Origin: Pseudovibrio denitrificans JCM 12308
Lineage (GTDB): Bacteria; Pseudomonadota; Alphaproteobacteria; Rhizobiales; Stappiaceae
Direction: 5' to 3'
DNA length: 64,000 nt
NCBI RefSeq assembly: GCF_001310815.1
Contig: NZ_BAZK01000002.1
Coordinates: 296,443 to 360,442, forward strand
Shown piece by piece: positions 1-64,000 of this stretch. The translations under genes were made by a program, and so were the position numbers. The notes below the pieces were generated by a model. That model saw only the letters and a program-made list of their open reading frames with translations. It was not told the origin of the DNA and searched no databases. Every line of letters begins with the position of its first letter. Within the stretch, counting starts at the first letter, position 1.

Positions 1-279
1 AGCTTCTGCATTGCAAATGAAGGCGGTGAACTTTTCTTCGATGGCTTCCGCCCCATCCTTGGTGATGCTCCATGCAAAATTCAGGGATTTGCCGAGCCAT
101 TGTTCTGCGGTTTTTGCAGCAGACGTGTTGCTGTCGGTTTCAGCAAGTGTGTGGATTTCGCTTTGAAGGCTTTTGCTTGTGGGAACCGGCGGACCGTCGC
201 CGGGGACTTGGGCTGTTGTCACGCTGGCTGATTGAAAGAGGAAAATCGCAGTGGCGCTCAGGAGTGCTGGGGTTTTCAT
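1..279 (-). CDS. Secreted protein of unknown function (5' part only)
   Basis: The gene begins at an ATG at 279 preceded by AGGAGA and runs off the left edge, so only about 93 N-terminal residues are visible. They start with MKT and a hydrophobic stretch ending in a plausible signal-peptidase site (VTTA-Q near residue 23), so export to the periplasm is likely. The mature part is hydrophilic with one cysteine near the cut end. I do not recognise the family. It lies upstream of another small exported protein on the same strand, about 45 bp away, and the two may share a transcript. Confidence 0.6.
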   Translation of the reverse strand, partial: MKTPALLSATAIFLFQSASVTTAQVPGDGPPVPTSKSLQSEIHTLAETDSNTSAAKTAEQWLGKSLNFAWSITKDGAEAIEEKFTAFICNAEA

Positions 280-324
280 TGTATTCTCCTGTTTCAACTC
301 TGTTATCCGGCCATTCAAAGAAGA

Positions 325-606
325 TCAGTGTTTGTCGTCGTCTTCCTGATCTTGCTGGGTGGCCTCATTATCGGGCTTCTGTGTGGTGACAGGTGGCGCA
401 GGCATCATAGATTGATTGCTCATCGGATAATCAGGCATGCCGGACATCATTGAAGGATCTTCCTGAGCGCTGTTATCTTCTTCCTCAACACTTCCTGAGG
501 TTCCCAGAGATGGTTCATTGAACATCTGCGCAGGGGAAGGGAGGGACCATGCTGAGATGGATAGTCCCAGAACGATGATATGAGTTGGAAGCCAATACCT
601 GCTCAT
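325..606 (-). CDS. Small secreted acidic protein, unknown function
   Basis: The protein has 93 residues from the ATG at 606 (MSRYWLPTH). A longer in-frame reading back to 735 exists, but the short start puts a hydrophobic signal-like segment at the N-terminus, ending near SLPSPAQ, and a weak AAAGGC site lies upstream. The mature part is rich in Met, Pro, Glu and Asp, with an MSGMPDYPMSNQSMM tract and an acidic C-terminus (QQDQEDDDKH). Such Met-rich exported peptides sometimes bind copper, but nothing here proves that. It is probably cotranscribed with the downstream secreted gene at 1-279. Confidence 0.5.
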   Translation of the reverse strand: MSRYWLPTHIIVLGLSISAWSLPSPAQMFNEPSLGTSGSVEEEDNSAQEDPSMMSGMPDYPMSNQSMMPAPPVTTQKPDNEATQQDQEDDDKH

Positions 607-889
607 TTGGACGCCTTTGATGATCTTCGGGATGTGCACTCCACTACAGAAACTCATAATTTCGTTTGAAGATAATGGCTTAATGTAGAAAAGCGTCCAG
701 CAACCAGCAGTGGTTCCCGGTCCTTCGCTTAACAAAGCGCTACTTGCAGACGTGGGAATTCGTGAAATTTTCGCGGTGGCAATTACGTAAATACCCCTAG
801 TTAAAGCTGCTGGAGTGGGGTGTTGTTCACAGATTGCCGGCTAAAAACGTTTTTTCCGATGTTTTCCCAACTCAAATTTCAAAGGGGCG

Positions 890-918
890 TTGACAAGAGG
901 GCCTCAAATGAAGATAAC
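890..918 (+). promoter_or_regulatory. Probable promoter of tRNA-Tyr
   Basis: A perfect -35 hexamer TTGACA (890-895) is followed after exactly 17 bp by GATAAC (913-918). Transcription would start near 925, about 30 bp before the tRNA. The rest of 607-956 shows no gene. Confidence 0.6.
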
Positions 919-956
919 CCGTCCTCACACGGCGCGGCCAACTTGGCCAATGCGAC

Positions 957-1041
957 GGAGGAGTGCCCGAGTGGCTAAAGGGGGCGGACTGTAAATCCGC
1001 TGGCTATGCCTACGTTGGTTCGAATCCAACCTCCTCCACCA
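957..1041 (+). tRNA. tRNA-Tyr (anticodon GTA)
   Basis: The acceptor stem GGAGGAG (957-963) pairs with CTCCTCC (1031-1037). It is followed by discriminator A and an encoded CCA (1039-1041). The anticodon GTA is at 991-993, inside the stem GCGGA/TCCGC. The long variable arm marks a class II tRNA, as expected for bacterial tRNA-Tyr. The T-arm carries the usual GGTTCGAATCC. Confidence 0.97.
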
Positions 1042-1085
1042 CCTTTCTTTCTTTTCATGAAATCAAACAGTTACGGTGGAAGCGC

Positions 1086-1514
1086 ATGTCTTCTGAAGAA
1101 TTCGATCATCTCCCTAGTTTTGCATTTGGCGATAGCCCTGAGCTGGCTGACAGTTTGCTTGAGCTTGTTCTGAATGGAACAAAGACAGCGACCTGTGGTG
1201 ATCTGCATTCCTATGAGAAAGACGGAGAGCCCCTTCCGCAGCCGGGCGATCAGTACGTTATTCTGGATGGTAAAGGTCAGGCAGCCTGTGTCATCGAGAT
1301 GGTGACTGTTGATGTGCGTCAGTTTAACGAGATTGATGAAGTCTGGGCTGTGCTGGAAGGTGAAGGCGATCTGAGCCTTGAGTTCTGGCAGGAAGGTCAT
1401 CGCGAGTTCTTTGAACGCAACGGCGTGTATGCTCCTGATATGAAACTCGTTTGTGAGTACTTCCAGCTGGTGAAGATCTTCAAGCGCGATCAGGCGAAGC
1501 CTAAGCCGAATTAA
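1086..1514 (+). CDS. ASCH domain protein
   Basis: The protein has 142 residues from the ATG at 1086; the open frame extends back into the tRNA, so that upstream part is not coding. It has the ASCH fold signature: the G-T-K-T-A-T motif near residue 30, then a GDQYVILDG strand and a W-x-E-G-x-G-D segment followed by the W-x-x-G-H-R-E-F-F helix. ASCH proteins bind or cleave RNA; a Zymomonas homolog is a ribonuclease, and the related YqfB is an acetylcytidine amidohydrolase. Which applies here is not visible. The gene is 45 bp after tRNA-Tyr, so it may be read from the same promoter. It overlaps the convergent glycosyltransferase by 4 bp. Confidence 0.85.
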   Translation: MSSEEFDHLPSFAFGDSPELADSLLELVLNGTKTATCGDLHSYEKDGEPLPQPGDQYVILDGKGQAACVIEMVTVDVRQFNEIDEVWAVLEGEGDLSLEFWQEGHREFFERNGVYAPDMKLVCEYFQLVKIFKRDQAKPKPN

Positions 1515-2849
1515 GTTTCTTCCAGTTTTTGCTGCTTGCCTTCTGCGCCGGATGAGCGTTTGTCCGGTGGGGTGCTGTTGTTCTCAATAATCTTCCAGAT
1601 ATCCTGTTGTACATTCTGCCATTGGCGGAGTTCATCCCGTGCTGGCAGTTCGGCGCGTAGAGCCTCTTTCGATTGTATTGTTGACTGGATCAGAGTGGCC
1701 AGTTCTTCGGCGTTGTGCGGGTCAAAGTATTGGCAATGATCTCCGCCAACTTCCGGAATTGAGGTTGCGTTTGAGGCCAGTACGGGTGTGCCCATCCAGA
1801 GTGCTTCACCGACTGGCAGGCCATATCCTTCAAACAAGCTTGGGTAAACCAGTGCGATTGCTTCTTTATAAAGTGCTGTCAGCTCTGCGTTTGTGGGCGA
1901 TTGCACGATCGTCACGAACTTGCCGATGGGTGTATATTTCTGGTCTTTATTGAGGCTGGCAAATGCACCGTTGGGGATCGCTCCCGCACATATGAGCTGA
2001 GGTAACTGCGCGTTTTCGTCTTGCTCCACGATATGCAGGTATGCGTCGAAGACCAGCTTTGCGTTTTTTCGGTAGCGAATGTCTCCAAGTAGCAGGAAGA
2101 AACCGTTCTCGGGTCGTTGTCGCAGAGTAGATAGGCTCTGCCTCCTGAAACTCGTGGGCCAGATGCACAACACTGGTGCTTTGCGGGGAGGGAAGCTTTT
2201 GCTCTGCGAGGAACTTCAGGAGATCGGTACGCGTATATTCGGAGTTGGCGATTACGTGCGGCCTTGTGGTGACTGTTCGTCTCAGATGCTCCAGCCAGAG
2301 CTTTGCGCCGAGATCCTCCTCCGGATCGTTGAGCCGCAGCGGAGAGATGTCGTGGATCATGACATAGACGGGCACATAGGGTGCGCGGCTTTTCACATAT
2401 TCCGTCAGTCGCCGTGCTTCTTCCAGGTTTCCCAGTGACAGAAAGGGGGCGTCGATGTCTGTCAGCGGTTCCTGCAATGCTTCGCCATCATGAGCGCCGA
2501 TGGTTTTATTTGCACGTGCGCGCAGTGTGTGTCTGAGCTTGTGGAACAGGCCTTTGAGTTTGCGGTTTCTGTATTTTTCAGAGCGGAATGCTTTAACGGG
2601 AGCGCCCAGCAAATCAGGGAGACATGCGGGGTTCAGGTCATCTGATGCGAACAATGGATCGGCCTGCACGCTCACATATTCGTTTTTGCGGGCGTCATGA
2701 CAGATGAAGGTGACTTCGATGTCGTCTTTATAGAACCGCTTTGCTGTCTCGTAGAGCGTTCTGGTGACGCCGTTGGCCTGTAATGAGGTGGATCTGTTCT
2801 GCCTCAACGTGGTCAAGTCAAAGTAGAGCTTTGGCTTTGGCGTGGTCAT
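1511..2849 (-). pseudogene. Family 4 glycosyltransferase, frame broken once
   Basis: The two halves of one GT4-type (GT-B fold) glycosyltransferase lie in different frames. The N-terminal half starts at ATG 2849 (AGGAG seven bases upstream) and runs through HDISPLRL and an IANSEYTRTDLL segment. The C-terminal half contains LLLGDIRYRKN and the nucleotide-sugar motif SLFEGYGLPVGEAL, ending at 1511. The break is at the GGG of 2111-2113 (CCC on the coding strand). Removing one base joins SATTT directly to ENGFFLLLGD and gives a 445-aa protein, a normal length. Such enzymes transfer sugars in cell-surface polysaccharide synthesis; donor and acceptor are unknown. I read the break as a probable sequence error. 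Confidence 0.8.
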
Positions 2850-3148
2850 GCTCAGCTCCTGACAGCTGGTAGAGTGTGCGTCATGCATTCCTTGTGATGG
2901 AGTTTGCGAATCCTGTTCTGGCCTGCAGTATGAGGAGGTGGGGCGGGTAAGGCCAGCTAAACCCTTGCTAACCCGTAATAATTCAAGGTGTGTAACCTAT
3001 CGATTACGTGTCTGTGCCCGCGGAAAACAGAGTTGATCTGCCCCAGATTCATCTGGACGCGTCCTTTAGAATTGGTTATTCAGGCAACCCATGATTAACA
3101 CCAAACCGCTTACCTGCCTTGTTTGCAGGAGTGAGCTGGAGAATTGAT

Positions 3149-5095
3149 ATGCTTCAATTGACTTTCCCTGACAATTCCGTTCGCGAATATGACGCTGGTT
3201 CCACCGGCGCTGATGTTGCAGGGAGCATTTCCAAATCTCTCTTGAAAAAAGCTGTTGCCGTCGCAATTGATGGTGAACTGCGCGATCTTTCTGATCCTAT
3301 TGAAACGAATGCTGCGATTGAAATCGTAACCCGTGATGACCCACGTGCGCTGGAGCTGATCCGCCACGACGCGGCGCACGTGATGGCGGAAGCTGTGCAG
3401 GAACTGTGGCCTGAGACGCAGGTTACAATCGGTCCTGTAATCGAGAACGGCTTCTACTACGATTTCAAGCGCGATACGCCATTTACCACTGAAGACCTGC
3501 CGAAAATCGAAAAGAAGATGCAGCAGATCATTCAGCGAAATGCGAAGTTCACCAAAGAGATCTGGAGCCGCAACGAAGCAAAAGAATACTTTGCTGCCAA
3601 AGGGGAAGACTACAAGGTTGAGCTTGTTGATGCGATCCCTGAGGATGAAACCGTCAAGATCTATAAGCAGGGTGAATGGCTTGACCTTTGCCGTGGTCCG
3701 CACATGGCGTCCACTGGGCAGATCGGTCAGGCATTCAAGCTGATGAAGGTTGCCGGTGCCTACTGGCGCGGTGATGCAAACAACGAGATGCTGACCCGCA
3801 TCTACGGCACTGCATGGTCTAGCGATAAAGATCTGAAGGCTTACCTCCATATGCTTGAGGAAGCTGAGAAGCGCGACCACCGCAAGCTGGGCCGCGAGAT
3901 GGATCTCTATCACTTCCAGGAGGAAGGTCCGGGCGTTGTCTTCTGGCACCACAAAGGCTGGCAGCTGTTCCAGAACCTGACCAACTACATGCGTCGTCGT
4001 CTGGAAGATGACTACCAGGAAGTGAATGCGCCTCAGATTCTGGATAAGGCTCTTTGGGAAACTTCCGGTCACTGGGAGTGGTACCGCGAGAACATGTTCG
4101 CGACTGAGACTGAAGATCATCGCGTCTTCGCGATCAAGCCGATGAACTGTCCTGGTCACGTGCAGATCTTCAAGCACGGCCTGAAGTCCTATCGTGATCT
4201 GCCACTGCGTATGGCTGAGTTTGGTGCGGTTTCCCGCTATGAGCCTTCCGGTGCGCTGCATGGTCTGATGCGTGTTCGTGCGTTTACGCAGGATGATGCG
4301 CATGTGTTCTGTACTGAAGAGCAGATGGCTGCAGAGTGTCACAAGATCAACGACCTGATCATGTCCGTTTACAAGGACTTCGGGTTTGAAGAGATCGTTG
4401 TGAAGCTCTCCACACGTCCTGAAAAGCGTGTTGGTTCTGACGAAGTCTGGGATCACGCTGAAGCTGTGATGGGTGAAGTGCTGAAGGAGATCGAAGCGAA
4501 CTCCGGCGGTAAGATCAAGACCGGCATTCTGGAAGGTGAGGGCGCGTTCTACGGTCCTAAGTTCGAGTACACTCTGCGTGACGCGATTGGTCGTGAATGG
4601 CAGTGTGGCACCACTCAGGTGGACTTCAACCTGCCAGAGCGTTTCGGTGCGTTCTACGTGGACAGCGATGGTGAGAAGAAGCAGCCGGTGATGATCCACC
4701 GTGCGATCTGTGGTTCTCTGGAACGCTTCCTTGGCATCCTTATCGAGAATTTTGCAGGTCACTTCCCACTGTGGCTGGCTCCTCAGCACTTTGTTGTTGC
4801 GGCGATTACTTCTGACGCTGATGACTACGCGAAGGAAGTGCATGCTGCGCTGAAAAAGGCTGGTTTGCGTGGTGAGCTGGATCTTCGTAATGAGAAGATC
4901 AACTACAAGGTTCGCGAGCACTCACATGCCAAGATCCCAGTGATCATTGCTGTTGGTAAGCGTGAAGCGGAAGAGAAGACTGTGAGCATCCGTCGTCTCG
5001 GTTCCCGTAATCAGACTGCTATGACTCTGGACGAGGCTGTTGCAAGCCTGCGTGACGAGGCTACAGCACCTGACCTTAAAGAACAGGCTTCGTGA
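3149..5095 (+). CDS. thrS: Threonyl-tRNA synthetase
   Basis: The protein has 648 residues, typical of full-length ThrRS, from the ATG at 3149 with GGAG eight bases upstream; an earlier in-frame ATG at 3119 has no such site. It charges tRNA-Thr in the cytoplasm. Domains in order are an N-terminal TGS domain (residues 1-60), an editing domain with the [12 protein letters not shown] motif, the class II core with zinc ligand motif MNCPGHV, motif 2 around [11 protein letters not shown] and motif 3 [13 protein letters not shown], and the C-terminal anticodon-binding domain. No T-box-like leader is evident in the 300 bp upstream, which otherwise hold no gene. A strong terminator follows. Confidence 0.98.
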
Positions 5096-5118
5096 TCTTT
5101 AAAGGGACACTGATTTGA

Positions 5119-5160
5119 AAGGCTGGCAGCGTGTTTGCGTTGCCAGCCTTTTTCTTTTTT
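5119..5160 (+). terminator. Intrinsic terminator after thrS
   Basis: AAGGCTGGCA (5119-5128) and TGCCAGCCTT (5141-5150) form a perfect 10-bp stem, followed by a T-rich run to 5160. Confidence 0.9.
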
Positions 5161-5238
5161 GGCCTCACTGTCGCCTAATGTTCACGTAAGTTTGCGAAAG
5201 CTTACGAAGCCAGCTCACAGAAAAGCTGGGCGAGTGAA

Positions 5239-6102
5239 GTGAGGTTAGCGGTGAACCACGCGGATTTAAGCTATGCCAATGATGGTCATCCACTTTTGAA
5301 GCGATGGCTTATTCGAAGCATTGAAGGGCTCTCTGGTCGCAGGAGACTGCTGGATCTTTATGAGGTCTGGCGCAGTGGCTATTCTGTCTCGGGTCAGGCC
5401 CTCTGGCGGGACCTGCTGGATCTGATTGACCTTCGTGTTGAATGCACCGGTCATTGCTGGCCGCCTTCTGATTTGGATGGTAAGCCGCTGGTGTTGATTG
5501 CGAACCATCCTTATGGCATTGCTGACGGTATTGCGATCCTCTCACTTGCCGAGCAACTGAACCGTCCTTACCGCGTGCTCATCAATAACGAGCTGCTCAA
5601 GGTGCCAGAGGTACGGCCCTTTGCACTGCCGGTTGATTTTGAAGAAACTGAAGACGCTTTACGGACCAATCTGAAGACACGGCAAGAGGCGTTGAGGCTG
5701 CTACAGGAAGGGGTGACGATTGTTATCTTTCCCGGTGGCGGTGTGGCGACTGCTGCTAGGCCATTCGGACGTGCAGAAGAGCTGCCTTGGAAGACGTTCA
5801 GTGCAAAGCTTATCAGGAGTGCCCGGGCGACGGTGTTGCCGGTTTACTTTGAGGGACAGAACTCGCCGTTGTTCCATCTGGTCAGCCGCTTTTCACTGAG
5901 CTTGCGCTTGTCCCTGTTGATCCGTGAGTTCAAGAGCATTTTGGGGCAGACAATCTTAGCGCGGATTGGAGATCCGATCCCCTATGAGGCTTTGGAGACA
6001 TGTGAGAGCCAGCGGGAAATGATGGAGCAGTTGCAGGCGGCTGTTCTGGATTTGCGCCAAGAGGCTGATACTTCAATGCCCGAGACGTTTTATCTGCCTT
6101 AG
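5239..6102 (+). CDS. Lysophospholipid acyltransferase family protein
   Basis: The protein has 287 residues from GTG 5239; a second GTG at 5251 with GAGG six bases upstream is an equally good start. It resembles the hemolysin-like branch of PlsC-type acyltransferases, which move fatty acyl groups onto lysophospholipids or ornithine lipids at the inner membrane. The catalytic motif reads NHPYGIADG; its His and Asp are separated by five residues, as in that branch. The substrate-binding block IIFPGGG-like (VIFPGGGVATAA) follows near residue 165, then PVYFEGQNSPLFH. Neighbours give no pathway clue. The acceptor lipid cannot be told from the sequence. Confidence 0.8.
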   Translation: MRLAVNHADLSYANDGHPLLKRWLIRSIEGLSGRRRLLDLYEVWRSGYSVSGQALWRDLLDLIDLRVECTGHCWPPSDLDGKPLVLIANHPYGIADGIAILSLAEQLNRPYRVLINNELLKVPEVRPFALPVDFEETEDALRTNLKTRQEALRLLQEGVTIVIFPGGGVATAARPFGRAEELPWKTFSAKLIRSARATVLPVYFEGQNSPLFHLVSRFSLSLRLSLLIREFKSILGQTILARIGDPIPYEALETCESQREMMEQLQAAVLDLRQEADTSMPETFYLP

Positions 6103-6122
6103 TCAGTAAGCAGGCCAATAAA

Positions 6123-6146
6123 AAAGGCGCCGTTTCAGGCGCCTTG
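6123..6146. terminator. Bidirectional hairpin between convergent genes
   Basis: AAGGCGCC and GGCGCCTT form an 8-bp stem around a short loop, preceded by an A-run, which suits termination of the leftward gene as well as the rightward one. Confidence 0.7.
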
Positions 6147-6168
6147 GTCATCGTTGCTGTGGTCTGTC

Positions 6169-7254
6169 TTACATCGGGTTCTCTGCAAGTACTTCCACTT
6201 CCACGTTGTTCACGCTTGGATTCACGGTGAACTCATCGCGGTACATCTCGCCGTTGTTGCGTGCCATGACGGTGTAGGTGCCAGCTGCGAGTGTCAGGTC
6301 GAGGAATGCGCCGTTGCCGCTTGCAACGGTGTCGCCACCTGGTGACAGGATGGTCCAGGAGGTGTTGGCCAGAGACGTCTTGTTCTTGGCGCTCACCAGC
6401 TTCAACGTGATGTTGCCTGCCTGATGGTAGAGAGTGGCTTCTGTCAGCTTGCCAGCCTGTACGTGAATGTCAGCCCGCACAACAGCATTGATGTCGCCGT
6501 AGCGGCTTTCAACGTGGTAGGTGCCTGCGCTCACGGGGACTAGCTCGCCCGGCTTGATGCCTGATGCGATGAGACCACGGTCGCCTGTTGCGTCATAGGT
6601 CATGTCATAGATATTGAAGCGCACATCTTCACGCGGCATCTTCTGATCGTTGCCAAGGGCTGCATCCAAGCGAATACCACCTGCGTTCAGAATGATGGTG
6701 CCGGTCTTCACGCCGCTCTTGAGTTCATAGCGTGTTGTCGCTGTGACTTTGCCAAAAGAGGTGTGAACCAGATAGGTGCCTGGATCGAGACGGAACTCAG
6801 CATCCTGATCCTGTGAGGATGCGACCATGTTCAGGGAGCCGTCGGCATTTTCTTTTGAAGAGTATACGCGCCACTTCAAACCACGAGTGAGGTTTGGTGT
6901 TCCCTCAGCCAGCTTGGCGACCAGATAGAGTACAGGCTGCGCACCAATTGGTGCTTGTTCAGCGCTGACTGCTGGTGGTGCATATGGCAGGAAGCTCGTG
7001 CCCAGTGTTGGCGCAAGAGACTGGCCCTGATATCCGCTGAGTGGATCATAGCTGATTGGAGGTGCAATGGTCTTTTCTGGCTTGGCAGCCAGGTCCAGCA
7101 CTTCCTTAGAGAACGGCAAAGCGGGTTTGGAAACAGGAATAGGTCCTGCAGCCTGAGCGGCGTTTCCAAGCAATGCCAACCCAGCACAAAATGCTGTGGC
7201 GGCGGCTGCGCGTTGTAGCGCTTTGTTGAACGTCGATATCCGCTCTAACTTCAC
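6169..7254 (-). CDS. Exported protein with three beta-sandwich-like repeats
   Basis: The protein has 361 residues with an N-terminal hydrophobic signal region ending near NAAQAA. After a proline-rich linker come three repeats of about 75-85 residues. Each has a W/F-x-V/I strand (GLKWRVYSS, VRFNIYDM, TSWTILSPG) followed by a G-T-Y turn (DPGTYLVHT, SAGTYHVES, AAGTYTVMA). This looks like tandem carboxypeptidase-regulatory or SpaA-like beta domains, so the protein is probably a periplasmic or surface structural or binding protein. Similar exported proteins without assigned function are common in Rhizobiales. It is a single gene, convergent with the acyltransferase. Confidence 0.7.
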   Translation of the reverse strand: MKLERISTFNKALQRAAAATAFCAGLALLGNAAQAAGPIPVSKPALPFSKEVLDLAAKPEKTIAPPISYDPLSGYQGQSLAPTLGTSFLPYAPPAVSAEQAPIGAQPVLYLVAKLAEGTPNLTRGLKWRVYSSKENADGSLNMVASSQDQDAEFRLDPGTYLVHTSFGKVTATTRYELKSGVKTGTIILNAGGIRLDAALGNDQKMPREDVRFNIYDMTYDATGDRGLIASGIKPGELVPVSAGTYHVESRYGDINAVVRADIHVQAGKLTEATLYHQAGNITLKLVSAKNKTSLANTSWTILSPGGDTVASGNGAFLDLTLAAGTYTVMARNNGEMYRDEFTVNPSVNNVEVEVLAENPM

Positions 7255-7513
7255 GTGTGCTCTCGCTACTACTTCAGAAAGTGTTACCCATGTGCGACAG
7301 TAAATACAAAACCGTCACCAGCCCGAGTGAAATCAGATTACAGTGACAAACTGTGTTTTGGAAGTGTTTTATAAATTTTTACTCAGTGGGTTGGGGATTG
7401 GTAGGCAATGTGGCAAGAATGGGGCAAGACCATCCTTTAATTGACACAGTTGATATTCTGTATAGGACTATTGCGTAGCTTTAATCCTTGAAATCCTGAA
7501 AAGAATCGAGACC

Positions 7514-8119
7514 GTGGAAATCAAAGACCTTCCAGAACTGAAGAGTTTTCTGAAAACTCGTCGCTCTCATCTCGCTGCAACACTCGTACATCCTGGCCCT
7601 GATCAAGCACAAATTTCCGAGCTGCTTGAGATGGCATGTCGTGTGCCGGATCATGGGAAAATTTCTCCTTGGCGGTTTGTTATCTATGACAATTCACAGG
7701 CGGACTCCATCGGTGAGAAGCTTGCTGAAATTGCTGAGAAGCGTCAGGGGCCGCTTGGAGAGAACACAAAGGCGATGGAGCTCGAGCGTTTCAAGCGTGC
7801 GCCTTTGGTCATTGGCGTTCTTTCTTCCCCAAACCGTGAGCATAAAGTGCCGGCCTGGGAGCAGGAGCTGGCCGTGGGTGCCGTTTGTGTGTCTCTGCTT
7901 AATGCTTGTTTCTCAATGGGATTTGCTGGTCAGTGGCTGACAGAGTGGTATGCTTTTGATGATGAAGCTGCTGCACATCTGGGTGCTCGTGAGGGTGAGC
8001 GATTTGCAGGCTTCATTCATATTGGAAGCCCGAGTGTCGTTCCAAATGAACGTCCACGGCCTGATGTAGCCCAATTGACCGAATATTTTCAGAGCGCTCC
8101 ATCCGGTGTTGATGCGTAG
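7514..8119 (+). CDS. Nitroreductase family protein
   Basis: The protein has 201 residues from GTG 7514. It matches small FMN-dependent nitroreductases of the YdjA type: an N-terminal helix with the FMN-phosphate R-R-S-H motif (KTRRSHLA), the CRVPDHGKISPWRFV segment that packs on the flavin, and the C-terminal IHIGSP strand. These enzymes reduce nitro or quinone compounds with NAD(P)H; the natural substrate is usually unknown. The next gene, a flavin reductase-like protein, starts 16 bp downstream, so the two probably form an operon with a shared redox task. Confidence 0.88.
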   Translation: MEIKDLPELKSFLKTRRSHLAATLVHPGPDQAQISELLEMACRVPDHGKISPWRFVIYDNSQADSIGEKLAEIAEKRQGPLGENTKAMELERFKRAPLVIGVLSSPNREHKVPAWEQELAVGAVCVSLLNACFSMGFAGQWLTEWYAFDDEAAAHLGAREGERFAGFIHIGSPSVVPNERPRPDVAQLTEYFQSAPSGVDA

Positions 8120-8135
8120 GAACTGAGATAAGTCT

Positions 8136-8747
8136 ATGTTTTATGAAGCAAATAAGCCGCATGGGTTGCCGCACAATCCATTCAAGGCCATCGTCGCGCC
8201 GCGTCCGATTGGTTGGGTTTCAACTGTCTCCAAAGATGGTGTGAAAAATCTGGCACCTTACAGCTTCTTCAATGCTGTCTGTGACACACCTCCAATGGTG
8301 GTCATTGGCTCCAGCGGCTACAAGGATTCTATTCGCAACATTGAAGAGACGGGTGAGTTTGTTTGTAACCAGGCAACGCTGGATCTGGCAGATGCGATGA
8401 ACCAGTCCTCTGCGATGGTGGGTTCTGACGTTGATGAGTTCGAGCTTTCCGGCCTGACTGCAGAGGCGTCAAAACTGGTTGCAGCTCCGCGTGTTTTGGA
8501 AGCTAAAACCGCGTTGGAATGTAAGCTGGTCAACGTGCAGCGCCTGATCGATATTGACGGAAATGAGACCAACAGCTGGCTTATACTGGGTCAGGTTGTT
8601 GGTGTGCATATCGACGAGAGTGTGCTGGAAAACGGCATGCTCAATGTGGCGAAAATGAAGCCACTGGCGCGGTTGGGTTACATGGATTATTCGGTGGTTG
8701 ATTCCGTGTTCCAGATGGATCGACCGGCACTTCCGGAAAAAGTCTGA
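8136..8747 (+). CDS. Flavin reductase-like (split-barrel FMN-binding) protein
   Basis: The protein has 203 residues from ATG 8136. The N-terminal APRPIGWVSTVSKDG motif and the NLAPYSFFNAV segment are hallmarks of the flavin reductase / DIM6-NTAB split barrel that binds FMN. The middle G-x-F-V-C-N (GEFVCNQAT) and the C-terminal ARLGYMDYS stretch also fit. It could reduce flavin for a partner enzyme or act as an oxidoreductase itself. Placement 16 bp after a nitroreductase and directly before a strong terminator supports a two-gene unit. Confidence 0.88.
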   Translation: MFYEANKPHGLPHNPFKAIVAPRPIGWVSTVSKDGVKNLAPYSFFNAVCDTPPMVVIGSSGYKDSIRNIEETGEFVCNQATLDLADAMNQSSAMVGSDVDEFELSGLTAEASKLVAAPRVLEAKTALECKLVNVQRLIDIDGNETNSWLILGQVVGVHIDESVLENGMLNVAKMKPLARLGYMDYSVVDSVFQMDRPALPEKV

Positions 8748-8751
8748 GAAT

Positions 8752-8776
8752 AGGGCGCTTCGGCGCCCTTTTTTAT
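8752..8776 (+). terminator. Intrinsic terminator after flavin reductase gene
   Basis: AGGGCGC (8752-8758), a TTCG tetraloop and GCGCCCT (8763-8769) are followed by six T, a textbook terminator. Confidence 0.92.
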
Positions 8777-9479
8777 TGGGCTACGAAAACTTGTTGTATC
8801 AGGCTTGCTTCTTCCGGCGAGTTAGCTGTTTTTCCAGCAAAGCCCTGCGAGGCGACCAGATCAATCAACTCCAGCATTTTGGCTCTTGGCAGATGAGATG
8901 GCACTGCGGTGTCCAATGGGAGCAGGTGGGCTGCTCTTGCAGTGAAAAGGCATTGCGTGCGAGCGTGCTCGAACGGTGGGAGGAGCTGGCCTTGCTCATC
9001 CCGTGAGTGCTTTGCTGCCAGAGCGATCTTCAATACTTCTTCATTCCAGCAAAGTGCAGAGAGGCGTGGCTTATGCCATTCAGGTTTGCAAGGGCCGTGA
9101 ATGCGGACGGGAATCTGCCAAGCTCTGGAATGATTTTGAGCGAACCATCCTGAAGCCCGTGTTCCGCTTCATAAACCGACAGGATTGCGTGCAGGCGCTC
9201 AATATCTGCTGCTGATTTGACAAATGTCGGGATCACCCCATTCTGCTTTACATCGATGTATGGTTTGAGTGTCGACAGGATGGTGTTTTCTGACGGATCG
9301 TTGAGCACGAAGTAGAGATGGTTCTGTTTGCTGAGCTGCGCCAATGCGTCAGGAGAGCCATAAGGGTCGACTTCTCTGGCTGGCTTTTCCGGCAGTATGG
9401 CATAAGCCAGCTCAGCATGTGCTGTGAAGTCTTTGCTTTGAGCGATTGCCGATGCCGTGGTTTTGAGCAGACAGTTCAT
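8773..9479 (-). pseudogene. CitE/HpcH-type aldolase/lyase-like protein, frame broken once
   Basis: Two overlapping frames make one 235-aa protein. The first starts at ATG 9479 (GGAG seven bases upstream) and includes the barrel strands VIPTFVKSAADIERLHAI and SLKIIPELGRF. The second begins within NEEVLKIALAAKH and ends in QGFAGKTANSPEEASLIQQVF, the usual C-terminus of CitE-like proteins. Adding one base at the TT of 9044-9045 gives HFAGNEEVLKIALAAKH. Citrate lyase beta-type enzymes cleave acyl-CoA adducts; several family metal and CoA ligands are not obvious here, so activity is uncertain. The break is probably a sequence error. Confidence 0.72.
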
Positions 9480-9663
9480 TGGCTTTCTCCGAATCCAATC
9501 AGAAATTGAATTGTAAAGCATAAATGGCAGCGATCAGGATATGCGACAACTCTATTTTAGCTCAAATAACTCAGTGATTTCAGTAAGGCATATTTAAAAG
9601 TTAACTATTTGTTAACTAATATTAAGGGATATTAACTAATGGTATTATAGGGGGTAGATTCTA

Positions 9664-10626
9664 GTGAAGGTTGCAGGCGATCCTTCCATAGCTGGGCGTA
9701 TTGAGTTGGCTTTTCAAAAAGCCAGTTCCAAAACGGGTACGTCCTTTGATTTCCTGCTGCAAGCTGCTGCTCGTGAATCCTCCTTTGATCCCAATGCCAA
9801 AGCCAAGACGTCTTCTGCGTCCGGCCTTTTTCAGTTTATCGAGTCGACCTGGCTTGAAACTCTCAAGAAAAATGGAGAGGAGCTAGGACTCGGGGACTAT
9901 GCCCAGCACATTCGCGTGGATGGTAGCGGCAAGTACCGGGTAGACAACAAGCACCTGAAGCAACAGTTGTTGGACCTTCGTCATGATCCGGAGATTTCAT
10001 CTCTGGTTGCTGGTGCGTTGGCGAAAGACAATGCGTCCGGTCTTTCTTCAAATCTTGGGCGTGATCCGTCGGCTGGTGAGTTGTATCTGGCGCACTTCCT
10101 TGGTGTGAACGGCAGTTTGCGTCTGCTGAATGCGGTGGAGGATAGTCCTCAGCATCCAGCCGCTGATCTGTTTCCTTTGCAGGCCCGCGCCAACAAAGCA
10201 GTCTTTTACAGCAGAGACGGGCAACCTCGGTCAGTGAGTGATGTTCATGATCGGTTGGTCGGTCAGTTTAATGAGACCATCGCCGGAGCAGAGCGTCCTG
10301 CCGTTGGGCTGCGCAAGGGGCCGATTACCAAGCCCATTGATAGCCACCGCGTTGAAAGCCGTATTCTGACGGCGTGGCGGGCGACGACTGTCGACAAAAA
10401 TGAAGCACCTTTCCAGTCCTTGTTCCGGACTGATGAAGCAGCTGCTGTGACGGCCTCCAAAGCTGTCAGTGAGACGAAGCGGTCTGGTGTGGAAGTGCAA
10501 GAATCCATCAGTCAGCAGTTTGTTGCGCCTAAACCTATTGCGCGTCCTTCCGGGGCTCCTCTGGACCTGACGAAATTTCTCGCGCCAGCGCAAACCAGCG
10601 GAAAGTCCTTAAGTAAGAAGGTCTAG
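9664..10626 (+). CDS. Lytic transglycosylase (SLT domain) protein
   Basis: The protein has 320 residues from GTG 9664, preceded by a GGGGG stretch. The N-terminal 180 residues form an SLT domain: catalytic Glu in AAARESSFDPNA, the SSASGLFQFIESTW motif, and AHFLGVNGSLRLL. Such enzymes cleave peptidoglycan glycan strands. No signal peptide is visible, as in the cytoplasm-start family found in Rhizobiales near motility or secretion genes. The C-terminal 140 residues are low in pattern and probably disordered. No flagellar genes are nearby. Confidence 0.85.
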   Translation: MKVAGDPSIAGRIELAFQKASSKTGTSFDFLLQAAARESSFDPNAKAKTSSASGLFQFIESTWLETLKKNGEELGLGDYAQHIRVDGSGKYRVDNKHLKQQLLDLRHDPEISSLVAGALAKDNASGLSSNLGRDPSAGELYLAHFLGVNGSLRLLNAVEDSPQHPAADLFPLQARANKAVFYSRDGQPRSVSDVHDRLVGQFNETIAGAERPAVGLRKGPITKPIDSHRVESRILTAWRATTVDKNEAPFQSLFRTDEAAAVTASKAVSETKRSGVEVQESISQQFVAPKPIARPSGAPLDLTKFLAPAQTSGKSLSKKV

Positions 10627-10772
10627 CCTCCTGTGATTTACAGGTGTGCCCTGGTGCTCTGATCTCTCAAAAAGCACGTTTTGCGAGAAACTGCGAGTGC
10701 GGTGAACGAAGCCTTAAGAATTATGATTAATTATTTCTACCCATAGTTGGTGGATACAGGTTTCCGAGTACC

Positions 10773-11912
10773 ATGATTATCAAGAGTTTCCTGAATTGGG
10801 TGCAGTATGCGCCAAGTGGTAGTCGCGCACAGGCGGCTGGTGCTTTGGCACGTGCGTTTTTGTACTCTGACCTTGAAGGCTCTGAACACAGTGAAGCGGA
10901 AGCGGCTTTGACCTTCCTGCTTGATGATCGTGATGTTGCCGTTCGGGTCGCCCTTGCAGAAGCGTTTGGCGCTGCGAAGGTTGTGCCTGCGCACATCATT
11001 TCTGCTTTGCTGGTGGATGAGGATGAGGTTGCGCTGCCTTTGCTTTCTGGTGCAACGGAAATCCCGGAAGGGGAGCTGGTTGATTTGGTTGCGACCGGGT
11101 CTGCAAGGCGCTGTGTGGCTGTGGCCAGTCGTCCTGATATCTCGGTGGGCCTGTCGGCTGCCATCTGTGAGGTTGCTTGTGAAGAGGCCTGCGCGGCTTT
11201 GTTGAGCAATGAGAAAGCTGAGCTGACTTCCAGCAGTATGGAGCGTATCGTTGCGCGGTTTGGTGAGAGCCGCGATGTTAAAGATGCTTTGATGTCTCGT
11301 GATGATGTTCCGCTGCAGATCCGTCATATGATGCTGCGTCGTTATACTGAAAGCCTTGGTGATCACCCGCAGGTGTTGGGAGCGCGGAACATGCGTGCGC
11401 CGGAGCAATTGGTGGCTGATGCTCAGGATCGTTCGACAATTTCACTAGCCTGGAGTGCTTCTGATAAAGAGCTTCAGGGATTGGTGGAGCATCTGGTGGT
11501 GTCAGCGCAAATGACGAGTGTTCTGTTGCTGCGTGCTGCTGTAACTGGTTGTTTTAACTTGCTCACCAACTCTCTGTCGCGTTTGTCTGAGTATGATGAA
11601 GATCAGGTTTTCGATGCTCTGGCGACACCGTTCAGTCCTGCTCTGCGCCGGGTGCTTTCAGCAGCTGGTTTGCCGGATCGGACACATGCACTGTTTCAGG
11701 AGTGTATTGCCAGCTGGCAGCGGGTTGAGAACATGCAGATTGACCACTGGTCCAAGTCCCGTATCGTAGCGGGGGATCTAATTGCACTGGAAGATGAGCT
11801 GGGAGTTGAGGATCTGGGTGATCTTCAGGATCTGCTGCATCGTCTTTCCAACGAGGCTGCTCGTGAAAGTGCGCGGACCCGTGTTGCTGAAATGCTGAGT
11901 GACGTTGCTTAA
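10773..11912 (+). CDS. DUF2336 domain protein
   Basis: The protein has 379 residues from ATG 10773. It is alpha-helical and rich in Ala, Glu and Leu. HEAT-like early segments (LLDDRDVAVRVALAEAFG) and the pattern continuing through ALLSNEKAELTSSSMERIVARFG match the alphaproteobacterial DUF2336 family. The family has no defined function, though members often sit near signalling genes. Here the convergent neighbour at 11934 is an HPt-domain protein, which makes a phosphorelay link possible but unproven. Confidence 0.82.
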   Translation: MIIKSFLNWVQYAPSGSRAQAAGALARAFLYSDLEGSEHSEAEAALTFLLDDRDVAVRVALAEAFGAAKVVPAHIISALLVDEDEVALPLLSGATEIPEGELVDLVATGSARRCVAVASRPDISVGLSAAICEVACEEACAALLSNEKAELTSSSMERIVARFGESRDVKDALMSRDDVPLQIRHMMLRRYTESLGDHPQVLGARNMRAPEQLVADAQDRSTISLAWSASDKELQGLVEHLVVSAQMTSVLLLRAAVTGCFNLLTNSLSRLSEYDEDQVFDALATPFSPALRRVLSAAGLPDRTHALFQECIASWQRVENMQIDHWSKSRIVAGDLIALEDELGVEDLGDLQDLLHRLSNEAARESARTRVAEMLSDVA

Positions 11913-11933
11913 GCCACTCAGTTCGTTTCCCGA

Positions 11934-12476
11934 TTAGCTATCGATGAGCTGAGTGAGTGGTTCGCTGGCTTCTTCCAGACGTGAGACAAGCGCTACGCCG
12001 AGCTTGTTGGTATCATCGCGGGCGTCTTCTGAAATCATTGCATTGATTGCACTGACGTGTTGGGCGATGAGCTCTTTCGGGTAGGTGTCTTGCGCTTTGG
12101 CTGCGACGAGCAGGAGTGTCAGGTTGTTTGCGACGCGACCGACCAATGGGAAGCCCAGAGTTTCGGCCTGCCCCTTGATGTCATGAGCGCAGCGGAACAG
12201 GCTGTCGTAGGTTTCTTCAGTAAAGTCAGCGTCTTGTGCTGCCTGATTGGCTTCTTTCAGGCAGTCGACTTCCGAGCCCATCCAGCTTTCAAACTTATCT
12301 GAAAGCTTTTCAATCGCTTCTTCAGCTGCTTTAACCGGATCAAACTTGGCTGCTTCAATGGTCGACATCTTCCGGACTTTTTTGGAAAGGTCGTTGGGAA
12401 CGCGGATGTGTTCCTGAGAAGATTTATCTGAACCAGTTGTAGAAGCCATTGTCTTGCGCAATTCCTGAGCCTGCAT
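11934..12476 (-). CDS. HPt (histidine phosphotransfer) domain protein
   Basis: The protein has up to 180 residues; the ATG at 12449 is an alternative start. The C-terminal 110 residues form a four-helix HPt domain with the phospho-acceptor motif AHDIKGQAETLGF, where the His accepts phosphate from receiver domains. The first 45 residues are charged and probably flexible. Stand-alone HPt proteins pass phosphate between hybrid kinases and response regulators; the partner is not in the immediate neighbourhood. The gene is convergent with the DUF2336 gene, 21 bp apart. Confidence 0.85.
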   Translation of the reverse strand: MQAQELRKTMASTTGSDKSSQEHIRVPNDLSKKVRKMSTIEAAKFDPVKAAEEAIEKLSDKFESWMGSEVDCLKEANQAAQDADFTEETYDSLFRCAHDIKGQAETLGFPLVGRVANNLTLLLVAAKAQDTYPKELIAQHVSAINAMISEDARDDTNKLGVALVSRLEEASEPLTQLIDS

Positions 12477-12596
12477 TGCTGTAGGCGCGAGTATATTTCG
12501 AATTCGTAATAATATCTAATGGTTTTATGGGCAATCCCAACCCGAAGTTGTCTCTAATAACATATTTGGCATGGGACTGCCATAAACGGGTGTGGC

Positions 12597-13373
12597 TCAG
12601 TACTTAAACATCTCTGAGAGGATACGTTCGTCCCAGCTGTGTTCATGATCGAACATGATGCAGCTTTCAGCGGTTGCGTCCTGATAGATGGTGGTGCTGA
12701 TAACATTGCGGAACTCGCGGTGATCAGCTGCCGCGTTGACCGGGCGCTTATCTGCCTCAAGTACCTCAATCTTCACGGTGTTTTGTGTAGAGAGCAGGGC
12801 GCCGCGCCAGCGTCTTGGGCGGAATGCGCTGATGGGCGTAAGTGCCATTAACGGCGAGTCAATTGGCAGGATCGGTCCATGGGCGGAGAGGTTATAAGCC
12901 GTGCTGCCCTGGGGAGTAGAAATAATGATGCCATCACAGGCCAGCTCTTCCATGCGCACACGTCCATCAACGGAGATGCGTAGTTTGGCGGCCTGATGTG
13001 ACTTGCGCAGGAAAGATACTTCATTGATTGCGCGGGCGGTGAACTCGTTGCCGTCTTTGTCGATCGCCTCGATGTTCAGTGGATGCAGAGGTGTTATCTC
13101 TGCTTTTTCAAGGCGTTCGACGAGATTTTCGGTGCGGTACTCGTTCATGAGGAAGCCGACTGAACCTCGATTCATGCCGTAGATGGGCATGCCGGTGTTC
13201 ATAAACTTATGTAGACAAGAGAGCATAACTCCGTCGCCACCAAGCGCGACGATGACGTCTGCTTCATCTTGTGAGGCAGATCCATACATCTTTTCAAGAG
13301 CTTGGCGTGCAGCAAGTGCTTCTGGCGTGTCACTGGAAACAAAAGCGATGCGGTTGATAGTTCTTCTCTTCAA
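12597..13373 (-). CDS. nadK: NAD kinase
   Basis: The protein has 258 residues. It phosphorylates NAD to NADP using ATP in the cytoplasm. The diagnostic motifs are present: VALGGDGVML near residue 45, GMNRGSVGFLMN, the NE motif in RAINEVSF, and the conserved LACDGIIISTPQGSTAY. The start is a TTG at 13373, chosen because GGGAGGAG lies six bases upstream. That site can pair with CCTCC further upstream (13384-13400), so ribosome access may be modulated. The length is normal for alphaproteobacterial NadK. Confidence 0.95.
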   Translation of the reverse strand: MKRRTINRIAFVSSDTPEALAARQALEKMYGSASQDEADVIVALGGDGVMLSCLHKFMNTGMPIYGMNRGSVGFLMNEYRTENLVERLEKAEITPLHPLNIEAIDKDGNEFTARAINEVSFLRKSHQAAKLRISVDGRVRMEELACDGIIISTPQGSTAYNLSAHGPILPIDSPLMALTPISAFRPRRWRGALLSTQNTVKIEVLEADKRPVNAAADHREFRNVISTTIYQDATAESCIMFDHEHSWDERILSEMFKY

Positions 13374-13739
13374 AGACGGCTCCTCCCTTAAAAAGGAGGT
13401 AGCATGACTTTCCGAAAATTCAAACTGCCTTTATGTCGCTTCTCGTCGGTTTGCCAAGGGATTAGGCGTTGCTGGTGTGATTTGCGCTGTCAAAAATACA
13501 TAGACACTATAAGTATTGTGTTGTGTATTTGTGCAATACTACTTGTTTGTATTCGAATAAACATCAAGGTACTGATTTGCAACAGTCTGTTTTTCAGTTG
13601 ATCGGAGGGGTTTTTGTTAAAATAACTTTCGAGTATGTTGAATGTGTTGCAGGTGGTTGAAATTCTCTCAAGATATCAATTATCTACAATGTTGCGACCA
13701 GAATATATTGCTTACCTTTTCTTATAGCTATTTGTAGCA

Positions 13740-13809
13740 GAGACCTTTTGAGCCTTAAGCAAGAGGTCGGTGGGAGCTTTTGCGCGGCGGCAGGGGCTCC
13801 CACCTTTTT
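13740..13809 (+). ncRNA. Candidate small RNA with two hairpins (suhB/alpha-r8-like?)
   Basis: The stretch forms two strong hairpins. GACCTTTTG (13742-13750) pairs with CAAGAGGTC (13760-13768) around a 9-nt loop. Directly after it, GGTGGGAGC (13769-13777) pairs with GCTCCCACC (13796-13804), followed by TTTTT. No protein-coding gene on the plus strand precedes this terminator; 13374-13739 is AT-rich and appears gene-free. The layout recalls the alphaproteobacterial suhB (MmgR/alpha-r8) RNA family, but I make that link from memory of its shape, not from a search. Confidence 0.5.
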
Positions 13810-13818
13810 ATGTTCTGG

Positions 13819-14960
13819 TCACTTGGTCGTCTGGTGCGGTAACACTTTGGTGCCGCCAGATATGGCGGTTGGAACGCCTGTGGTTCCCGGAAAACTGATC
13901 GGTAGTTTGCGGTCGCATCTGGCGGCGAGGAAGGCGAAGCATTCTGCTTCCACGGCATCTCCTCGCCAGCCAAGCTCTTCTGCTTGCATGATTTTTACGT
14001 TTGCACGCGCTTCGATTTCCTTCAGCAGCTGCGGGTTCTTGCGTCCTCCACCACAGGCTACCAGGCGAGCAGGGTGTTTTGGTAGCATGTCCAACCCTTT
14101 ACCGACTGCGCTTGCTGAGAAGGCGGTGAGTGTTGCTGCGCCGTCTTCCAGAGAGAGGCCGGTTGCCATGTCTTTGGTGAAGCTGTTGCGGTCGAGGGAT
14201 TTGGGGAAGGCTTCTGTGAGATAGGGGTGTTTGAGGAGTGACTGGAGGCGGGCCTCGTCCACTTGTCCGCTGGCGGCGATGAGGCCGTCGCGGTCCATGT
14301 CGCCGTGATTGTGTGAACTAATCCAGTCATTTATGGGGGCATTGGCCGGGCCGGTGTCGAAGGCGATGAGGGTGTTGTGCCCGTCCCACCAGGAGATGTT
14401 GCCGACACCGCCGAGGTTCAGGATGGCGGTATCTGTTGGATCGTCCGAAAGACCAGCGCTGCGCAGGAGGGCCTGATGGTAGATGGCGGCGAGGGGGGCG
14501 CCTTGACCACCGGCTTCGATATCCTGTGTTCTGAAGTCGTAAATAACTGGAATACCAAGACTATCGGCGATGATTTGCCCGTCACCGAGTTGGCGTGTTG
14601 CGCCTTTCTGACCGTCTTTAGGTGCGCGGTGCAGGACGGTTTGACCGTGAAAACCGATCAACGCAATATTTTGCGTTGAAATGGAGTTTTTTGAAAGGAA
14701 ATGCGAAATCGCGTGGGCCTGACCTTCACTCAGAGCTTTTTCCGCCCGTGAAAAAATTTCAGGTTCTTCGGCTGCGAAATTCCAGTCTTGAGCAGCGGTC
14801 ATGGCTTCGGCGATCAGCTGATTGGTTTCGGGGGGATAACTTGCCAAGGTATAGGGGCCGAACTCCTCGATGGTTTTGCCATCGGTTTTCAGTATGGCGA
14901 TGTCGACGTTGCGTCCATCACTGTTCCGGTCATGAGACCGATGCACCATTGCGCCGCCAT
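13819..14960 (-). pseudogene. anmK: Anhydro-N-acetylmuramic acid kinase, frame broken near start
   Basis: The enzyme phosphorylates and opens 1,6-anhydroMurNAc during peptidoglycan recycling. The long frame encodes the C-terminal 370 residues, with [36 protein letters not shown] and [12 protein letters not shown]. The N-terminal phosphate-binding loop [10 protein letters not shown] is in another frame, starting at ATG 14960 behind GGGGGA. Adding one base at 14912 fuses them as [18 protein letters not shown], 380 aa in all. Without this repair the open frame starts at an arbitrary ATG at 14949 and lacks the loop. Probably a one-base sequence error. Confidence 0.85.
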
Positions 14961-15076
14961 TTATTCCCCCACTTCCCTATTCTGGTAGACTTAAATCAGT
15001 TCGCAGTTTGTGTTTTGCAGCAAGGGGCAGACCTTGCGATGGAACACCTGCGAAGCCCTCACTTCATAGCGGGTTC

Positions 15077-15104
15077 CGGTGTTCCTGACAAACTTGGAAC
15101 ACCG
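15077..15104. repeat. Perfect inverted repeat in an otherwise empty intergenic region
   Basis: CGGTGTTCC (15077-15085) and GGAACACCG (15096-15104) are exact inverted copies around a 10-nt loop. No T-run follows. The 14961-15426 interval contains no convincing gene; its right half is AT-rich and may hold the promoter of the OmpW gene. Confidence 0.5.
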
Positions 15105-15426
15105 CAAGGTTGCAGGCTTTGGTTGAAAGGAGGCGGTTGTCGATGGGGAGGTTTGGTAGTCTCGGTGCGCATTACACATCAATCATGGTGATTGGTTGTG
15201 GCTGGTTATTCACTGCGCTCACTTGTTGGTGCTATTGAATTATGTTAGGCTTTATGTCGGAAATATCTATTTCAAATCTACTTTTTTGGATTATTTATCC
15301 GTCAAAATTACTATTATAAATAGTATTTATATTATCAATGTCAGTTTGATGCATCTCAATGCTGCTCTGATCCACTCTCAATAATTGGAATAAGTGTAAA
15401 ACTCACTTATGCAACTGGAGGTGGAG

Positions 15427-16107
15427 ATGAGTTTGAAAAGGGTGATGGGCCTGATGGCGAGCGCAGCGCTTATGGCGTCTGCTGGTCAGGCTCTGGCAGC
15501 GGATATGCCTGTGCCACAGGAAGATATCGCTGCTGCGGCTGCATCGGAAAAAAGCCCTTGGCAGATCCGTGTGCGTGCTCTGGGTGTTGTGACTGAAAAT
15601 AGCGGCCATGTGAATGGCGTAGCGGGTTCAGATCTGACTTATTCAGACACTGTCGTTCCTGAGCTGGATATTACCTATTACTTTACTGATAATATTGCTG
15701 CCGAGCTTATTCTGGGCACCACATGGGCCAACGTCGATGGTGATGGTGTGCTGGATGGTGCTGCTATTGGCGAGACTTGGGTTCTGCCACCAACCCTGAC
15801 CTTGCAGTATCACTTCACTAACTTTGGCAGCTTCAAGCCATATGTTGGTGCAGGTATCAACTACACGATTTTCTATAATCAGGATAGTCGTGGCAATTTC
15901 AAAGATATTGATATTGAAAATACCTTTGGTGCGGCTCTTCAGGTTGGTTTTGATTACATGATCGATGACAACTGGGGCGTCAACTTCGATGTGAAGAAGC
16001 TGTTCCTTGAGCCTGATTACAAAGTGAAGACCGACGCGGGTACGCTGCGAGGCACTGCTGAGCTTAATCCTTGGCTGATTGGTGCTGGTGTTACCTATCG
16101 CTTCTAA
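15427..16107 (+). CDS. OmpW family outer membrane protein
   Basis: The protein has 226 residues from ATG 15427, chosen because GGAGGTGGAG lies just upstream. A signal peptide ends at GQALAA. The mature part shows the OmpW eight-stranded barrel pattern: WQIRVRALGV, ELDITYYFTDNIAAEL, PPTLTLQYHF and SFKPYVGAGINYTIFY, ending in the outer-membrane signature Phe (GAGVTYRF). OmpW porins pass small hydrophobic molecules and are often tied to iron or oxidative stress. It is a single gene with its own terminator. Confidence 0.92.
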   Translation: MSLKRVMGLMASAALMASAGQALAADMPVPQEDIAAAAASEKSPWQIRVRALGVVTENSGHVNGVAGSDLTYSDTVVPELDITYYFTDNIAAELILGTTWANVDGDGVLDGAAIGETWVLPPTLTLQYHFTNFGSFKPYVGAGINYTIFYNQDSRGNFKDIDIENTFGAALQVGFDYMIDDNWGVNFDVKKLFLEPDYKVKTDAGTLRGTAELNPWLIGAGVTYRF

Positions 16108-16133
16108 GGCTGTTTTGGCCGCTTAGAAAAAGT

Positions 16134-16166
16134 AAGGCTTGGATGTTTGAGCACCCAAGCCTTTTG
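16134..16166 (+). terminator. Intrinsic terminator after ompW-like gene
   Basis: AAGGCTTGG (16134-16142) pairs with CCAAGCCTT (16155-16163), followed by TTTG. It sits between convergent genes and could serve both. Confidence 0.75.
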
Positions 16167-16188
16167 TTTATCGGGATTGCCTAGTGTT

Positions 16189-17277
16189 TCAGGCAGGTTC
16201 TGCTGCCTTTTCACTGTTCACCCGCACAGCTTTGCCATCTGCATCGAAGAAGTGGGTGAGGGCAGGGTCGAAGGAGAGGCCGACCGTGTCGCCTGCGCTG
16301 TAGTGCTTTAGACCGGACAGTCTGACCAGAATGGTGCCGAGCCCTTTGGCGGCAACATAGATGAACAGATCTGCACCCAGATATTCGACATGCTCCACCG
16401 TTCCCGTCACGGCGGCTTCTGCTGGTGGAACAACGCTGATGTGTTCCGGGCGGATGCCGAGTTTGACCGGTGTGCCTTCGTTATCTCTGAAAGGTGATGG
16501 CTGCTCGGAGAAACCAGCAAGCGTGAAAGTATCGCTGCTGAACTCAACGGGCATGATGTTCATCTTTGGTGAACCGATGAACTGTGCCACAAACAGGTTG
16601 TCTGGGCGCTCATAGAGCTCACGTGGAGAGCCGACCTGTTCGATACGGCCAGACTGCAGAACCACGATCTTGTCCGCCAATGTCATCGCTTCCACCTGAT
16701 CGTGGGTCACGTAGATCATGGTGGCATCCAGATTGCGGTGCAGTTTTGCAATCTCGAAACGCATTTCAACGCGCAGGGCGGCATCCAGATTGGAGAGCGG
16801 CTCATCAAACAGGAAGGCGGCTGGATCGCGGACAATAGACCGGCCAATGGCAACGCGCTGGCGCTGACCTCCAGAGAGCGCCTTCGGACGGCGGTCCAGA
16901 TACTCTTCCAGCTGAAGCACTTCCGCGGCCTTGTTGACCTTGGCCTCAATTTCAGCTTTTGGAGCGCCTGCTGTTTTCAGAGCAAAGCCCATGTTTTCGC
17001 GCACGCTCATGTGTGGGTAAAGCGCGTAGCTTTGGAACACCATGGAGAGCCCACGCCCGGACGGTGGCAGGGCGGTGACGTCCTTGCCATCAATGTGCAC
17101 GCTGCCCCGGCTGGCTTCTTCCAGACCGGAGATCACGCGCAGAAGTGTGGACTTGCCACAGCCAGAGGGCCCAACAAAGATGACGAACTCACCGGGATTG
17201 ATCTCAAGATCAATCCCTTTGATGACCTGAAGATCACCAAACCATTTTTCGACACCCTCAAGGCGAATAGCTCCCAT
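16189..17277 (-). CDS. ugpC: Sugar ABC transporter ATPase (UgpC/MalK type)
   Basis: The protein has 362 residues from ATG 17277, with AGGAGG upstream. It energises import of a sugar or glycoside at the inner membrane. Walker A is [12 protein letters not shown] near residue 36, the signature motif [13 protein letters not shown] near 134, and Walker [13 protein letters not shown]. The C-terminal OB-fold extension ([27 protein letters not shown]) is the MalK-type regulatory domain. It is the last gene of a six-gene operon with lacI, binding protein, two permeases and a GH63 hydrolase. The symbol describes the family; the real substrate is unknown. Confidence 0.9.
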
Positions 17278-17291
17278 TATTCCGTTCCTCC

Positions 17292-18578
17292 TCAGGCTGC
17301 TTTAGCGGTCAGGCTTGGTGTGGCCCATGTGAGCCAGATGGCGGATGTCCAGGAGAAGGAGTTGCCGCCAGCGCCTTCGCCGGTGATTGGATCAAAGTAT
17401 TCTGCAAAATCGCTCTTTTCGATCAGCGCAACTGTGTCGGTGCGCAGGCGCTCCGCGCGGGCGGTGTCGCCCAGTTCTGCAAAGCCGGTTGCGATCAGGT
17501 AATTGATGATGCCCCAGACAGGACCACGCCAGTAGCGCATGCTTTCAAACAGCGGGTGATCCGGGTCATAGCTTGGCATGGTGTAGTTGACCTTTGCCGC
17601 GATCCGATCGAAATGCTCGCGTGTTGGGTTGATGTACTTCTCTTCGCGAATGCCTGCATATGGAGCAAGGAAAGACGCGCTGGAAATGCCATCGCCCAGT
17701 ACATCATTGCGCAGATCGTACGTGACGAAAGCCTGCTTTTCTTCGTTCCAGAGTTTGGCGATGCCTTTTTCTGTGAGGGCGATCCAACCTTTCAGCTCTT
17801 CAGCTGCTTCGGTCTCGCCCAGCGCTTCGGCCATAGCCAGCAGGTCGCGGTCTGCGCGCAGCAGGATGAAAGTGTTGCCTGGGTCAGCGACGAAAAACGG
17901 ACATTGCTCTGCGACGATCTTTGGATCCCAGTTGTTATCACGACCAAACTTCACGATTGCCAGATAGCGGTCGTAGTCGATCTTCTTTGGACGCATCTCC
18001 GGGTTGACGTGGGATGTGTCTTTGCGAGTGTACTCACCAATATCAGAGATATCGACGTGGCTTGCTGCGTTGTCCCAGTCCGGCAGGTTGTCACGACCAG
18101 ATTCCCATGGGTGCATGATGGCGATGACGCCGTGGCCTTCTGGATCACGATAGGTGTGGTACCAGCGGTGCCATGCCAGCAGTTTTGGGAAGAGGGATTT
18201 GATTTTCTCTTTACCAGCTGCGGAGGTGTCCTGCTCAAACAAGCGGCGAACGACGGTTGCTGCCACTGGTGGCTGGGAATGGCCGGAAGTCGGGATCTTC
18301 GGGTTTGTGGTGCCCCAGACGGATGGGCCGGGGAAGTAGCTTGGGTCATCCTTGCGGAAGATGATGTGCGGCACCATGCCGTCATCCCACTGGCCTTCGA
18401 AGAGAAGTTCAATCTCTTCCCATGCGCGGTTCATGTTGAACGTTGCAAAGCCGAGGGCGACGAATGCACTGTCCCAGTTCCACTGGTAAGGGTAGAGACC
18501 TTTGGTCGGGATGGTATAGCCGCCCAGATCATTTTCCTTAAGGATGGAAATGGCCTGATTATCGAGTTGTGCGGACAT
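17292..18578 (-). CDS. GH63-type glycoside hydrolase (mannosylglycerate/glucosylglycerate hydrolase-like)
   Basis: The protein has 428 residues from ATG 18578, with GGAG eight bases upstream. It is an (alpha/alpha)6-barrel of the GH63/trehalase kind: [16 protein letters not shown] at the N-terminus, [21 protein letters not shown], and the C-terminal [14 protein letters not shown] and [12 protein letters not shown]. Bacterial proteins of this size and pattern include hydrolases of mannosylglycerate and glucosylglycerate, which are compatible solutes. No signal peptide is present, so it acts on sugar already imported by the adjacent transporter. Substrate assignment is inference. Confidence 0.8.
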
Positions 18579-18617
18579 GTTAGATACTCCGATGTTTTTT
18601 CTTTTTGACAGTGCCAC

Positions 18618-19847
18618 TTAGCCTTTGACGCTACCTGCTGTGAGGCCTTGAACGAGGAACCGTTCGAACCACAGGAAGATGCAAAGTACAGGGACTGTTG
18701 CGATGACCGCACCGGCCATCAGATGTTGACGTGGGACTTCTGAAGAGTTGAGGGACACAACACCGCGGGAAAGGGTGAAGATGTCCGGATCATCCAGGAA
18801 CATGAAGGCAAAGAGGAACTCGTTCCACGCGATCATGAAGACGTAAAGAGAGACGGAAGCCAGCGCTGGCAGGGACAGTGGCAGGGTGATCTTTAAGATC
18901 ACGCCCAGACGGCTGAGACCATCCATGAGGCCCGCTTCTTCCAGCTCTGCAGGCAAACCTTTGAAGTAGCCCTGCAGCATATACAGGGCGACTGGAATGG
19001 TGGTTGCCGGATAGACAATGAGCAGGCCCGTCAGTGAGTTGCGCAGACCCAGCTGAGAGAAGACAGCATAGAGCGGAATGACCAGAACAATGGCTGGCAC
19101 CATGTAGATGAGCAGCACAGAGCGGGACATCCAGGAGCGACCCGGGAAGTTCAGGCGGGAGACTGCATAGGCGCCCGGAACTGAGAACAACAGGGTCAAG
19201 ATGACGGTTGCCACTGAAACGATAGCAGAAACTGTTAGATAGGTGCCGAAGTTAAACTGGGTGAACAGCTCAATGTAAGAGCGGAACATTCCAGAGAGTC
19301 CACCGGACAGGTCGATGGACAGATCCAGCGGATTGCCGAGTAGTTGCTGCTGACTCTTCAGGCTGGTCATGACCATGACGTAGAACGGCAGGGCAACCAT
19401 GACGGTGAAGACGACAAAGCCAAAGCCTTTGGCCACGCGCAGGAAAATGACTTCCTTCTCATAACGGGTGAGGCTGCCTTTTGGGGTGCCATCCAGAGTC
19501 TGACGGTTTGCCCAGAAGGTGACGGCTACAAAGGACACCAGTGCGATGAGCTGCCAGAGTGGCTCGACCGAGAGCGGCAGAGCAAAAGGTGCGCCGAAGG
19601 TTGCTGCCAGCAGGGTCAGAAGGATGATGGCAGCTGGTGCGTATTTCTGTCCGATGCTGGCGGTCTTACCTTCCCACAGATGGGTGAAGAGCGCGCCTAG
19701 CGCAGCGGCGAGGGCGGCGGCACCCACTTGCGGGATAGCCAACTCGCCGGTGATGAGTGTCAGGGTGACACCAATCACGATCATGGTGAGGAAGCCCCAG
19801 ACGGCTCCGCTTACAGCAGAAAGAACGTAGCTGTTCAGCAATCTCAT
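18618..19847 (-). CDS. Sugar ABC transporter permease, MalG type with N-terminal membrane extension
   Basis: The protein has 409 residues, about 130 more than a usual MalG. The extra N-terminal part has roughly four hydrophobic segments (starting LSAVSGAVWGFLTMIVIG and ending around WQLIALVSFVAVTFWA) before the normal permease begins near EVIFLRVAKGFGF. The standard part has six membrane segments and the EAA loop EEAGLMDGLSRLGVILKITLPL that contacts the ATPase. The start overlaps the end of the upstream permease by 4 bp, showing translational coupling. The hydrolase start codon is 40 bp downstream. Confidence 0.9.
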   Translation of the reverse strand: MRLLNSYVLSAVSGAVWGFLTMIVIGVTLTLITGELAIPQVGAAALAAALGALFTHLWEGKTASIGQKYAPAAIILLTLLAATFGAPFALPLSVEPLWQLIALVSFVAVTFWANRQTLDGTPKGSLTRYEKEVIFLRVAKGFGFVVFTVMVALPFYVMVMTSLKSQQQLLGNPLDLSIDLSGGLSGMFRSYIELFTQFNFGTYLTVSAIVSVATVILTLLFSVPGAYAVSRLNFPGRSWMSRSVLLIYMVPAIVLVIPLYAVFSQLGLRNSLTGLLIVYPATTIPVALYMLQGYFKGLPAELEEAGLMDGLSRLGVILKITLPLSLPALASVSLYVFMIAWNEFLFAFMFLDDPDIFTLSRGVVSLNSSEVPRQHLMAGAVIATVPVLCIFLWFERFLVQGLTAGSVKG

Positions 19848-21175
19848 AGTCCTTCCTCCTTGGTTGAGAAGCGGATGAACAAGGTGGCGAAGGTGACAAG
19901 AACAACAAAGACGACCACGGCAACAGCTGCACCGGCGCCCAGATTGGAGAGGGCAAAGCCTTGCTCATACACATCCACGGTCAGGGTGCGGGTTCCGGCG
20001 TTACCGCCGGTGAGCAGGAAGATGTCGTCGAACTTGTTGAAGGTCCATATGAAGCGCAGCAGGAAGAGGACTGACAGGATGCCCATGAGCTGTGGCAGGG
20101 AAATGTACCAGAACTGCTGCAGTGGGGTCGCGCCGTCCATTTCAGCGGCCTCATAAATGTCCGTTGAAACGGACTGCATGCGCGCCAGAATGAACAGGAA
20201 GGACAGCGGGAAATACCGCCATGCTTCAAAGGCGATGACTGTTGAGAGCGCCAGTGGGAACTCGAAGGAGGTTCCGAACAGGTGCAGGTCGACTGCGCGC
20301 TGGCCGAAGAAGTTCACCGGCTCTGCGAAGACGCCCATCTTGGTGAGCAGGGCGTTCAAGGTTCCGGAGAATGGATCCAGCAGCACGACCCAGGTGAAGG
20401 CGACGGCAATGACCGGAGACACATAAGGGAACAAGAAGAGCCCGCGCAGGATGCCTCTGCCCTTGAAGGATGTGTTGAGGAGCTGCGCTGCAAACAGGCC
20501 AAGGACGAGTGCACCCACTGTGCCGAAGATAGTGTAGTAGAACGTGACGCGCAGAACGCTCCAGAACTCATCGCTGTCAAACACGCGGCGGAAGTTGTCC
20601 AGCGTGAAGGTGCTGTTGGTGAGCACGCTGTCAGCCTTGCCGAATACTGCAGGCTTGCTGGCTTTCTCCGGCTTCTTCAGCGCAAGGTATTCGTTGGAAA
20701 CGGTGCCTGCGATGACAAGTTTCTCGCGGGCTTTTCCTTCAAGCGTGCCGATGTTGCAGGTCAGGTTGGTCCCAGTCAGAGAGCAGGCATCCGGCAGTTT
20801 TTGCGCAGTGAAACCGGGAGGGAGAATATCGGTAAAACCAGCGTCTGCGATGGAGTTTTTCTGGGAGGAATTGCGGACACGATACTCCAGCGTTGCCGGA
20901 TCGCCTGCTAGTTGGGGTTTGCCTTTCACGCGCTCGTTGATAAGGACTTTGGGGGCACGCAAGTCGCCCAGCTCCACGGGTTTGAAGCTGATCCAGAAGT
21001 TGGCGACCAACGGTCCAAGAACAATTGCGAGGATGATCAGAAACGTGGGCGCCAGCATGGTGTAGGCGAGGCGGGCCTCCCGCTTTTGCATGGGGCCTGC
21101 GCCTTTGGGCGGCTGGCTTACGCTTTCACCTGCCGTGCTAACAGTTTTTCCGGCCTGATCGGCTATGGCGCTCAT
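19844..21175 (-). CDS. Sugar ABC transporter permease, MalF type with inserted DUF11-like domain
   Basis: The protein has 443 residues. After the first membrane segment (residues 40-63) comes an insertion of about 115 residues that should lie in the periplasm. It has the DUF11 repeat pattern: YRVRN near 98, FTDILPPGF near 114-122, a Cys pair at 131 and 140 (DACSLTGTNLTCNIGTL), and LVIAGTV. The permease core follows, with the EAA loop EAAEMDGATPLQQFWYISLPQ. E. coli MalF also has a periplasmic insertion at this position that touches the binding protein, but of another fold. The domain may bind the solute-binding protein. Confidence 0.9.
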   Translation of the reverse strand: MSAIADQAGKTVSTAGESVSQPPKGAGPMQKREARLAYTMLAPTFLIILAIVLGPLVANFWISFKPVELGDLRAPKVLINERVKGKPQLAGDPATLEYRVRNSSQKNSIADAGFTDILPPGFTAQKLPDACSLTGTNLTCNIGTLEGKAREKLVIAGTVSNEYLALKKPEKASKPAVFGKADSVLTNSTFTLDNFRRVFDSDEFWSVLRVTFYYTIFGTVGALVLGLFAAQLLNTSFKGRGILRGLFLFPYVSPVIAVAFTWVVLLDPFSGTLNALLTKMGVFAEPVNFFGQRAVDLHLFGTSFEFPLALSTVIAFEAWRYFPLSFLFILARMQSVSTDIYEAAEMDGATPLQQFWYISLPQLMGILSVLFLLRFIWTFNKFDDIFLLTGGNAGTRTLTVDVYEQGFALSNLGAGAAVAVVVFVVLVTFATLFIRFSTKEEGL

Positions 21176-21266
21176 TGCGCTGTGCTCCTGATATCACTGT
21201 GGTTTTGGTGGTTTAAGGGCCCGCAGACCAGAGGCCTGCGGGCTGGGATCACGGCGGCGTCAGGCC

Positions 21267-22615
21267 TTACTTGATCTTGGCAAGTTCCTGATTGATCCGG
21301 GCGACCGCTTCTTCCGCGGTGAGTTCGTCATCAATGAACTCGCGAGTGTAACGGTTGATTGCCATGGAGTTCAGGATCTTGGATGCAAGACTGAGCTGGC
21401 CTTCCTTCACCCCCCAACGGCTAGCCGTGTCCAAACCTTCAACAATCTGGGAGATTGTTTCTGCTGGATAAAGCTCTGTGAGCGGTGCTTTGCGGTCCAC
21501 ACCAACTGGCAGGGTTGCCCAGCCTTTGATGAAGGCTTCTTTGTCTTCCGCATTGCCGCGGCGGACAGGGAACTTGCCTTCCGGTGCGATGGACAGGGTC
21601 GCCATGTAGCCTTCGTTCATGGAGTATTCCACGAACTGCTGTGCAGCTTCTGTGTCAGCATCGTTGGTGATGGAGAAGTAGCGGATGTCGCCCCATGCTG
21701 CGCCGGCCTTGTTGGATGGACCGGACAGAGTGGTTACAACGCCGGTTTTACCTGCCAGTTCCTTGGAGGTCGGGTCGTCGTTGATGGTTGGCGGTGCGCT
21801 GTCACGCAGACCAGCCAGCTCGTCCAGAATGAACGGTGACCAGATGATCATAGCTGCTTTGCCAGCGAAGTAGAGTTCGCGTGACTGTTTCCAGTAAAGG
21901 TCGCCTGGAGGAGATGCCTTTGCCAATGCCTTATAGAAGGTCAGTGCTTCCGCAAGTTTCTTCTCGTCAAAGCCTTTGAAGCCGTTTTTGTCGACCGGAG
22001 TTGCGCCGTTTGCCAGAAGCACATGTTCCAGAAGCTGGCTCATGAAGCTTTCGTCGATCTTTGTTGCAGCCACAAAGCCGAACTGCTCAGGCGGATTGTG
22101 CAGCTTTTCGATGGCAGCAAGGATGGATGCGTAGGTGTTTGGTGCTTCCAGACCGGCAGCGTCAAACAGATCCTTGCGGTAGACGATCATCTGGGTCCAG
22201 CCATCAACCGGAACAGCTGCGTAGCCATCTGGCAGGGCTGCCATGTTCAGAGCGCCGGATGCGAAGGTGCCTTCTTCCAGTCTTCGATGACTTCGGTTGC
22301 TGCATCTGTGTCGATGATGCCAGCTTCTGCCCATGGCAGAACGTGGATCAGCGGATGATAGATGACGTCTGGCAGATCGCCTGCTGCATATGCTGCAGTT
22401 GCACGGGTACCCATGTCTTTTTCTGTTACCGGAATAACGTTGACTTCAATGCCAGTTTTCTCGGTAAACGCCTTCGCCATTGCCTCCTGCTTGGCGAGAC
22501 GTGCAGGCTGTTCTTCTGTGGTCCAGAAGCGCAGTGCTTCAGCCTGTGCAGCGCTCATTGCAAATGCAAGCGTGCCGACGAGGGCTGTTGTCCTTAAAAT
22601 GTTCCTCCCGAACAT
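21267..22615 (-). pseudogene. Sugar ABC transporter substrate-binding protein, frame broken once
   Basis: Type I solute-binding protein of the MalE/UgpB class. The start is ATG 22615 with GGAGG five bases upstream, followed by a signal peptide ending at MSAAQA. The first 115 residues (RFWTTEEQPARLAK, DLPDVIYHPLIHVLPW) and the rest (ALPDGYAAVPVDGW, the PEQFGFVAATK segment, FSITNDADTEAAQQFVEY) are in different frames. Adding one base at the CC of 22270-22271 gives EDWKKGTFASGALNMAAL and a 449-aa protein, a normal size. It should deliver sugar to the two downstream permeases. The frame break is probably a sequence error. Confidence 0.9.
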
Positions 22616-22626
22616 AATTTCCTCCA

Positions 22627-23727
22627 TTATGCGGTTGCGAAGTATGTGCTGAGGTGAGCTTTCAGCTCCTCAGGTGTTTTGCGCGGCGGACCATCAGAGC
22701 CACGCTGAATGAGTTTTGCTTCAGCCAGTATCTGCAGCTCGCGTGCTGGCTGACCGCTGATTGCTTTTGTGAGAAGTTCTGCCAGCGTACTGCCTGCGAG
22801 AACCGGCTCTTGGGCAAAGCTGGTGAGCGGCGGATCGAAGTGCTCACAAACAGGCAGGCCGTCGTAGCCGATGACGGTGATGTCTTCGCCAACGGTCAGG
22901 CCATGACGGCGGATGATTTTGGTAACGCCGATGGCGATAGCGTCTGTCATGCAGATGATAGCTGTCGGCGGGCGGTTCTGACGGAGCAGCTGAAGGGCTG
23001 CCTGCTCGCCGCCCGGTTCGTCCAGAGTTGCCTCGGCGATCAGCTGATCTTCAAAAGCTAGGCCAGCATCTTCCAGGCCTTGCTGGAAGCCTTCGATACG
23101 CAGGCGGCTGAAGTTCATCTGCGGGTTGGACATCACCAGTGAGATGCGGCGGTGGCCCTGTGCGATGACTTTTTGCGCAGCAGCGTAGAAGGCAGCGTGG
23201 TTGTCGATGTCGAACCAGGGATGTTCACTCTCGCGGGCTGTGCGACCATGGCTGACAAACGGGAAGCCGCGATCCAGCAGATAATCGACGCGCGGATCAT
23301 TGGTTGCTGTTCTGGTGAGAACGAAGCCATCGACCTTTTGTGAGGAGATGAGGCGGCGGATTGCCAGCACTGCATCATCCATGGAACTTGCTGTTGTGAC
23401 CAACAGATCTTTGTCGACTGCATTGAGCGCCCGTGTCATGCCATCCAGAAACTCGGCAAGAAACGGATCTGCGCCTTTGCCGGGCATGAGTGGCAAGACG
23501 ATGCCGAATGTATCGACACGGCCACGTTTGAGATTGCGTGCTGTAGAGGAGGGGCGGTAGCCCAGCTCTTCGACAGCTTTGAGCACGCGCTCACGTGTGT
23601 TTTTGGAAATGTCCGTGTAGTTGTTCAAGACGCGGGACACGGTGCCCTTTGCTACGCCCACATGGCGTGCCACGTCTCCAATGGTCACAGATTTTCTCTG
23701 CTGCACATTCTGGTCAGTGATGCTCAC
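22627..23727 (-). CDS. LacI family transcriptional repressor of the sugar operon
   Basis: The protein has 366 residues from GTG 23727, preceded by GGTGGG; an ATG at 23772 would add 15 residues but has no ribosome site. The N-terminal helix-turn-helix VTIGDVARHVGVAKGTVSRVLNN is classic LacI. The hinge helix RPSSTARNLKRGR and a periplasmic-binding-fold sensor domain follow. It is the first gene of the operon, and the binding-protein gene begins 12 bp after its end. It should bind the AAAACCGATTTT-type palindromes 70-130 bp upstream, repressing itself and the transporter until sugar is present. Confidence 0.92.
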   Translation of the reverse strand: MSITDQNVQQRKSVTIGDVARHVGVAKGTVSRVLNNYTDISKNTRERVLKAVEELGYRPSSTARNLKRGRVDTFGIVLPLMPGKGADPFLAEFLDGMTRALNAVDKDLLVTTASSMDDAVLAIRRLISSQKVDGFVLTRTATNDPRVDYLLDRGFPFVSHGRTARESEHPWFDIDNHAAFYAAAQKVIAQGHRRISLVMSNPQMNFSRLRIEGFQQGLEDAGLAFEDQLIAEATLDEPGGEQAALQLLRQNRPPTAIICMTDAIAIGVTKIIRRHGLTVGEDITVIGYDGLPVCEHFDPPLTSFAQEPVLAGSTLAELLTKAISGQPARELQILAEAKLIQRGSDGPPRKTPEELKAHLSTYFATA

Positions 23728-23798
23728 AGAATTCCCACCCAAATACTTTGTCACCAGATCGCTCCCATGCATGATCTGATTTCATCAATGATGCTTAC

Positions 23799-23853
23799 AA
23801 AACCGATTTTGGAAGTCAACAAAATCGGTTTTGAAGACTCCGAAATCGGTTTT
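23799..23853 (-). promoter_or_regulatory. Three phased LacI-type operators upstream of lacI
   Basis: AAAACCGATTTT (23799-23810), AAAATCGGTTTT (23821-23832) and GAAATCGGTTTT (23842-23853) are near-palindromic 12-mers built around the central CG typical of LacI-family sites. Their centres are 22 and 21 bp apart, two helical turns, so all lie on one DNA face. Further GGTTTCGG half-sites follow to about 23905. Confidence 0.75.
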
Positions 23854-24126
23854 GGAAACCGAAACACAAGGTTTTTCCGAAAGAGGGTTTCGGGTGGTTT
23901 CGGTGAGCGAAACTAAGCTTGAAAAAAGTTCTGCAAGGGCTGGGGACAACTTGGTTTCGATGGCTCTGAGGTGGCGAGAAGGGGGGGGTGAGGCTCAGAA
24001 ACCGGTCTTGCAAAAGGACTCAGAGCCTTCAATTGCGACTAGGCCAAAGGGCTAGGTTGCCCATTAGGTCAACTGGAAATAGCTTCTTTAAACGAAGTTA
24101 AATTCTAAAAGGTGCCGGAGCCGGGA

Positions 24127-24639
24127 ATGAGTGGAGCGCGACGAAGCTTTGCAGGTGTTGACTGCGCAGTTGCCCAGGCCATCGAGCAGATGGGGGATCC
24201 CTGGATCCTGCTTATTCTGCGATGTCAGTTTCAGGGCATTAAGCGCTTTGATGACTTTCAGGGGCACTTGCAGATCTCGACCAGCGTGCTGACAGACCGG
24301 TTGAGGCGGCTTGTTCAGGCCGGGATGTTGCGCAAGGAGCAAGACCAGCATGACAAGCGCGGCACGGTTTATCTGCTGACCGAGAAGGGAATGGATTTCT
24401 ATCCGGTCATGATTGCGCTGCATCAGTGGAGTGAACGCTGGGAGGCCCGTGAAGATGGACCACGGCTGGAGCTGCTGGACAGGCAGAGCGGAGAGCCGGT
24501 GCGTGAGGTGCGCGTGCTCTCGCAGGATTACAGAGAATTAGGTGCCCGGGATGTTCAGGCTCTGGTTGATGACCGGAGCGGCGAGATGATGCAGGACATT
24601 CAGGAGCGGTTGAAACGTCGGAGAGGGGATGCTGCCTGA
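24127..24639 (+). CDS. HxlR family transcriptional regulator
   Basis: The protein has 170 residues from ATG 24127, with GGAGCCGGGA just upstream. It has the winged-helix HxlR core: CAVAQAIEQMGDPWILLILRC, then FDDFQGHLQISTSVLTDRLRRL as recognition helix and the wing RGTVYLLTEKG. HxlR proteins respond to aldehydes, quinones or oxidants. It ends 55 bp before a nitronate monooxygenase gene on the same strand, which is the most likely target. The C-terminal 60 residues extend beyond the family core. Confidence 0.88.
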   Translation: MSGARRSFAGVDCAVAQAIEQMGDPWILLILRCQFQGIKRFDDFQGHLQISTSVLTDRLRRLVQAGMLRKEQDQHDKRGTVYLLTEKGMDFYPVMIALHQWSERWEAREDGPRLELLDRQSGEPVREVRVLSQDYRELGARDVQALVDDRSGEMMQDIQERLKRRRGDAA

Positions 24640-24694
24640 GCCTTCTAGAGGCGGGCAGATTGTCGGATTTGTAAGGGAGTGTGTTTGAAATGCT

Positions 24695-25675
24695 TTGCCA
24701 GATATTTTGAAGAGTAAACTTCGCCTGCCAGTTGTTGGCAGCCCATTGTTCATCATCAGCAATCCTGACCTTGTGATTGCACAGTGTAAGGCGGGGATCG
24801 TTGGATCTTTCCCTGCTCTTAATGCGCGCCCAAAGGAAAAGCTGGAAGAGTGGCTGATCCAGATTACGGAAGAGCTGGCAGCCTATGATGCCGCCAATCC
24901 GGATAAGCCGTCTGCGCCATTTGCAGTGAACCAGATTGTGCATCGCTCCAACGATCGTCTGGAACATGATGTGGAGCTTTGCGTAAAGTACAAGGTGCCG
25001 ATCGTGATCACCTCTCTTGGCGCACGGCCAGAGGTGTTTGATGCGGTCCACTCTTATGGTGGCATCGTGCTGCATGACATCATCACCAACACACATGCGC
25101 ATAAAGCGATTGAGAAGGGGGCTGATGGCCTGATCGCTGTTGCTGCAGGTGCAGGTGGTCATGCAGGGACGACCTCTCCGTTTGCGCTTATTCAGGAAAT
25201 CCGTGAGTGGTTTGATGGTCCTTTGCTGCTGTCTGGTAGCATCAGCACCGGCCAGTCCATCCTTGCTTCTCAGGTGATGGGGGCTGATCTGGCTTACATA
25301 GGTTCTGCATTTATTGCGACTGAGGAAGCGAATGCGGAGCAGGGCTATAAGCAGATGATCGTTGAGAGTGGGGCAGAGGACATTGTCTACTCCAACCTGT
25401 TTACGGGCGTTCACGGCAACTATCTGAAGCCTTCCATCGAGAATGCCGGTATGGACCCGAACAATCTGCCTGAAGGCGATCTAAAGACCATGAACTTTAA
25501 TAGTGGGTCCGGTAAGCCGAAGAGCTGGAAAGAGATCTGGGGTTGCGGTCAGGGTATCGGTGCGGTGAAGACCATCGGCACTGCTGGTGATCTGGTTGCC
25601 CGTCTTTCTGAAGAGTATGCCGCCGCGCAGAAAGCAGTTGCTGCGAAGATGCCTGCCATGGAAGCGGCTGAGTAA
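24695..25675 (+). CDS. Nitronate monooxygenase (2-nitropropane dioxygenase)
   Basis: FMN-dependent TIM-barrel enzyme that oxidises alkyl nitronates such as propionate 3-nitronate. The N-terminal LRLPVVGSPLFI, the QCKAGIVGSFPALNARP segment, the GADGLIAVAAGAGGHAG loop with the family His, and the phosphate-binding LLLSGSISTG are all present. The open frame can only start at TTG 24695. An ATG at 24690 would give M-A-L-P-D-I-L if one G were added after 24692, which matches the usual N-terminus and gives 328 aa. A one-base error at the start is therefore likely. The gene follows an HxlR regulator and ends at a terminator. Confidence 0.9.
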   Translation: MPDILKSKLRLPVVGSPLFIISNPDLVIAQCKAGIVGSFPALNARPKEKLEEWLIQITEELAAYDAANPDKPSAPFAVNQIVHRSNDRLEHDVELCVKYKVPIVITSLGARPEVFDAVHSYGGIVLHDIITNTHAHKAIEKGADGLIAVAAGAGGHAGTTSPFALIQEIREWFDGPLLLSGSISTGQSILASQVMGADLAYIGSAFIATEEANAEQGYKQMIVESGAEDIVYSNLFTGVHGNYLKPSIENAGMDPNNLPEGDLKTMNFNSGSGKPKSWKEIWGCGQGIGAVKTIGTAGDLVARLSEEYAAAQKAVAAKMPAMEAAE

Positions 25676-25705
25676 CCAAAGCGCCGATAATGCTGGTTTG
25701 AATAG

Positions 25706-25740
25706 GAGGCTGCCGGGTTTCGTGCCCGGTGGCCTTTTTC
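25706..25740 (+). terminator. Intrinsic terminator after nitronate monooxygenase gene
   Basis: AGGCTGCCGGG pairs with CCCGGTGGCCT (one internal mismatch) and is followed by five T. Confidence 0.85.
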
Positions 25741-25822
25741 TTCACAAAAGTGCGCATGCTTCGTCCTTATGATTGTCCTGCCATGATTTCGTAGGAGGTG
25801 GGACCAACGAGAAGGAAGAAAA

Positions 25823-26200
25823 ATGCGTATTTTTTGGTGTCTCGGCCTTCTGCTGGCCGGTACTTTTATGGTCGCCTCTGAAAGCTATGCTCAGGGCAGC
25901 GACACACAAGTCACTCCTCCCATGACCCAGTATTGTAACCGCGGTACAGCGCTTTATGCGGATGGAAGCAGTGCGGGTGGCCCAATGCCAATGATCAAGT
26001 GTGGTCAAAACACGCTGGTTTATCAGCGTACCAATATGAGCTTCCCGCTCTCCGTGGTGGCCAATGGCAAGCTGTCTGTTAACAACGCAAATGGTGCCTG
26101 TCAGAGCGCAAAGGCAGCTGGTGCTGATGCGATTGTCAGCAATATTCAGTCCCTTTGTAACACGACTCTTTGGCCGAACTCTTGTTCTCAGTGTAATTGA
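25823..26200 (+). CDS. Small secreted cysteine-containing protein, unknown function
   Basis: The protein has 125 residues from ATG 25823, with a signal peptide ending near SESYAQ. The mature part of about 100 residues has six cysteines, including a C-terminal C-x-x-C (NSCSQCN), so it is probably disulfide-bonded in the periplasm or outside the cell. I do not recognise a family. It stands alone. The 266 bp after it are AT-rich with a small AGTAAT/ATTACT hairpin and T-run near 26295-26315 that may be its terminator. Confidence 0.65.
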   Translation: MRIFWCLGLLLAGTFMVASESYAQGSDTQVTPPMTQYCNRGTALYADGSSAGGPMPMIKCGQNTLVYQRTNMSFPLSVVANGKLSVNNANGACQSAKAAGADAIVSNIQSLCNTTLWPNSCSQCN

Positions 26201-26466
26201 GTATAAGATATATCAGTGGTAGTATTGGTTGCTGTAGAGCTAAAGTAATCAATACTACTTATCTTGTTGAGTTAATCTCACCATATGCCGCGTAGTAATC
26301 AGTATTACTTTTTTATGGGCATCGTGACACCCAATAGTCATATATGAGAAACTCTGTTGCATAAATGGGGTGTATCTCTGGCGATATATTGCTAGAATCG
26401 GGCAACTTGTGAAAGTTGATTTCAAAATACACTTAAGCAAAATCAAAAAAGAATGGCTTAGGTCAC

Positions 26467-27802
26467 ATGCAACGAGAGCATTGGGGGAAGTCGTATCGGC
26501 TTCATTCTGGCTGCTGCAGGTTCAGCGGTTGGATTAGGTAATATCTGGAAATTTCCGTATTTGGTTGGCGCAGAAGGCGGCGGGGCATTCCTCGTGGTCT
26601 ACATTGCGTTTTTGATCGCGATTGGTTTGTGTGTGATGATCGCGGAGATTGCGCTGGGCCGTCAGGCTCAAGCCAACCCATTCAGCGCTTTCAAGCGTGT
26701 CGGCGGCGCAGGCTGGTCGATTTTTGGTCTCATGGCGGTTTTGACCGCGTTTCTTATTCTCTCATTCTATTCCGTTGTCGGCGGCTGGACCATCGCTTAC
26801 GTGGTTAAGACGTTAACCGGTGGCTTTGCTGGTTATTCCGGTGCGGAGTTTGAGGGACACTTCGGTGCATTGGTGACAGATGCAGTTGAGCCAATCATTT
26901 ATCACGGTGCCTTCATGGCAATTGGTGTGCTGATCGTGATCAACGGTATTTCCGGTGGCATCGAGAAGGCATCTAAGATCATGATGCCGCTTTTGTTCAT
27001 TCTGCTGGCACTGCTGGTGGTTCGTTCTCTGACTCTTGAAGGGGCCTGGGCAGGTGTTGAGTACTTCCTCGTTCCTGACTGGTCTCATCTGAACCCGGAC
27101 ATGGTTGCTGCGGCTCTGGGACAGGCGTTCTTTACGCTGTCACTGGGTATGGGTGCCTTGATCACCTATGGTTCTTATCTGGGTAACAAAGAGAGCATTC
27201 CAAACGCAGCTGTTTGGGTTGTTGGTCTCGATCTCTTGGTCGCGATCCTGGCTGGCTTCCTTATTCTGCCAGCTGTGTTTGCGTTCAACATGGATCCGGC
27301 TGCAGGCCCAGGCCTGACCTTTATCACCTTGCCAGCGATCTTTGCTGAACTGCCATTTGGTACCTTCATTCAGCTTTGCTTCTTCCTGCTGCTGTTTGTG
27401 GCTGCGATCACCTCAGCAATTTCCTTGCTGCAGGTTGTGGTTGCTTTCATCTGCGAGGAGTTCAACGTGGGCCGTAAGGCGGCGACCATCTGGGTTGGTA
27501 TCGTGATCTTCCTGTTTGGCGTTCCAAGCTCTCTGGCGCTGGGCGTCTGGGGCGATGTCACGTTCTTCGAGCTGAACTTCTTCGACTTCCTTGGCTATCT
27601 CACTGACAACTACTTCCTGCCACTGGGCGCGATTGCGACCTGTCTGGTTGCTGGTTGGGTGAGCTATGACAAGTTTGCTGCGGAAGTGACCAATGAAGGC
27701 GAGCGTCCATTTGCCTATCTGATCGCATGGAAGTGGATGTGCCGTGTGTTTGCGCCAATCGCAATCATCTACGTGATGGCTCATTCCATCTTCGGCGTAT
27801 AA
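26467..27802 (+). pseudogene. Neurotransmitter:sodium symporter (SNF/NSS) family, first copy, frame broken near start
   Basis: Sodium-coupled transporter of the LeuT fold, probably for an amino acid or similar amine. The start ATG 26467 reads M-Q-R-E-H-W-G. After the G-run at 26483-26487 the true frame (GSRIGFILAAAGSAVGLGN) requires one G fewer. With that repair the protein is 444 aa, exactly the length of the second copy at 28528, whose matching spot has four G instead of five. The frame then runs unbroken through the NIWKFPYL sodium-site region and GQAFFTLSLGMGALITYGSYL. It is a separate transcription unit with its own terminator. Confidence 0.93.
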
Positions 27803-27824
27803 AGCTTCGCTCAAAAGCAATGAA

Positions 27825-27852
27825 AAGGCCGCCAGTTTTGGTGGCCTTTTTT
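27825..27852 (+). terminator. Intrinsic terminator after first NSS gene
   Basis: AAGGCCGCC (27825-27833) pairs with GGTGGCCTT (27840-27848), followed by TTTT. Confidence 0.9.
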
Positions 27853-27897
27853 AATGCTGTTCTGAGGTCATGCGTAGTTTGACTTAATCTGGGCCGG

Positions 27898-28026
27898 ATG
27901 AGGGAGGAAGATGTGCTTGTTGGGCATGGTCCCTTCACCCGAGATGGTCTTGATAAGGAACTGGGTTATGTTGAGGCAGCTAAAGCGCTACTGGGTGCAT
28001 TCCATGAATGCCAGATTGCCGCGTGA
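27898..28026 (+). CDS. Possible small protein, 42 aa
   Basis: An ATG at 27898 opens a 42-codon frame (MREEDVLVGHGP, then GYVEAAKALLGAFHECQIAA) with natural-looking composition. No clear ribosome site is seen and no family is recognised. It lies between two terminators in a 725-bp gap between the two transporter genes, and it may be a remnant. The rest of the gap (28160-28527) is AT-rich and shows no gene. Confidence 0.25.
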   Translation: MREEDVLVGHGPFTRDGLDKELGYVEAAKALLGAFHECQIAA

Positions 28027-28125
28027 GATGGTGTGTCTGGACGAGGAAAAGCAGGCCAGATATCGCAGTGTAAGGGGACGCTGGCCTCAAGCATAAGGCC
28101 TGATGATCGTCCCAACGAGAAAAAG

Positions 28126-28150
28126 AAGCACCGTTTTGGCGGTGCTTTTT
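28126..28150 (+). terminator. Intrinsic terminator upstream of second NSS gene
   Basis: AAGCACCG (28126-28133) pairs with CGGTGCTT (28140-28147), followed by T. It would end transcription of the small 27898 frame or read-through from the left. Confidence 0.8.
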
Positions 28151-28527
28151 GTGTCTGAATTGTGGTTTTGGAGCGCAGCAGCAGGGCATGCGACGAAAAA
28201 ACCTGTGGGCCGCATATGAGGACAGGAAATTGCGCTCATATATCGTGGTTAATTCAATAATTGAATGAGTGTGCTAATAATATGCCTACCTTGAGCGTAA
28301 TATGCTTATTAATAGGAAAATATGAGTTCATGTGGCCAGTTTTTGATCTCACCCAGTAATTGCACTCGTAAAAAACGCTTATTTTTTCGGTACGTAGTTT
28401 TGCCTGCGACAATCTGTCAGGTCAACAAGGCTAAAAATTTCATCAAAAGAGCTGGAACAACGAATTCATTTCAAGCTTTTGCGCTTGATTGAAACAAACC
28501 ATCACATGTTGATTGGCAACAATAAGA

Positions 28528-29862
28528 ATGAAACGTGAGCAATGGGGAAGCCGCTTCGGCTTCATTATGGCTGCTGCAGGGTCTGCAGTCGGTCTCGGTA
28601 ATATCTGGAAATTTCCATATCTGGCAGGTACCCAGGGCGGCGGCGCTTTTCTGGCGGTTTATCTGATCATCATGGCGACCATCGGTGCTGCGCTGATCAT
28701 GGCGGAAATCGCTATTGGTCGTTCAGCGAAGAAGAACCCTGTGGGTGCGTTCCGTGCGCTGGGTGGCAACCTCTGGTCCACCACAGGTGTGATCGGGGTG
28801 GTCACGGGTTTCATGATCCTGTCGTTCTACTCCGTCGTTGGCGGCTGGACGATTGCGTATCTGGTGAAGAGTGTTGCAGGCACCATTGAATCTGCTCAGC
28901 CAGAGCTACTGGAAGCGCAGTTTGGCGGGCTGGTTTCTGCGGTTTGGGAACCGATCTTCTATCACGGTGTGTTCATGGTTCTGACCATGGGTATCGTGAT
29001 TGCAGGTGTGGCGCAGGGTATTGAGCGCTCCGTTAAGGTTCTGATGCCTCTGCTGTTCATTCTCCTGATGGTTCTGGTGGTTCGCAGTGTGACCTTGCCG
29101 GGTGCATGGGAAGGTATTGAGTTCTTCCTCGTACCAGACTGGTCTCAGGTGAATGGTGAGATGCTTCGCGCAGCTCTTGGTCAGGCGTTCTTCAGCTTGT
29201 CGCTGGGTATGGGCGCAATGATCACCTATGGTTCTTACTTGGACAAAGACGCGGATATTCCGAATGCATCCTGCTGGGTGGTGTTCCTTGCGGCGCTTGT
29301 TGGCGTGCTGGGTGGCCTGCTGGTTCTACCAGCTGTGTTTGCCTTCGGCATGGATCCAGGTGCAGGTCCAGGCCTGACCTTCATCACTCTGCCAGCCGTG
29401 TTTGGTGAGATGATTGGTGGCTACGTGTTCCAGATCATCTTCTTCGCTATGCTGTTGATTGCAGCGCTGACCTCTTCTATCTCTCTGCTGGCTATTCCGG
29501 TCGCTTACTTTGCTGAAGAGTACGGCATTGAGCGTAAGTGGTCTGCGATCGTGGTTGGTATTCTGATCTTCCTGATCGGCGTGCCTTGTTCCCTCGCATT
29601 GGGTGTATGGGGTGAGTACAAGCTGTTCGGCATGAACTTCTTTGATCTGATGGTTTATGCGGTCGACAACTACACTCTGCCAATCGGTGGTATTCTGACT
29701 TCCCTGTTTGCAGGTTGGATTGTGCTTGAGAAGATGGGCAAAGAGCTGAGCAATGATGGTTCTTTGAACTTCAAGTGGATGGCAGCGTTCACCTGGATCA
29801 TGCGGATCGTTGCTCCGCTGGCGGTTGTCTGGGTGATGTTGAGCGGTCTGCTCGGCAGCTAA
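28528..29862 (+). CDS. Neurotransmitter:sodium symporter (SNF/NSS) family, second copy
   Basis: The protein has 444 residues from ATG 28528 (M-K-R-E-Q-W-G-S-R-F-G-F). It is a LeuT-fold sodium symporter with about eleven or twelve membrane segments. The GSAVGLGNIWKFPYL unwound helix 1 carries the sodium and substrate site, and YSVVGGWTIAYLVK and LSLGMGAMITYGSYL are also conserved. Bacterial relatives move amino acids such as tryptophan, tyrosine or leucine. It is closely similar to the gene at 26467 along the whole length, so the pair arose by duplication. The long AT-rich upstream region suggests independent regulation. Confidence 0.95.
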   Translation: MKREQWGSRFGFIMAAAGSAVGLGNIWKFPYLAGTQGGGAFLAVYLIIMATIGAALIMAEIAIGRSAKKNPVGAFRALGGNLWSTTGVIGVVTGFMILSFYSVVGGWTIAYLVKSVAGTIESAQPELLEAQFGGLVSAVWEPIFYHGVFMVLTMGIVIAGVAQGIERSVKVLMPLLFILLMVLVVRSVTLPGAWEGIEFFLVPDWSQVNGEMLRAALGQAFFSLSLGMGAMITYGSYLDKDADIPNASCWVVFLAALVGVLGGLLVLPAVFAFGMDPGAGPGLTFITLPAVFGEMIGGYVFQIIFFAMLLIAALTSSISLLAIPVAYFAEEYGIERKWSAIVVGILIFLIGVPCSLALGVWGEYKLFGMNFFDLMVYAVDNYTLPIGGILTSLFAGWIVLEKMGKELSNDGSLNFKWMAAFTWIMRIVAPLAVVWVMLSGLLGS

Positions 29863-29884
29863 TCGCATCCCACATTAGAAATTA

Positions 29885-29919
29885 AAAACACCCCGGTCAG
29901 AAATGGCCGGGGTGTTTTT
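29885..29919 (+). terminator. Intrinsic terminator after second NSS gene
   Basis: AAACACCCCGG and CCGGGGTGTTT form a long stem with a T-run. A-rich and T-rich flanks on both sides allow bidirectional use with the leftward histidine-rich gene. Confidence 0.92.
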
Positions 29920-29963
29920 GTGAGGCTAGGCGAACACATGGTGGACACTTGCAGAGTGCCAGA

Positions 29964-30242
29964 TCAGTGGATGTCTTTCTTGTGGTGCTCTCTGGTGTGT
30001 TCTTTGTGGTCATGCATCTTGGTGCGGTGGTGGCCGTTATCTGAATGGCCTTTTCCGGCGCGGTTTTTATGCGGGTGTTTGTGGCCTTCCGGATCGCCGC
30101 CATGCTGAGTGGCCGGATGGCTCTTGCGACCGCGCTCGTACTCTAGATGATCCTTGTTGTGCTTATGCTCCCGACCGTCATCATAGCGACGGGCCATCTT
30201 TTCCTGAGTATGGGCTGATGTGTTTTGCTGTTTTTCTGTCAT
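29964..30242 (-). CDS. Histidine-rich cytoplasmic protein, possible metal binder
   Basis: The protein has 92 residues from ATG 30242, with GGGGA upstream. I count 18 histidines plus many Lys, Asp and Glu, and almost no hydrophobic residues, so the chain is probably disordered. Histidines occur as HKHNKDH, GHKHPHK, GHH and REHH clusters that could chelate nickel, zinc or copper. No signal peptide is present. I do not recognise a family, and no metal transporter or chaperone genes are adjacent. Confidence 0.6.
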   Translation of the reverse strand: MTEKQQNTSAHTQEKMARRYDDGREHKHNKDHLEYERGRKSHPATQHGGDPEGHKHPHKNRAGKGHSDNGHHRTKMHDHKEHTREHHKKDIH

Positions 30243-30353
30243 CGCTTCCCCGCAGAACTATTGCAGCTTCTGTTCTACCATACTGGCTATAGCTGGTTTT
30301 GATGCGGTGGGATGACAGTTATTGAAAGCTGATAGTCGGGCTTAAGTCTTGAC

Positions 30354-30908
30354 TTAATTCTTTTTGAGATGAGGTTCCCGTAGCTTAAATTTGAACCGCA
30401 CTGGCAGTTTCAACTTTATGCTGCTTGATGGCAATTCTTTCGGAATTGGTGGGAGTGGAGATGCTGCTTTAAGTGCACTGAGTGTAGCTCTATCCAACAT
30501 TGGATTACCGCTAGATTTGAGGATTCTAGTCTCAGTGATTTGGCCGCTCCTATTGATGGAAAAACCCAAAAGTACGCGGCCTTGTACTTTAGCTCGAATT
30601 AAGCTCTTAGGTAGGGCTTGCTGCATGGGAGGAATAAGCAGCTGATGTACTTGGCTTTTATATTTTTTTGTAATTGAGCGTAACTTCTTCTTTGATAGCT
30701 CTGCTTTTACGATCTCATTTTCAGTTGAAGCGGCATAGCTCGGGGATAGGCTTGATAATGCAAGAGCCAAACTAATCGAGATTAAGCAATAGACTACTGG
30801 AATTCTGTAAAGTCGTAAGGTCTTAGAGTATCGAAAAGTGGTTGTTATAAAAAGAATAATGGTTCTGCTGACCAAATAAGATGAACAAAATATCAAGGTA
30901 TCCTCCAC
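30354..30908 (-). CDS. TonB C-terminal domain protein
   Basis: The protein has up to 184 residues; the start is uncertain because no internal Met exists before residue 94. A hydrophobic segment (VVYCLISISLALALSSL) near residues 38-55 anchors or exports it. The C-terminal 90 residues match the TonB C-terminal fold: KVQGRVLLGFSINRSGQI, RILKSSGNPMLDRATLSAL and a final strand KLKLPVRFKF. The Pro-rich linker of classical TonB is missing and no ExbB/ExbD genes are nearby, so it may be a periplasmic TonB-like protein. Base composition is more AT-rich than the neighbours. Confidence 0.65.
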   Translation of the reverse strand: MEDTLIFCSSYLVSRTIILFITTTFRYSKTLRLYRIPVVYCLISISLALALSSLSPSYAASTENEIVKAELSKKKLRSITKKYKSQVHQLLIPPMQQALPKSLIRAKVQGRVLLGFSINRSGQITETRILKSSGNPMLDRATLSALKAASPLPPIPKELPSSSIKLKLPVRFKFKLREPHLKKN

Positions 30909-31063
30909 TCAATTATGCGGCTTTGATTGCAGAGTTTAGCGGGAGGCAATAGTGGCTGGTCTTCAGAACACAGAAGATGGGCTGATAATGTCAGCAGCCG
31001 AACTCTCTGGCCATTCTTAGCGAACGTTTCTTGCTGAGACAATGCTGCGCGAATTTCGGCAGC

Positions 31064-31092
31064 AAAAAAGGGCTGCGCGGGGCAGCCCTTTT
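31064..31092 (-). terminator. Intrinsic terminator after torA
   Basis: On the minus strand AAAAGGGCTGC pairs with GCAGCCCTTTT and is followed by a T-run, 23 bp beyond the torA stop. Confidence 0.9.
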
Positions 31093-31114
31093 CGGTGTTG
31101 TGACGGAACCTGAT

Positions 31115-33550
31115 TTATCCGTTCGTTGGAGCCGTGAAGACTTTGACGTCTGGCAGTTCGCCTTCGAATTTTTCGAAGTCTGCGATGACAGTGTGGCCGC
31201 AGTTGCCCTGTGCCAGCTTGGAAGTGCCAAGGTCTGGGGTGAGGGTGTTGACGTCACCGTATGCGCAGAGGCTACCGATTTTGCCGCCTTCGACCGGGTC
31301 ATACCAGCCACCTTCGTAAAGGCGGATGACGTTTGGCATGATGTCTTCGCTGACGATCGCGCCTGCCAGTGTCTGGCCACGGTCATTGAAGATGCGGATC
31401 ACGTCGCCAGACTTGATACCGCGAGCTTCTGCATCTTTCGGGTTGACCATGCATGGTTCGCGGTCTGCAACAGCGTATCCTTCGCGAAGGATTGTGCCGT
31501 TGAGCTGTGAATGCAGACGATCGTTCGGATGGCCGGTGTTAACGTGGATCGGGAACTTGGCGTCCGGACCATCGAGACGTTCGAGTGGTTCCATCCACAT
31601 TGGGTGCGGAGGACAATCGTCGTAGCCCATTTTCTCGATGTTCTTGGAGTAGATCTCGATCTTACCGGTCGGTGTACCCAGTGGTTCTAGAAGAGGATCT
31701 TCGCGGAAGTCTGCGTAGCGGACGTACTCCTTCGCTGCTTGTGAAACTGGATGGACGACGATGCCGTCTTCCCAGAACTTCTCGAACGCAGGCATTTCCA
31801 GGTTCTTGCTTGCAGCCTGTTTTTGAGCTTGCTCGTAGTAGTGACGGATCCAGTCCATTTCGTCACGACCATCGGTGTAGGCTTCCTTGTTGCCAAGGCG
31901 GTCTGCCAAGTCAACGAAGATGTCATACTCACTGCGGGCTTCGAAGACAGGATCAACGATCTTCTTCATAGCTACAGTTGCTTTGTTGGAGTAAGAGCCC
32001 ATGGCTTCGATGTCATTGCGTTCATAAGCAGAAGCTGCCGGAAGAACGATGTCAGCAAAGCGTGCTGTAGCGGTCCACTGGTAGTCCTGAACGATCACTG
32101 TTTCCAGTTTCTGCCAGGCCTTGATCATGCGGTTGCGATCCTGATGGTGGTGGAACGGGTTGCCGCCAGCCCAGTACGCGATCTTGATGTCAGGGAAGGT
32201 GTAGCGGGTGCCGTTGAAGTCATACTCTTCGCCCGGACGTTCCAGCATCTCAACAACACGAGCCACTGGAATGGACACTGATCCTTCCATCGCACCGCCG
32301 TCGTTCATGCCGGAAAGGGCAGGGCCATCGGAGGTTGGGGTGCCGCCGTTGGAGTAATGATAGGAAAGACCGAAACCACCGCCTGGCAGGCCGATCTGAC
32401 CCAGCATGGAAGCCAGCGTGACCAGCATCCAGTGTGGCTGTTCGCCGTGGTGCTGACGTTGCAGGGACCAGCCGCTGGTGAGCATGGTGCGGTTGCCCAT
32501 GAACAGACGTGCCAGTTCTTTGATCTTATCAGCCGGGACACCGCAGATTTCTGAGGCCCATTCAGCAGATTTCGGTGTCTGATCTGTCTCACCAGTCAGA
32601 TATGGGAGGAATTTGTCGAAACCTGCGGTGTATTCGTCCATGAAGTCGACGTCATACAGCTCTTCAACAAAGAGCGTGTGTGCCATGCCGAGCATCAATG
32701 CAACATCGGTCTGTGGTTTGACCTGCACCCATTCTGCATCCATGAACTCTGCGGTTTTGGATTTGAGTGGGTCGATGCAGATGACTTTTTTGCCGGTCTT
32801 CTTGAACTCTTCAAGATAGGTGTAGCTGTCGTGATCTGCGATCAGCCAGTCAATCTGGTTGGTTTTGATTGGGTCTGCACCCCAAACGACCAGCACTTCT
32901 GTATTCTCGACAACAACAGGCCAGACAGTCTGCTGTTCGTAGACTTCCAGTGTGCCTATGACGTGCGGCATGATCACCTGAGAGGCGCCGGTTGAGTAGT
33001 CGCCTGTATGGGTGACGTTTGGCATTTGCAGGCCGCGGTTGATCAGGCGGCGCAGCAGGCTGCGGCTGTTATGGATCTTACCTGCGCTCTTCCAGCCGTA
33101 TGTGCCGGTGAAGACGCTGCGTGGGCCATGTGTTGCCTTGGCGTATTTGAGTTCCTGAGCCACCAGATCCAACGCTTTGTCCCAGCTGACGCGGACAAAA
33201 TCGTTGCTGCCACGATCTTCAACATCTGCACCACGGCCTTTTTCAAGGTAAGCGCGGCGAACCATCGGATACTTGATGCGTGATGGTGAGTAGACGGAGT
33301 CCATAACACCTGCCAGCTGGTGGCTAGGATGCGGATCCTGCTCCCAAGGTTTTACTTCTGTCCAGCGACCATCTTTGACCACTGCGCGGAAAGCACCCCA
33401 GTGACACCCGGAGAGAACTTCTCCGTTGACTGCTGCTTGTGCGAAGCGTGGTGAGAAGATGGATGGAGCCAGTACACCCAGAGCGCCCAGTGTGGAAGCG
33501 CCCTTCAGGAAGCTACGACGAGACGTATAGTTTGCAATGATTTTCGACAT
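31115..33550 (-). CDS. torA: Trimethylamine-N-oxide reductase, molybdopterin catalytic subunit
   Basis: The protein has 811 residues from ATG 33550 (AGGGACAG upstream). It reduces TMAO to trimethylamine in the periplasm as a terminal electron acceptor. The twin-arginine signal SRRSFLKG is near residue 10 and export is folded, via Tat. The mature enzyme matches the TorA/DorA branch of the DMSO reductase family: GCHWGAFRAVV, TGTYGWKSAGKIHN, the Mo-ligand serine region THTGDYSTGA, and NTGHPNDRLHSQLN near the C-terminus. It is last in torC-torD-torA order, with its own upstream box cluster at 33650-33709. Confidence 0.96.
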   Translation of the reverse strand: MSKIIANYTSRRSFLKGASTLGALGVLAPSIFSPRFAQAAVNGEVLSGCHWGAFRAVVKDGRWTEVKPWEQDPHPSHQLAGVMDSVYSPSRIKYPMVRRAYLEKGRGADVEDRGSNDFVRVSWDKALDLVAQELKYAKATHGPRSVFTGTYGWKSAGKIHNSRSLLRRLINRGLQMPNVTHTGDYSTGASQVIMPHVIGTLEVYEQQTVWPVVVENTEVLVVWGADPIKTNQIDWLIADHDSYTYLEEFKKTGKKVICIDPLKSKTAEFMDAEWVQVKPQTDVALMLGMAHTLFVEELYDVDFMDEYTAGFDKFLPYLTGETDQTPKSAEWASEICGVPADKIKELARLFMGNRTMLTSGWSLQRQHHGEQPHWMLVTLASMLGQIGLPGGGFGLSYHYSNGGTPTSDGPALSGMNDGGAMEGSVSIPVARVVEMLERPGEEYDFNGTRYTFPDIKIAYWAGGNPFHHHQDRNRMIKAWQKLETVIVQDYQWTATARFADIVLPAASAYERNDIEAMGSYSNKATVAMKKIVDPVFEARSEYDIFVDLADRLGNKEAYTDGRDEMDWIRHYYEQAQKQAASKNLEMPAFEKFWEDGIVVHPVSQAAKEYVRYADFREDPLLEPLGTPTGKIEIYSKNIEKMGYDDCPPHPMWMEPLERLDGPDAKFPIHVNTGHPNDRLHSQLNGTILREGYAVADREPCMVNPKDAEARGIKSGDVIRIFNDRGQTLAGAIVSEDIMPNVIRLYEGGWYDPVEGGKIGSLCAYGDVNTLTPDLGTSKLAQGNCGHTVIADFEKFEGELPDVKVFTAPTNG

Positions 33551-33649
33551 CTCTGCTGTCCCTTTATTTTGGCAGAACAAATCGATGAGTTGAGCAAGTA
33601 GCCCGATGAAAACAGCCTGTTTTCTCTGAGTGTTACCGTAGTCACAGCG

Positions 33650-33709
33650 TGTAAACGTGGTTCGCGCGTTGATTGAACGGGATGTAAAATCGAGTAAACA
33701 GGTTGTAAA
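33650..33709 (-). promoter_or_regulatory. Candidate TorR boxes upstream of torA
   Basis: On the plus strand the hexamers TGTAAA (33650), TGTAAA (33683), AGTAAA (33693) and TGTAAA (33704) are spaced 33, 10 and 11 bp apart. On the torA strand they read as 11-bp direct repeats of TGTTTACA type. The torC upstream region has exactly the same spacing. E. coli TorR also binds decameric direct repeats, though of other sequence. Confidence 0.6.
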
Positions 33710-33718
33710 TGGTGAGAG

Positions 33719-34402
33719 TCAGGTGGTCGTGCCTGCTTCGTTCAAACGCGCCAGATCCATGCTGAGCCAGGTGTTGAGGGCAGCAGCTAGCTGCTCATAA
33801 AAGCCCGAAGGATCAAAGCGTTTGCAGCCTTCGCAGAATGACGGCACCCAGTTGAGCAGATGGTTTGACAGGAACCAGATCTGATTTTCATGAAGTGCAT
33901 GAGCTGATGCCTGATCGCCACTGGCTTCTGCCAGAGCTTCCCTGTCGATGTATTCCGCCAACACGTTGAGCTGTACACCCAGGTGGTCTGCTGGCTCTTT
34001 CAAAGAGCTTTCTATGGATATGCCAAGTTCCTGCAGGAGTTTGTTCATATCCGCTGTCGGCTTTTGGAAGAGCGTGCCTTTTTCGTTGTAATAGGCAGAC
34101 TCGTAGGGAGGTGCAGAGTGTGCACCACCAGCGCCTAGAAACAGGCGGGAGTAGGCGGTTGCCAGATCCAGTACCTGTGTCTGGTAATCTTCTTTTGGAA
34201 GCTGCGCCATTTGAGACAGCTGGTTGGTGAAAGAGGAGAGCTCTGGTGCCAATGCAAACACATCAAGCAGGGCTTTGCCTTCCGGAGAGCTGTAGCTCTC
34301 CAGAGTTTCGATTTTCACTTCGCTGGTGAAGAAGCTTGCCAGCCAGCGGTAGACCAGAGATCTGTCACTGTTGGAAAAGGTGATGGTTTCGTGCTTACCC
34401 AT
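33719..34402 (-). CDS. torD: TorA-specific chaperone
   Basis: The protein has 227 residues from ATG 34402 (GGGAG eight bases upstream). It binds apo-TorA and its Tat signal in the cytoplasm so that the molybdenum cofactor is inserted before export. It is all-helical with the family landmarks SLVYRWLASFFTSEV at the N-terminus, the YSRLFLGAGGAHSAPPYESAY core motif, and DHLGVQLNVLAEY. The start overlaps the torC stop by 8 bp, so translation is coupled. torA starts 168 bp after its stop. Confidence 0.95.
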   Translation of the reverse strand: MGKHETITFSNSDRSLVYRWLASFFTSEVKIETLESYSSPEGKALLDVFALAPELSSFTNQLSQMAQLPKEDYQTQVLDLATAYSRLFLGAGGAHSAPPYESAYYNEKGTLFQKPTADMNKLLQELGISIESSLKEPADHLGVQLNVLAEYIDREALAEASGDQASAHALHENQIWFLSNHLLNWVPSFCEGCKRFDPSGFYEQLAAALNTWLSMDLARLNEAGTTT

Positions 34403-35566
34403 GAGCTTCACTCCCACCTGTGTCTTTGGCATTGAGCTGCAGGTACTTTTGCAGGATGCGGTATTGTTCTTTGTCCAGTGAGATGAACCGCTTCATAGCT
34501 TTGAGTGAGCCGATCCACTGGTTGGCGAGGAAATGTTCGGGATCACGCAGGCCATGACATGTGGAGCAGGCTGCGGTGTACATTTCCTTGGTGTATGCCC
34601 AGAGCTGATCACCCTCTGAGATCAGGTTCTCCTTGGAAACCCAGGTGTCGATCTGAACCTGATGCCAGGTCAGTTCGGTGTCCGGATCGACTTCCGTCTT
34701 CAGGCGCTCGATCTTGTCGACGACCTTTTTGCCGACTGTGGCGGAGAAGATGCGCTGTCCTCTGAGAGCGTAGATCACGCGATCAACTTCATCCTGCTGC
34801 CAACCTGCAATGCGGACCTTCAGGAGATCACCACTGCGCTCAAGTACAGTCACATCCGTGCCACCCATCAGGCGCCCATCGCTCTTGCCGTTGCTTTCTG
34901 CTTTGGCCTGCTCAACGAAGAAGGGCTTGCTGGTAATGGCGTAGAGATGATCGGAGGTTGCGCCTTCGTTTGCGGAGAGGGCCTGCAACTCGTCGTACAT
35001 GGCTTTGTAGCCTGAGACATATCCGGCAGTTTGTGGGCGATGCCTTTGTGGCATGAGATGCAGGTCTCGCCATCCTTGAAGCCTTTCTGCATGGTTTCAG
35101 AGGCTTTTGGATGCTGCTTTGCGAAATCCATAGAGTCTTGCTTATGGCAGTTGCGGCATTGCTGGGAGTCGTTGGCTTCCATCTCTGCCCAGACACTCTT
35201 GGCCATGGTCAGGCGGTGTGCTTCAAACTTCTCCTTGGTGTCGATCTTACCGGTGAGCTTGGAGTAGACCTCTTTGGCTGCTTTGATCTTGCGGAGGATC
35301 TTTGGATAAGTTTCCTTGGGTACATGGCAATCTGAACAGACCGCCTGAACGCCGGATGCGTTCGAGAAGTGCGGAGACTTCTTGTACTCCTCATAGACCG
35401 TGCTGCGCATTTCGTGACAGGAGACGCAGAAGTCCAGCGTGTTGGTGTAATCCATTGCGGTGTGAAAGCCGCCCCAGAACACAATGCCACCCGCAAATGC
35501 GCCGATGAGTAATAAGCTTATTGGAAATATTGCGGTTTTCGTCCGCAGGAGTCGCCAGATTTTCAT
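34395..35566 (-). pseudogene. torC: Pentaheme c-type cytochrome TorC, frame broken once
   Basis: TorC carries electrons from menaquinol or ubiquinol to TorA. The N-terminal membrane anchor (FPISLLLIGAFAGGIVFWGG) is followed by four C-x-x-C-H heme sites of the NapC/NirT kind: CVSCH, CSDCH, CRNCH and CISCH. The C-terminal domain with the fifth heme (CSTCH) is in another frame. Adding one base at the CC of 35011-35012 joins HKLPDMSQ to GYKAMYDELQ, as expected for TorC, giving 390 aa. The break is probably a sequence error. It is the first gene of torC-torD, opposite torR. Confidence 0.95.
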
Positions 35567-35631
35567 CTTTTATCTCTTTTGCACTCTCGGACAAGTCGGT
35601 CCGTTCAATGCTCAGAGAATTAGACTAAGGT

Positions 35632-35691
35632 TGTAAATAGCGTTTGGAGGAAATATGAACGGGGTGTAGAATGGTGTAAACATGATGTAAA
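35632..35691. promoter_or_regulatory. Candidate TorR boxes between torC and torR
   Basis: TGTAAA (35632), TGTAGA (35665), TGTAAA (35675) and TGTAAA (35686) are spaced 33, 10 and 11 bp, the same layout as upstream of torA. They lie 66-125 bp upstream of torC and end 22 bp before torR, so TorR may also control itself. Confidence 0.62.
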
Positions 35692-35713
35692 CACACAAGC
35701 CGACAACAAGCAT

Positions 35714-36421
35714 ATGACAAACAAGGCACATATACTGGTCGTTGATGATGACCTAACCAGCCGCGTCGCTCTTTCCGGATATTTTGAGACTGAAGGATAC
35801 CGTGTTTCTGAAGCAGAAGACGGGGCGCAGATGCGTTCGGTGTTTGCGGGCGGTGATGTTGACCTGATCATGCTTGATATCCGGCTGCCAGATGATGATG
35901 GTCTGACCTTGCTGAAGGAGGTGCGCAAGCAGTCGGATGTGGGGATCATCATGGTGACGGGCCGCACAGATGAAGTGGACCGTATTGTTGCGCTTGAAAT
36001 GGAAGCGGACGACTATGTGATCAAGCCGTTCAGTCCGCGCGAGTTGCTGGCTCGTTCCAAAAATCTGCTGCGCCGGGTGAAGGCCGCGCGGGTGCCTGCT
36101 ATTGCTGATGAGCGTGTGTTGAGTTTTGCGGGCTGGTCTCTTGATCTGGACAAACGTGGGCTGCAATCGCCGGAAGGGGGGGAGGTGCGCCTGACACGCG
36201 GCGAGTTTGAGCTTCTTTCCGCGTTGGTCGAGAATAAAGGCCGTGTGCTCACCCGAGATAATCTACTGGATCACCTGAACCACCGGGAGTGGGACCCAAG
36301 TGACCGCACGGTCGATGTGCTGATTGGTCGGCTACGTCGCAAAATTGAAGTGAACCCCAAAGACCCAAGCCTGATCAGGACAGTGCATGGGATTGGTTAC
36401 GTGTTTACGGGTGTGCACTGA
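35714..36421 (+). CDS. torR: OmpR-family response regulator, TMAO-responsive
   Basis: The protein has 235 residues from ATG 35714. The receiver domain has the acidic pocket VVDDD at residues 10-13 and the phospho-acceptor Asp55 in LIMLDIRLP. The Lys of the KPFSPREL switch follows. The C-terminal winged helix (RLTRGEFELLSALVENKGRVLTRDNLL, VDVLIGRLRRKIE) binds DNA as direct-repeat dimers. Divergent placement from torCD and the shared box pattern point to control of the TMAO genes. The kinase partner is probably the convergent gene at 36430. Confidence 0.92.
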   Translation: MTNKAHILVVDDDLTSRVALSGYFETEGYRVSEAEDGAQMRSVFAGGDVDLIMLDIRLPDDDGLTLLKEVRKQSDVGIIMVTGRTDEVDRIVALEMEADDYVIKPFSPRELLARSKNLLRRVKAARVPAIADERVLSFAGWSLDLDKRGLQSPEGGEVRLTRGEFELLSALVENKGRVLTRDNLLDHLNHREWDPSDRTVDVLIGRLRRKIEVNPKDPSLIRTVHGIGYVFTGVH

Positions 36422-36429
36422 CGTCGAGT

Positions 36430-38814
36430 TTAGCTTGACGCCTCTGTAAGGCAGCTGAGCCAGGTTTCATTCAACTTGTGCTTTGAGGCTGTGTAGCTGA
36501 CCTCCAGAGCGCTGAAAATCTCCATGACTTTATGCTTTTCTTCCTTTTGAGCAGCCTGTTCCAGCTGCTCGGAGAGCTTCGCGACATGAGTGAGGCCTAC
36601 ATTGTAGGAGGCTCCCTTCATGCTATGGGCTTTGTCTCTGATCTTGGGCAGATTTTGTGTTGCGATGAGGTTGCGTAGTTCTGGAATGAAGTAGCGCGAT
36701 GTTTGCATATATGCATCGACAATGCGTTTTGCGCGGTTTTCTCCCAACATGTCGAAATGACCACGTAACACTGTTGTATCAATGAGTTCTGTTGGTTGCT
36801 CCTGCAGGCTCTGTCGGGATTTGCGTGCGAACATGGCTCTGTCGGAAAGGCAGGAGGCAATGGCGTCTTCCAGATCTTCCTGAGAGTAGGGCTTGCCGAG
36901 GAAACCATCGGCGCCAGCGGTGAAGCTCTTTTCAATATCTGCCAGGAAGATACAGGCGCTTTGAACGATGACAGGAATGCTGGAGATATGGTGGTAGTGG
37001 GATGCGCGAATGCGGGCGATGGTGTCTGTTCCACTCAAGCCGGGCATGCGGTTGTCCATCAGCACTAAATCGAACCGATGTTCATGCAGTTGAGACAGAG
37101 CCTCTTCACCGCTCGCGACGGTGAAGCAGGTGTGGCCTGCCTTCTCTAAGAAACCTTCTGTCACAAGCTGATTGACCTTGTTGTCTTCCACCAGAAGGAT
37201 CTTCAACTTCTTGGGTTTCCAGGTATCCTGCTTATCTTCGATGATGCTAACGGTCTGATCTGCTTCGTAAAACGGAACTGTGAAGTGGAAGATTGCACCT
37301 TGCGTCTGGTTTGCTTTGCAGCCGATCTCACCACCCATAGCATTCACGAGGCGTTTTGAGATGGCGAGACCGAGGCCTGTTCCGCCATAAAGCCTGTTGG
37401 TGGCCGCGTTTTGCTGTACAAACGGTTCAAACAGGTAGCTGTGATCACCTGTTGGTAGCCCCACGCCTGTGTCTTTCACCATGATCTGTAAACAGCGCGC
37501 GCGCCTGATCTGGCTTATTGGGATATGCACGCTGATGGTGATGGAGCCTTCATAGGTGAACTTGATGGCATTGCTGACGAAATTCAGAAGGACCTGCCGG
37601 ATTTTGGTCGGATCGGCGCGCAGGATTTCAGGCACATGTGCGTGGACGTCGATCAGTAACTCAAGGCCTTTGTCTTCGGCCTGTTGTCTTGTCAGATCCA
37701 CCACCTGCTTGATGACTTGCCTGATTTTGAAGTCGACCGTCTCCAGCTCGAGAGAACCTGCTTCCACCTTAGAGTAGTCCAGTACATCGTTGAGAATGGA
37801 ACGCAGCATCTCACTTGAGGATATGATGCCGTCCAGGTAACGATGCTGCTCTGGCTTAAGGCCTGTGTCCTTCAGGAGATCTGCCAGTCCAAGAACCCCA
37901 TTCAATGGCGTTCTGATTTCATGACTCATGGATGCGAGGAAAGTGGACTTGGCACTGTTGGCGGCTTCGGCTTCTTCCTTTGCCTTTTTATGATCGGTGA
38001 CATCGTTGAGGATGAGGATCATGCCGGGAAACTTGCGGCTGAAATCAACGATGTGCTGGGCACGGATGTCGAAGACGCGTGGACCAACGGCGGTATCCAG
38101 CGTGACATCTGTAAAACAGCTTTCCAGTTCCTGAGGTAGGTAAGGCTGCAACTGATTGGTCAGCACATCGCGCGTTGCTTCGTTGACGTATTTGATCTTG
38201 GTATTCTGCAGACCGCAAAACACCGCTTGAGCTGCATAGTTGAGGTCGTTGACCTTTCCATTCTCATCCATCAGCACAATAGGATCGCTCAGGCTCTCCA
38301 GAATGGTGAGGTACTTGTTTTTCTCATTGGTGATGCGACGGTTTTCTTCGTAGGCCTCATGCAGCTTCCTCTCTTCTGCAACACCACTCCATTCCGTCGA
38401 AAAACCGAGTTCCATGAAATCGAAATAGCGTAGCAGATAAGATCGGTACCGAGCTTTCTCAGTCTCTGAAAAGCTTTGCGATTCAATGAGATCCATATAG
38501 GCGCTGCGATAGTATTTTGTCAGGCCGAGGAAGTAACCCAATGTTACACCTCTGGATCGGTGGCTTCTGGCTTGTTCCACGCCAAATGCTGCAAAGGGGT
38601 GACTGGAAAAGTCTGAGCTGACATCTATTTCCGGAGGCGTATCGTAGGCTTCCATTGCTTTCACAATGGATCTTGATAGACCCTCTACGGATACACGCCA
38701 TGCTTCCCGAAGTGTTGCGGTGTATTGGGTGTAACCCTGATTTTTTGCATAATAAAAGATGCGATCAATCAGGGTGTTTTCGTTTTCTAAAATCAGATCT
38801 CGCAGCACATGCAT
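36430..38814 (-). CDS. Hybrid histidine kinase with PAS, receiver and HPt domains
   Basis: The protein has 794 residues from ATG 38814, with GGAGG upstream. The order is: an uncharacterised all-helical N-terminal domain (1-160), PAS domain (about 165-275), HisKA with phospho-His298 in SMSHEIRTPLNG, HATPase with N-box NFVSNAIKFT and G-boxes DTGVGLP and GGTGLGLAIS, receiver with Asp587 (VLMDNRMPG), and HPt with His730 (KAHSMKGASY). No membrane segment is visible, unlike classical TorS, which has a periplasmic sensor. The gene ends 8 bp from the convergent torR end, so it is the likely TorS counterpart, with a cytoplasmic input. Confidence 0.9.
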   Translation of the reverse strand: MHVLRDLILENENTLIDRIFYYAKNQGYTQYTATLREAWRVSVEGLSRSIVKAMEAYDTPPEIDVSSDFSSHPFAAFGVEQARSHRSRGVTLGYFLGLTKYYRSAYMDLIESQSFSETEKARYRSYLLRYFDFMELGFSTEWSGVAEERKLHEAYEENRRITNEKNKYLTILESLSDPIVLMDENGKVNDLNYAAQAVFCGLQNTKIKYVNEATRDVLTNQLQPYLPQELESCFTDVTLDTAVGPRVFDIRAQHIVDFSRKFPGMILILNDVTDHKKAKEEAEAANSAKSTFLASMSHEIRTPLNGVLGLADLLKDTGLKPEQHRYLDGIISSSEMLRSILNDVLDYSKVEAGSLELETVDFKIRQVIKQVVDLTRQQAEDKGLELLIDVHAHVPEILRADPTKIRQVLLNFVSNAIKFTYEGSITISVHIPISQIRRARCLQIMVKDTGVGLPTGDHSYLFEPFVQQNAATNRLYGGTGLGLAISKRLVNAMGGEIGCKANQTQGAIFHFTVPFYEADQTVSIIEDKQDTWKPKKLKILLVEDNKVNQLVTEGFLEKAGHTCFTVASGEEALSQLHEHRFDLVLMDNRMPGLSGTDTIARIRASHYHHISSIPVIVQSACIFLADIEKSFTAGADGFLGKPYSQEDLEDAIASCLSDRAMFARKSRQSLQEQPTELIDTTVLRGHFDMLGENRAKRIVDAYMQTSRYFIPELRNLIATQNLPKIRDKAHSMKGASYNVGLTHVAKLSEQLEQAAQKEEKHKVMEIFSALEVSYTASKHKLNETWLSCLTEASS

Positions 38815-38925
38815 GGCGGCCTCCGCGTCCTGCTTTTAGGCATGATACGAAGGGCAGGGATGGTCAATCCAAAACCGCAGTGCTACGTGCTGGGTCGTAC
38901 GCGGCATTGCCTATGTTTTGTGAGC

Positions 38926-39264
38926 TTAGTTGAGGTAACGGGAACCGAAGCGGTTGAGAGCGTCTCTCAGGGTTTCCTGTTCATCCAAATGACGGTTGCT
39001 TTCCATCTCGTGATGGTCTAGCTGCGGGCTTTCCTCCGTCATGCGCAGGTGATCGCCTGAGTTCTCCTGAAGCTCTTCCAATATGTGTTCAAAGACTTGC
39101 AACCGCTCTTTCAGCGAATGCTCGCCGCTGTGTTCTAAATAGTCTTTCAGCTTGGCAAACTCAGCCTGCAAAATGGTGTTGTCTCTAATCTCTGACTGAT
39201 AGGTGCTCATGATCCCTTCAAGAGCATTGACGTCTTCACCAGCATTTGGATTTTCTAAGCTCAT
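38926..39264 (-). CDS. Small acidic protein of unknown function
   Basis: The protein has 112 residues from ATG 39264, with GAGGAGG six bases upstream. It is strongly helical and acidic, with a heptad-like stretch LKDYLEHSGEHSLKERLQVF and EHILEELQE that could form a coiled coil. I do not recognise a family and it has no membrane segment. It lies behind the hybrid kinase gene on the same strand with 111 bp between, in front of the island border. Confidence 0.6.
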   Translation of the reverse strand: MSLENPNAGEDVNALEGIMSTYQSEIRDNTILQAEFAKLKDYLEHSGEHSLKERLQVFEHILEELQENSGDHLRMTEESPQLDHHEMESNRHLDEQETLRDALNRFGSRYLN

Positions 39265-39592
39265 TACAGGCCTCCTCATTTGGGGGAGCGTATGTTTGTG
39301 CCTCGGGCAATACTTGTAATTATTATCTAGCCAAAAAATGCAGTTGTTGGCGTTGCCTCTTGAAGTTTGGGTAAGTCTGTAGCTAAGCGGAACCTGAGAG
39401 TTCTCAGAGAGTTTTAGCAGTTTCCATTCCTATTACCGGGGTTCTGCTGAGGCTTAACTTTGAGTTCTTTAACCATGGCCGGCGTCTTGCCGATACTTTG
39501 CTTCACGGAGCAGTCAGGCTCCCGTCTTTCCTCACATGATGTCTAATGCAGATTTTGTGAGGAAGTTGATGTGAGAAAAACAATAGGAGCAC

Positions 39593-40217
39593 ATGAGCTG
39601 GATGCTGCGACTTTGGAGTTTGGACTTCTTGTCGGTCTGTTGATCCTGGAGGCGAAGGCCCAAAAGAATATAAGCTCAACAAAGATTGGCTAAAAGATCC
39701 GGTCGCGCAGCTGCGTAAGCAATTGAAGACAATCAATAAAGATCTCAACACCTGCCTGAAGGATGCCCTGCACGCGCTGAGAACAGATGCTGATAAGGCC
39801 GTGGATGATCCTACTGAAATACTCAGCGAATGGAACCCGCTTCTCTTTCCAGCGATTGGCTTTGGTGGCCAAGTCGGCGATCTGGGAGAAGTACCCGCCA
39901 TCGATTGGCTGTCGCTCATTACGAATGGCGGCGATGTGCCTGAAACCATTGCAGACTGGATGCAGGAAGTGGCCGGTAATCGCAAAACCCTCAAGGCCTG
40001 GGGCGCTGCTCTCGTTGGACTCGTCACTGGCAAAATTGATCACCCAACTGGGAAGGGAACTCCAGAGGATCCTTATCTTTTTGAGATCAGAGAGGTTGGT
40101 TCACTTGGAACTCTCTATCTTTCACTGGCTGGGAAGAAGGACAAAGACGGCAACGCGACATTGGTTCCCGGCCTCTCGTTCGACAGTGACCCGATTGATC
40201 TGGATGATGAGAGGTAG
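39593..40217 (+). pseudogene. Conserved-looking protein of unknown function, frame broken near start
   Basis: The main open frame runs from about 39640 to 40217 but has no good start; only a TTG at 39723. An ATG at 39593 with AGGAG seven bases upstream opens another frame (MSWMLRLWSLDFL) that stops after 16 codons. Dropping one G at 39634-39635 joins them as DFLSSVDPGGEGPKEYKL and gives a 207-aa protein. It has a basic helix (DPVAQLRKQLKTINKDL), then an acidic region and a beta-rich tail. I do not recognise the family. It is the last chromosomal gene before the tRNA-Thr fragment, about 40 bp away. The 39265-39592 gap has no gene. Confidence 0.5.
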
Positions 40218-40256
40218 TGTGAGGGAAACTGTTTGCGTTTGAGAACGTGCTAGGCC

Positions 40257-40364
40257 AGAAAAGCAAAAAGCCTCCCGAGGGAGGCTTTGAAATTCTCTTG
40301 TAAAATCAAGAGCGAAGGTGGTGCCGGCAGCAGGGATCGAACCCGCGACCCCCTGATTACAAGT
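40257..40364 (-). repeat. Left attachment site: 3' half of tRNA-Thr plus its terminator
   Basis: Positions 40319-40364 on the minus strand read TTGTAATCAGG, the T-arm GCGGGTTCGATCCCTGC, the acceptor strand TGCCGGC and ACCA, i.e. tRNA-Thr(TGT) from anticodon loop to 3' end. The 5' half is missing (no CCTGA precedes the loop), so it is not a functional tRNA. Beyond it lies the terminator AAAGCCTCCC/GGGAGGCTTT (40267-40288). The same arrangement returns at 57171-57279. Confidence 0.88.
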
Positions 40365-40478
40365 TGCATTTTGCATATGGCGATGATTTACGACCTACTG
40401 CGATTCAGTGCTATGAATCAATGAGTTGTAGAAAATTATTTGCTCCTGCCTACCTTGCATTTCGCTGCGAAACTCGTA

Positions 40479-40502
40479 CATTTGCTTACAATATGCTGAC
40501 AC
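40479..40502 (+). repeat. Possible integrase arm site, left copy
   Basis: CATTTGCTTACAATATGCTGACAC matches the 24-mer at 57130-57153 at 20 of 24 positions in the same orientation. Both copies lie just inside the element's two ends. Confidence 0.45.
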
Positions 40503-40697
40503 AGAATGGTAGGCATTTGCAAGCTGACCTATGACGGTTTAGACGCCTGTTTTGCACAAGCTCTGGAGAAAACCCCGGAAGGTCGTCACAAGCTGTCAGG
40601 CCGTCAGAAACAGCAGCAAACGGGGAATACTTTCAACTGACATTTTTGCATGTGAGATGGTTCTTGTCATGGGCCGTCAGCAGGAGAGGTGTACCTG

Positions 40698-41948
40698 ATG
40701 CCCAACGTTACAAAGCGGACTGTGGATGCTGCTGAGCCCAAGGCGAAAAAGTACTTCGTGTGGGACGGCAAGCTTTCTGGGTTTGGCCTGCAGGTGATGC
40801 CAAGTGGGCACAAGTCGTTTGTTGTTCAGTATCGCACCTTGGAAGGCCGGTCGCGTCGAATGACGCTTGGCAAGTATGGTGGGCTCACTCCCGATGAGGC
40901 GAGGGGGCTTGCTATCGAAGTTCTTGCTAAAGTACGCAACGGGGAAGATCCAACGGTGCACCGCAAGGTCATCCGGCATGCTCCCACGGTGAATGATCTG
41001 CTCGACATGTATCTGAGTGAACATGTTGAGGTGCACAATAAGCCGAAGTCGCTCATTGAGATCCGGCGCATTCTGGATCGTTGTGTGCGCAAGCCTCTGG
41101 GCAAGTCCAAACTGGCTTCTGTAACTCGTCAGGACATTTCCAAGCTGCATCGCTCCATGAGGCGTACACCAAGGCAGGCTAATCATGTGCTGGCGATCAT
41201 ATCCAAAGCCTTCAATCTGGCTGAGGTGTGGGGCTTGAGGCCTGAACACAGCAATCCAGTGCGGCTTGTGAAGCGCTACAAGGAGAATGAGCGAGATCGG
41301 TTTCTTTCAGGTGATGAGTTACAACGTTTAGGCAAGACGCTGAAGATCGCCGAGAAGGAGGGGCTGCCCTGGATCATCAAAGCCAAGCCTGAAAATCGAA
41401 AGCATCTGCGCCACGACATTGAGAAGCGTCGGACGCCTGTAAACCCCATGGCGCTCTATTGCCTGAAGTTGTTGCTCTACACTGGAGCACGGCTCATGGA
41501 GATTGCATCACTTGAATGGGATCATGTGGACTTTGACCAAGGCACCATTGCTTTACCTTCCAAGAAAGGCGACGGACGCAAACCACACCCGGTGAGTGAG
41601 AATGTTCTCGACATCCTTGCTGACATTCCTCACCTTGAGGATTCTCCATATGTGCTGGCCCGGATCAATGATCCAACACGGCATATCTCTAAGGAGCTGG
41701 TGGAGAATGCATGGCAGCGCGTACGTTACCATGCAGGCATTCCTGATGTACGTATCCACGATCTACGCCACACGGTTGGCACCTTCGCAGCCCAAGCAGG
41801 CAGCAATGCTTTCCTTATCAGTCACCTCTTGCGCCACCGCAACGTGACTATCACCAACCGCTACGTGAACCATGACGCACACCCCATCCGGGTGCTGTCA
41901 GAGACGGTTGGAGAGCGGATTGAGGCGGGGCTAGAAGGAGGGGAGTGA
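40698..41948 (+). CDS. int: Tyrosine recombinase (P4-like integrase)
   Basis: The protein has 416 residues from ATG 40698; AGGAGAGG lies eight bases upstream, which decides against the GTG at 40689. The N-terminal arm-binding DUF4102-like domain (WDGKLSGFGLQVMPSG) is followed by the core-binding and catalytic domains. Catalytic residues are visible: Arg in YTGARLMEIASLEW, H-x-x-R in HDLRHTVG, and the terminal Tyr in TNRYVNHD. It sits about 330 bp inside the left tRNA-Thr fragment and should move this element in and out of tRNA-Thr. Confidence 0.95.
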   Translation: MPNVTKRTVDAAEPKAKKYFVWDGKLSGFGLQVMPSGHKSFVVQYRTLEGRSRRMTLGKYGGLTPDEARGLAIEVLAKVRNGEDPTVHRKVIRHAPTVNDLLDMYLSEHVEVHNKPKSLIEIRRILDRCVRKPLGKSKLASVTRQDISKLHRSMRRTPRQANHVLAIISKAFNLAEVWGLRPEHSNPVRLVKRYKENERDRFLSGDELQRLGKTLKIAEKEGLPWIIKAKPENRKHLRHDIEKRRTPVNPMALYCLKLLLYTGARLMEIASLEWDHVDFDQGTIALPSKKGDGRKPHPVSENVLDILADIPHLEDSPYVLARINDPTRHISKELVENAWQRVRYHAGIPDVRIHDLRHTVGTFAAQAGSNAFLISHLLRHRNVTITNRYVNHDAHPIRVLSETVGERIEAGLEGGE

Positions 41949-42154
41949 AGTTCCGCTACTGGTATTGGGAGAGGATTTGGATTTCTCCGAGCACTGCATG
42001 AGGCTTGAATACCACCTATGGGTCTTCACAAAACTTGGAGGGAACTTGGGGCTCAGGTCAGCTCCCTTAGTATGAGGTTTCAACTTGCAATCCCAGTCAA
42101 CTCCATCGAGATTTTGTATGATGTGAGATTGTTCGCGATCACTCACACGCTGTA

Positions 42155-43918
42155 TCAAACCAATCGAGACTGCGTTATAAAACGAGTTGGAGGATTTCTG
42201 CGGTCTGCGCGATCAGAAGAGATTAGTAGATATTGTTTTGCCCGCGTCATACCAACATAAAAAAGACGCTTTGCTTCTTCTATTTCTTCCAAATCTTGAG
42301 CAGTGAAGTGCGGAATATGACCTTCGTTCATGCTAATCATCGCGACGGCATCAAATTCGCGACCTTTTGAGTTATGTAATGTAATTAACTTTAGAGCCTT
42401 ATCAGGATTAGCAAACAAACCTAAATCAGCAATTTCTAAATTTGCAACGTCAATGCTACTTCGCTTCATATCGGCTTTCATTTCCTGAACAGAAAGAGTG
42501 ATTAGTTCCTGAGCTTCGGACGGTAACCAACCATCTCTGATAAGGAAATAGGCTGAAGTTTTTGCAGTTTCTTCTAGCCAATCGATTCCACCAATCAGTC
42601 TGGTGGATATTTCTTTTGCGTTGTAAATTAACGATAAGGCAATTTGCCGCCCATCGTAGCTAAACAGATCAAATCGTGCATTGCCTGTTAGATCCATAAT
42701 CAATCGGAATAACGCTCTCTCGACATTAGGTAGGCCCAAATAATGGTTTGCTTCTACGCATGCTCCGAGTTGCTCTGCTAATGTCGAAAAGACCCGGCTT
42801 CTACGATAAGGTCGAGCGCCTGGACCAAATACAGGAACATCAAACTCCCGAAGACGTCTTGCCACAGGGAACAGATGCGTCCACCAAGGCGCCAATACAG
42901 CTGCATTTCCAATTGGTATATTGTGCCGCTTTAGTTCTGGTAAGAAGTGATCAGTTATTGCATCGACTGGGAAATTTACATGAACATATTCAACTTCACC
43001 TTTGAAACCCTCAAGCTCGCCCGATGAATGCATAGGTGGCTGGTTTGGAATTAGCGTCTCTGCAACGTCAACAACGGTAGGAGTTGAACGAAAATTTGCA
43101 CTGAGTGACAGATCCATTGTCGCTCCAATATCTTGCGCAAATTTCTTAGCTAAATCTGGGCGTGCGCCAGCAAAACTATAAATCGATTGATTATCATCTC
43201 CAACCATAAACAGCTGAGTCGTTAAGTACTGTCTTAACTGCCGAAAAATCTCTATTTGTATATCTGAAGTGTCTTGGAATTCATCAACTAATAACCACTT
43301 GAATTTTGAAGCAACTCCCAACCCAACAAATGGAAATTTCTCCAGAATCTTCCATGAGTAATACAGTATCATGGAGAAATCGACAAAGCCGCGATTTCTG
43401 ATGTATCGCCAATAAAGGTAGGCAGACTCAGTTGTAACCAGCCCACGTTCATATCCCTGACCGCACGGCTCACCATTGAGAGACATTCTCAAAGAACTGT
43501 AATCTTCCAGCGCACGAAAACTAGGAGTGCGCCCAATCTCATCCTCGACAGCGTTTACAATCTGTTCAAAATCTTCTGCTTCTCTGGTGAGAACTTTGAA
43601 TTTACTTGGAATCTCAGGGAGAAGCCATGCGTAAGGTCTGAGTATGAACTGCAGCAAAAAAGAGTGTATAGTTGAAACTTCGCATTTTTCAGCAGAGGCA
43701 TTGCTGCCGTAAATTCTTAAGCGGCTTTCGATCTCGTCCACAGCAGCGTTCGTATACGTTATGCAGCCGACAAGATAGGGAGTATCAAGAACTTCCTCTG
43801 CAACGCTCAGAAGTTTGGCTAGTATTACTCTAGTTTTCCCACTTCCTGGGCACGCAGATAATAATAAATCTCTATCATGCTCGACTGCCGCTTTTTGTTC
43901 TTCAGTAAGAGAAATCAT
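42155..43918 (-). CDS. gajB: UvrD/PcrA-like helicase of a Gabija-type system
   Basis: The protein has 587 residues from ATG 43918. It is a superfamily 1 helicase: Walker A LLLSACPGSGKTRVI at residues 18-32, motif II WLLVDEFQDTSD, motif III-like VGDDNQSIYSFAG, and the C-terminal motifs ITLHNSKGREFDAV and RLFYVGMTRAK. The ATG overlaps the stop of the OLD-family nuclease gene by 4 bp. This GajA-GajB order and coupling is the hallmark of Gabija anti-phage systems, in which GajB senses DNA ends or nucleotide depletion and activates GajA. It is slightly longer than the best-studied GajB (about 494 aa). Confidence 0.85.
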   Translation of the reverse strand: MISLTEEQKAAVEHDRDLLLSACPGSGKTRVILAKLLSVAEEVLDTPYLVGCITYTNAAVDEIESRLRIYGSNASAEKCEVSTIHSFLLQFILRPYAWLLPEIPSKFKVLTREAEDFEQIVNAVEDEIGRTPSFRALEDYSSLRMSLNGEPCGQGYERGLVTTESAYLYWRYIRNRGFVDFSMILYYSWKILEKFPFVGLGVASKFKWLLVDEFQDTSDIQIEIFRQLRQYLTTQLFMVGDDNQSIYSFAGARPDLAKKFAQDIGATMDLSLSANFRSTPTVVDVAETLIPNQPPMHSSGELEGFKGEVEYVHVNFPVDAITDHFLPELKRHNIPIGNAAVLAPWWTHLFPVARRLREFDVPVFGPGARPYRRSRVFSTLAEQLGACVEANHYLGLPNVERALFRLIMDLTGNARFDLFSYDGRQIALSLIYNAKEISTRLIGGIDWLEETAKTSAYFLIRDGWLPSEAQELITLSVQEMKADMKRSSIDVANLEIADLGLFANPDKALKLITLHNSKGREFDAVAMISMNEGHIPHFTAQDLEEIEEAKRLFYVGMTRAKQYLLISSDRADRRNPPTRFITQSRLV

Positions 43919-45719
43919 CTTGTAAGCCAGTCATAAGCATCTTGAATGTAGTCAGGTATTTCCGTTGCCTTATCCGCATACCTTGCAGCTACCTGTGCAA
44001 ATCTAGCCTTCCCAAATCGCTTAGCAGTATTAAGTACGGAGGTACCAAGTTCAATAAGTAGGGTTTGTTCATCTTCGTCAGAAAGGTTCTCGTGTTCTAG
44101 TCGTCTTAGGCCGTCTTCCAGCTTCCCAAGAATCTGAGGAGCATCGAAATACTTCACGGTTTCAATGAACATTGGGAGTGTATCTACCGAAACGAGTTCT
44201 CTTTCAAATGTGGTGTCACCCAAGAAAATTTCGACATAGTCGCTTTTTAGGCCTATGAGCTCAGGTTTGCCAGCACGTGCGTCAAGAAATTGCGATGCTA
44301 AAGGATCTAGATCAGCATCAGCAACAATTGCGCATCTTTTTTCGAGCCCACCGGCACAAAACAGTTTGCTGTACACTTCAAAATGCGTCCCATGTATTGC
44401 AACCAGTGAAATTCCTTCTCGCTCTAAATCTATTCCTTCAACTTTCTCGAATAATGCTGGAATCAAAAATAACTCGGCTGACCCCTCCACCAGCATCACT
44501 TTGCGTGCAAAAAGCAGGTTACTTTTTGTAGCATCTAGAAATCTTTCTAAATCAGCTATTTCGTCGTCATCCAAACTGGCATTTGTAGCCAGATTCCCAG
44601 CGGATACAGCAGCATCTTCTCGTTTAGTTAGTGAAATTATCGACTTTAACGAGACCTGTGAGGCGATTTGAGTACTATGACTTGTAAGAATGGTTTGCAC
44701 GCAGTGCTCCTTCAGAGCCGTCAGCATGATGCCTGGAGTTGTGGGTGCAAATGAGCTTCAGGCTCTTCAAGCAGAATGAGTTGACCTGATGAATTGGCTT
44801 TCAGAAAGCGCTTACGCAAATACTCAATCAGAATTGCAATATACAGGATATTGTTCATTCCTAAGCCATTGCGTCCGACTTCAAAATCTTGCAGTTCGGT
44901 GTCCGAAAGCACTATTTTTATATTTCTTAATATTGCCCTAAATGTCGCGCCAGAAAGCCCTAACTTGGAATCCATCTCAAAAACAGGACCGGCAACGCTT
45001 TTGAAGCTTTTGTCTATAGACGCCGCGACATCAGAAATTGCATTTGTGTTTGCAATTTGATTGTTTGCAGCGTCCATAATTCCTACGAGAGCATCTTGCT
45101 CTTCTTGGCCAAGATTAATGGCGTCGAACAATTTTACAAGCGGCGATTGCCTGTTACTTCGAAGATCATTTTCTGCATCCCTTAGTGCAGGTAAATGAAC
45201 GACTAAAAATGACTGCAAGTCGCTAAAGCGAATGGCTTCACCAACTCCTTCATCATCCCACTCAATGTCTTTTAGGTCTAGTCGGGGATCACCGCCACCT
45301 CTTATTTCCCAAGAATAGTCCTCAATGGAAAGTGTGCCTGTTTGGATTTCTTCATTAGCTAGTTGTTCGCGTATGCTCGATTTTGGTCTAAATCGATAAA
45401 ATAAGCGAGCCTTGTTGTTCGAAATCTTCCAAGTACTAACTAGAGCTTCTTCGTTTACTTTACCCTCAAAGTCTGAGAACTCCACTCCAACTAAAACTTG
45501 AGATGGGTTAGATAAATCAACATTTGTATTTATATCTTCCCGGATCAATGATCTGTACATTGAGGGCAGCGAGCTGTCCAAGCAGAGCTGCAAGCCTTTT
45601 AAAACTGCCGTTTTTCCAGCATTGTTCTCACCAATCAAACAGCTGAGAGTTTCACTTAGATGCACGTCAAATACTTGAAAAATACGGTAGTTTTTTATAA
45701 CGATGCGTGAGATCTTCAT
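43915..45719 (-). pseudogene. gajA: OLD-family ATPase/TOPRIM nuclease of a Gabija-type system, frame broken once
   Basis: N-terminal half from ATG 45719: ABC-type ATPase with Walker A LIGENNAGKTAV (residues 28-39) and the signature/Walker B pair LGMNNILYIAIL and LILLEEPEAHLHPQ. C-terminal half: the H-loop TSHSTQIAS, then the TOPRIM nuclease with VMLVEGSAE (catalytic Glu) and IVADADLDP (Asp pair). The halves are in different frames; adding one base at the CC of 44732-44733 gives HPQLQGIMLTALKEH and 601 aa, near the GajA norm. GajA nicks phage DNA when nucleotides run low. The break falls inside the ATPase, so a real mutation would inactivate the system; a sequence error is likelier. Confidence 0.85.
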
Positions 45720-46271
45720 CGACAGCGAGACCTTATTACTAAATTTTCTAACTCACTAAAACATATATTACAATTATAAGTTGTTGCAATAATTACATGT
45801 CTCTGGTTGAGCCTAGCTTATTGCACTCTAGTTTAAAGGTGGCATGATGTTCATCTCAAGATCTAATATGGAAGAATTCAGTTTATTGATTTCAGAGTGC
45901 CATAGCAGTGAAACTGAGTAGATACTGCTGATTTTGGGTGGCTTAAAATGATGTTGTGAGCAGAAATCAATAACTAGTCAGCATTAGGAGTGTCATGCTG
46001 CATACACGAAGTTAATTGCAATTAATATTCTCACACATCAACTAATCGAAGAGAGCTCTAACTAAGCAGGCTCAATCCCCGATAGAATGAGCTCAATGTC
46101 CGGCCCTTAGCCGACACATCTCTAAGTAGCCATATCCATTGGATAGCCCATCCAACGAGTAGACTTCGAAAAACAATGCGTCAAATATCACCATCAATTC
46201 CAAGAAGTTTTCAAGATTGCGCCAATCAGACACTTTGAGGGCAATGAATATCAACGCTTGAGGATCTGGTG

Positions 46272-46694
46272 ATGATTTGGAAATGGGCAGAGCGGAGGCG
46301 CCAAAGACTACTCGATGATGCAGTTAAAGAGCAACAGGTTCAGGTTGCTGGTTGGGTTGAGCGTACCCAAGAGATGACTGATGAGACTATTGATACACTC
46401 TATCGGATGATGGAAAAGAGCGACAAGAGCCTTGAGCAGGTTGCCGCCAGCGAAGAGGGGCGCAAACTACTGTTTCAATTTCTATTGCACCGCCAGTGGA
46501 TCGCTTATAACGTTGAACTCCTGCGCCAGGTGTCTGCAAAAGCAAAGAAAGTGCGCTTTTCCCATTACACAGAGCAGATCGAAAACCGCGTTGCAGTATC
46601 TGAAATGCAGATCCTCTACCGTCAGCTGATCAACGAGTTTTTGCCCTTTGCTGGTCGGGAAATCAAAAAGATCCAAGACTACTACAACAAATAA
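46272..46694 (+). CDS. Small helical protein of unknown function
   Basis: The protein has 140 residues from ATG 46272. It is almost all helix and strongly charged, with RRRQRLLDDAVKEQQVQV at the N-terminus, a QFLLHRQWIAYNVELLRQV middle and REIKKIQDYYNK at the end. No signal peptide, membrane segment or family is recognised. It is divergent from gajA and convergent with the large NTPase gene. The 550 bp to its left (45720-46271) contain no other gene. Confidence 0.5.
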   Translation: MIWKWAERRRQRLLDDAVKEQQVQVAGWVERTQEMTDETIDTLYRMMEKSDKSLEQVAASEEGRKLLFQFLLHRQWIAYNVELLRQVSAKAKKVRFSHYTEQIENRVAVSEMQILYRQLINEFLPFAGREIKKIQDYYNK

Positions 46695-46892
46695 ATTTGT
46701 GTGATTTCTTGAACTGTACATAATGCAAGGTTGCTGAGCACAAAGCGACCAATCAACTGAGAATCCTGCCACGTGTGAGCTGCACAAGGAGGTCTCCACC
46801 AAAGAGGTCGCTCAAACCAACAAAATTAATTAGCCTCTAAGCAATTGCGGTTGCAAATGCCTAAGTCACCGAAGATCACAACTTAATCCAAC

Positions 46893-49800
46893 TTAGACCC
46901 GATCTAGTAGGTCTAGTGTTGATTTCCTAAAATTGTAAATGCGAATTTCGGTTTTGAACAATGTCAACTTTGAAGATGAAATAATTGACCGGGTTTCTAG
47001 CCAATTTACGAGTTCCCGATTTTCTGGCGTGTTCGGGACTGTTGGTTGCCGCCAACCTGGCTTGATCTCAGAAAATGGCTTGGGCAATCGATGAATGGTG
47101 TTCCATATCTGATCAGCTGACAGTGTTTTTTGACATTTGTTAAACAGCGATATTTGGATATCGATAGGATTGGAGTTTATGATGACAGCTTGTGCGGCAG
47201 CTGCAGTCAAAGCACTAACATCTGCGCCTGTACTGTGAAATACCTGTCCAATGATTGACGCTCGAGACGGTAAGTCAGATAACAAAGTTAAGTCCATTTC
47301 ATCGATGATCTTCAATTTGAGGTCATCATGAATGTTAGATGTCAAAAGCTTCTCGCGAAAATCATCATCGATTGCATACTGATCTGGTTCTTCAAAGTAA
47401 GCATCAATGTTCTTTGCGACAAATAGAAGCTGAAGATCCTTGTACTCGGATAAAAAAGAAAAACTATCACTTGAGAATGAAACCTTTTCTTCTGCGATGA
47501 GTATACGAATTTTATCCTGATCAATTTTATCAGAAAATTGTTTAAACGGTCTTGGAAGAGTGCGGACATAGTCCCGATAAGTGGAACTCTCAAATTCATT
47601 GTTGTCGAACAAGAATTGGCGCAATGGAAAGGCTGACTCTTGACCGTCAATGGTTACTGTTGAGAGTGCGGACAGAGTATCGTGGTGAGCTAAAAAATCC
47701 GTAAGAGTATTCGCCTCGAATTTTTCATTAGCTATGTACGCTAAACAGTTTTCCCATGATGCTTCGACTTTATGCAACCGAAGAACTGAGGAATGAAGGC
47801 GCGCGGGAATTTGATCGAGTGAAGGTAATTTTCGGGATTGCTTCTCAATAAACTGTTCCAGGTGTTTACTTTCAATTTCGTCGTGATTTGCTACCTCAAT
47901 GATTACCGAAACTTCCTCTTCGATATTGCTTTCAAGTTCAAGAAGGACGCTTTTAAGATAGCGTTCGAAGTTGCGATGAATCTTGCCGATCAGAGCCGAG
48001 TTTTCAGTTTTCAAGATGGTTGAGTAGTGCTTGGTTCGTACATCTTCCAAAGCACTCAAACCCAAAACATCTCGACAGATAAACTCCAAATTCTCAATAG
48101 AAATTATGTAAAGCCCTTCATCAGTCAGTAATCGGGCAATCGCGGGGTATGGCGCTATACTCTTGAGATTTTTCGTCTCGAATTGAAGGAAACTCAACCG
48201 GTTAGGATCAAAGTCGATTCTCAATGCCAAGATTCCAGAAAGGTTTTCCGAAATGAACTTGGAAATTCCAGGATCTTTTTGATGCAACAATTCAAGGTGT
48301 TTTTCAGGCAGATGCGCAATCATTTGAGCAACATGCATGACATTTCCTTGGCTTGAGATCGCGACTGAAACAAACCTTGGCCACTTGGTTATCAGTATTG
48401 TCAAGAGTTCAGCGACGCATTCTCCTGTTGCATAATAGGCCGAGAAAAATGCTTCACATTCGGAAAAGTTTGAGGATATAAAATCAATCAGCTTTTCGAT
48501 TTGAGAACCATAGTCAGCTTGGTTGGTGATCATGCAATCAACAAGGTTCTTGTTTAGTACGAAGCTTTGCCGGAAGTCGTCAGCGCGCATTGCGGCAATT
48601 ACCTCCTTTGGGTTATCAATCTGAAACTCCGGTTCTGGAATATTGAAGCTGCGAATTTGAATCAAAAATTTATTGTCGTTAGGTGAGAAACGGCCTGAAT
48701 GGAAAAGTGACGTATACTGGTAATAAGTATCATCAAGAAAACCCTCAAAAACTAAAAATCTGACAAGATCTCTGCTTTCACCAAATGCATCAAACAGCTC
48801 TTCAGTATTTTCTGCATTGGATCGAATAATTTCGTTGAATTTTTGGGTGCGAAGGGCTGCAATTCTCGCGCGAAGTTCGCCAATATTTTCCGCGGTCGTA
48901 TTCTTGAATTCGTCAGCCTTACGCTCAATAGCCTTCTTTCTTCCATGATAGGATGTCGCATCAACCTCTCCCTGAATACCACTAATGTTGGCGCGTCGCC
49001 TACCATGATTGTTATCGTAGGTTAGAATCTGGTCTCGTACTAAGAGTTGCTCGAATTCGTCATGATCAGGCAAAGCGCTTATAGGAATGTTCTGCCCCCC
49101 ATTTGTGAAGAAGTGAGTAGCGCCTACGGGAAACTTAGCTATCATTGCCATCGCATAGATCTTGCGCAGTTCTTCCAAGTTGGCTGGCACTTGTTTCTCA
49201 GCATCGCTGATTTGCTGCTCCAACTCCGAGATTTTGACCTTGTAACGGGTTTCTGCATTAGCGATATACGTGGGTTGTCTATTTAATATCTCAGCTAACT
49301 TCCCTTTGCCTCGATGTAGATCTTCAAAGTCGCTCGGGAGCACATTCTTGTAGATGAGGATTGCAAGGAGTTTATTTGCATCCAAAATGCTCTCGTCATC
49401 CGTCTCCAAATTGGTGACGTATATTGCATATTCGTTGAATATATTCTGGATCAGTCGCAGATCATTAAGATAGCGTGACACCTCACGCAGAAACTGCTTA
49501 TCTAACCGTTCGTCTAGAGACAGGCGCTTTCCTTGCTCTATAACTTTGTCAATTGAATTAGAGCTATTGATGATTGGTATGACGGGAACGATAAATTCAA
49601 AGAACTTGGTTCGATCTGTATTCACGAACATGTTGTCTCGAAGTGCGTAGAGAAAGCGTATTTGTCTTTTTACGCCGGCGTTTGCATTGATGAGACTATT
49701 GATCTCACGTAAGGTCACGAAAATATCTGGATTATTGAACCTATCCAAATCCTCAATAATGACCAGATCGTATTTTGTTGACTGAAAGAAATAGATAATT

Positions 49801-50549
49801 TCGTCCAAGTGCCGATTTAGAATAGATTCCTCCTCTGCAGCCTCCGGTGAGATTTCAATATCCTTCAAAGAAATGCTTTTTAACGAGACGCCGAAGCTCT
49901 TGACGTATATGTGGTGCAAGAGGAACCAAAGAAATAAGAAACCCACTCCAAAGCTTAAAAGGTTAAACCAGTTAGAAAAATCGAAAGGTATAAAAAAGGC
50001 TCCACTAACAATTTCATTTCTTTTTTGGACTAGGTGCCAACAGGCAAAAAGGCCAATGATAATGAAGAGGGAAATGAACTTAGACCACCATTTGGGCGAT
50101 TGAATCCTTTTAAATCTTGATAGTGGCAGGCTATTGGCATCTGCACCGTAAAGCATCTGCTGAAGGATGCTCCGCTCTATTTCCTGCTTACTGACAGGAC
50201 TTTTGGGGAGCTTCCGCTCGTCAAGACTTAATAATGAGACGGAACTATCTGCCTCCGGCAAGAACGCAGCCAGCGATATTGTCAGAGCAGGCCTTTTGTA
50301 CTTCTTCAGAAATGTTTTGATTATACTGCTCTTTCCGGAGCCGTACGGCCCAGTAAGCGCAATGTTTGATACGTTTGGTTCATTAGTAGCGTAGGCCAAA
50401 GCGTCAGAATAGATTCCTGACGCATCTGCATCGTCAATAGGAGCTAAGTGTACGTAGGTCGGATGTGCGTTATCTCTAGTATGTGAGATTGATTGTAATA
50501 GTGCTTTAAATCTTGAAAAAAATGTCAAGTTCCCGAACCCGCAATACAT
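46893..50549 (-). CDS. Large membrane P-loop NTPase, YobI/KAP-like, putative defense protein
   Basis: The protein has 1218 residues from ATG 50549; GTG 50576 would add nine. An N-terminal P-loop ALTGPYGSGKSSII (about residues 64-77) is followed by two hydrophobic segments (FISLFIIIGLFACWHLV and LLSFGVGFLFLWFLLHH) inside the NTPase domain, then Walker B-like YDLVIIEDLDRFNNPDIF. A membrane pair between Walker A and B is typical of KAP and YobI-type NTPases. The remaining 850 residues are helical and lack motifs I know. YobI-like proteins occur in defense islands, and KAP NTPases in phage exclusion. Position next to Gabija supports an immune role; mechanism and trigger are unknown. Confidence 0.75.
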   Translation of the reverse strand: MYCGFGNLTFFSRFKALLQSISHTRDNAHPTYVHLAPIDDADASGIYSDALAYATNEPNVSNIALTGPYGSGKSSIIKTFLKKYKRPALTISLAAFLPEADSSVSLLSLDERKLPKSPVSKQEIERSILQQMLYGADANSLPLSRFKRIQSPKWWSKFISLFIIIGLFACWHLVQKRNEIVSGAFFIPFDFSNWFNLLSFGVGFLFLWFLLHHIYVKSFGVSLKSISLKDIEISPEAAEEESILNRHLDEIIYFFQSTKYDLVIIEDLDRFNNPDIFVTLREINSLINANAGVKRQIRFLYALRDNMFVNTDRTKFFEFIVPVIPIINSSNSIDKVIEQGKRLSLDERLDKQFLREVSRYLNDLRLIQNIFNEYAIYVTNLETDDESILDANKLLAILIYKNVLPSDFEDLHRGKGKLAEILNRQPTYIANAETRYKVKISELEQQISDAEKQVPANLEELRKIYAMAMIAKFPVGATHFFTNGGQNIPISALPDHDEFEQLLVRDQILTYDNNHGRRRANISGIQGEVDATSYHGRKKAIERKADEFKNTTAENIGELRARIAALRTQKFNEIIRSNAENTEELFDAFGESRDLVRFLVFEGFLDDTYYQYTSLFHSGRFSPNDNKFLIQIRSFNIPEPEFQIDNPKEVIAAMRADDFRQSFVLNKNLVDCMITNQADYGSQIEKLIDFISSNFSECEAFFSAYYATGECVAELLTILITKWPRFVSVAISSQGNVMHVAQMIAHLPEKHLELLHQKDPGISKFISENLSGILALRIDFDPNRLSFLQFETKNLKSIAPYPAIARLLTDEGLYIISIENLEFICRDVLGLSALEDVRTKHYSTILKTENSALIGKIHRNFERYLKSVLLELESNIEEEVSVIIEVANHDEIESKHLEQFIEKQSRKLPSLDQIPARLHSSVLRLHKVEASWENCLAYIANEKFEANTLTDFLAHHDTLSALSTVTIDGQESAFPLRQFLFDNNEFESSTYRDYVRTLPRPFKQFSDKIDQDKIRILIAEEKVSFSSDSFSFLSEYKDLQLLFVAKNIDAYFEEPDQYAIDDDFREKLLTSNIHDDLKLKIIDEMDLTLLSDLPSRASIIGQVFHSTGADVSALTAAAAQAVIINSNPIDIQISLFNKCQKTLSADQIWNTIHRLPKPFSEIKPGWRQPTVPNTPENRELVNWLETRSIISSSKLTLFKTEIRIYNFRKSTLDLLDRV

Positions 50550-50576
50550 ACCGTCAAGTTGTAATTTTTTTATCAC

Positions 50577-51225
50577 TTACTACTAGCGCACCAAACATAA
50601 AACTCTAAGTTGCGAACAGTTTCGGGCCAGATATTGAGAGTCCAGCATTACTCACTTCTCGCTAGCGCAGAGCTTTAGTGCAACTGAGTTTAGCCTGCGT
50701 GGATCTTTCGGTGGAGCGTTGGTATTACCAACCAAACGCCTTCTGGCTGCTTTTGCGGAACTGAGTGTCCCAGGACAAGTGAAAAACTCTACTGTGTGAA
50801 CCGTTGCTTCTCGATCGGAGATGTTTGTGTGGGCTGAATGTTACTCCTACTTTTTGAAATGCATCGAAAATTCGCGTTGTCGGTGAGGCGTTTTGCGACT
50901 TCCCAAAACTAGTACTTGCTATCTTTAATAGTAGCTCGATGAAATCCACTTGAAGCTGAAAACAAGATTGCTCGGAGGGAGTGTTAAGGTTTGCTTCTGG
51001 TCTTAGGTGAAGCTAGATCGCTCACAAAGGCGAGTGTAGATGCCTCAATGCGTGTCTCTCTCAAACTTGGCTAGTGGTGCTACGATGACTGTGAAGACTG
51101 TTCCCCGAGGTTTAACTCTCTCAGTCACGTCGTGCGGTGCTAAAGCAAAGTTATTTTCAGCAGAACCTCTCCCCGGTTTGCGGTAGGCTAAAGAGATATC
51201 CGTAATTATGAGGCTCTGAGATCTA
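50577..51225. other. Gene-free interval between NTPase and 268-aa gene
   Basis: Both strands carry only short frames without ribosome sites or recognisable products. Base composition shifts from AT-rich on the left to mixed. It should hold the promoters of the two divergent neighbours, but I can point to no specific hexamers. Confidence 0.4.
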
Positions 51226-52032
51226 ATGGGGGAGATTATGGATTGTGATCTGGCGCTTCTGGGTGAGCTTGGCTTCAAAGATGCTTTCTGCAGGTTTTTG
51301 TTTGATCGTGATGAAGTAAGCGATGCAATCTATCGCGCCAGTGAAGTTGCCTCTGTGTTTGATTGGACATTTGATGGCATTTGCTCCTACTTCGCAAAAC
51401 CGTCACCTGGGTGCTGGCCTGTTACGGCTAATCTTAAAGCCCTTACTAAGAGCCACAAAAAGCCTATCCGATCAGAGTGTTTCAATGATGCATGGTTGAT
51501 GGAACTTCTTGAGAGTGGCAAAGCTCCCCGAAAAGCCGAAGAAGAACTAGCCACAAAGCTGATCTTTCAGAGGTATCTTTGTCTGATCTCTGGTTTGCAG
51601 AGTGGTGAGTTGATAGCCAAAGGACGTGAGAGTGCTTTGGGGACAGCTATCGAGGTGCCAACCTCACTTTGGTTTTCTGAGTTTTCCTTTGTTTCTTTGC
51701 GAAGAAATGAGTTGTTACATGTTGATGGGGAGGTTTGGAAAGTGGTTGCAGAAGACCTGAGAGTTCATAGCGCTGATAGCTTTGTGACTGAAGAGAAAGA
51801 CTGCAAAGTGTCGCCGGGAGGACGCCCCCAAAAGTATCCGTGGCAAGAGGCTTTTGATCGACTCGTCGTATGCCTCGGGAACGAGGGACATAGCGAAAAG
51901 GGCTCAGAACTTTCAGATCGTTTCTTGGACTGTATGTCAGATGCTGGAGTGACTAACCTGCCGAACAAAAGCCAAGTATCTGAATGGCTTCGCAACAACT
52001 ACCCTCGCCTTTGGGCAGCTTCAAAGCAATAG
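51226..52032 (+). CDS. Element-encoded protein of unknown function
   Basis: The protein has 268 residues from ATG 51226, with a second ATG at 51238. The N-terminal 170 residues are mixed alpha/beta without known motifs. The C-terminal part has GGRPQKYPWQEAFDRLVV and a helix-turn-helix-like tail (NLPNKSQVSEWLRNNYPRLW), a pattern I associate with small DNA-binding proteins on integrative elements. It precedes the AlpA-primase gene group by 89 bp on the same strand. A regulatory role is inference. Confidence 0.55.
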   Translation: MGEIMDCDLALLGELGFKDAFCRFLFDRDEVSDAIYRASEVASVFDWTFDGICSYFAKPSPGCWPVTANLKALTKSHKKPIRSECFNDAWLMELLESGKAPRKAEEELATKLIFQRYLCLISGLQSGELIAKGRESALGTAIEVPTSLWFSEFSFVSLRRNELLHVDGEVWKVVAEDLRVHSADSFVTEEKDCKVSPGGRPQKYPWQEAFDRLVVCLGNEGHSEKGSELSDRFLDCMSDAGVTNLPNKSQVSEWLRNNYPRLWAASKQ

Positions 52033-52121
52033 AGTCGAAAACCCTTTTCAACCCTTTTCGGTATAAAAAATCTCCATTCACCTCATCCTTTCCTCATCGC
52101 AATTGAGCGAAAGGGAACGCA

Positions 52122-52346
52122 ATGAGGACGGAACTGAACAGCGCTGAGAACGCTTTGATTACGGAAGCGGCTGCAGCGGACTATCTCGGGATTTCTATTC
52201 GAACCATTCAGGCTTGGCGGGTGCGTGGCGGTGGACCAAACTACGTCAAGCTTGGCAAGGCGGTGAGGTATCGGCCTTCCGATATTCAGGCATGGATTGA
52301 AGCTCATTTGACCAGCTCCACGAGTGACGCGGAGGCACGGTTATGA
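52122..52346 (+). CDS. AlpA/excisionase-type helix-turn-helix protein
   Basis: The protein has 74 residues from ATG 52122. The winged-helix HTH_17 pattern is clear: ITEAAAADYLGISIRTIQAWRVRGGGPNYVKLGKAVRYRPSDIQAWIE. Such proteins act as excisionases or activate the integrase in P4-like elements. The stop overlaps the start of the next gene by 4 bp, so it opens a coupled group leading into the primase-helicase. Confidence 0.85.
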   Translation: MRTELNSAENALITEAAAADYLGISIRTIQAWRVRGGGPNYVKLGKAVRYRPSDIQAWIEAHLTSSTSDAEARL

Positions 52347-52666
52347 GACGGCGCTATAAGCCAAAGCCCCGGATTGCTTTTCAACGCGTTGCCAGATCAG
52401 CTTTGCTGCATGGTGACACAATCTGTCGGCAGTGGTTGCCTGGAGGCAAGCTTTCAGGCTCTGAGTACTCGGTCAAAAACCCGCGCCGGATGGATCGGCG
52501 GGCGGGCTCCTTCAAGATCAACATCGATACAGGCTTGTGGTGTGACTTTGCCACCGGCGAGGGTGGGCGCGACTTTATAAGCCTTGGGGCTTATCTGTTC
52601 TCGCTCTCTCAAAAGCAAGCGGCCTGTAATCTGGCAGATATGATTGGAGTGGACGCTTATGAGTGA
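52343..52666 (+). CDS. Primase-associated small protein
   Basis: The protein has 107 residues from ATG 52343, with a 4-bp overlap with the AlpA-like gene. It has the central pattern SFKINIDTGLWCDFATGEGGRDFISL, also found at the zinc-finger end of phage and plasmid primases. The paired cysteines of a full zinc finger are not visible. It probably supplies the template-recognition part for the TOPRIM protein that begins 8 bp before its stop. Confidence 0.7.
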   Translation: MRRRYKPKPRIAFQRVARSALLHGDTICRQWLPGGKLSGSEYSVKNPRRMDRRAGSFKINIDTGLWCDFATGEGGRDFISLGAYLFSLSQKQAACNLADMIGVDAYE

Positions 52667-54788
52667 TCCGTTTGCTCGAATCAAAAAGGATCAAGCAACC
52701 AAATCTAAACGAACGCAACCGTGCAAGGTGATTGTAAACCCGGTGCCAGATGAGGCACCGGAACCACCTGCCTTTCATCCTAAGCTTGGAGTACCATCAT
52801 ATCGATGGACTTACCGAGACCTGAGCGGTGCAGTGCTTGGCTATATCTGCCGGTTTGATATCGAAGGTGAGGGCAAAAGTTTTCGTCCTTTGTGTCTGTT
52901 TCGAGTTGAGAAGAAGCTTCGGTGGCGGTGGGAGAGCTGGCCGCAGCCGAGGCCGCTTTATGGTTTGGATCTTCTAGCTAATGCTCCAGATGCATCTGTT
53001 GTCATCGTAGAAGGGGAGAAGGCTGCAGATGCTGCACGGCAATTACTACTGCAACATGTTTGTATCAGTTCATCTGGCGGTTCCAATGCAGCTAAGAAAG
53101 CGGATTGGTCAGCCCTTCATGGGCGAGATGTAGTTATCTGGCCGGATGCTGATGAAGCGGGAGAGAAGTTTGCGGGAGAGGTGAAGGCCTGCCTTGACGA
53201 GGTGGGCGTTGCATCTGTTGTGGTGCTGGATGTACCGGAGGATGTTTTCAAAGGTTGGGATGCTGCTGATGCTTTGCATGATGGCTGGACCTGTGAGCAA
53301 GCCGACGCCTTTGTTTGCTCCGTGAGTGAGGCCAAACCTTCAGATGGTGAAGCTCAAGAGGAAGCAGAGTCAAAGCGGCCTGCACCTCGTTCAAGCTTAC
53401 TTGCTGCCGCGGATGGGATTGAGCTTTGGCATTCACCGCAGAAGGAAGCTTTTGCCACGCTGAACATCAACGGCCACCAAGAACATTGGGCTGTTAGCAG
53501 CACGCGCTTCAAACATTGGCTTGTTGGGCGATACTATGAGGAAACCGGTGCTGCTGTTTCTTCTCAAGTGCTCAGTGATGCGCTGCGGGTGTTTGAAGTT
53601 CGCGCCATAGAGCAGGGGGCTTGTTATGAACTTCTTACGAACGGGTAAGACGCAAGATGCGAGCTGGCTGGATTTAGGCGACGAAAGCTGGCGGGCAGTT
53701 TGTATCACGCGAGATGGTTGGGAGGTCGTGGATAGTCCGCCGGTGAAGTTTGTTCGCAAACCAACCATGACTGCTCTCCCAGAGCCGTGCAAAGGCAGAT
53801 GATTGAAGAGATGCGACATCTCATCAATGCAGAGGATGAGGATTACAAGCTTATCATTGCCTGGTTGATTGCCTCGCTGTGGGGGCGGAGTAACAGCTAT
53901 CCGGTTCTGGCACTTGGGGGAGAGCAGGGCAGTGGTAAGAGCACCATGGCTCGGTTGCTGCGTTCTCTGAGTGATCCTTGTGCGGTGGCTGCATCGTCCT
54001 TGCCTAAGGATGAGAGGGACCTGATGGTGATGGCGCAGAACGGTCATGTGCTCAACTTCGATAATGTCTCCAAAATGGAAAACTGGCTTTCTGATGCGAT
54101 CTGCCGGATGGCGACAGGAAGCGGGTTTATCTCTCGCAAGCTGCACACGGATGGGGATGCTTACTGGTTTCATGGCTCACGGCCTGTTCTCTTGAATGGT
54201 ATTCCCACGCTTACTGAGCGAGCTGACTTAGCTGAGCGCGCCCTTTCTGTTCGCCTCAAGAGGATTGATGAGGAGGGTCGTCAACCAGAGGACTTGTTCT
54301 GGCACGAGTGGGAGCGTCTCAAACCGGGAATGCTGGGAGCTTTGCTGGATGGCTTGAGTGCTGCGATCCGCAACATCGATCAGGTGCATCTGGAGCGTCA
54401 TCCACGCATGGCGGACTTCGCACGGCTCATGGTGGCTGCATCTTCCGGGCTTGGCTGGGAAGATATGGAGTTTCTGGAGGCCTATGAAAGCAACCGGCGC
54501 GGAACGATAGAAGCCGTGTTTGAAGGTGATCCTGTAGCCGTCGCGATCCACGAGTTTGTGATGGGGCAGCATGGTGGTGAAAACTGGATGGGGACAGCTA
54601 CTGAGCTTTATGGTGAACTCATTAAGCTCGTGAGTGATCAAATCAGATCATCGCGCTTCTGGCCGCAAAAGGTGAATGCATTTGGCAATGCAGTGGACCG
54701 GGCTGCACCTTTATTGAGATCGAAACGGATACAGGTGACTAAGAAGGCGACTGGGTCAAAGCGGTTGATTTATCTGGATGTGATATGA
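52659..54788 (+). pseudogene. TOPRIM primase / helicase replication protein, frame broken twice
   Basis: One 709-aa protein is spread over three frames. Part one, from ATG 52659, has a TOPRIM domain: VVIVEGEKAADAA near residue 112 and VVIWPDADEAGEKFAGE. Part two (53646-53780) has ESWRAVCITRDGWEVV. Part three has a P-loop VLALGGEQGSGKSTMARLLR and the family segment VLNFDNVSKMENWLSDAICRMATG. Removing one G at 53643-53645 (TNGKTQDASWLDL) and adding one G at 53787 (LPEPVQRQMIEEM) restores the chain. It should replicate or mobilise the element. Two indels 140 bp apart favour sequence errors. Confidence 0.82.
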
Positions 54789-54872
54789 CGTTTTTTCGCG
54801 AGTGTTCCTCTGATCGAAGTGCTGAGATCCTATGTATTGTTACCGGCGAGGTTGCAATCGTATAATCGCGAT

Positions 54873-55262
54873 ATGATCAAAGACTTTTTCGGAAAGCTAG
54901 AAAGATCAAAGTGGCCGCGCAGGATCGGTCTATCGATATTGGGGACTTTTTTGGTATTCGGAATTCTCAAGGGGGAGATCAAAGGAGTTTTAGGGTTGCT
55001 GGCTTTGCTTGGAAGTTTGTATGCGGGTCTTTCCGTTGGAGCTCATACGGGCGGTTTTCTGGCCGCTCGTGTTTTGCGATTGTCGCCATCGCATTCGGAT
55101 CGGCTCAAAGCAGGTTGCGCTGCCTTTGGTTTCTTGTTCTTACCGCCACTCGTGTCTTCTTTTATGAATGAACACTTTGCTTTTGAGATTGAGATGAGAT
55201 CTTTACCAACATTTTGTGGGAGCTTGTATAGGTGGGCTGATTTTCTTTTGTGTCTCACCTGA
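54873..55262 (+). CDS. Small membrane protein of unknown function
   Basis: The protein has 129 residues from ATG 54873. After a basic N-terminus (MIKDFFGKLERSKWPRR) come three hydrophobic segments: IGLSILGTFLVFGIL, GVLGLLALLGSLYAGL and LKAGCAAFGFLFLPPLV. No family is recognised. It lies 84 bp after the primase-helicase gene and may be cargo. An earlier in-frame start at 54819 lacks support. Confidence 0.5.
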   Translation: MIKDFFGKLERSKWPRRIGLSILGTFLVFGILKGEIKGVLGLLALLGSLYAGLSVGAHTGGFLAARVLRLSPSHSDRLKAGCAAFGFLFLPPLVSSFMNEHFAFEIEMRSLPTFCGSLYRWADFLLCLT

Positions 55263-55815
55263 TCGATCCAAGAAATAGGTTGAGCAAGTAAGTTATTGCA
55301 TGAACGTGAAAATGCTTTGCAACAGGCGCACATTTCTCCATTTACCGAGCTCATAGGTTATACGGGTCCTTCTCAGGCGTTTGCCTGCCTACGGGTAGTT
55401 CGAGACCACGGCGCAAGCGCCTACGTGGTTTTCGCGAGGGCTTGGTGTTTATGTTCGTGTTGTTGTTCTCCCTTTACATCGTCTAGTTTGGCCCAGTTAA
55501 TCCCATGGGTTTGTGGAGGAATTCAGTTTCCCTGCATTGACACCTTGTGTTGTTCATCGCATGGTCAGCTTGAGGCGTCAGAACCTCGTCGAAGCGGTCA
55601 CCGCAGCCGTAAAATCGCGGTCTTTTTGTGTCTGGGGTTAGATCTCCAAACGCAAACTCTCGCTTATGGGCGGGAGGGCGGTGAATACAATACCTCTCGC
55701 GGGGGGAATAAACCCGCCTGTCTTCGTCAGGTTCTGAACCTCCCGCTCACCAGTGGGCCGTCAGAAGCTTTCTGCTGAGTGGTTTGTTCAACAAGCCAAC
55801 GAAGAGGGCTTTGAA
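55263..55815 (+). other. Structured or P4 Ash-like regulatory region
   Basis: An open frame runs 55296-55778 but looks non-standard, with many Cys and a tail resembling short Ash/Icd-type products of P4-like satellites (IAVFLCLGLDLQTQTLAYG; then SRGGNKPACLRQVLNLPLTSGP). The DNA is rich in short GC hairpins such as GCGGGGGG-AATAAA-CCCGCC near 55697-55716. In P4 phages this place encodes immunity RNA and Ash-like peptides. I cannot decide between RNA and protein. Confidence 0.35.
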
Positions 55816-56082
55816 ATGACTGATACTGGTAAAGAGAAATGTGCCCATACGTCCCTTCGCAATGAAGTGGATCAGCTTCGCCTCTCCAGCAACCACCTCA
55901 AAAATTTGATGTACTCCATGAGCGTGGTGATGAGCGAGCGCATGGAGCACACACAGGAATATGAAGCGCTGCTAACGCTGTTTGATACTGTGCGCAATCA
56001 AGTCGAAAACGTGGAAACCAGCGCAAACGCAATCTCTGAGTTTGTAGAGATCTGCGCGCCGGAAGCACCTGCTTCCAAATAA
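55816..56082 (+). CDS. Small acidic helical protein of unknown function
   Basis: The protein has 88 residues from ATG 55816, with GAGGG eight bases upstream; an open frame back to GTG 55753 exists but is weaker. It is predicted helical with a coiled-coil look (SLRNEVDQLRLSSNHLKNLM, EYEALLTLFDTVRNQVENVE). Small proteins like this follow the primase in many alphaproteobacterial elements. Function unknown. Confidence 0.5.
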   Translation: MTDTGKEKCAHTSLRNEVDQLRLSSNHLKNLMYSMSVVMSERMEHTQEYEALLTLFDTVRNQVENVETSANAISEFVEICAPEAPASK

Positions 56083-56191
56083 GCGGAGTGAAGGGGCCAA
56101 GAGCCTCTGATGGAATGACATCTGGGTCTGAGAAGCGGAGTGCTTCTCGGGCCTTTTTGATTAACGTTTAAGGTTATACTTTTGGAGGCAT

Positions 56192-56876
56192 CTAGTCTGG
56201 GTCAATAAGATGCCCACATTGGATGCATCGTGTTCCATTCCATCGTCGGGCCACAGTTAGGGCAATCCCATGAAGGATCAATGCGACTACCTTTGGGGCG
56301 AGTGCCTATGAGGCCACTAGGGCCTTTCAAGGTGTAACGATACTTATCTTCATTTAAAATTGTTAAGTTAGGTGACAAGAAAATCGGTTGATGATGCATC
56401 TCAGGAGAGCGATTGCGCTCATGCTCGACGGATAGTTTCGCAATAAACCGATCTCTTTGCTCGGGTGTCAGTCTGCCATTCTCGATCCCCTCAATAACGC
56501 GATCCAATGCAATGCTTAATGAGCGCCTCGAAAGGTACTTGTCGTGTATCTCTTGAGTCGTTTTGGATTTAGCGATTGCATGTTCGATCTGTCTAAGAAT
56601 GATTGGGGCAGGTCTAAAAACATGATCCAATTTTTTTGTGTTGCAAGTTGCATGGGCAGGCATCCAATTTGCCCAAGTATTCAGCTCAAAATCTAGTGGA
56701 AGTGCAAACTCTTCTAATATGCCTTTGAGAGCTTCAGTGCCTTCAAGTTTTTCTGGAATTATATGATCTATGTGCATGTCTGTATAAGGTAGTGGTTCGC
56801 CGCATAGCCAACACTTCTCACCATGCACTGTCCAGACCGCGTATCTCTCTGCTGGGCTAAATTTCTTTTTACTCAT
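56192..56876 (-). pseudogene. HNH endonuclease with C-terminal zinc ribbon, frame broken near end
   Basis: From ATG 56876, the N-terminal part is an HNH nuclease: C-x-x-C in KCWLCGEPL, the catalytic core MHIDHIIPEKL and MPAHATCNTKKLDH. The open frame stops at 56202 with only the first half of a zinc ribbon (WDCPNCGPTMEW). Removing one base at the TT of 56233-56234 continues it as TRCIQCGHLIDPD with stop at 56192, restoring both C-x-x-C pairs and giving 227 aa. It is the last gene of the element, leftward, and may be a defense or anti-phage nuclease. The target is unknown. Confidence 0.8.
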
Positions 56877-57129
56877 GTAAATTCTCGCAAAAGCAATCTG
56901 CTCGCAATGTGGTGCGTGAAAATGATAGATGTCAAGCTTGGTAGGCTGATGGAGATAGGTAATAGACAGTTACAAGCCTTGACGACTTTCTGTCAGCTGT
57001 AACTTCGCCAAACCAGACAGAATGCCTAGCGTCTGACGGCTAGTGACGGCATTCACAGCTTTTCCAGAATTAAATTGAAAGTGTGCTGAGGGGTATCTGT
57101 AAGGTGCAGATCCTGCTGAGGATTTCGCG

Positions 57130-57153
57130 CATTTGCTTACATATTGCTTACAC
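57130..57153 (+). repeat. Possible integrase arm site, right copy
   Basis: CATTTGCTTACATATTGCTTACAC contains TTGCTTACA twice and matches 40479-40502 at 20 of 24 bases. It lies 18 bp inside the right attachment repeat. The remaining 56877-57129 stretch shows no gene. Confidence 0.45.
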
Positions 57154-57170
57154 GGAGAGGAAAGAGAGCT

Positions 57171-57279
57171 AGAAAAGCAAAAAGCCTCCCGAAGGAGGCT
57201 TTGAAAAACTCTTGAAAATCAAGAGAGTAACGATGGTGCCGGCAGCAGGGATCGAACCCGCGACCCCCTGATTACAAGT
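57171..57279 (-). repeat. Second tRNA-Thr 3'-half repeat plus terminator
   Basis: Positions 57234-57279 are identical to 40319-40364 over 46 bp. To the left lies a similar but diverged terminator AAAGCCTCCC-GA-AGGAGGCTTT (57181-57202). Here also the tRNA 5' half is missing; to the right the sequence goes straight to unrelated AT-rich DNA. It is both the right end of the 17-kb element and the left end of the next one. Confidence 0.88.
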
Positions 57280-57388
57280 AAATACGCAATGCTATATCTT
57301 TCAATGAGTTAGGAGAAAATGGCGTGCGATTTACTTACATAATCAGGGGGTTGTCTTACGTTTTCAGAACGTGTTTTGCGTCAGTGCT

Positions 57389-57577
57389 TTATCCTGAGTT
57401 GTGAGTAAGATGATTGCACAACTGCGTCAAAATAATCAGGTAACTGGCCATAGCAGATGAGTGCTGTTTTTCATTCAGCCCCGCCTGAAACGCGAGCTCC
57501 GCTAGTTTACTGAAGCCATCAATAAGTGAGAGAGTTTCTTCTGTGTCGAGGTCATTCATTGTTTCTTGATCTGACAT
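57389..57577 (-). CDS. Small protein of unknown function
   Basis: The protein has 62 residues from ATG 57577, helical, with GFSKLAELAFQAGLNEKQHSS. No family recognised. It lies between the attachment repeat and the integrase on the same strand. The 57578-57843 gap is AT-rich and empty. Confidence 0.45.
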   Translation of the reverse strand: MSDQETMNDLDTEETLSLIDGFSKLAELAFQAGLNEKQHSSAMASYLIILTQLCNHLTHNSG

Positions 57578-57843
57578 AGTATTTCCTCATGCAAATTGGG
57601 CGCATGGAATATAATAATTTTATATTTTGCCAGATATATTTAGTAATGACTTTGGGGTAATTGCAACTATGTTTTTGTGCTTCAAATTGCTGCGTTGACT
57701 AACTTAAAAAGATGCTCTTTTTACATGAAAATTGTTTTAATTTTCTTGTGCAACTCTGACTAGAAATGTCTGTTTTGCTTGGTATTGGGAGCTAGGGGCT
57801 TGTGAATACTGGTGATATTCGGCCTGCATGCATTTAAGGGCGA

Positions 57844-59028
57844 CTATAGGCCGCCCTTTGCTTCGATCCATTCTTTCAGTTTTGCCATTGCGTTATCTGC
57901 CTGCTCTGGTGTGGTAGCCAGGTAGTGCTTGAGGATCTTCTGGGCGCTCTCCAGTGAGTGGCCGGTGATCGAACAGATCTCAGGGATATGGCACCTTGCA
58001 TTTGCAAGCCAGGTTACTGCGGTATCTCTGAGATCCTGATCTGTGAAGTCTACCAGTGAAGGGGTAGGTTTCAGGCCTTTGGCTGGATCTCCTGAAACTG
58101 CATACTCCCGGATCTCCCGAAACTTTCTGCTGTAGTGCTTTGATGTGATGCTGAAAGGCTTCTGATCTTTTTCGTCCTGGATGAGATGCGGGTATTTTAC
58201 TTTCCAGTTTGCTCTCCGGACCTTTGCTGCGTTCAGTCGTCTGGTTACTTCGTTGAGCTCTGGCATTGATACGAGTGCGCCTGTCTTGTTTTGGCGAAGG
58301 TTTATGCGTCCGTCTTTGCGGCTGTCTTCGACCAGGGAGAGCCGATCGCCCTGGCGTTGGCCGGTGCATAAGCCGATCATAATTGCATCTCCGATCTCTG
58401 GGCGACCAAAAGCATCAGCTGCAGCGATGAGCTGTTTCATTTCGTGGATGGTGCCCACACGCACGCGAGGGCGAGGCACGTTCATTTTTAGCTCTCTGAA
58501 TGGGTTGTCGCCAACTAAGCCCTTGAGTTTACCGTAACTCCACGCACTCCTGCAGGTGGCGATTATGCCGCGTGCAGTAGTTAAGCCTTTTTCTACTTCG
58601 AGCGCTTCATAAAGGCCGTATGCGATTGGTGTTGAGATGCCAGCTGCAGGGGCGGCCCAAAATTCCTCATCAAAGTTAGCCAAGGCATTGCCCATCTGGC
58701 GATACCATTCTTGTGTTTTGGGTGCGAGGTTCTGAAACTTTGGGCTTTGCTGCCAGTTTGCAATCAGGCTGGATACTGCAAAGATGGGAGCGCGGCGCTT
58801 TGGCTGCTGGATCTTAGCTCCCATCTTGACTGCATCCCGCCGCGCTGCGATCTCTTCTGAGCGTTTGTTTGCCCATTGGATCGAAGCTTCCAGGCCGAGC
58901 CAGTTGCCGGCGCTGTCTTTCAGATCTTCGCCCTTGTAGCCGAGCCGGCGCAAGCCTGGGCCTGGATTGAAGCGGGGGCGACCATCACGCCAAGCGATGT
59001 GAGGGATTTTGATTTGTAGTTTTGCCAT
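57844..59028 (-). CDS. int: Tyrosine recombinase (phage integrase) of the second element
   Basis: The protein has 394 residues. The N-terminal third has a basic DNA-binding part (RPRFNPGPGLRRLGYKG), followed by a SAM-like core-binding domain (NWQQSPKFQNLAPKTQEWYRQM). The catalytic domain shows Arg in LCTGQRQGDRLSL, the box II D-L-R-D-T-A in place of H-x-x-R, the HS of SITGHSLESA, and Tyr in LKHYLATT. It is unrelated in detail to the integrase at 40698. The gene points toward its attachment site 565 bp away, as usual for phage integrases. Confidence 0.93.
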   Translation of the reverse strand: MAKLQIKIPHIAWRDGRPRFNPGPGLRRLGYKGEDLKDSAGNWLGLEASIQWANKRSEEIAARRDAVKMGAKIQQPKRRAPIFAVSSLIANWQQSPKFQNLAPKTQEWYRQMGNALANFDEEFWAAPAAGISTPIAYGLYEALEVEKGLTTARGIIATCRSAWSYGKLKGLVGDNPFRELKMNVPRPRVRVGTIHEMKQLIAAADAFGRPEIGDAIMIGLCTGQRQGDRLSLVEDSRKDGRINLRQNKTGALVSMPELNEVTRRLNAAKVRRANWKVKYPHLIQDEKDQKPFSITSKHYSRKFREIREYAVSGDPAKGLKPTPSLVDFTDQDLRDTAVTWLANARCHIPEICSITGHSLESAQKILKHYLATTPEQADNAMAKLKEWIEAKGGL

Positions 59029-59053
59029 GAGGCGCTCCTGGCGTGTGGTCGGT

Positions 59054-59359
59054 TTAGTTTTTGGGTGGCTCGTAGGAGGCTTTTAGTTCCAGGAACTCAA
59101 TCACTCTGATGATGTTTTCTGGATTTGCGAGTGCAACCCACTTTGCATTGATGTGCTGGTTTTCTAACGGGAAGGTTCCCGGTGGGATGTTCATGGGGTA
59201 CTCGCCGTAAAACCTTGCCACCTCGATTGGATCTAGCACACCAACGGTAACAGCTGGTTGGCTGCTGTGTGGTTCTGGTGGAAGCCATTGGCCTGCCGAG
59301 GTCTGCTCTGAGAGCTCCTTCAGTTGAGCGATGACTTGTTGGGGGCTCATGCTAATCAT
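59054..59359 (-). CDS. Phage-type small protein of unknown function
   Basis: The protein has 101 residues from ATG 59359, overlapping the stop of the preceding 38-aa gene by 8 bp (ATGATTAG); ATG 59350 is an alternative. It has a Pro-rich middle and an NPENIIRVIEFLELKA tail. No family recognised. It ends the coupled chain, 25 bp before the integrase start. Confidence 0.5.
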   Translation of the reverse strand: MISMSPQQVIAQLKELSEQTSAGQWLPPEPHSSQPAVTVGVLDPIEVARFYGEYPMNIPPGTFPLENQHINAKWVALANPENIIRVIEFLELKASYEPPKN

Positions 59360-59468
59360 CGTGAAAATCCAATGGTTTTGGTTGGTTTGCTTCAACTTTG
59401 AGGATGACGAGGCAAAGGGCTGCAGCGAGCAGGGCTGCAGCTATTGCGGTAGCGGTTAGAGTGCTCAT
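59352..59468 (-). CDS. 38-aa single-span membrane peptide
   Basis: An ATG at 59468 overlaps the stop of the preceding gene by 4 bp (ATGA) and opens 38 codons: MSTLTATAIAAALLAAALCL, then a short polar tail. It is one Ala/Leu transmembrane helix. It is too short for usual gene calling, but it fills the gap in an otherwise unbroken series of overlapping genes. Small inner-membrane peptides of phages can be toxins or exclusion factors; here the role is unknown. Confidence 0.5.
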   Translation of the reverse strand: MSTLTATAIAAALLAAALCLVILKVEANQPKPLDFHDD

Positions 59469-59710
59469 GTTGCTCGTGCCTCCCACGCTGTGCTCATGCA
59501 GTCGAGGAAGGTTTGGCCGGAGTCATTCAGGTTGGCATAGGTGGACACCAGGGCCGGGATCAACTCGCCTGGCTCAATGTCAGAGAAGAAGGCGCCTAAC
59601 TGGTTTAATAGTTCCGGGAGTAGCTCGCCGTTGTTAGAGATATCTTCCGCAACCTGGTCCATAGGGAAATTGGCTTCAGGTAGATTTACCAAATGCTCTG
59701 AGAGGTTCAT
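59465..59710 (-). CDS. Small acidic phage-type protein
   Basis: The protein has 81 residues, starting inside the stop of the previous gene (4-bp overlap at 59707-59710). Acidic, with LNQLGAFFSDIEPGELIPALV in the centre. No family recognised. It resembles the 76-aa neighbour at 60403 in charge and size only. Confidence 0.5.
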   Translation of the reverse strand: MNLSEHLVNLPEANFPMDQVAEDISNNGELLPELLNQLGAFFSDIEPGELIPALVSTYANLNDSGQTFLDCMSTAWEARAT

Positions 59711-59940
59711 GCTGCAATTCCTCGATCAAAAAGCCGTTCTGCAAAGATGCAGGAACGTGCAATCTCTGACTGTTGCTGCAGGTTGCTGGCTTGTTCAGCT
59801 GTTCCGCGCCATGCGTATTTACTGCGGTCGGTGTAGCCTTCAGCGCTCAAGTGGAGGTAGGAAGGTTGTTGCCCAGGTGCTTTCTTTTGAAGCAGATAGC
59901 CAGCCTCGATCATGAGAACAGGTTTGATAATGTTTTTCAT
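59707..59940 (-). CDS. Small phage-type protein
   Basis: The protein has 77 residues from ATG 59940, overlapping the previous stop by 4 bp. Starts MKNIIKPVLMIEAGYLLQKK and ends in a helical ARSCIFAERLFDRG. Mixed alpha/beta look, no known motif. Part of the coupled chain. Confidence 0.5.
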   Translation of the reverse strand: MKNIIKPVLMIEAGYLLQKKAPGQQPSYLHLSAEGYTDRSKYAWRGTAEQASNLQQQSEIARSCIFAERLFDRGIAA

Positions 59941-60212
59941 GATGCTTTGCTCCTGATGCGGATTGCTTCGGCGGCTAGCTTGCGGCCAAGTGCGGTGATT
60001 ACCAGTTGCCCCTCGCGTTGGCGGGCAACGCCCAAAGCAATCAGCCGATCGGCTGTCTTGAAGTTGATGCGGCGGAGATCTCCTTGCCTCCACCAGCCAT
60101 TGCGGACGCGCAAGAGTGGCTTACGCTGCAGGGCAATGAGATGCTGCTTTTGGGCTCTGCTCAGGTCCTTCAGGCTAGGCAGGAAGAGATCAGCTTGTGC
60201 AAGTGCTGTCAT
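59937..60212 (-). CDS. Small basic winged-helix-like protein
   Basis: The protein has 91 residues, with a 4-bp overlap on both sides. Basic, with RRINFKTADRLIALGVARQREGQLVITALGRKLAAEA, which reads like a small winged helix: helix, recognition helix and wing ending in a G-x-x-L-A motif. DNA binding is plausible; the target is unknown. Confidence 0.55.
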   Translation of the reverse strand: MTALAQADLFLPSLKDLSRAQKQHLIALQRKPLLRVRNGWWRQGDLRRINFKTADRLIALGVARQREGQLVITALGRKLAAEAIRIRSKAS

Positions 60213-60406
60213 AGCTGCAGATCCTCCAGAGTTGGCCGGTAGTTTTTCGGCTGGCCATTCACGAGATCTGTGCGGACGTTGTAAACGTAGTCATGCTCAT
60301 TGATGCGTTCAGACTGAATCTCGCCGCTCACCCTGTAACCACGTTTGAACCAGTGATCCTGCAGGATTTGGAGGTGTTCTTTTGCTGCGTCGAAGGTGGC
60401 ACTCAT
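60209..60406 (-). CDS. Small phage-type protein
   Basis: The protein has 65 residues from ATG 60406 (a longer frame to 60424 exists), overlapping neighbours by 4 bp on each side. Pattern HLQILQDHWFKRGYRVSGEI then YVYNVRTDLVNGQP: one helix and beta strands, similar to many short phage proteins without assigned role. Confidence 0.5.
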   Translation of the reverse strand: MSATFDAAKEHLQILQDHWFKRGYRVSGEIQSERINEHDYVYNVRTDLVNGQPKNYRPTLEDLQL

Positions 60407-60633
60407 GAGGATGCCTCCTGCCATGCTTCCACGAGGGCGCGCATGAGGGTTTTGCCGTCCTCGGACTCCTCCAAATCTTCTACAAGGCTTTCACAAAATC
60501 CTTTTAGGATTTCAGGGTCTTTCTCACTTAGCTGGTAGCCGAGCTCTGCGATGAAATTCGCGCAATCATCGGATGATGAAGCCAGATCGCTCGCGATCGT
60601 GGCGTGATCAATGGAAACTGAAAAATAGCTCAT
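60403..60633 (-). CDS. Small acidic phage-type protein
   Basis: The protein has 76 residues with 4-bp overlaps at both ends. Very acidic, with GFCESLVEDLEESEDGKTLM. No motif recognised. Second gene of the coupled chain. Confidence 0.5.
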   Translation of the reverse strand: MSYFSVSIDHATIASDLASSSDDCANFIAELGYQLSEKDPEILKGFCESLVEDLEESEDGKTLMRALVEAWQEASS

Positions 60634-60941
60634 GCTGCGGCTCCTGCGTACTTTTGCAGCAGGGAAGCGCTTGGCTCTATGCTTGGGGTTTCTGGTTCAG
60701 GGCCAACTAAGATCTGGCGCATGAGATGCTCATCGCCGTTTGATGCAATCCAGGCATGGACTGCAGGGCGGGACCAACGGGCCAAGCCTGGCAGGCGTGT
60801 CGGGAACCCAGAGCCCTCAAGGTCTTTGCGGACGCGATCGAAGTTGTTCTCTTTAAGGCCGAGTACCTCGCAGAGTTCACGCCGAGTATAGGTTTTCGGT
60901 GGCGTTGGTGTGGGTATTTGTGAGGGTGTTTGTGTGGTCAT
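60630..60941 (-). CDS. AlpA-like helix-turn-helix regulator
   Basis: The protein has 103 residues from ATG 60941. After a Thr/Pro-rich head comes an HTH: YTRRELCEVLGLKENNFDRVRKDLEGSGFPTRLPG, then WSRPAVHAWI, the usual layout of AlpA/excisionase-type proteins. It is the first gene of the leftward chain and has a palindromic operator 35 bp upstream. It may control excision together with the integrase at the chain's end. Confidence 0.7.
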   Translation of the reverse strand: MTTQTPSQIPTPTPPKTYTRRELCEVLGLKENNFDRVRKDLEGSGFPTRLPGLARWSRPAVHAWIASNGDEHLMRQILVGPEPETPSIEPSASLLQKYAGAAA

Positions 60942-60975
60942 AGTGCCGTTTCCTCAGATTGGTAACGGCATGAAG

Positions 60976-61024
60976 TTGCATGAGATGCAAATTTACGTCA
61001 AGAGAAAAATTGCATGTGATGCAA
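60976..61024 (-). promoter_or_regulatory. Two 15-bp operators and promoter of the leftward chain
   Basis: TTGCATGAGATGCAA (60976-60990) and TTGCATGTGATGCAA (61010-61024) are palindromes with 6-bp arms. On the minus strand a -35-like TTGACG (61001-60996) lies between them, so the left copy would cover the -10 region. The same 15-mer recurs at 61697-61711. Confidence 0.75.
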
Positions 61025-61025
61025 G

Positions 61026-61337
61026 TTAGTGTTTCTTGTTGTTGTCCTGCAAGTCAACAATTTGCACGATTAGCCATATTGGTGCTGCAATGAAGAATAG
61101 GAAGCAAACTATTGGAAGAATTGGGAGAATTAGTGTTCCGGCTAGGGTTGCGAACCAGATGGAGATAAAATGTAGGGGAGTTTCAGCTGCGCGGATTGCA
61201 AAGAAAAGGCCTAGGGCTATGCCTGCTAAGCCTAGTGGTATTGCAAGTTTTTCGCGGTATAGCGCGGCGTAATCGCCAAGAAAGGCCAGGGCGAATTTCA
61301 ATCTTTGACTAAGATTGTTTCCATTATTTTCAAGCAC
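61026..61337 (-). CDS. Small membrane protein of unknown function
   Basis: The protein has 103 residues from GTG 61337, overlapping the end of the repressor gene by 40 bp. It has three hydrophobic segments: LAIPLGLAGIALGLFFAI, FISIWFATLAGTLILPILPIV and CFLFFIAAPIWLIVQIV. No family recognised. Cotranscription with the repressor suggests expression during lysogeny, so superinfection exclusion is a reasonable guess, but only a guess. Confidence 0.55.
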   Translation of the reverse strand: MLENNGNNLSQRLKFALAFLGDYAALYREKLAIPLGLAGIALGLFFAIRAAETPLHFISIWFATLAGTLILPILPIVCFLFFIAAPIWLIVQIVDLQDNNKKH

Positions 61338-61630
61338 TTAGATAGATCCTCTGGTGATGCGTCTGCCAAAAGCTGATCAATCTTTGCGCGTGTTGGTAAT
61401 GTTGTTGGGTCAGTGTCGAGTAGCTGGCCTGGTGTGCAGCCATATGCTTTGGCTGCTTTCTCGATAAAGCTTTGTGTGTATTGTGTTTTTCCGGCTTCAA
61501 CGCGAGAAATGAGAGGAGCTGAAAGCTCAAGCAGCTCTCCGGCTTGAGCTTGAGTTAATCCAACGTGATTGCGCCACTTTTGGATATAGGTGTGGCCCAG
61601 GGATTTCTCAGATTTTGAAATAGATACCAT
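61298..61630 (-). CDS. XRE-family repressor
   Basis: The protein has 110 residues. The XRE helix-turn-helix is clear: WRNHVGLTQAQAGELLELSAPLISRVEAGKTQYT at residues 19-52. The C-terminal 50 residues (DQLLADASPEDLSKCLKIMETIL) are a short helical dimerisation tail without a protease domain, so it is not a LexA/CI-type self-cleaving repressor. It faces the Cro-like gene at 61722 with two abutting operators between, the layout of a lysogeny switch. Confidence 0.85.
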   Translation of the reverse strand: MVSISKSEKSLGHTYIQKWRNHVGLTQAQAGELLELSAPLISRVEAGKTQYTQSFIEKAAKAYGCTPGQLLDTDPTTLPTRAKIDQLLADASPEDLSKCLKIMETILVKD

Positions 61631-61681
61631 GCGGATATTCTATCCAATGCTCAGTTTGTTTCGATGCAACTAGATTAAAAA

Positions 61682-61711
61682 TTGCTTGACGTGCAATTGC
61701 ATGAGATGCAA
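61682..61711 (+). promoter_or_regulatory. Two abutting operators in the divergent switch region
   Basis: TTGCTTGACGTGCAA (61682-61696, degenerate) directly abuts TTGCATGAGATGCAA (61697-61711, perfect palindrome). A -35-like TTGACG (61686-61691) lies in the first; the second sits where the -10 should be. The rightward Cro-like gene starts at 61722. Confidence 0.75.
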
Positions 61712-61721
61712 GTTGGGCGAC

Positions 61722-61994
61722 ATGACTGATTTGCACCCACTCCAATCTTATCTGGACCGTACCGGACAGAAGCGCGCCGACTTTGCTGAGGCGATCGGCA
61801 TTGGTGTGCCTAGCCTGTCTCGCATCATCAACCGAAAGCAAAACGTCAAGCTGGATCTGATTGAACGGATCGTGGTGGCGACTGGCTTTGCTGTTTCAGC
61901 TGATGACTTTCTAACGGTTTCTCCTCCTCAACGCATTTTGAAGCCAGCAGGCCAGGGCTCTGGTTCAGAAACCTCAGGAGCAATTTTATCATGA
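61722..61994 (+). CDS. Cro-like helix-turn-helix protein
   Basis: The protein has 90 residues from ATG 61722, eleven bases after the operator. The HTH reads GQKRADFAEAIGIGVPSLSRIINRKQNVKLDLIERIV. It is the first rightward gene, opposite the XRE repressor, and should be the antirepressor or Cro counterpart. The stop overlaps the next gene by 4 bp. Confidence 0.78.
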   Translation: MTDLHPLQSYLDRTGQKRADFAEAIGIGVPSLSRIINRKQNVKLDLIERIVVATGFAVSADDFLTVSPPQRILKPAGQGSGSETSGAILS

Positions 61995-62404
61995 GCTCTT
62001 CTTCAGCCACTCTCCCCAATATCATTGGCCGGCGTCGTTTTTCCACGCTGCAAACGGCGCAAAGTTGCGCTCGGTCTGAGGATGCTGAGATGGCTGAGCG
62101 TATCTCCATGTTCCTCCGTCAGAAGTATCCCGATAGCACTGCCAAGATTGTTGGCAAGGAAACCGGTATCCCCTGGAAGACGGTCAAGAACTGGCTGGAT
62201 AAGCGTGCAGCCCCTAAGGCTCCGCACTTCATGAAGCTGGTGAATGCTTATGGCCTGCCGTTCCTGGACGCTGTTGATCCTGATGGGCTGCCCTTCCTGA
62301 AAGATGTTCGAACTGCCATCGAGCGCCGAGATCTTACAGTGCGCTTTGAAGAGGTGATCGCCACTGCGCAGAAACTCCAGAGAGGTGAGCTCGATGGAAG
62401 CTGA
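61991..62404 (+). CDS. Phage-type DNA-binding-like protein
   Basis: The protein has 137 residues, with a 4-bp overlap with the Cro-like gene. The central part DSTAKIVGKETGIPWKTVKNWLDKRAAPKAPHF resembles a helix-turn-helix of the kind that includes a W-L-x-x-R-A-x-P recognition helix. The first 30 residues look disordered. Probably regulatory. Confidence 0.6.
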   Translation: MSSSSATLPNIIGRRRFSTLQTAQSCARSEDAEMAERISMFLRQKYPDSTAKIVGKETGIPWKTVKNWLDKRAAPKAPHFMKLVNAYGLPFLDAVDPDGLPFLKDVRTAIERRDLTVRFEEVIATAQKLQRGELDGS

Positions 62405-62768
62405 TCAGATCTGCAAGATTGAGAAAGCAAGCGGCTCGGGTTTTCGGATTGTTGGCCGGCTGGATGATGACCGGCTTGTGCTGGTTGAGCCTCAACGCGA
62501 TCGGGCGGCTCGTGTTCTTACAGGGCCATTTTCTTTTGAGCGCGGCATTCTCTTTGCTGAAAATGTGCTTGCCGGTCATCCGTCCGCGATCAACCACGAA
62601 AAAGGCCAGCTTATTACAAGCGTCACGCTTATGGCGCTGTATTCGCTGTTTCACCAGTCCAGCAACAGCCAGGGAGCCCTCCCACAACCCTTAAACCCTG
62701 GCTCGCCTGCCGCCGCACCAAGTCTCCCCGCTGGTGCGGCGGCTCCCCATTCTTCGACACTGCTTTAG
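62394..62768 (+). CDS. Small phage-type protein of unknown function
   Basis: The protein has 124 residues from ATG 62394, with GAGAGGTGAG upstream; it overlaps the previous gene by 11 bp. An N-terminal beta region (FRIVGRLDDDRLVLVEPQ) is followed by a helix and a Pro/Ala/Ser-rich tail that may be disordered. No family recognised. Confidence 0.5.
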   Translation: MEADQICKIEKASGSGFRIVGRLDDDRLVLVEPQRDRAARVLTGPFSFERGILFAENVLAGHPSAINHEKGQLITSVTLMALYSLFHQSSNSQGALPQPLNPGSPAAAPSLPAGAAAPHSSTLL

Positions 62769-62777
62769 GAATGCATC

Positions 62778-63374
62778 ATGGGTTTTTCCTGCTCCAGCCA
62801 AAACGAAACGCACGTGCGTTTGTCAACCGTCTCCAGAAATCCACAGGGCCTGGAGAAGGTCGAGCGTGACGCACAACGGCTCGGGATCAGTGTGGCGCAA
62901 CTTTGCGCCACTGCCGGTGTAGCTCACACCACATGGCATCGAGCGCGGCGATCGGGAAACATGAGAGCTTCGACTTTTAGGAAGCTCAAGGCTGCGTTGG
63001 TTCAGATAAAGCGTCAGAAAGAGCTCAGTGAACGAACTGGGGATCTTATCAGTTCGGTCTATCAGATGTTTGTCGGGTTGCTGGCTCAAGCCAAAGGACT
63101 GTCGCCATTGGATGTCGTCCAGGCTGATCCGCATGCAAACCTGAAGGGTGATGAAGCTTGGCTCATTGCGGCCACGGTCCGTCACCAAGCCATTTATCTC
63201 ACGGTTACAACGCTCGATGTTCCTGGATCTGCAGCAGCAGTCGCCGCAAACATCAGTAAGCAAGCCGTCTCAAAAGCACTCAGAAGCGTTGAAGACAGCC
63301 GGGATGATCCAGCTATCGATCGGATGCTTGATGAGTTTGAGGGGTTGGTGCGCGGTCAGGGTGTGTCGGTATGA
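62778..63374 (+). CDS. DNA-binding protein with two HTH-like segments
   Basis: The protein has 198 residues from ATG 62778. A first helix-turn-helix (RLGISVAQLCATAGVAHTTWHRARRSGNM) is followed by a linker and a second helical domain, IAATVRHQAIYLTVTTLDVPG with AAAVAANISKQAVSKALRSVED, which recalls the C-terminal DNA-binding domain of DnaA-like initiators. It may start or control replication of the element. It is the last rightward gene before the leftward pentapeptide gene. Confidence 0.6.
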   Translation: MGFSCSSQNETHVRLSTVSRNPQGLEKVERDAQRLGISVAQLCATAGVAHTTWHRARRSGNMRASTFRKLKAALVQIKRQKELSERTGDLISSVYQMFVGLLAQAKGLSPLDVVQADPHANLKGDEAWLIAATVRHQAIYLTVTTLDVPGSAAAVAANISKQAVSKALRSVEDSRDDPAIDRMLDEFEGLVRGQGVSV

Positions 63375-63394
63375 GAACTAATCAAACTAAGCTC

Positions 63395-64000
63395 TCACAG
63401 AAATCTGGCAGAGGTATGCTCGCCGTTGATTACATCAATGAGTTGCTCGTTAAAGATACTTGGGGGATTCGTACATCGTTTAAATGTGCAATCTTGAAAG
63501 ACAGCCAAGCTTACATCTGTATTTGTGAAGTCAATTCCATCAAAAATGCAGTTTTGAAAAATAGTAAGTTTAATATTTGTGGCTGCAAAGAAGGTAGATT
63601 TGAAAGTACAGCAATAAAATATAGATCTACTAAGATCGGCTCCATCAAAAATAACATTTATAACTTTGTTGAAACGAACTCTTATGTTGCTGAGCTTGCA
63701 ATGCTCAAAATCAACGTAGCGATTTTCTTCATAAAACCGCATCCTCTTAGGAGTTCTTATCTGGAAGAACACTTCAGCAGCTTCGATCAGAACCTGAGAT
63801 GCTCTTGCCCATAGTATGCGCCAATTTTTATAGTCCCTTTGAAGCTTGTTTTGCCCTCTGGATGTATCTCTCCGACAGGTGGAGTTTTTTCTCCATCTTG
63901 GAGAAGCCAGTAGTCTCGAGAGCGTTCGCGTATAAACGTTGTCAAAAGCTTTTGGCAATGAAGGTAGTAGTACTCTTCATCTACCTCTGCGAGTTCAGAG
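63395..64000 (-). pseudogene. Pentapeptide-repeat protein (3' part), frame broken once
   Basis: The gene enters from the right edge (ELAEVDEEYYYLHCQKLL, then RSRDYWLLQDGEKTPPVGEI) and continues in another frame (VLIEAAEVFFQIRTP). Adding one base at the CC of 63793-63794 joins them as GQEHLRVLIEAAEVFF. The C-terminal 100 residues hold pentapeptide-like repeats, for example FDGADLSRSIFYCCTFKST and FQNCIFDGIDFTNTDVSLAVF, which fold into a right-handed quadrilateral helix. The start is outside the window. It is convergent with the rightward genes and may be cargo rather than a phage function. Confidence 0.7.

Follow-up and report, generated by a model that had tools for sequence, protein, structure and literature searches.

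Within the window, by which we mean the whole stretch of 64,000 nucleotides at 296443-360442 of contig C2 from Pseudovibrio denitrificans JCM 12308 analysed here, torC, torD and torA lie on the minus strand in the order C-D-A. torC (34395-35566) encodes a pentahaem cytochrome, torD (33719-34402) a chaperone that scores above the cutoff of PRK04976, and torA (31115-33550) a TMAO/S-N-oxide reductase that passes the cutoffs of TIGR00509 and PRK15102 and falls below that of the stricter TIGR02164. This TorA is 98% and 96% identical to TorA in two Pseudovibrio records. Transcribed divergently from torC is the response regulator gene torR (35714-36421, plus strand), whose best model is PRK10766 TorR with 268.6 bits, just under the cutoff of 275. 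Beyond torR, on the minus strand, a gene at 36430-38814 encodes a TorS-like hybrid kinase with HisKA, HATPase, receiver and Hpt domains, its best model, TIGR02956 TorS, remaining below cutoff. By hydropathy this kinase has no membrane-spanning segment (maximum 1.55 versus 2.52 in E. coli TorS), and about 160 N-terminal residues without domain assignment precede a PAS-like stretch; signal sensing may be cytoplasmic. In the present assembly torC is split into two overlapping frames; the gene is intact in five relatives. The 6.05-Mb genome holds a second tor cluster on contig C13 (L045), in which the torA and torC matches are also broken in two, and draft sequence errors are therefore likely. A terminator scan of 31000-36500 found none. 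Close to the tor block is an integrase-like ORF (40689-41948, identified by eye only); the sole tRNA gene detected in the window (957-1041) is distant from it.

Upstream of both torC and torA, on the coding (minus) strand, we found the same array of five 7-base GTTYAYA-like boxes, spaced B1-11-B2-10-B3-11-B4-22-B5. The torC array fills 35632-35692 of the torR-torC intergenic region, with B1 21 bp from the torR start codon. Its boxes are GTTTACA (B1, 35686-35692), GTTTACA (B2, 35675-35681), TTCTACA (B3, 35665-35671), GTTCATA (B4, 35654-35660) and ATTTACA (B5, 35632-35638), all five supported by an alignment with five genus relatives and G050 and the last adjoining a putative -10 element of P_torC, TAATTC (35617-35622), 9 nt past B5. 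The torA array consists of ATTTACA (B1, 33704-33710), GTTTACT (B2, 33693-33699), TTTTACA (B3, 33683-33689), GTTCAAT (B4, 33672-33678) and GTTTACA (B5, 33650-33656), all likewise supported by the alignment, and is followed, again 9 nt past B5, by TACGGT (33635-33640), a weak candidate for the -10 element of an internal promoter, P_torA. The sequence-only reading had described four TGTAAA boxes per site, starting at 33650, 33683, 33693 and 33704 before torA and at 35632, 35665, 35675 and 35686 before torC, with an identical 33-10-11 spacing. All eight starts are correct, and the spacing is indeed identical by coordinates. The hexamer itself is exact in only six of the eight, 33693 being AGTAAA and 35665 TGTAGA, and the four boxes turn out to be five, B4 having been overlooked at both sites inside the 33-bp step (11 + 22). 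Direct repeats of the OmpR/TorR type, as proposed there, are supported. TGTAAA is frequent in the window (29 observed versus 20.5 expected), so the hexamer by itself says little, and we dropped it as the unit in favor of the GTTYAYA-like box within a five-box array.

The arrays stand well apart from chance. The score matrix used for the window, the locus scan and the four-box test was built from window and E. coli boxes, which makes any E. coli score from that matrix circular. Against 44.7 and 41.7 for the two sites, nothing else in the 64 kb scores above 11.0, and the top score among 400 dinucleotide-shuffled sequences, five from each of 80 loci, is 20.2. When the 6.05-Mb genome was searched with the B1-B4 pattern at up to three mismatches, the two sites were the only matches and the reversed pattern had none; with a three-box pattern, the torC site was the sole match. 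In a class-wide sample of 385 genomes of whatever torA content, three genomes had a match at up to two mismatches: this genome, G172, with an array at the torD-torA junction (L056), and G422, with two mismatches. Reversed control patterns also matched at this level, four times in two genomes, so lone matches may be due to chance.

Within the genus, 6 of 16 genomes carry both arrays with no mismatch to a slightly wider pattern, and these are the six with full-length TorA of this type (at least 91%). Three further matches, with three mismatches each, were found in G005 and G001, and the reversed control likewise gave three. Across relatives the boxes are conserved, the opposite of the pattern (genes kept, boxes not) that the sequence-only reading had named as evidence against it. 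The closest relatives add little weight, since hardly any base varies there in boxes or in spacers. Between the window and G050, box bases agree at 34 of 35 positions and spacer bases at 15 of 26 in the torC array, compared with 29 of 35 and 12 of 26 in the torA array. No array was found in G004, which lacks the tor block at this place: the missing part begins inside torA and takes in the rest of the block through torS, and the last 56 TorA residues remain (L048 2081-2303). Further tor loci were given a four-box score at E. coli-like spacing, with the matrix used below for the comparison with E. coli. It is 19.2, 19.2 and 20.9 for the second tor cluster on C13 and its two relatives, 43.1 and 20.0 for the torR-torA pairs of G048 and G002, and 24.7 for the Breoghania tor locus. 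No convincing array was obtained by this score in the diverged tor loci of G001 (8.0), G012 (7.3) and G013 (8.9 and 6.6) or in the second locus of G003 (1.5). The Breoghania locus (L038 531-8285) has three tandem torA genes downstream of a single torC-torD, and its two best array places lie outside the intervals between the torA copies.

To look beyond the genus, we scanned loci anchored on TorA rather than on the motif and took the best 80 of 353, which include close kin that are not independent. At a threshold score of at least 25, these 80 loci hold 48 arrays, with 26 before torC, 19 before torA and 3 elsewhere. Thirty of them have a torR-torC pair, defined as divergent genes with TorR at least 45% identical, and the torC array is present in 26 of these 30 and in none of the other 50. 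The torA array occurs in 15 of the 30 and in 4 of the other 50, namely L060, L062 and L066, whose records are short or start close upstream with no torR seen, and L123, with TorR at 43.6% identity. At this threshold, the torC array is missing from four of the 30 pairs (L077, L090, L130 and L133). By a four-box score with the window and E. coli matrix, the first three exceed the 99.9% shuffle level of 15.9, and L133 does not rise above 12; this null is not clean, since the highest of 7080 shuffles reached 27.3. Overall, that score passes 31 of 39 torC and 21 of 79 torA upstream stretches, and it also exceeds the 99.9% level before torC in L135 (21.3) and L075 (17.4), where torR is elsewhere in the locus. 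In L072 and L074 the torC array is changed in its inner spacing and scores low (26), and L125, at 22.1, is below the threshold of 25. Position frequencies omit L058, L059, L074 and L085, which the counts of pairs and of the TA described below include.

The torD-torA gap was measured between tblastn matches and not between codons. Among the best 80 of 353 loci, the gap is 163-259 bp in 14 loci with both the torR-torC pair and a torA array, and 20-139 bp in 11 of the 15 pair loci without a torA array. The four longer gaps without an array are 217 bp (L082), 231 bp (L090), 262 bp (L063) and 2806 bp (L130). In L082 and L090, both Rhodoferax, degenerate boxes followed by TAGACT are visible by eye, with four-box scores not above 12.

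The arrays also share a promoter-like signature. Among the best 80 of 353 loci, 20 of 26 torC and 15 of 19 torA arrays have TA 9 nt past B5; no other offset from 50 to 74 has it in more than two torC or three torA arrays. This TA would take the place of the first two -10 bases if TorR fills the -35 region, and we read it as a -10-like signature, kept at a fixed distance for torA arrays as well. A second conserved dinucleotide, AA, precedes B5 by 4 nt in 20 of 26 torC and 15 of 19 torA arrays (position B2+37/38; 35643-35644 before torC and 33661-33662 before torA in the window) and is perhaps a hidden half-site. A sigma-70 consensus scan gave nothing at the predicted -10 elements; it matched once, within the torC array (35680-35652), less often than in shuffled sequence. 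Such a silent consensus scan fits, without proving, an activator-dependent promoter.

Taken together, these patterns make it highly probable, in our judgment, that the operon has two TorR-dependent promoters: P_torC, which would span the torR leader, and the internal P_torA. The sequence-only reading had already suggested an internal torA promoter, and this suggestion gains support because the same array precedes torA in several genera, with TA at the same distance past B5 as before torC. In the mechanism we propose, dimers of phosphorylated TorR would line one face of the DNA, bound to repeats 10-11 bp apart (B1-B4) and then to B5, 22 bp further on. Since B5 sits at the -35 location, 9 nt from the -10 element, TorR bound there would contact and recruit RNA polymerase, standing in for the -35 contact. 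From the -10 elements, transcription is predicted to start near 35610 for torC and near 33628 for torA. TorR at the torC array probably also tunes its own level, because the array lies so close to the torR start; E. coli torR is reportedly autoregulated too, going by the title of work by Ansaldi in 2000. The torA array would give the reductase gene its own start, making it possible to produce more TorA than TorC and TorD on one signal.

A different role for the torA array deserves to be weighed here, in which TorR binds both arrays and initiation occurs at P_torC only, the torA array serving to tune the torCDA message as roadblock, titration site or looping partner. The boxes would be conserved equally under this scheme, which also draws strength from the weak TACGGT in the window and from the torA start being a prediction. 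However, a mere binding site would have no need of the fixed TA after B5 that 15 of the 19 torA arrays share, and we therefore consider this role unlikely and prefer two promoters.

Both promoters presuppose that TorR is the protein that reads the boxes. Regulators of the OmpR/PhoB class commonly use direct repeats spaced by 10-11 bp, so another of this type might in principle bind here instead. The arrays, however, are tied closely to tor genes. In 20 genomes picked for carrying an array, the five-box pattern at up to three mismatches gave 32 matches, from 19 genomes, and the reversed pattern none; in the remaining genome, G459 (L078), the pattern was not found at this level. By contig and position, all 32 lie inside tor loci. 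Thirty are torC or torA arrays, among them that of L123, which faces a contig end next to torR with its target gene out of view, and two precede an alpha/beta-hydrolase gene. Moreover, torC arrays track the torR-torC pair in the best 80 of 353 loci (26/30 versus 0/50), their geometry is nearly that of E. coli, and no array was found in G004, which is without the tor block at its place. Another OmpR/PhoB-type regulator is thus very improbable as the reader of these boxes. Least credible of all, to the point of being practically dismissed, is that torA recently received a functionless copy of the array at torC: the geometry is equal at both places, but the two window arrays share 29 of 35 box bases and only 12 of 26 spacer bases, a mismatch of spacers on which we rejected a duplication relic, and torA arrays are found in several genera.

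The hydrolase gene lies beside torS, and the arrays before it are at position 578 in both L072 (score 39.7) and L074 (39.8); the two genomes are those of Denitrobaculum tricleocarpae and an isolate of the Kiloniellaceae. The gene, read in L072 only (678-1583), encodes a protein that by eye resembles haloalkane dehalogenases, and in Denitrobaculum it is an unexpected candidate target.

With TorR-dependent P_torC and P_torA as the preferred reading, these results offer a sequence grammar, open to testing, by which TorR/DorR would control TMAO and DMSO respiration; it is composed of five boxes, fixed steps and a fixed -10 element. It predicts two TorR promoters in 15 of the 30 torR-linked torCDA loci among the best 80 of 353, and it could be used for annotating TMAO- or DMSO-inducible genes of marine bacteria. 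The TorR-binding tor boxes of E. coli and the DorS/DorR system of Rhodobacter are already known, as PMC9239176 and PMC9603517, respectively, describe. As far as our search of the open literature shows, the E. coli-like five-box grammar and the regular occurrence of another array before torA are new; that search, whose reach did not extend to the older Rhodobacter DorR/DmsR footprint papers, found no mention of an additional TorR/DorR array in front of torA or dorA.

The grammar links the tor boxes of E. coli with those of Alphaproteobacteria. The consensus of the E. coli tor box given in PMC9239176 is CTGTTCATAT, and torC B4 with its flank, CCGTTCATAT, agrees with it at 9 of 10 positions. Most other boxes in the window are GTTTACA-like, whereas those of the E. 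coli torC region are GTTCATA. To compare spacing, we searched the torR-torC region of E. coli K-12 over 106,470 free-spacing placements, using a matrix built from arrays of Alphaproteobacteria other than Pseudovibrio, with L058, L059, L074 and L085 omitted; the arrays behind the matrix were picked by geometry, and the search on E. coli and on the window does not presuppose it. The best spacing is 10, 21, 22 in K-12 (score 24.2; runner-up 15.7) and 11, 21, 22 in the window at both torC (39.9 versus 31.1) and torA (33.0 versus 28.9). The contrast with the E. coli tor box drawn by the sequence-only reading finds no support in the B4 match and the nearly equal spacing, although most boxes read GTTTACA and not GTTCATA. 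In both species, the array is made of direct repeats in the torR-torC intergenic region, with 21- and 22-bp steps from the second box, and E. coli has TAAGAT 9 nt past the last box. The E. coli region differs in having no recognisable B3, first two boxes 10 rather than 11 bp apart, and GC where the arrays here have AA before B5. Between the regulators, in a stretch that we take to be the recognition helix, RTVDVLIGRLRRKI here and RTVDVLIRRLRHKL in E. coli TorR, 11 of 14 residues agree. The E. coli gene order is torCAD, unlike the C-D-A of the window, and in the E. coli annotation torA overlaps the torC end, so there is no gap there for a second array. We put forward tentatively, leaning slightly toward doubt, that the five-box array with its -10 element may be a portable TorR module that predates the divergence of Alpha- and Gammaproteobacteria, with a second copy before torA in many torCDA operons and with the AA before B5 as a hidden sixth half-site, three TorR dimers tiling the promoter. 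If a second module does precede torA, the reductase would be inducible separately from the cytochrome and the chaperone.

A close counterpart in gene layout is Rhodobacter capsulatus, in which DorS/DorR regulates dorCDA according to PMC9603517. Its locus (L084) shares the order C-D-A, the divergent regulator and a five-box array before dorC; it differs in that nothing upstream of dorA reached our thresholds for an array, and its torD and torA matches are 77 bp apart. In a wider frame, the arrays resemble promoters of the PhoB type. Activation there works through 11-bp direct repeats, of which the last replaces the -35 element about 10 bp from the -10, an arrangement matched here by the 11-bp repeats, by the last box in place of -35 and by a similar distance to the -10 element. 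In contrast to those promoters, the arrays described here extend to five boxes over about 60 bp and include one 22-bp step.
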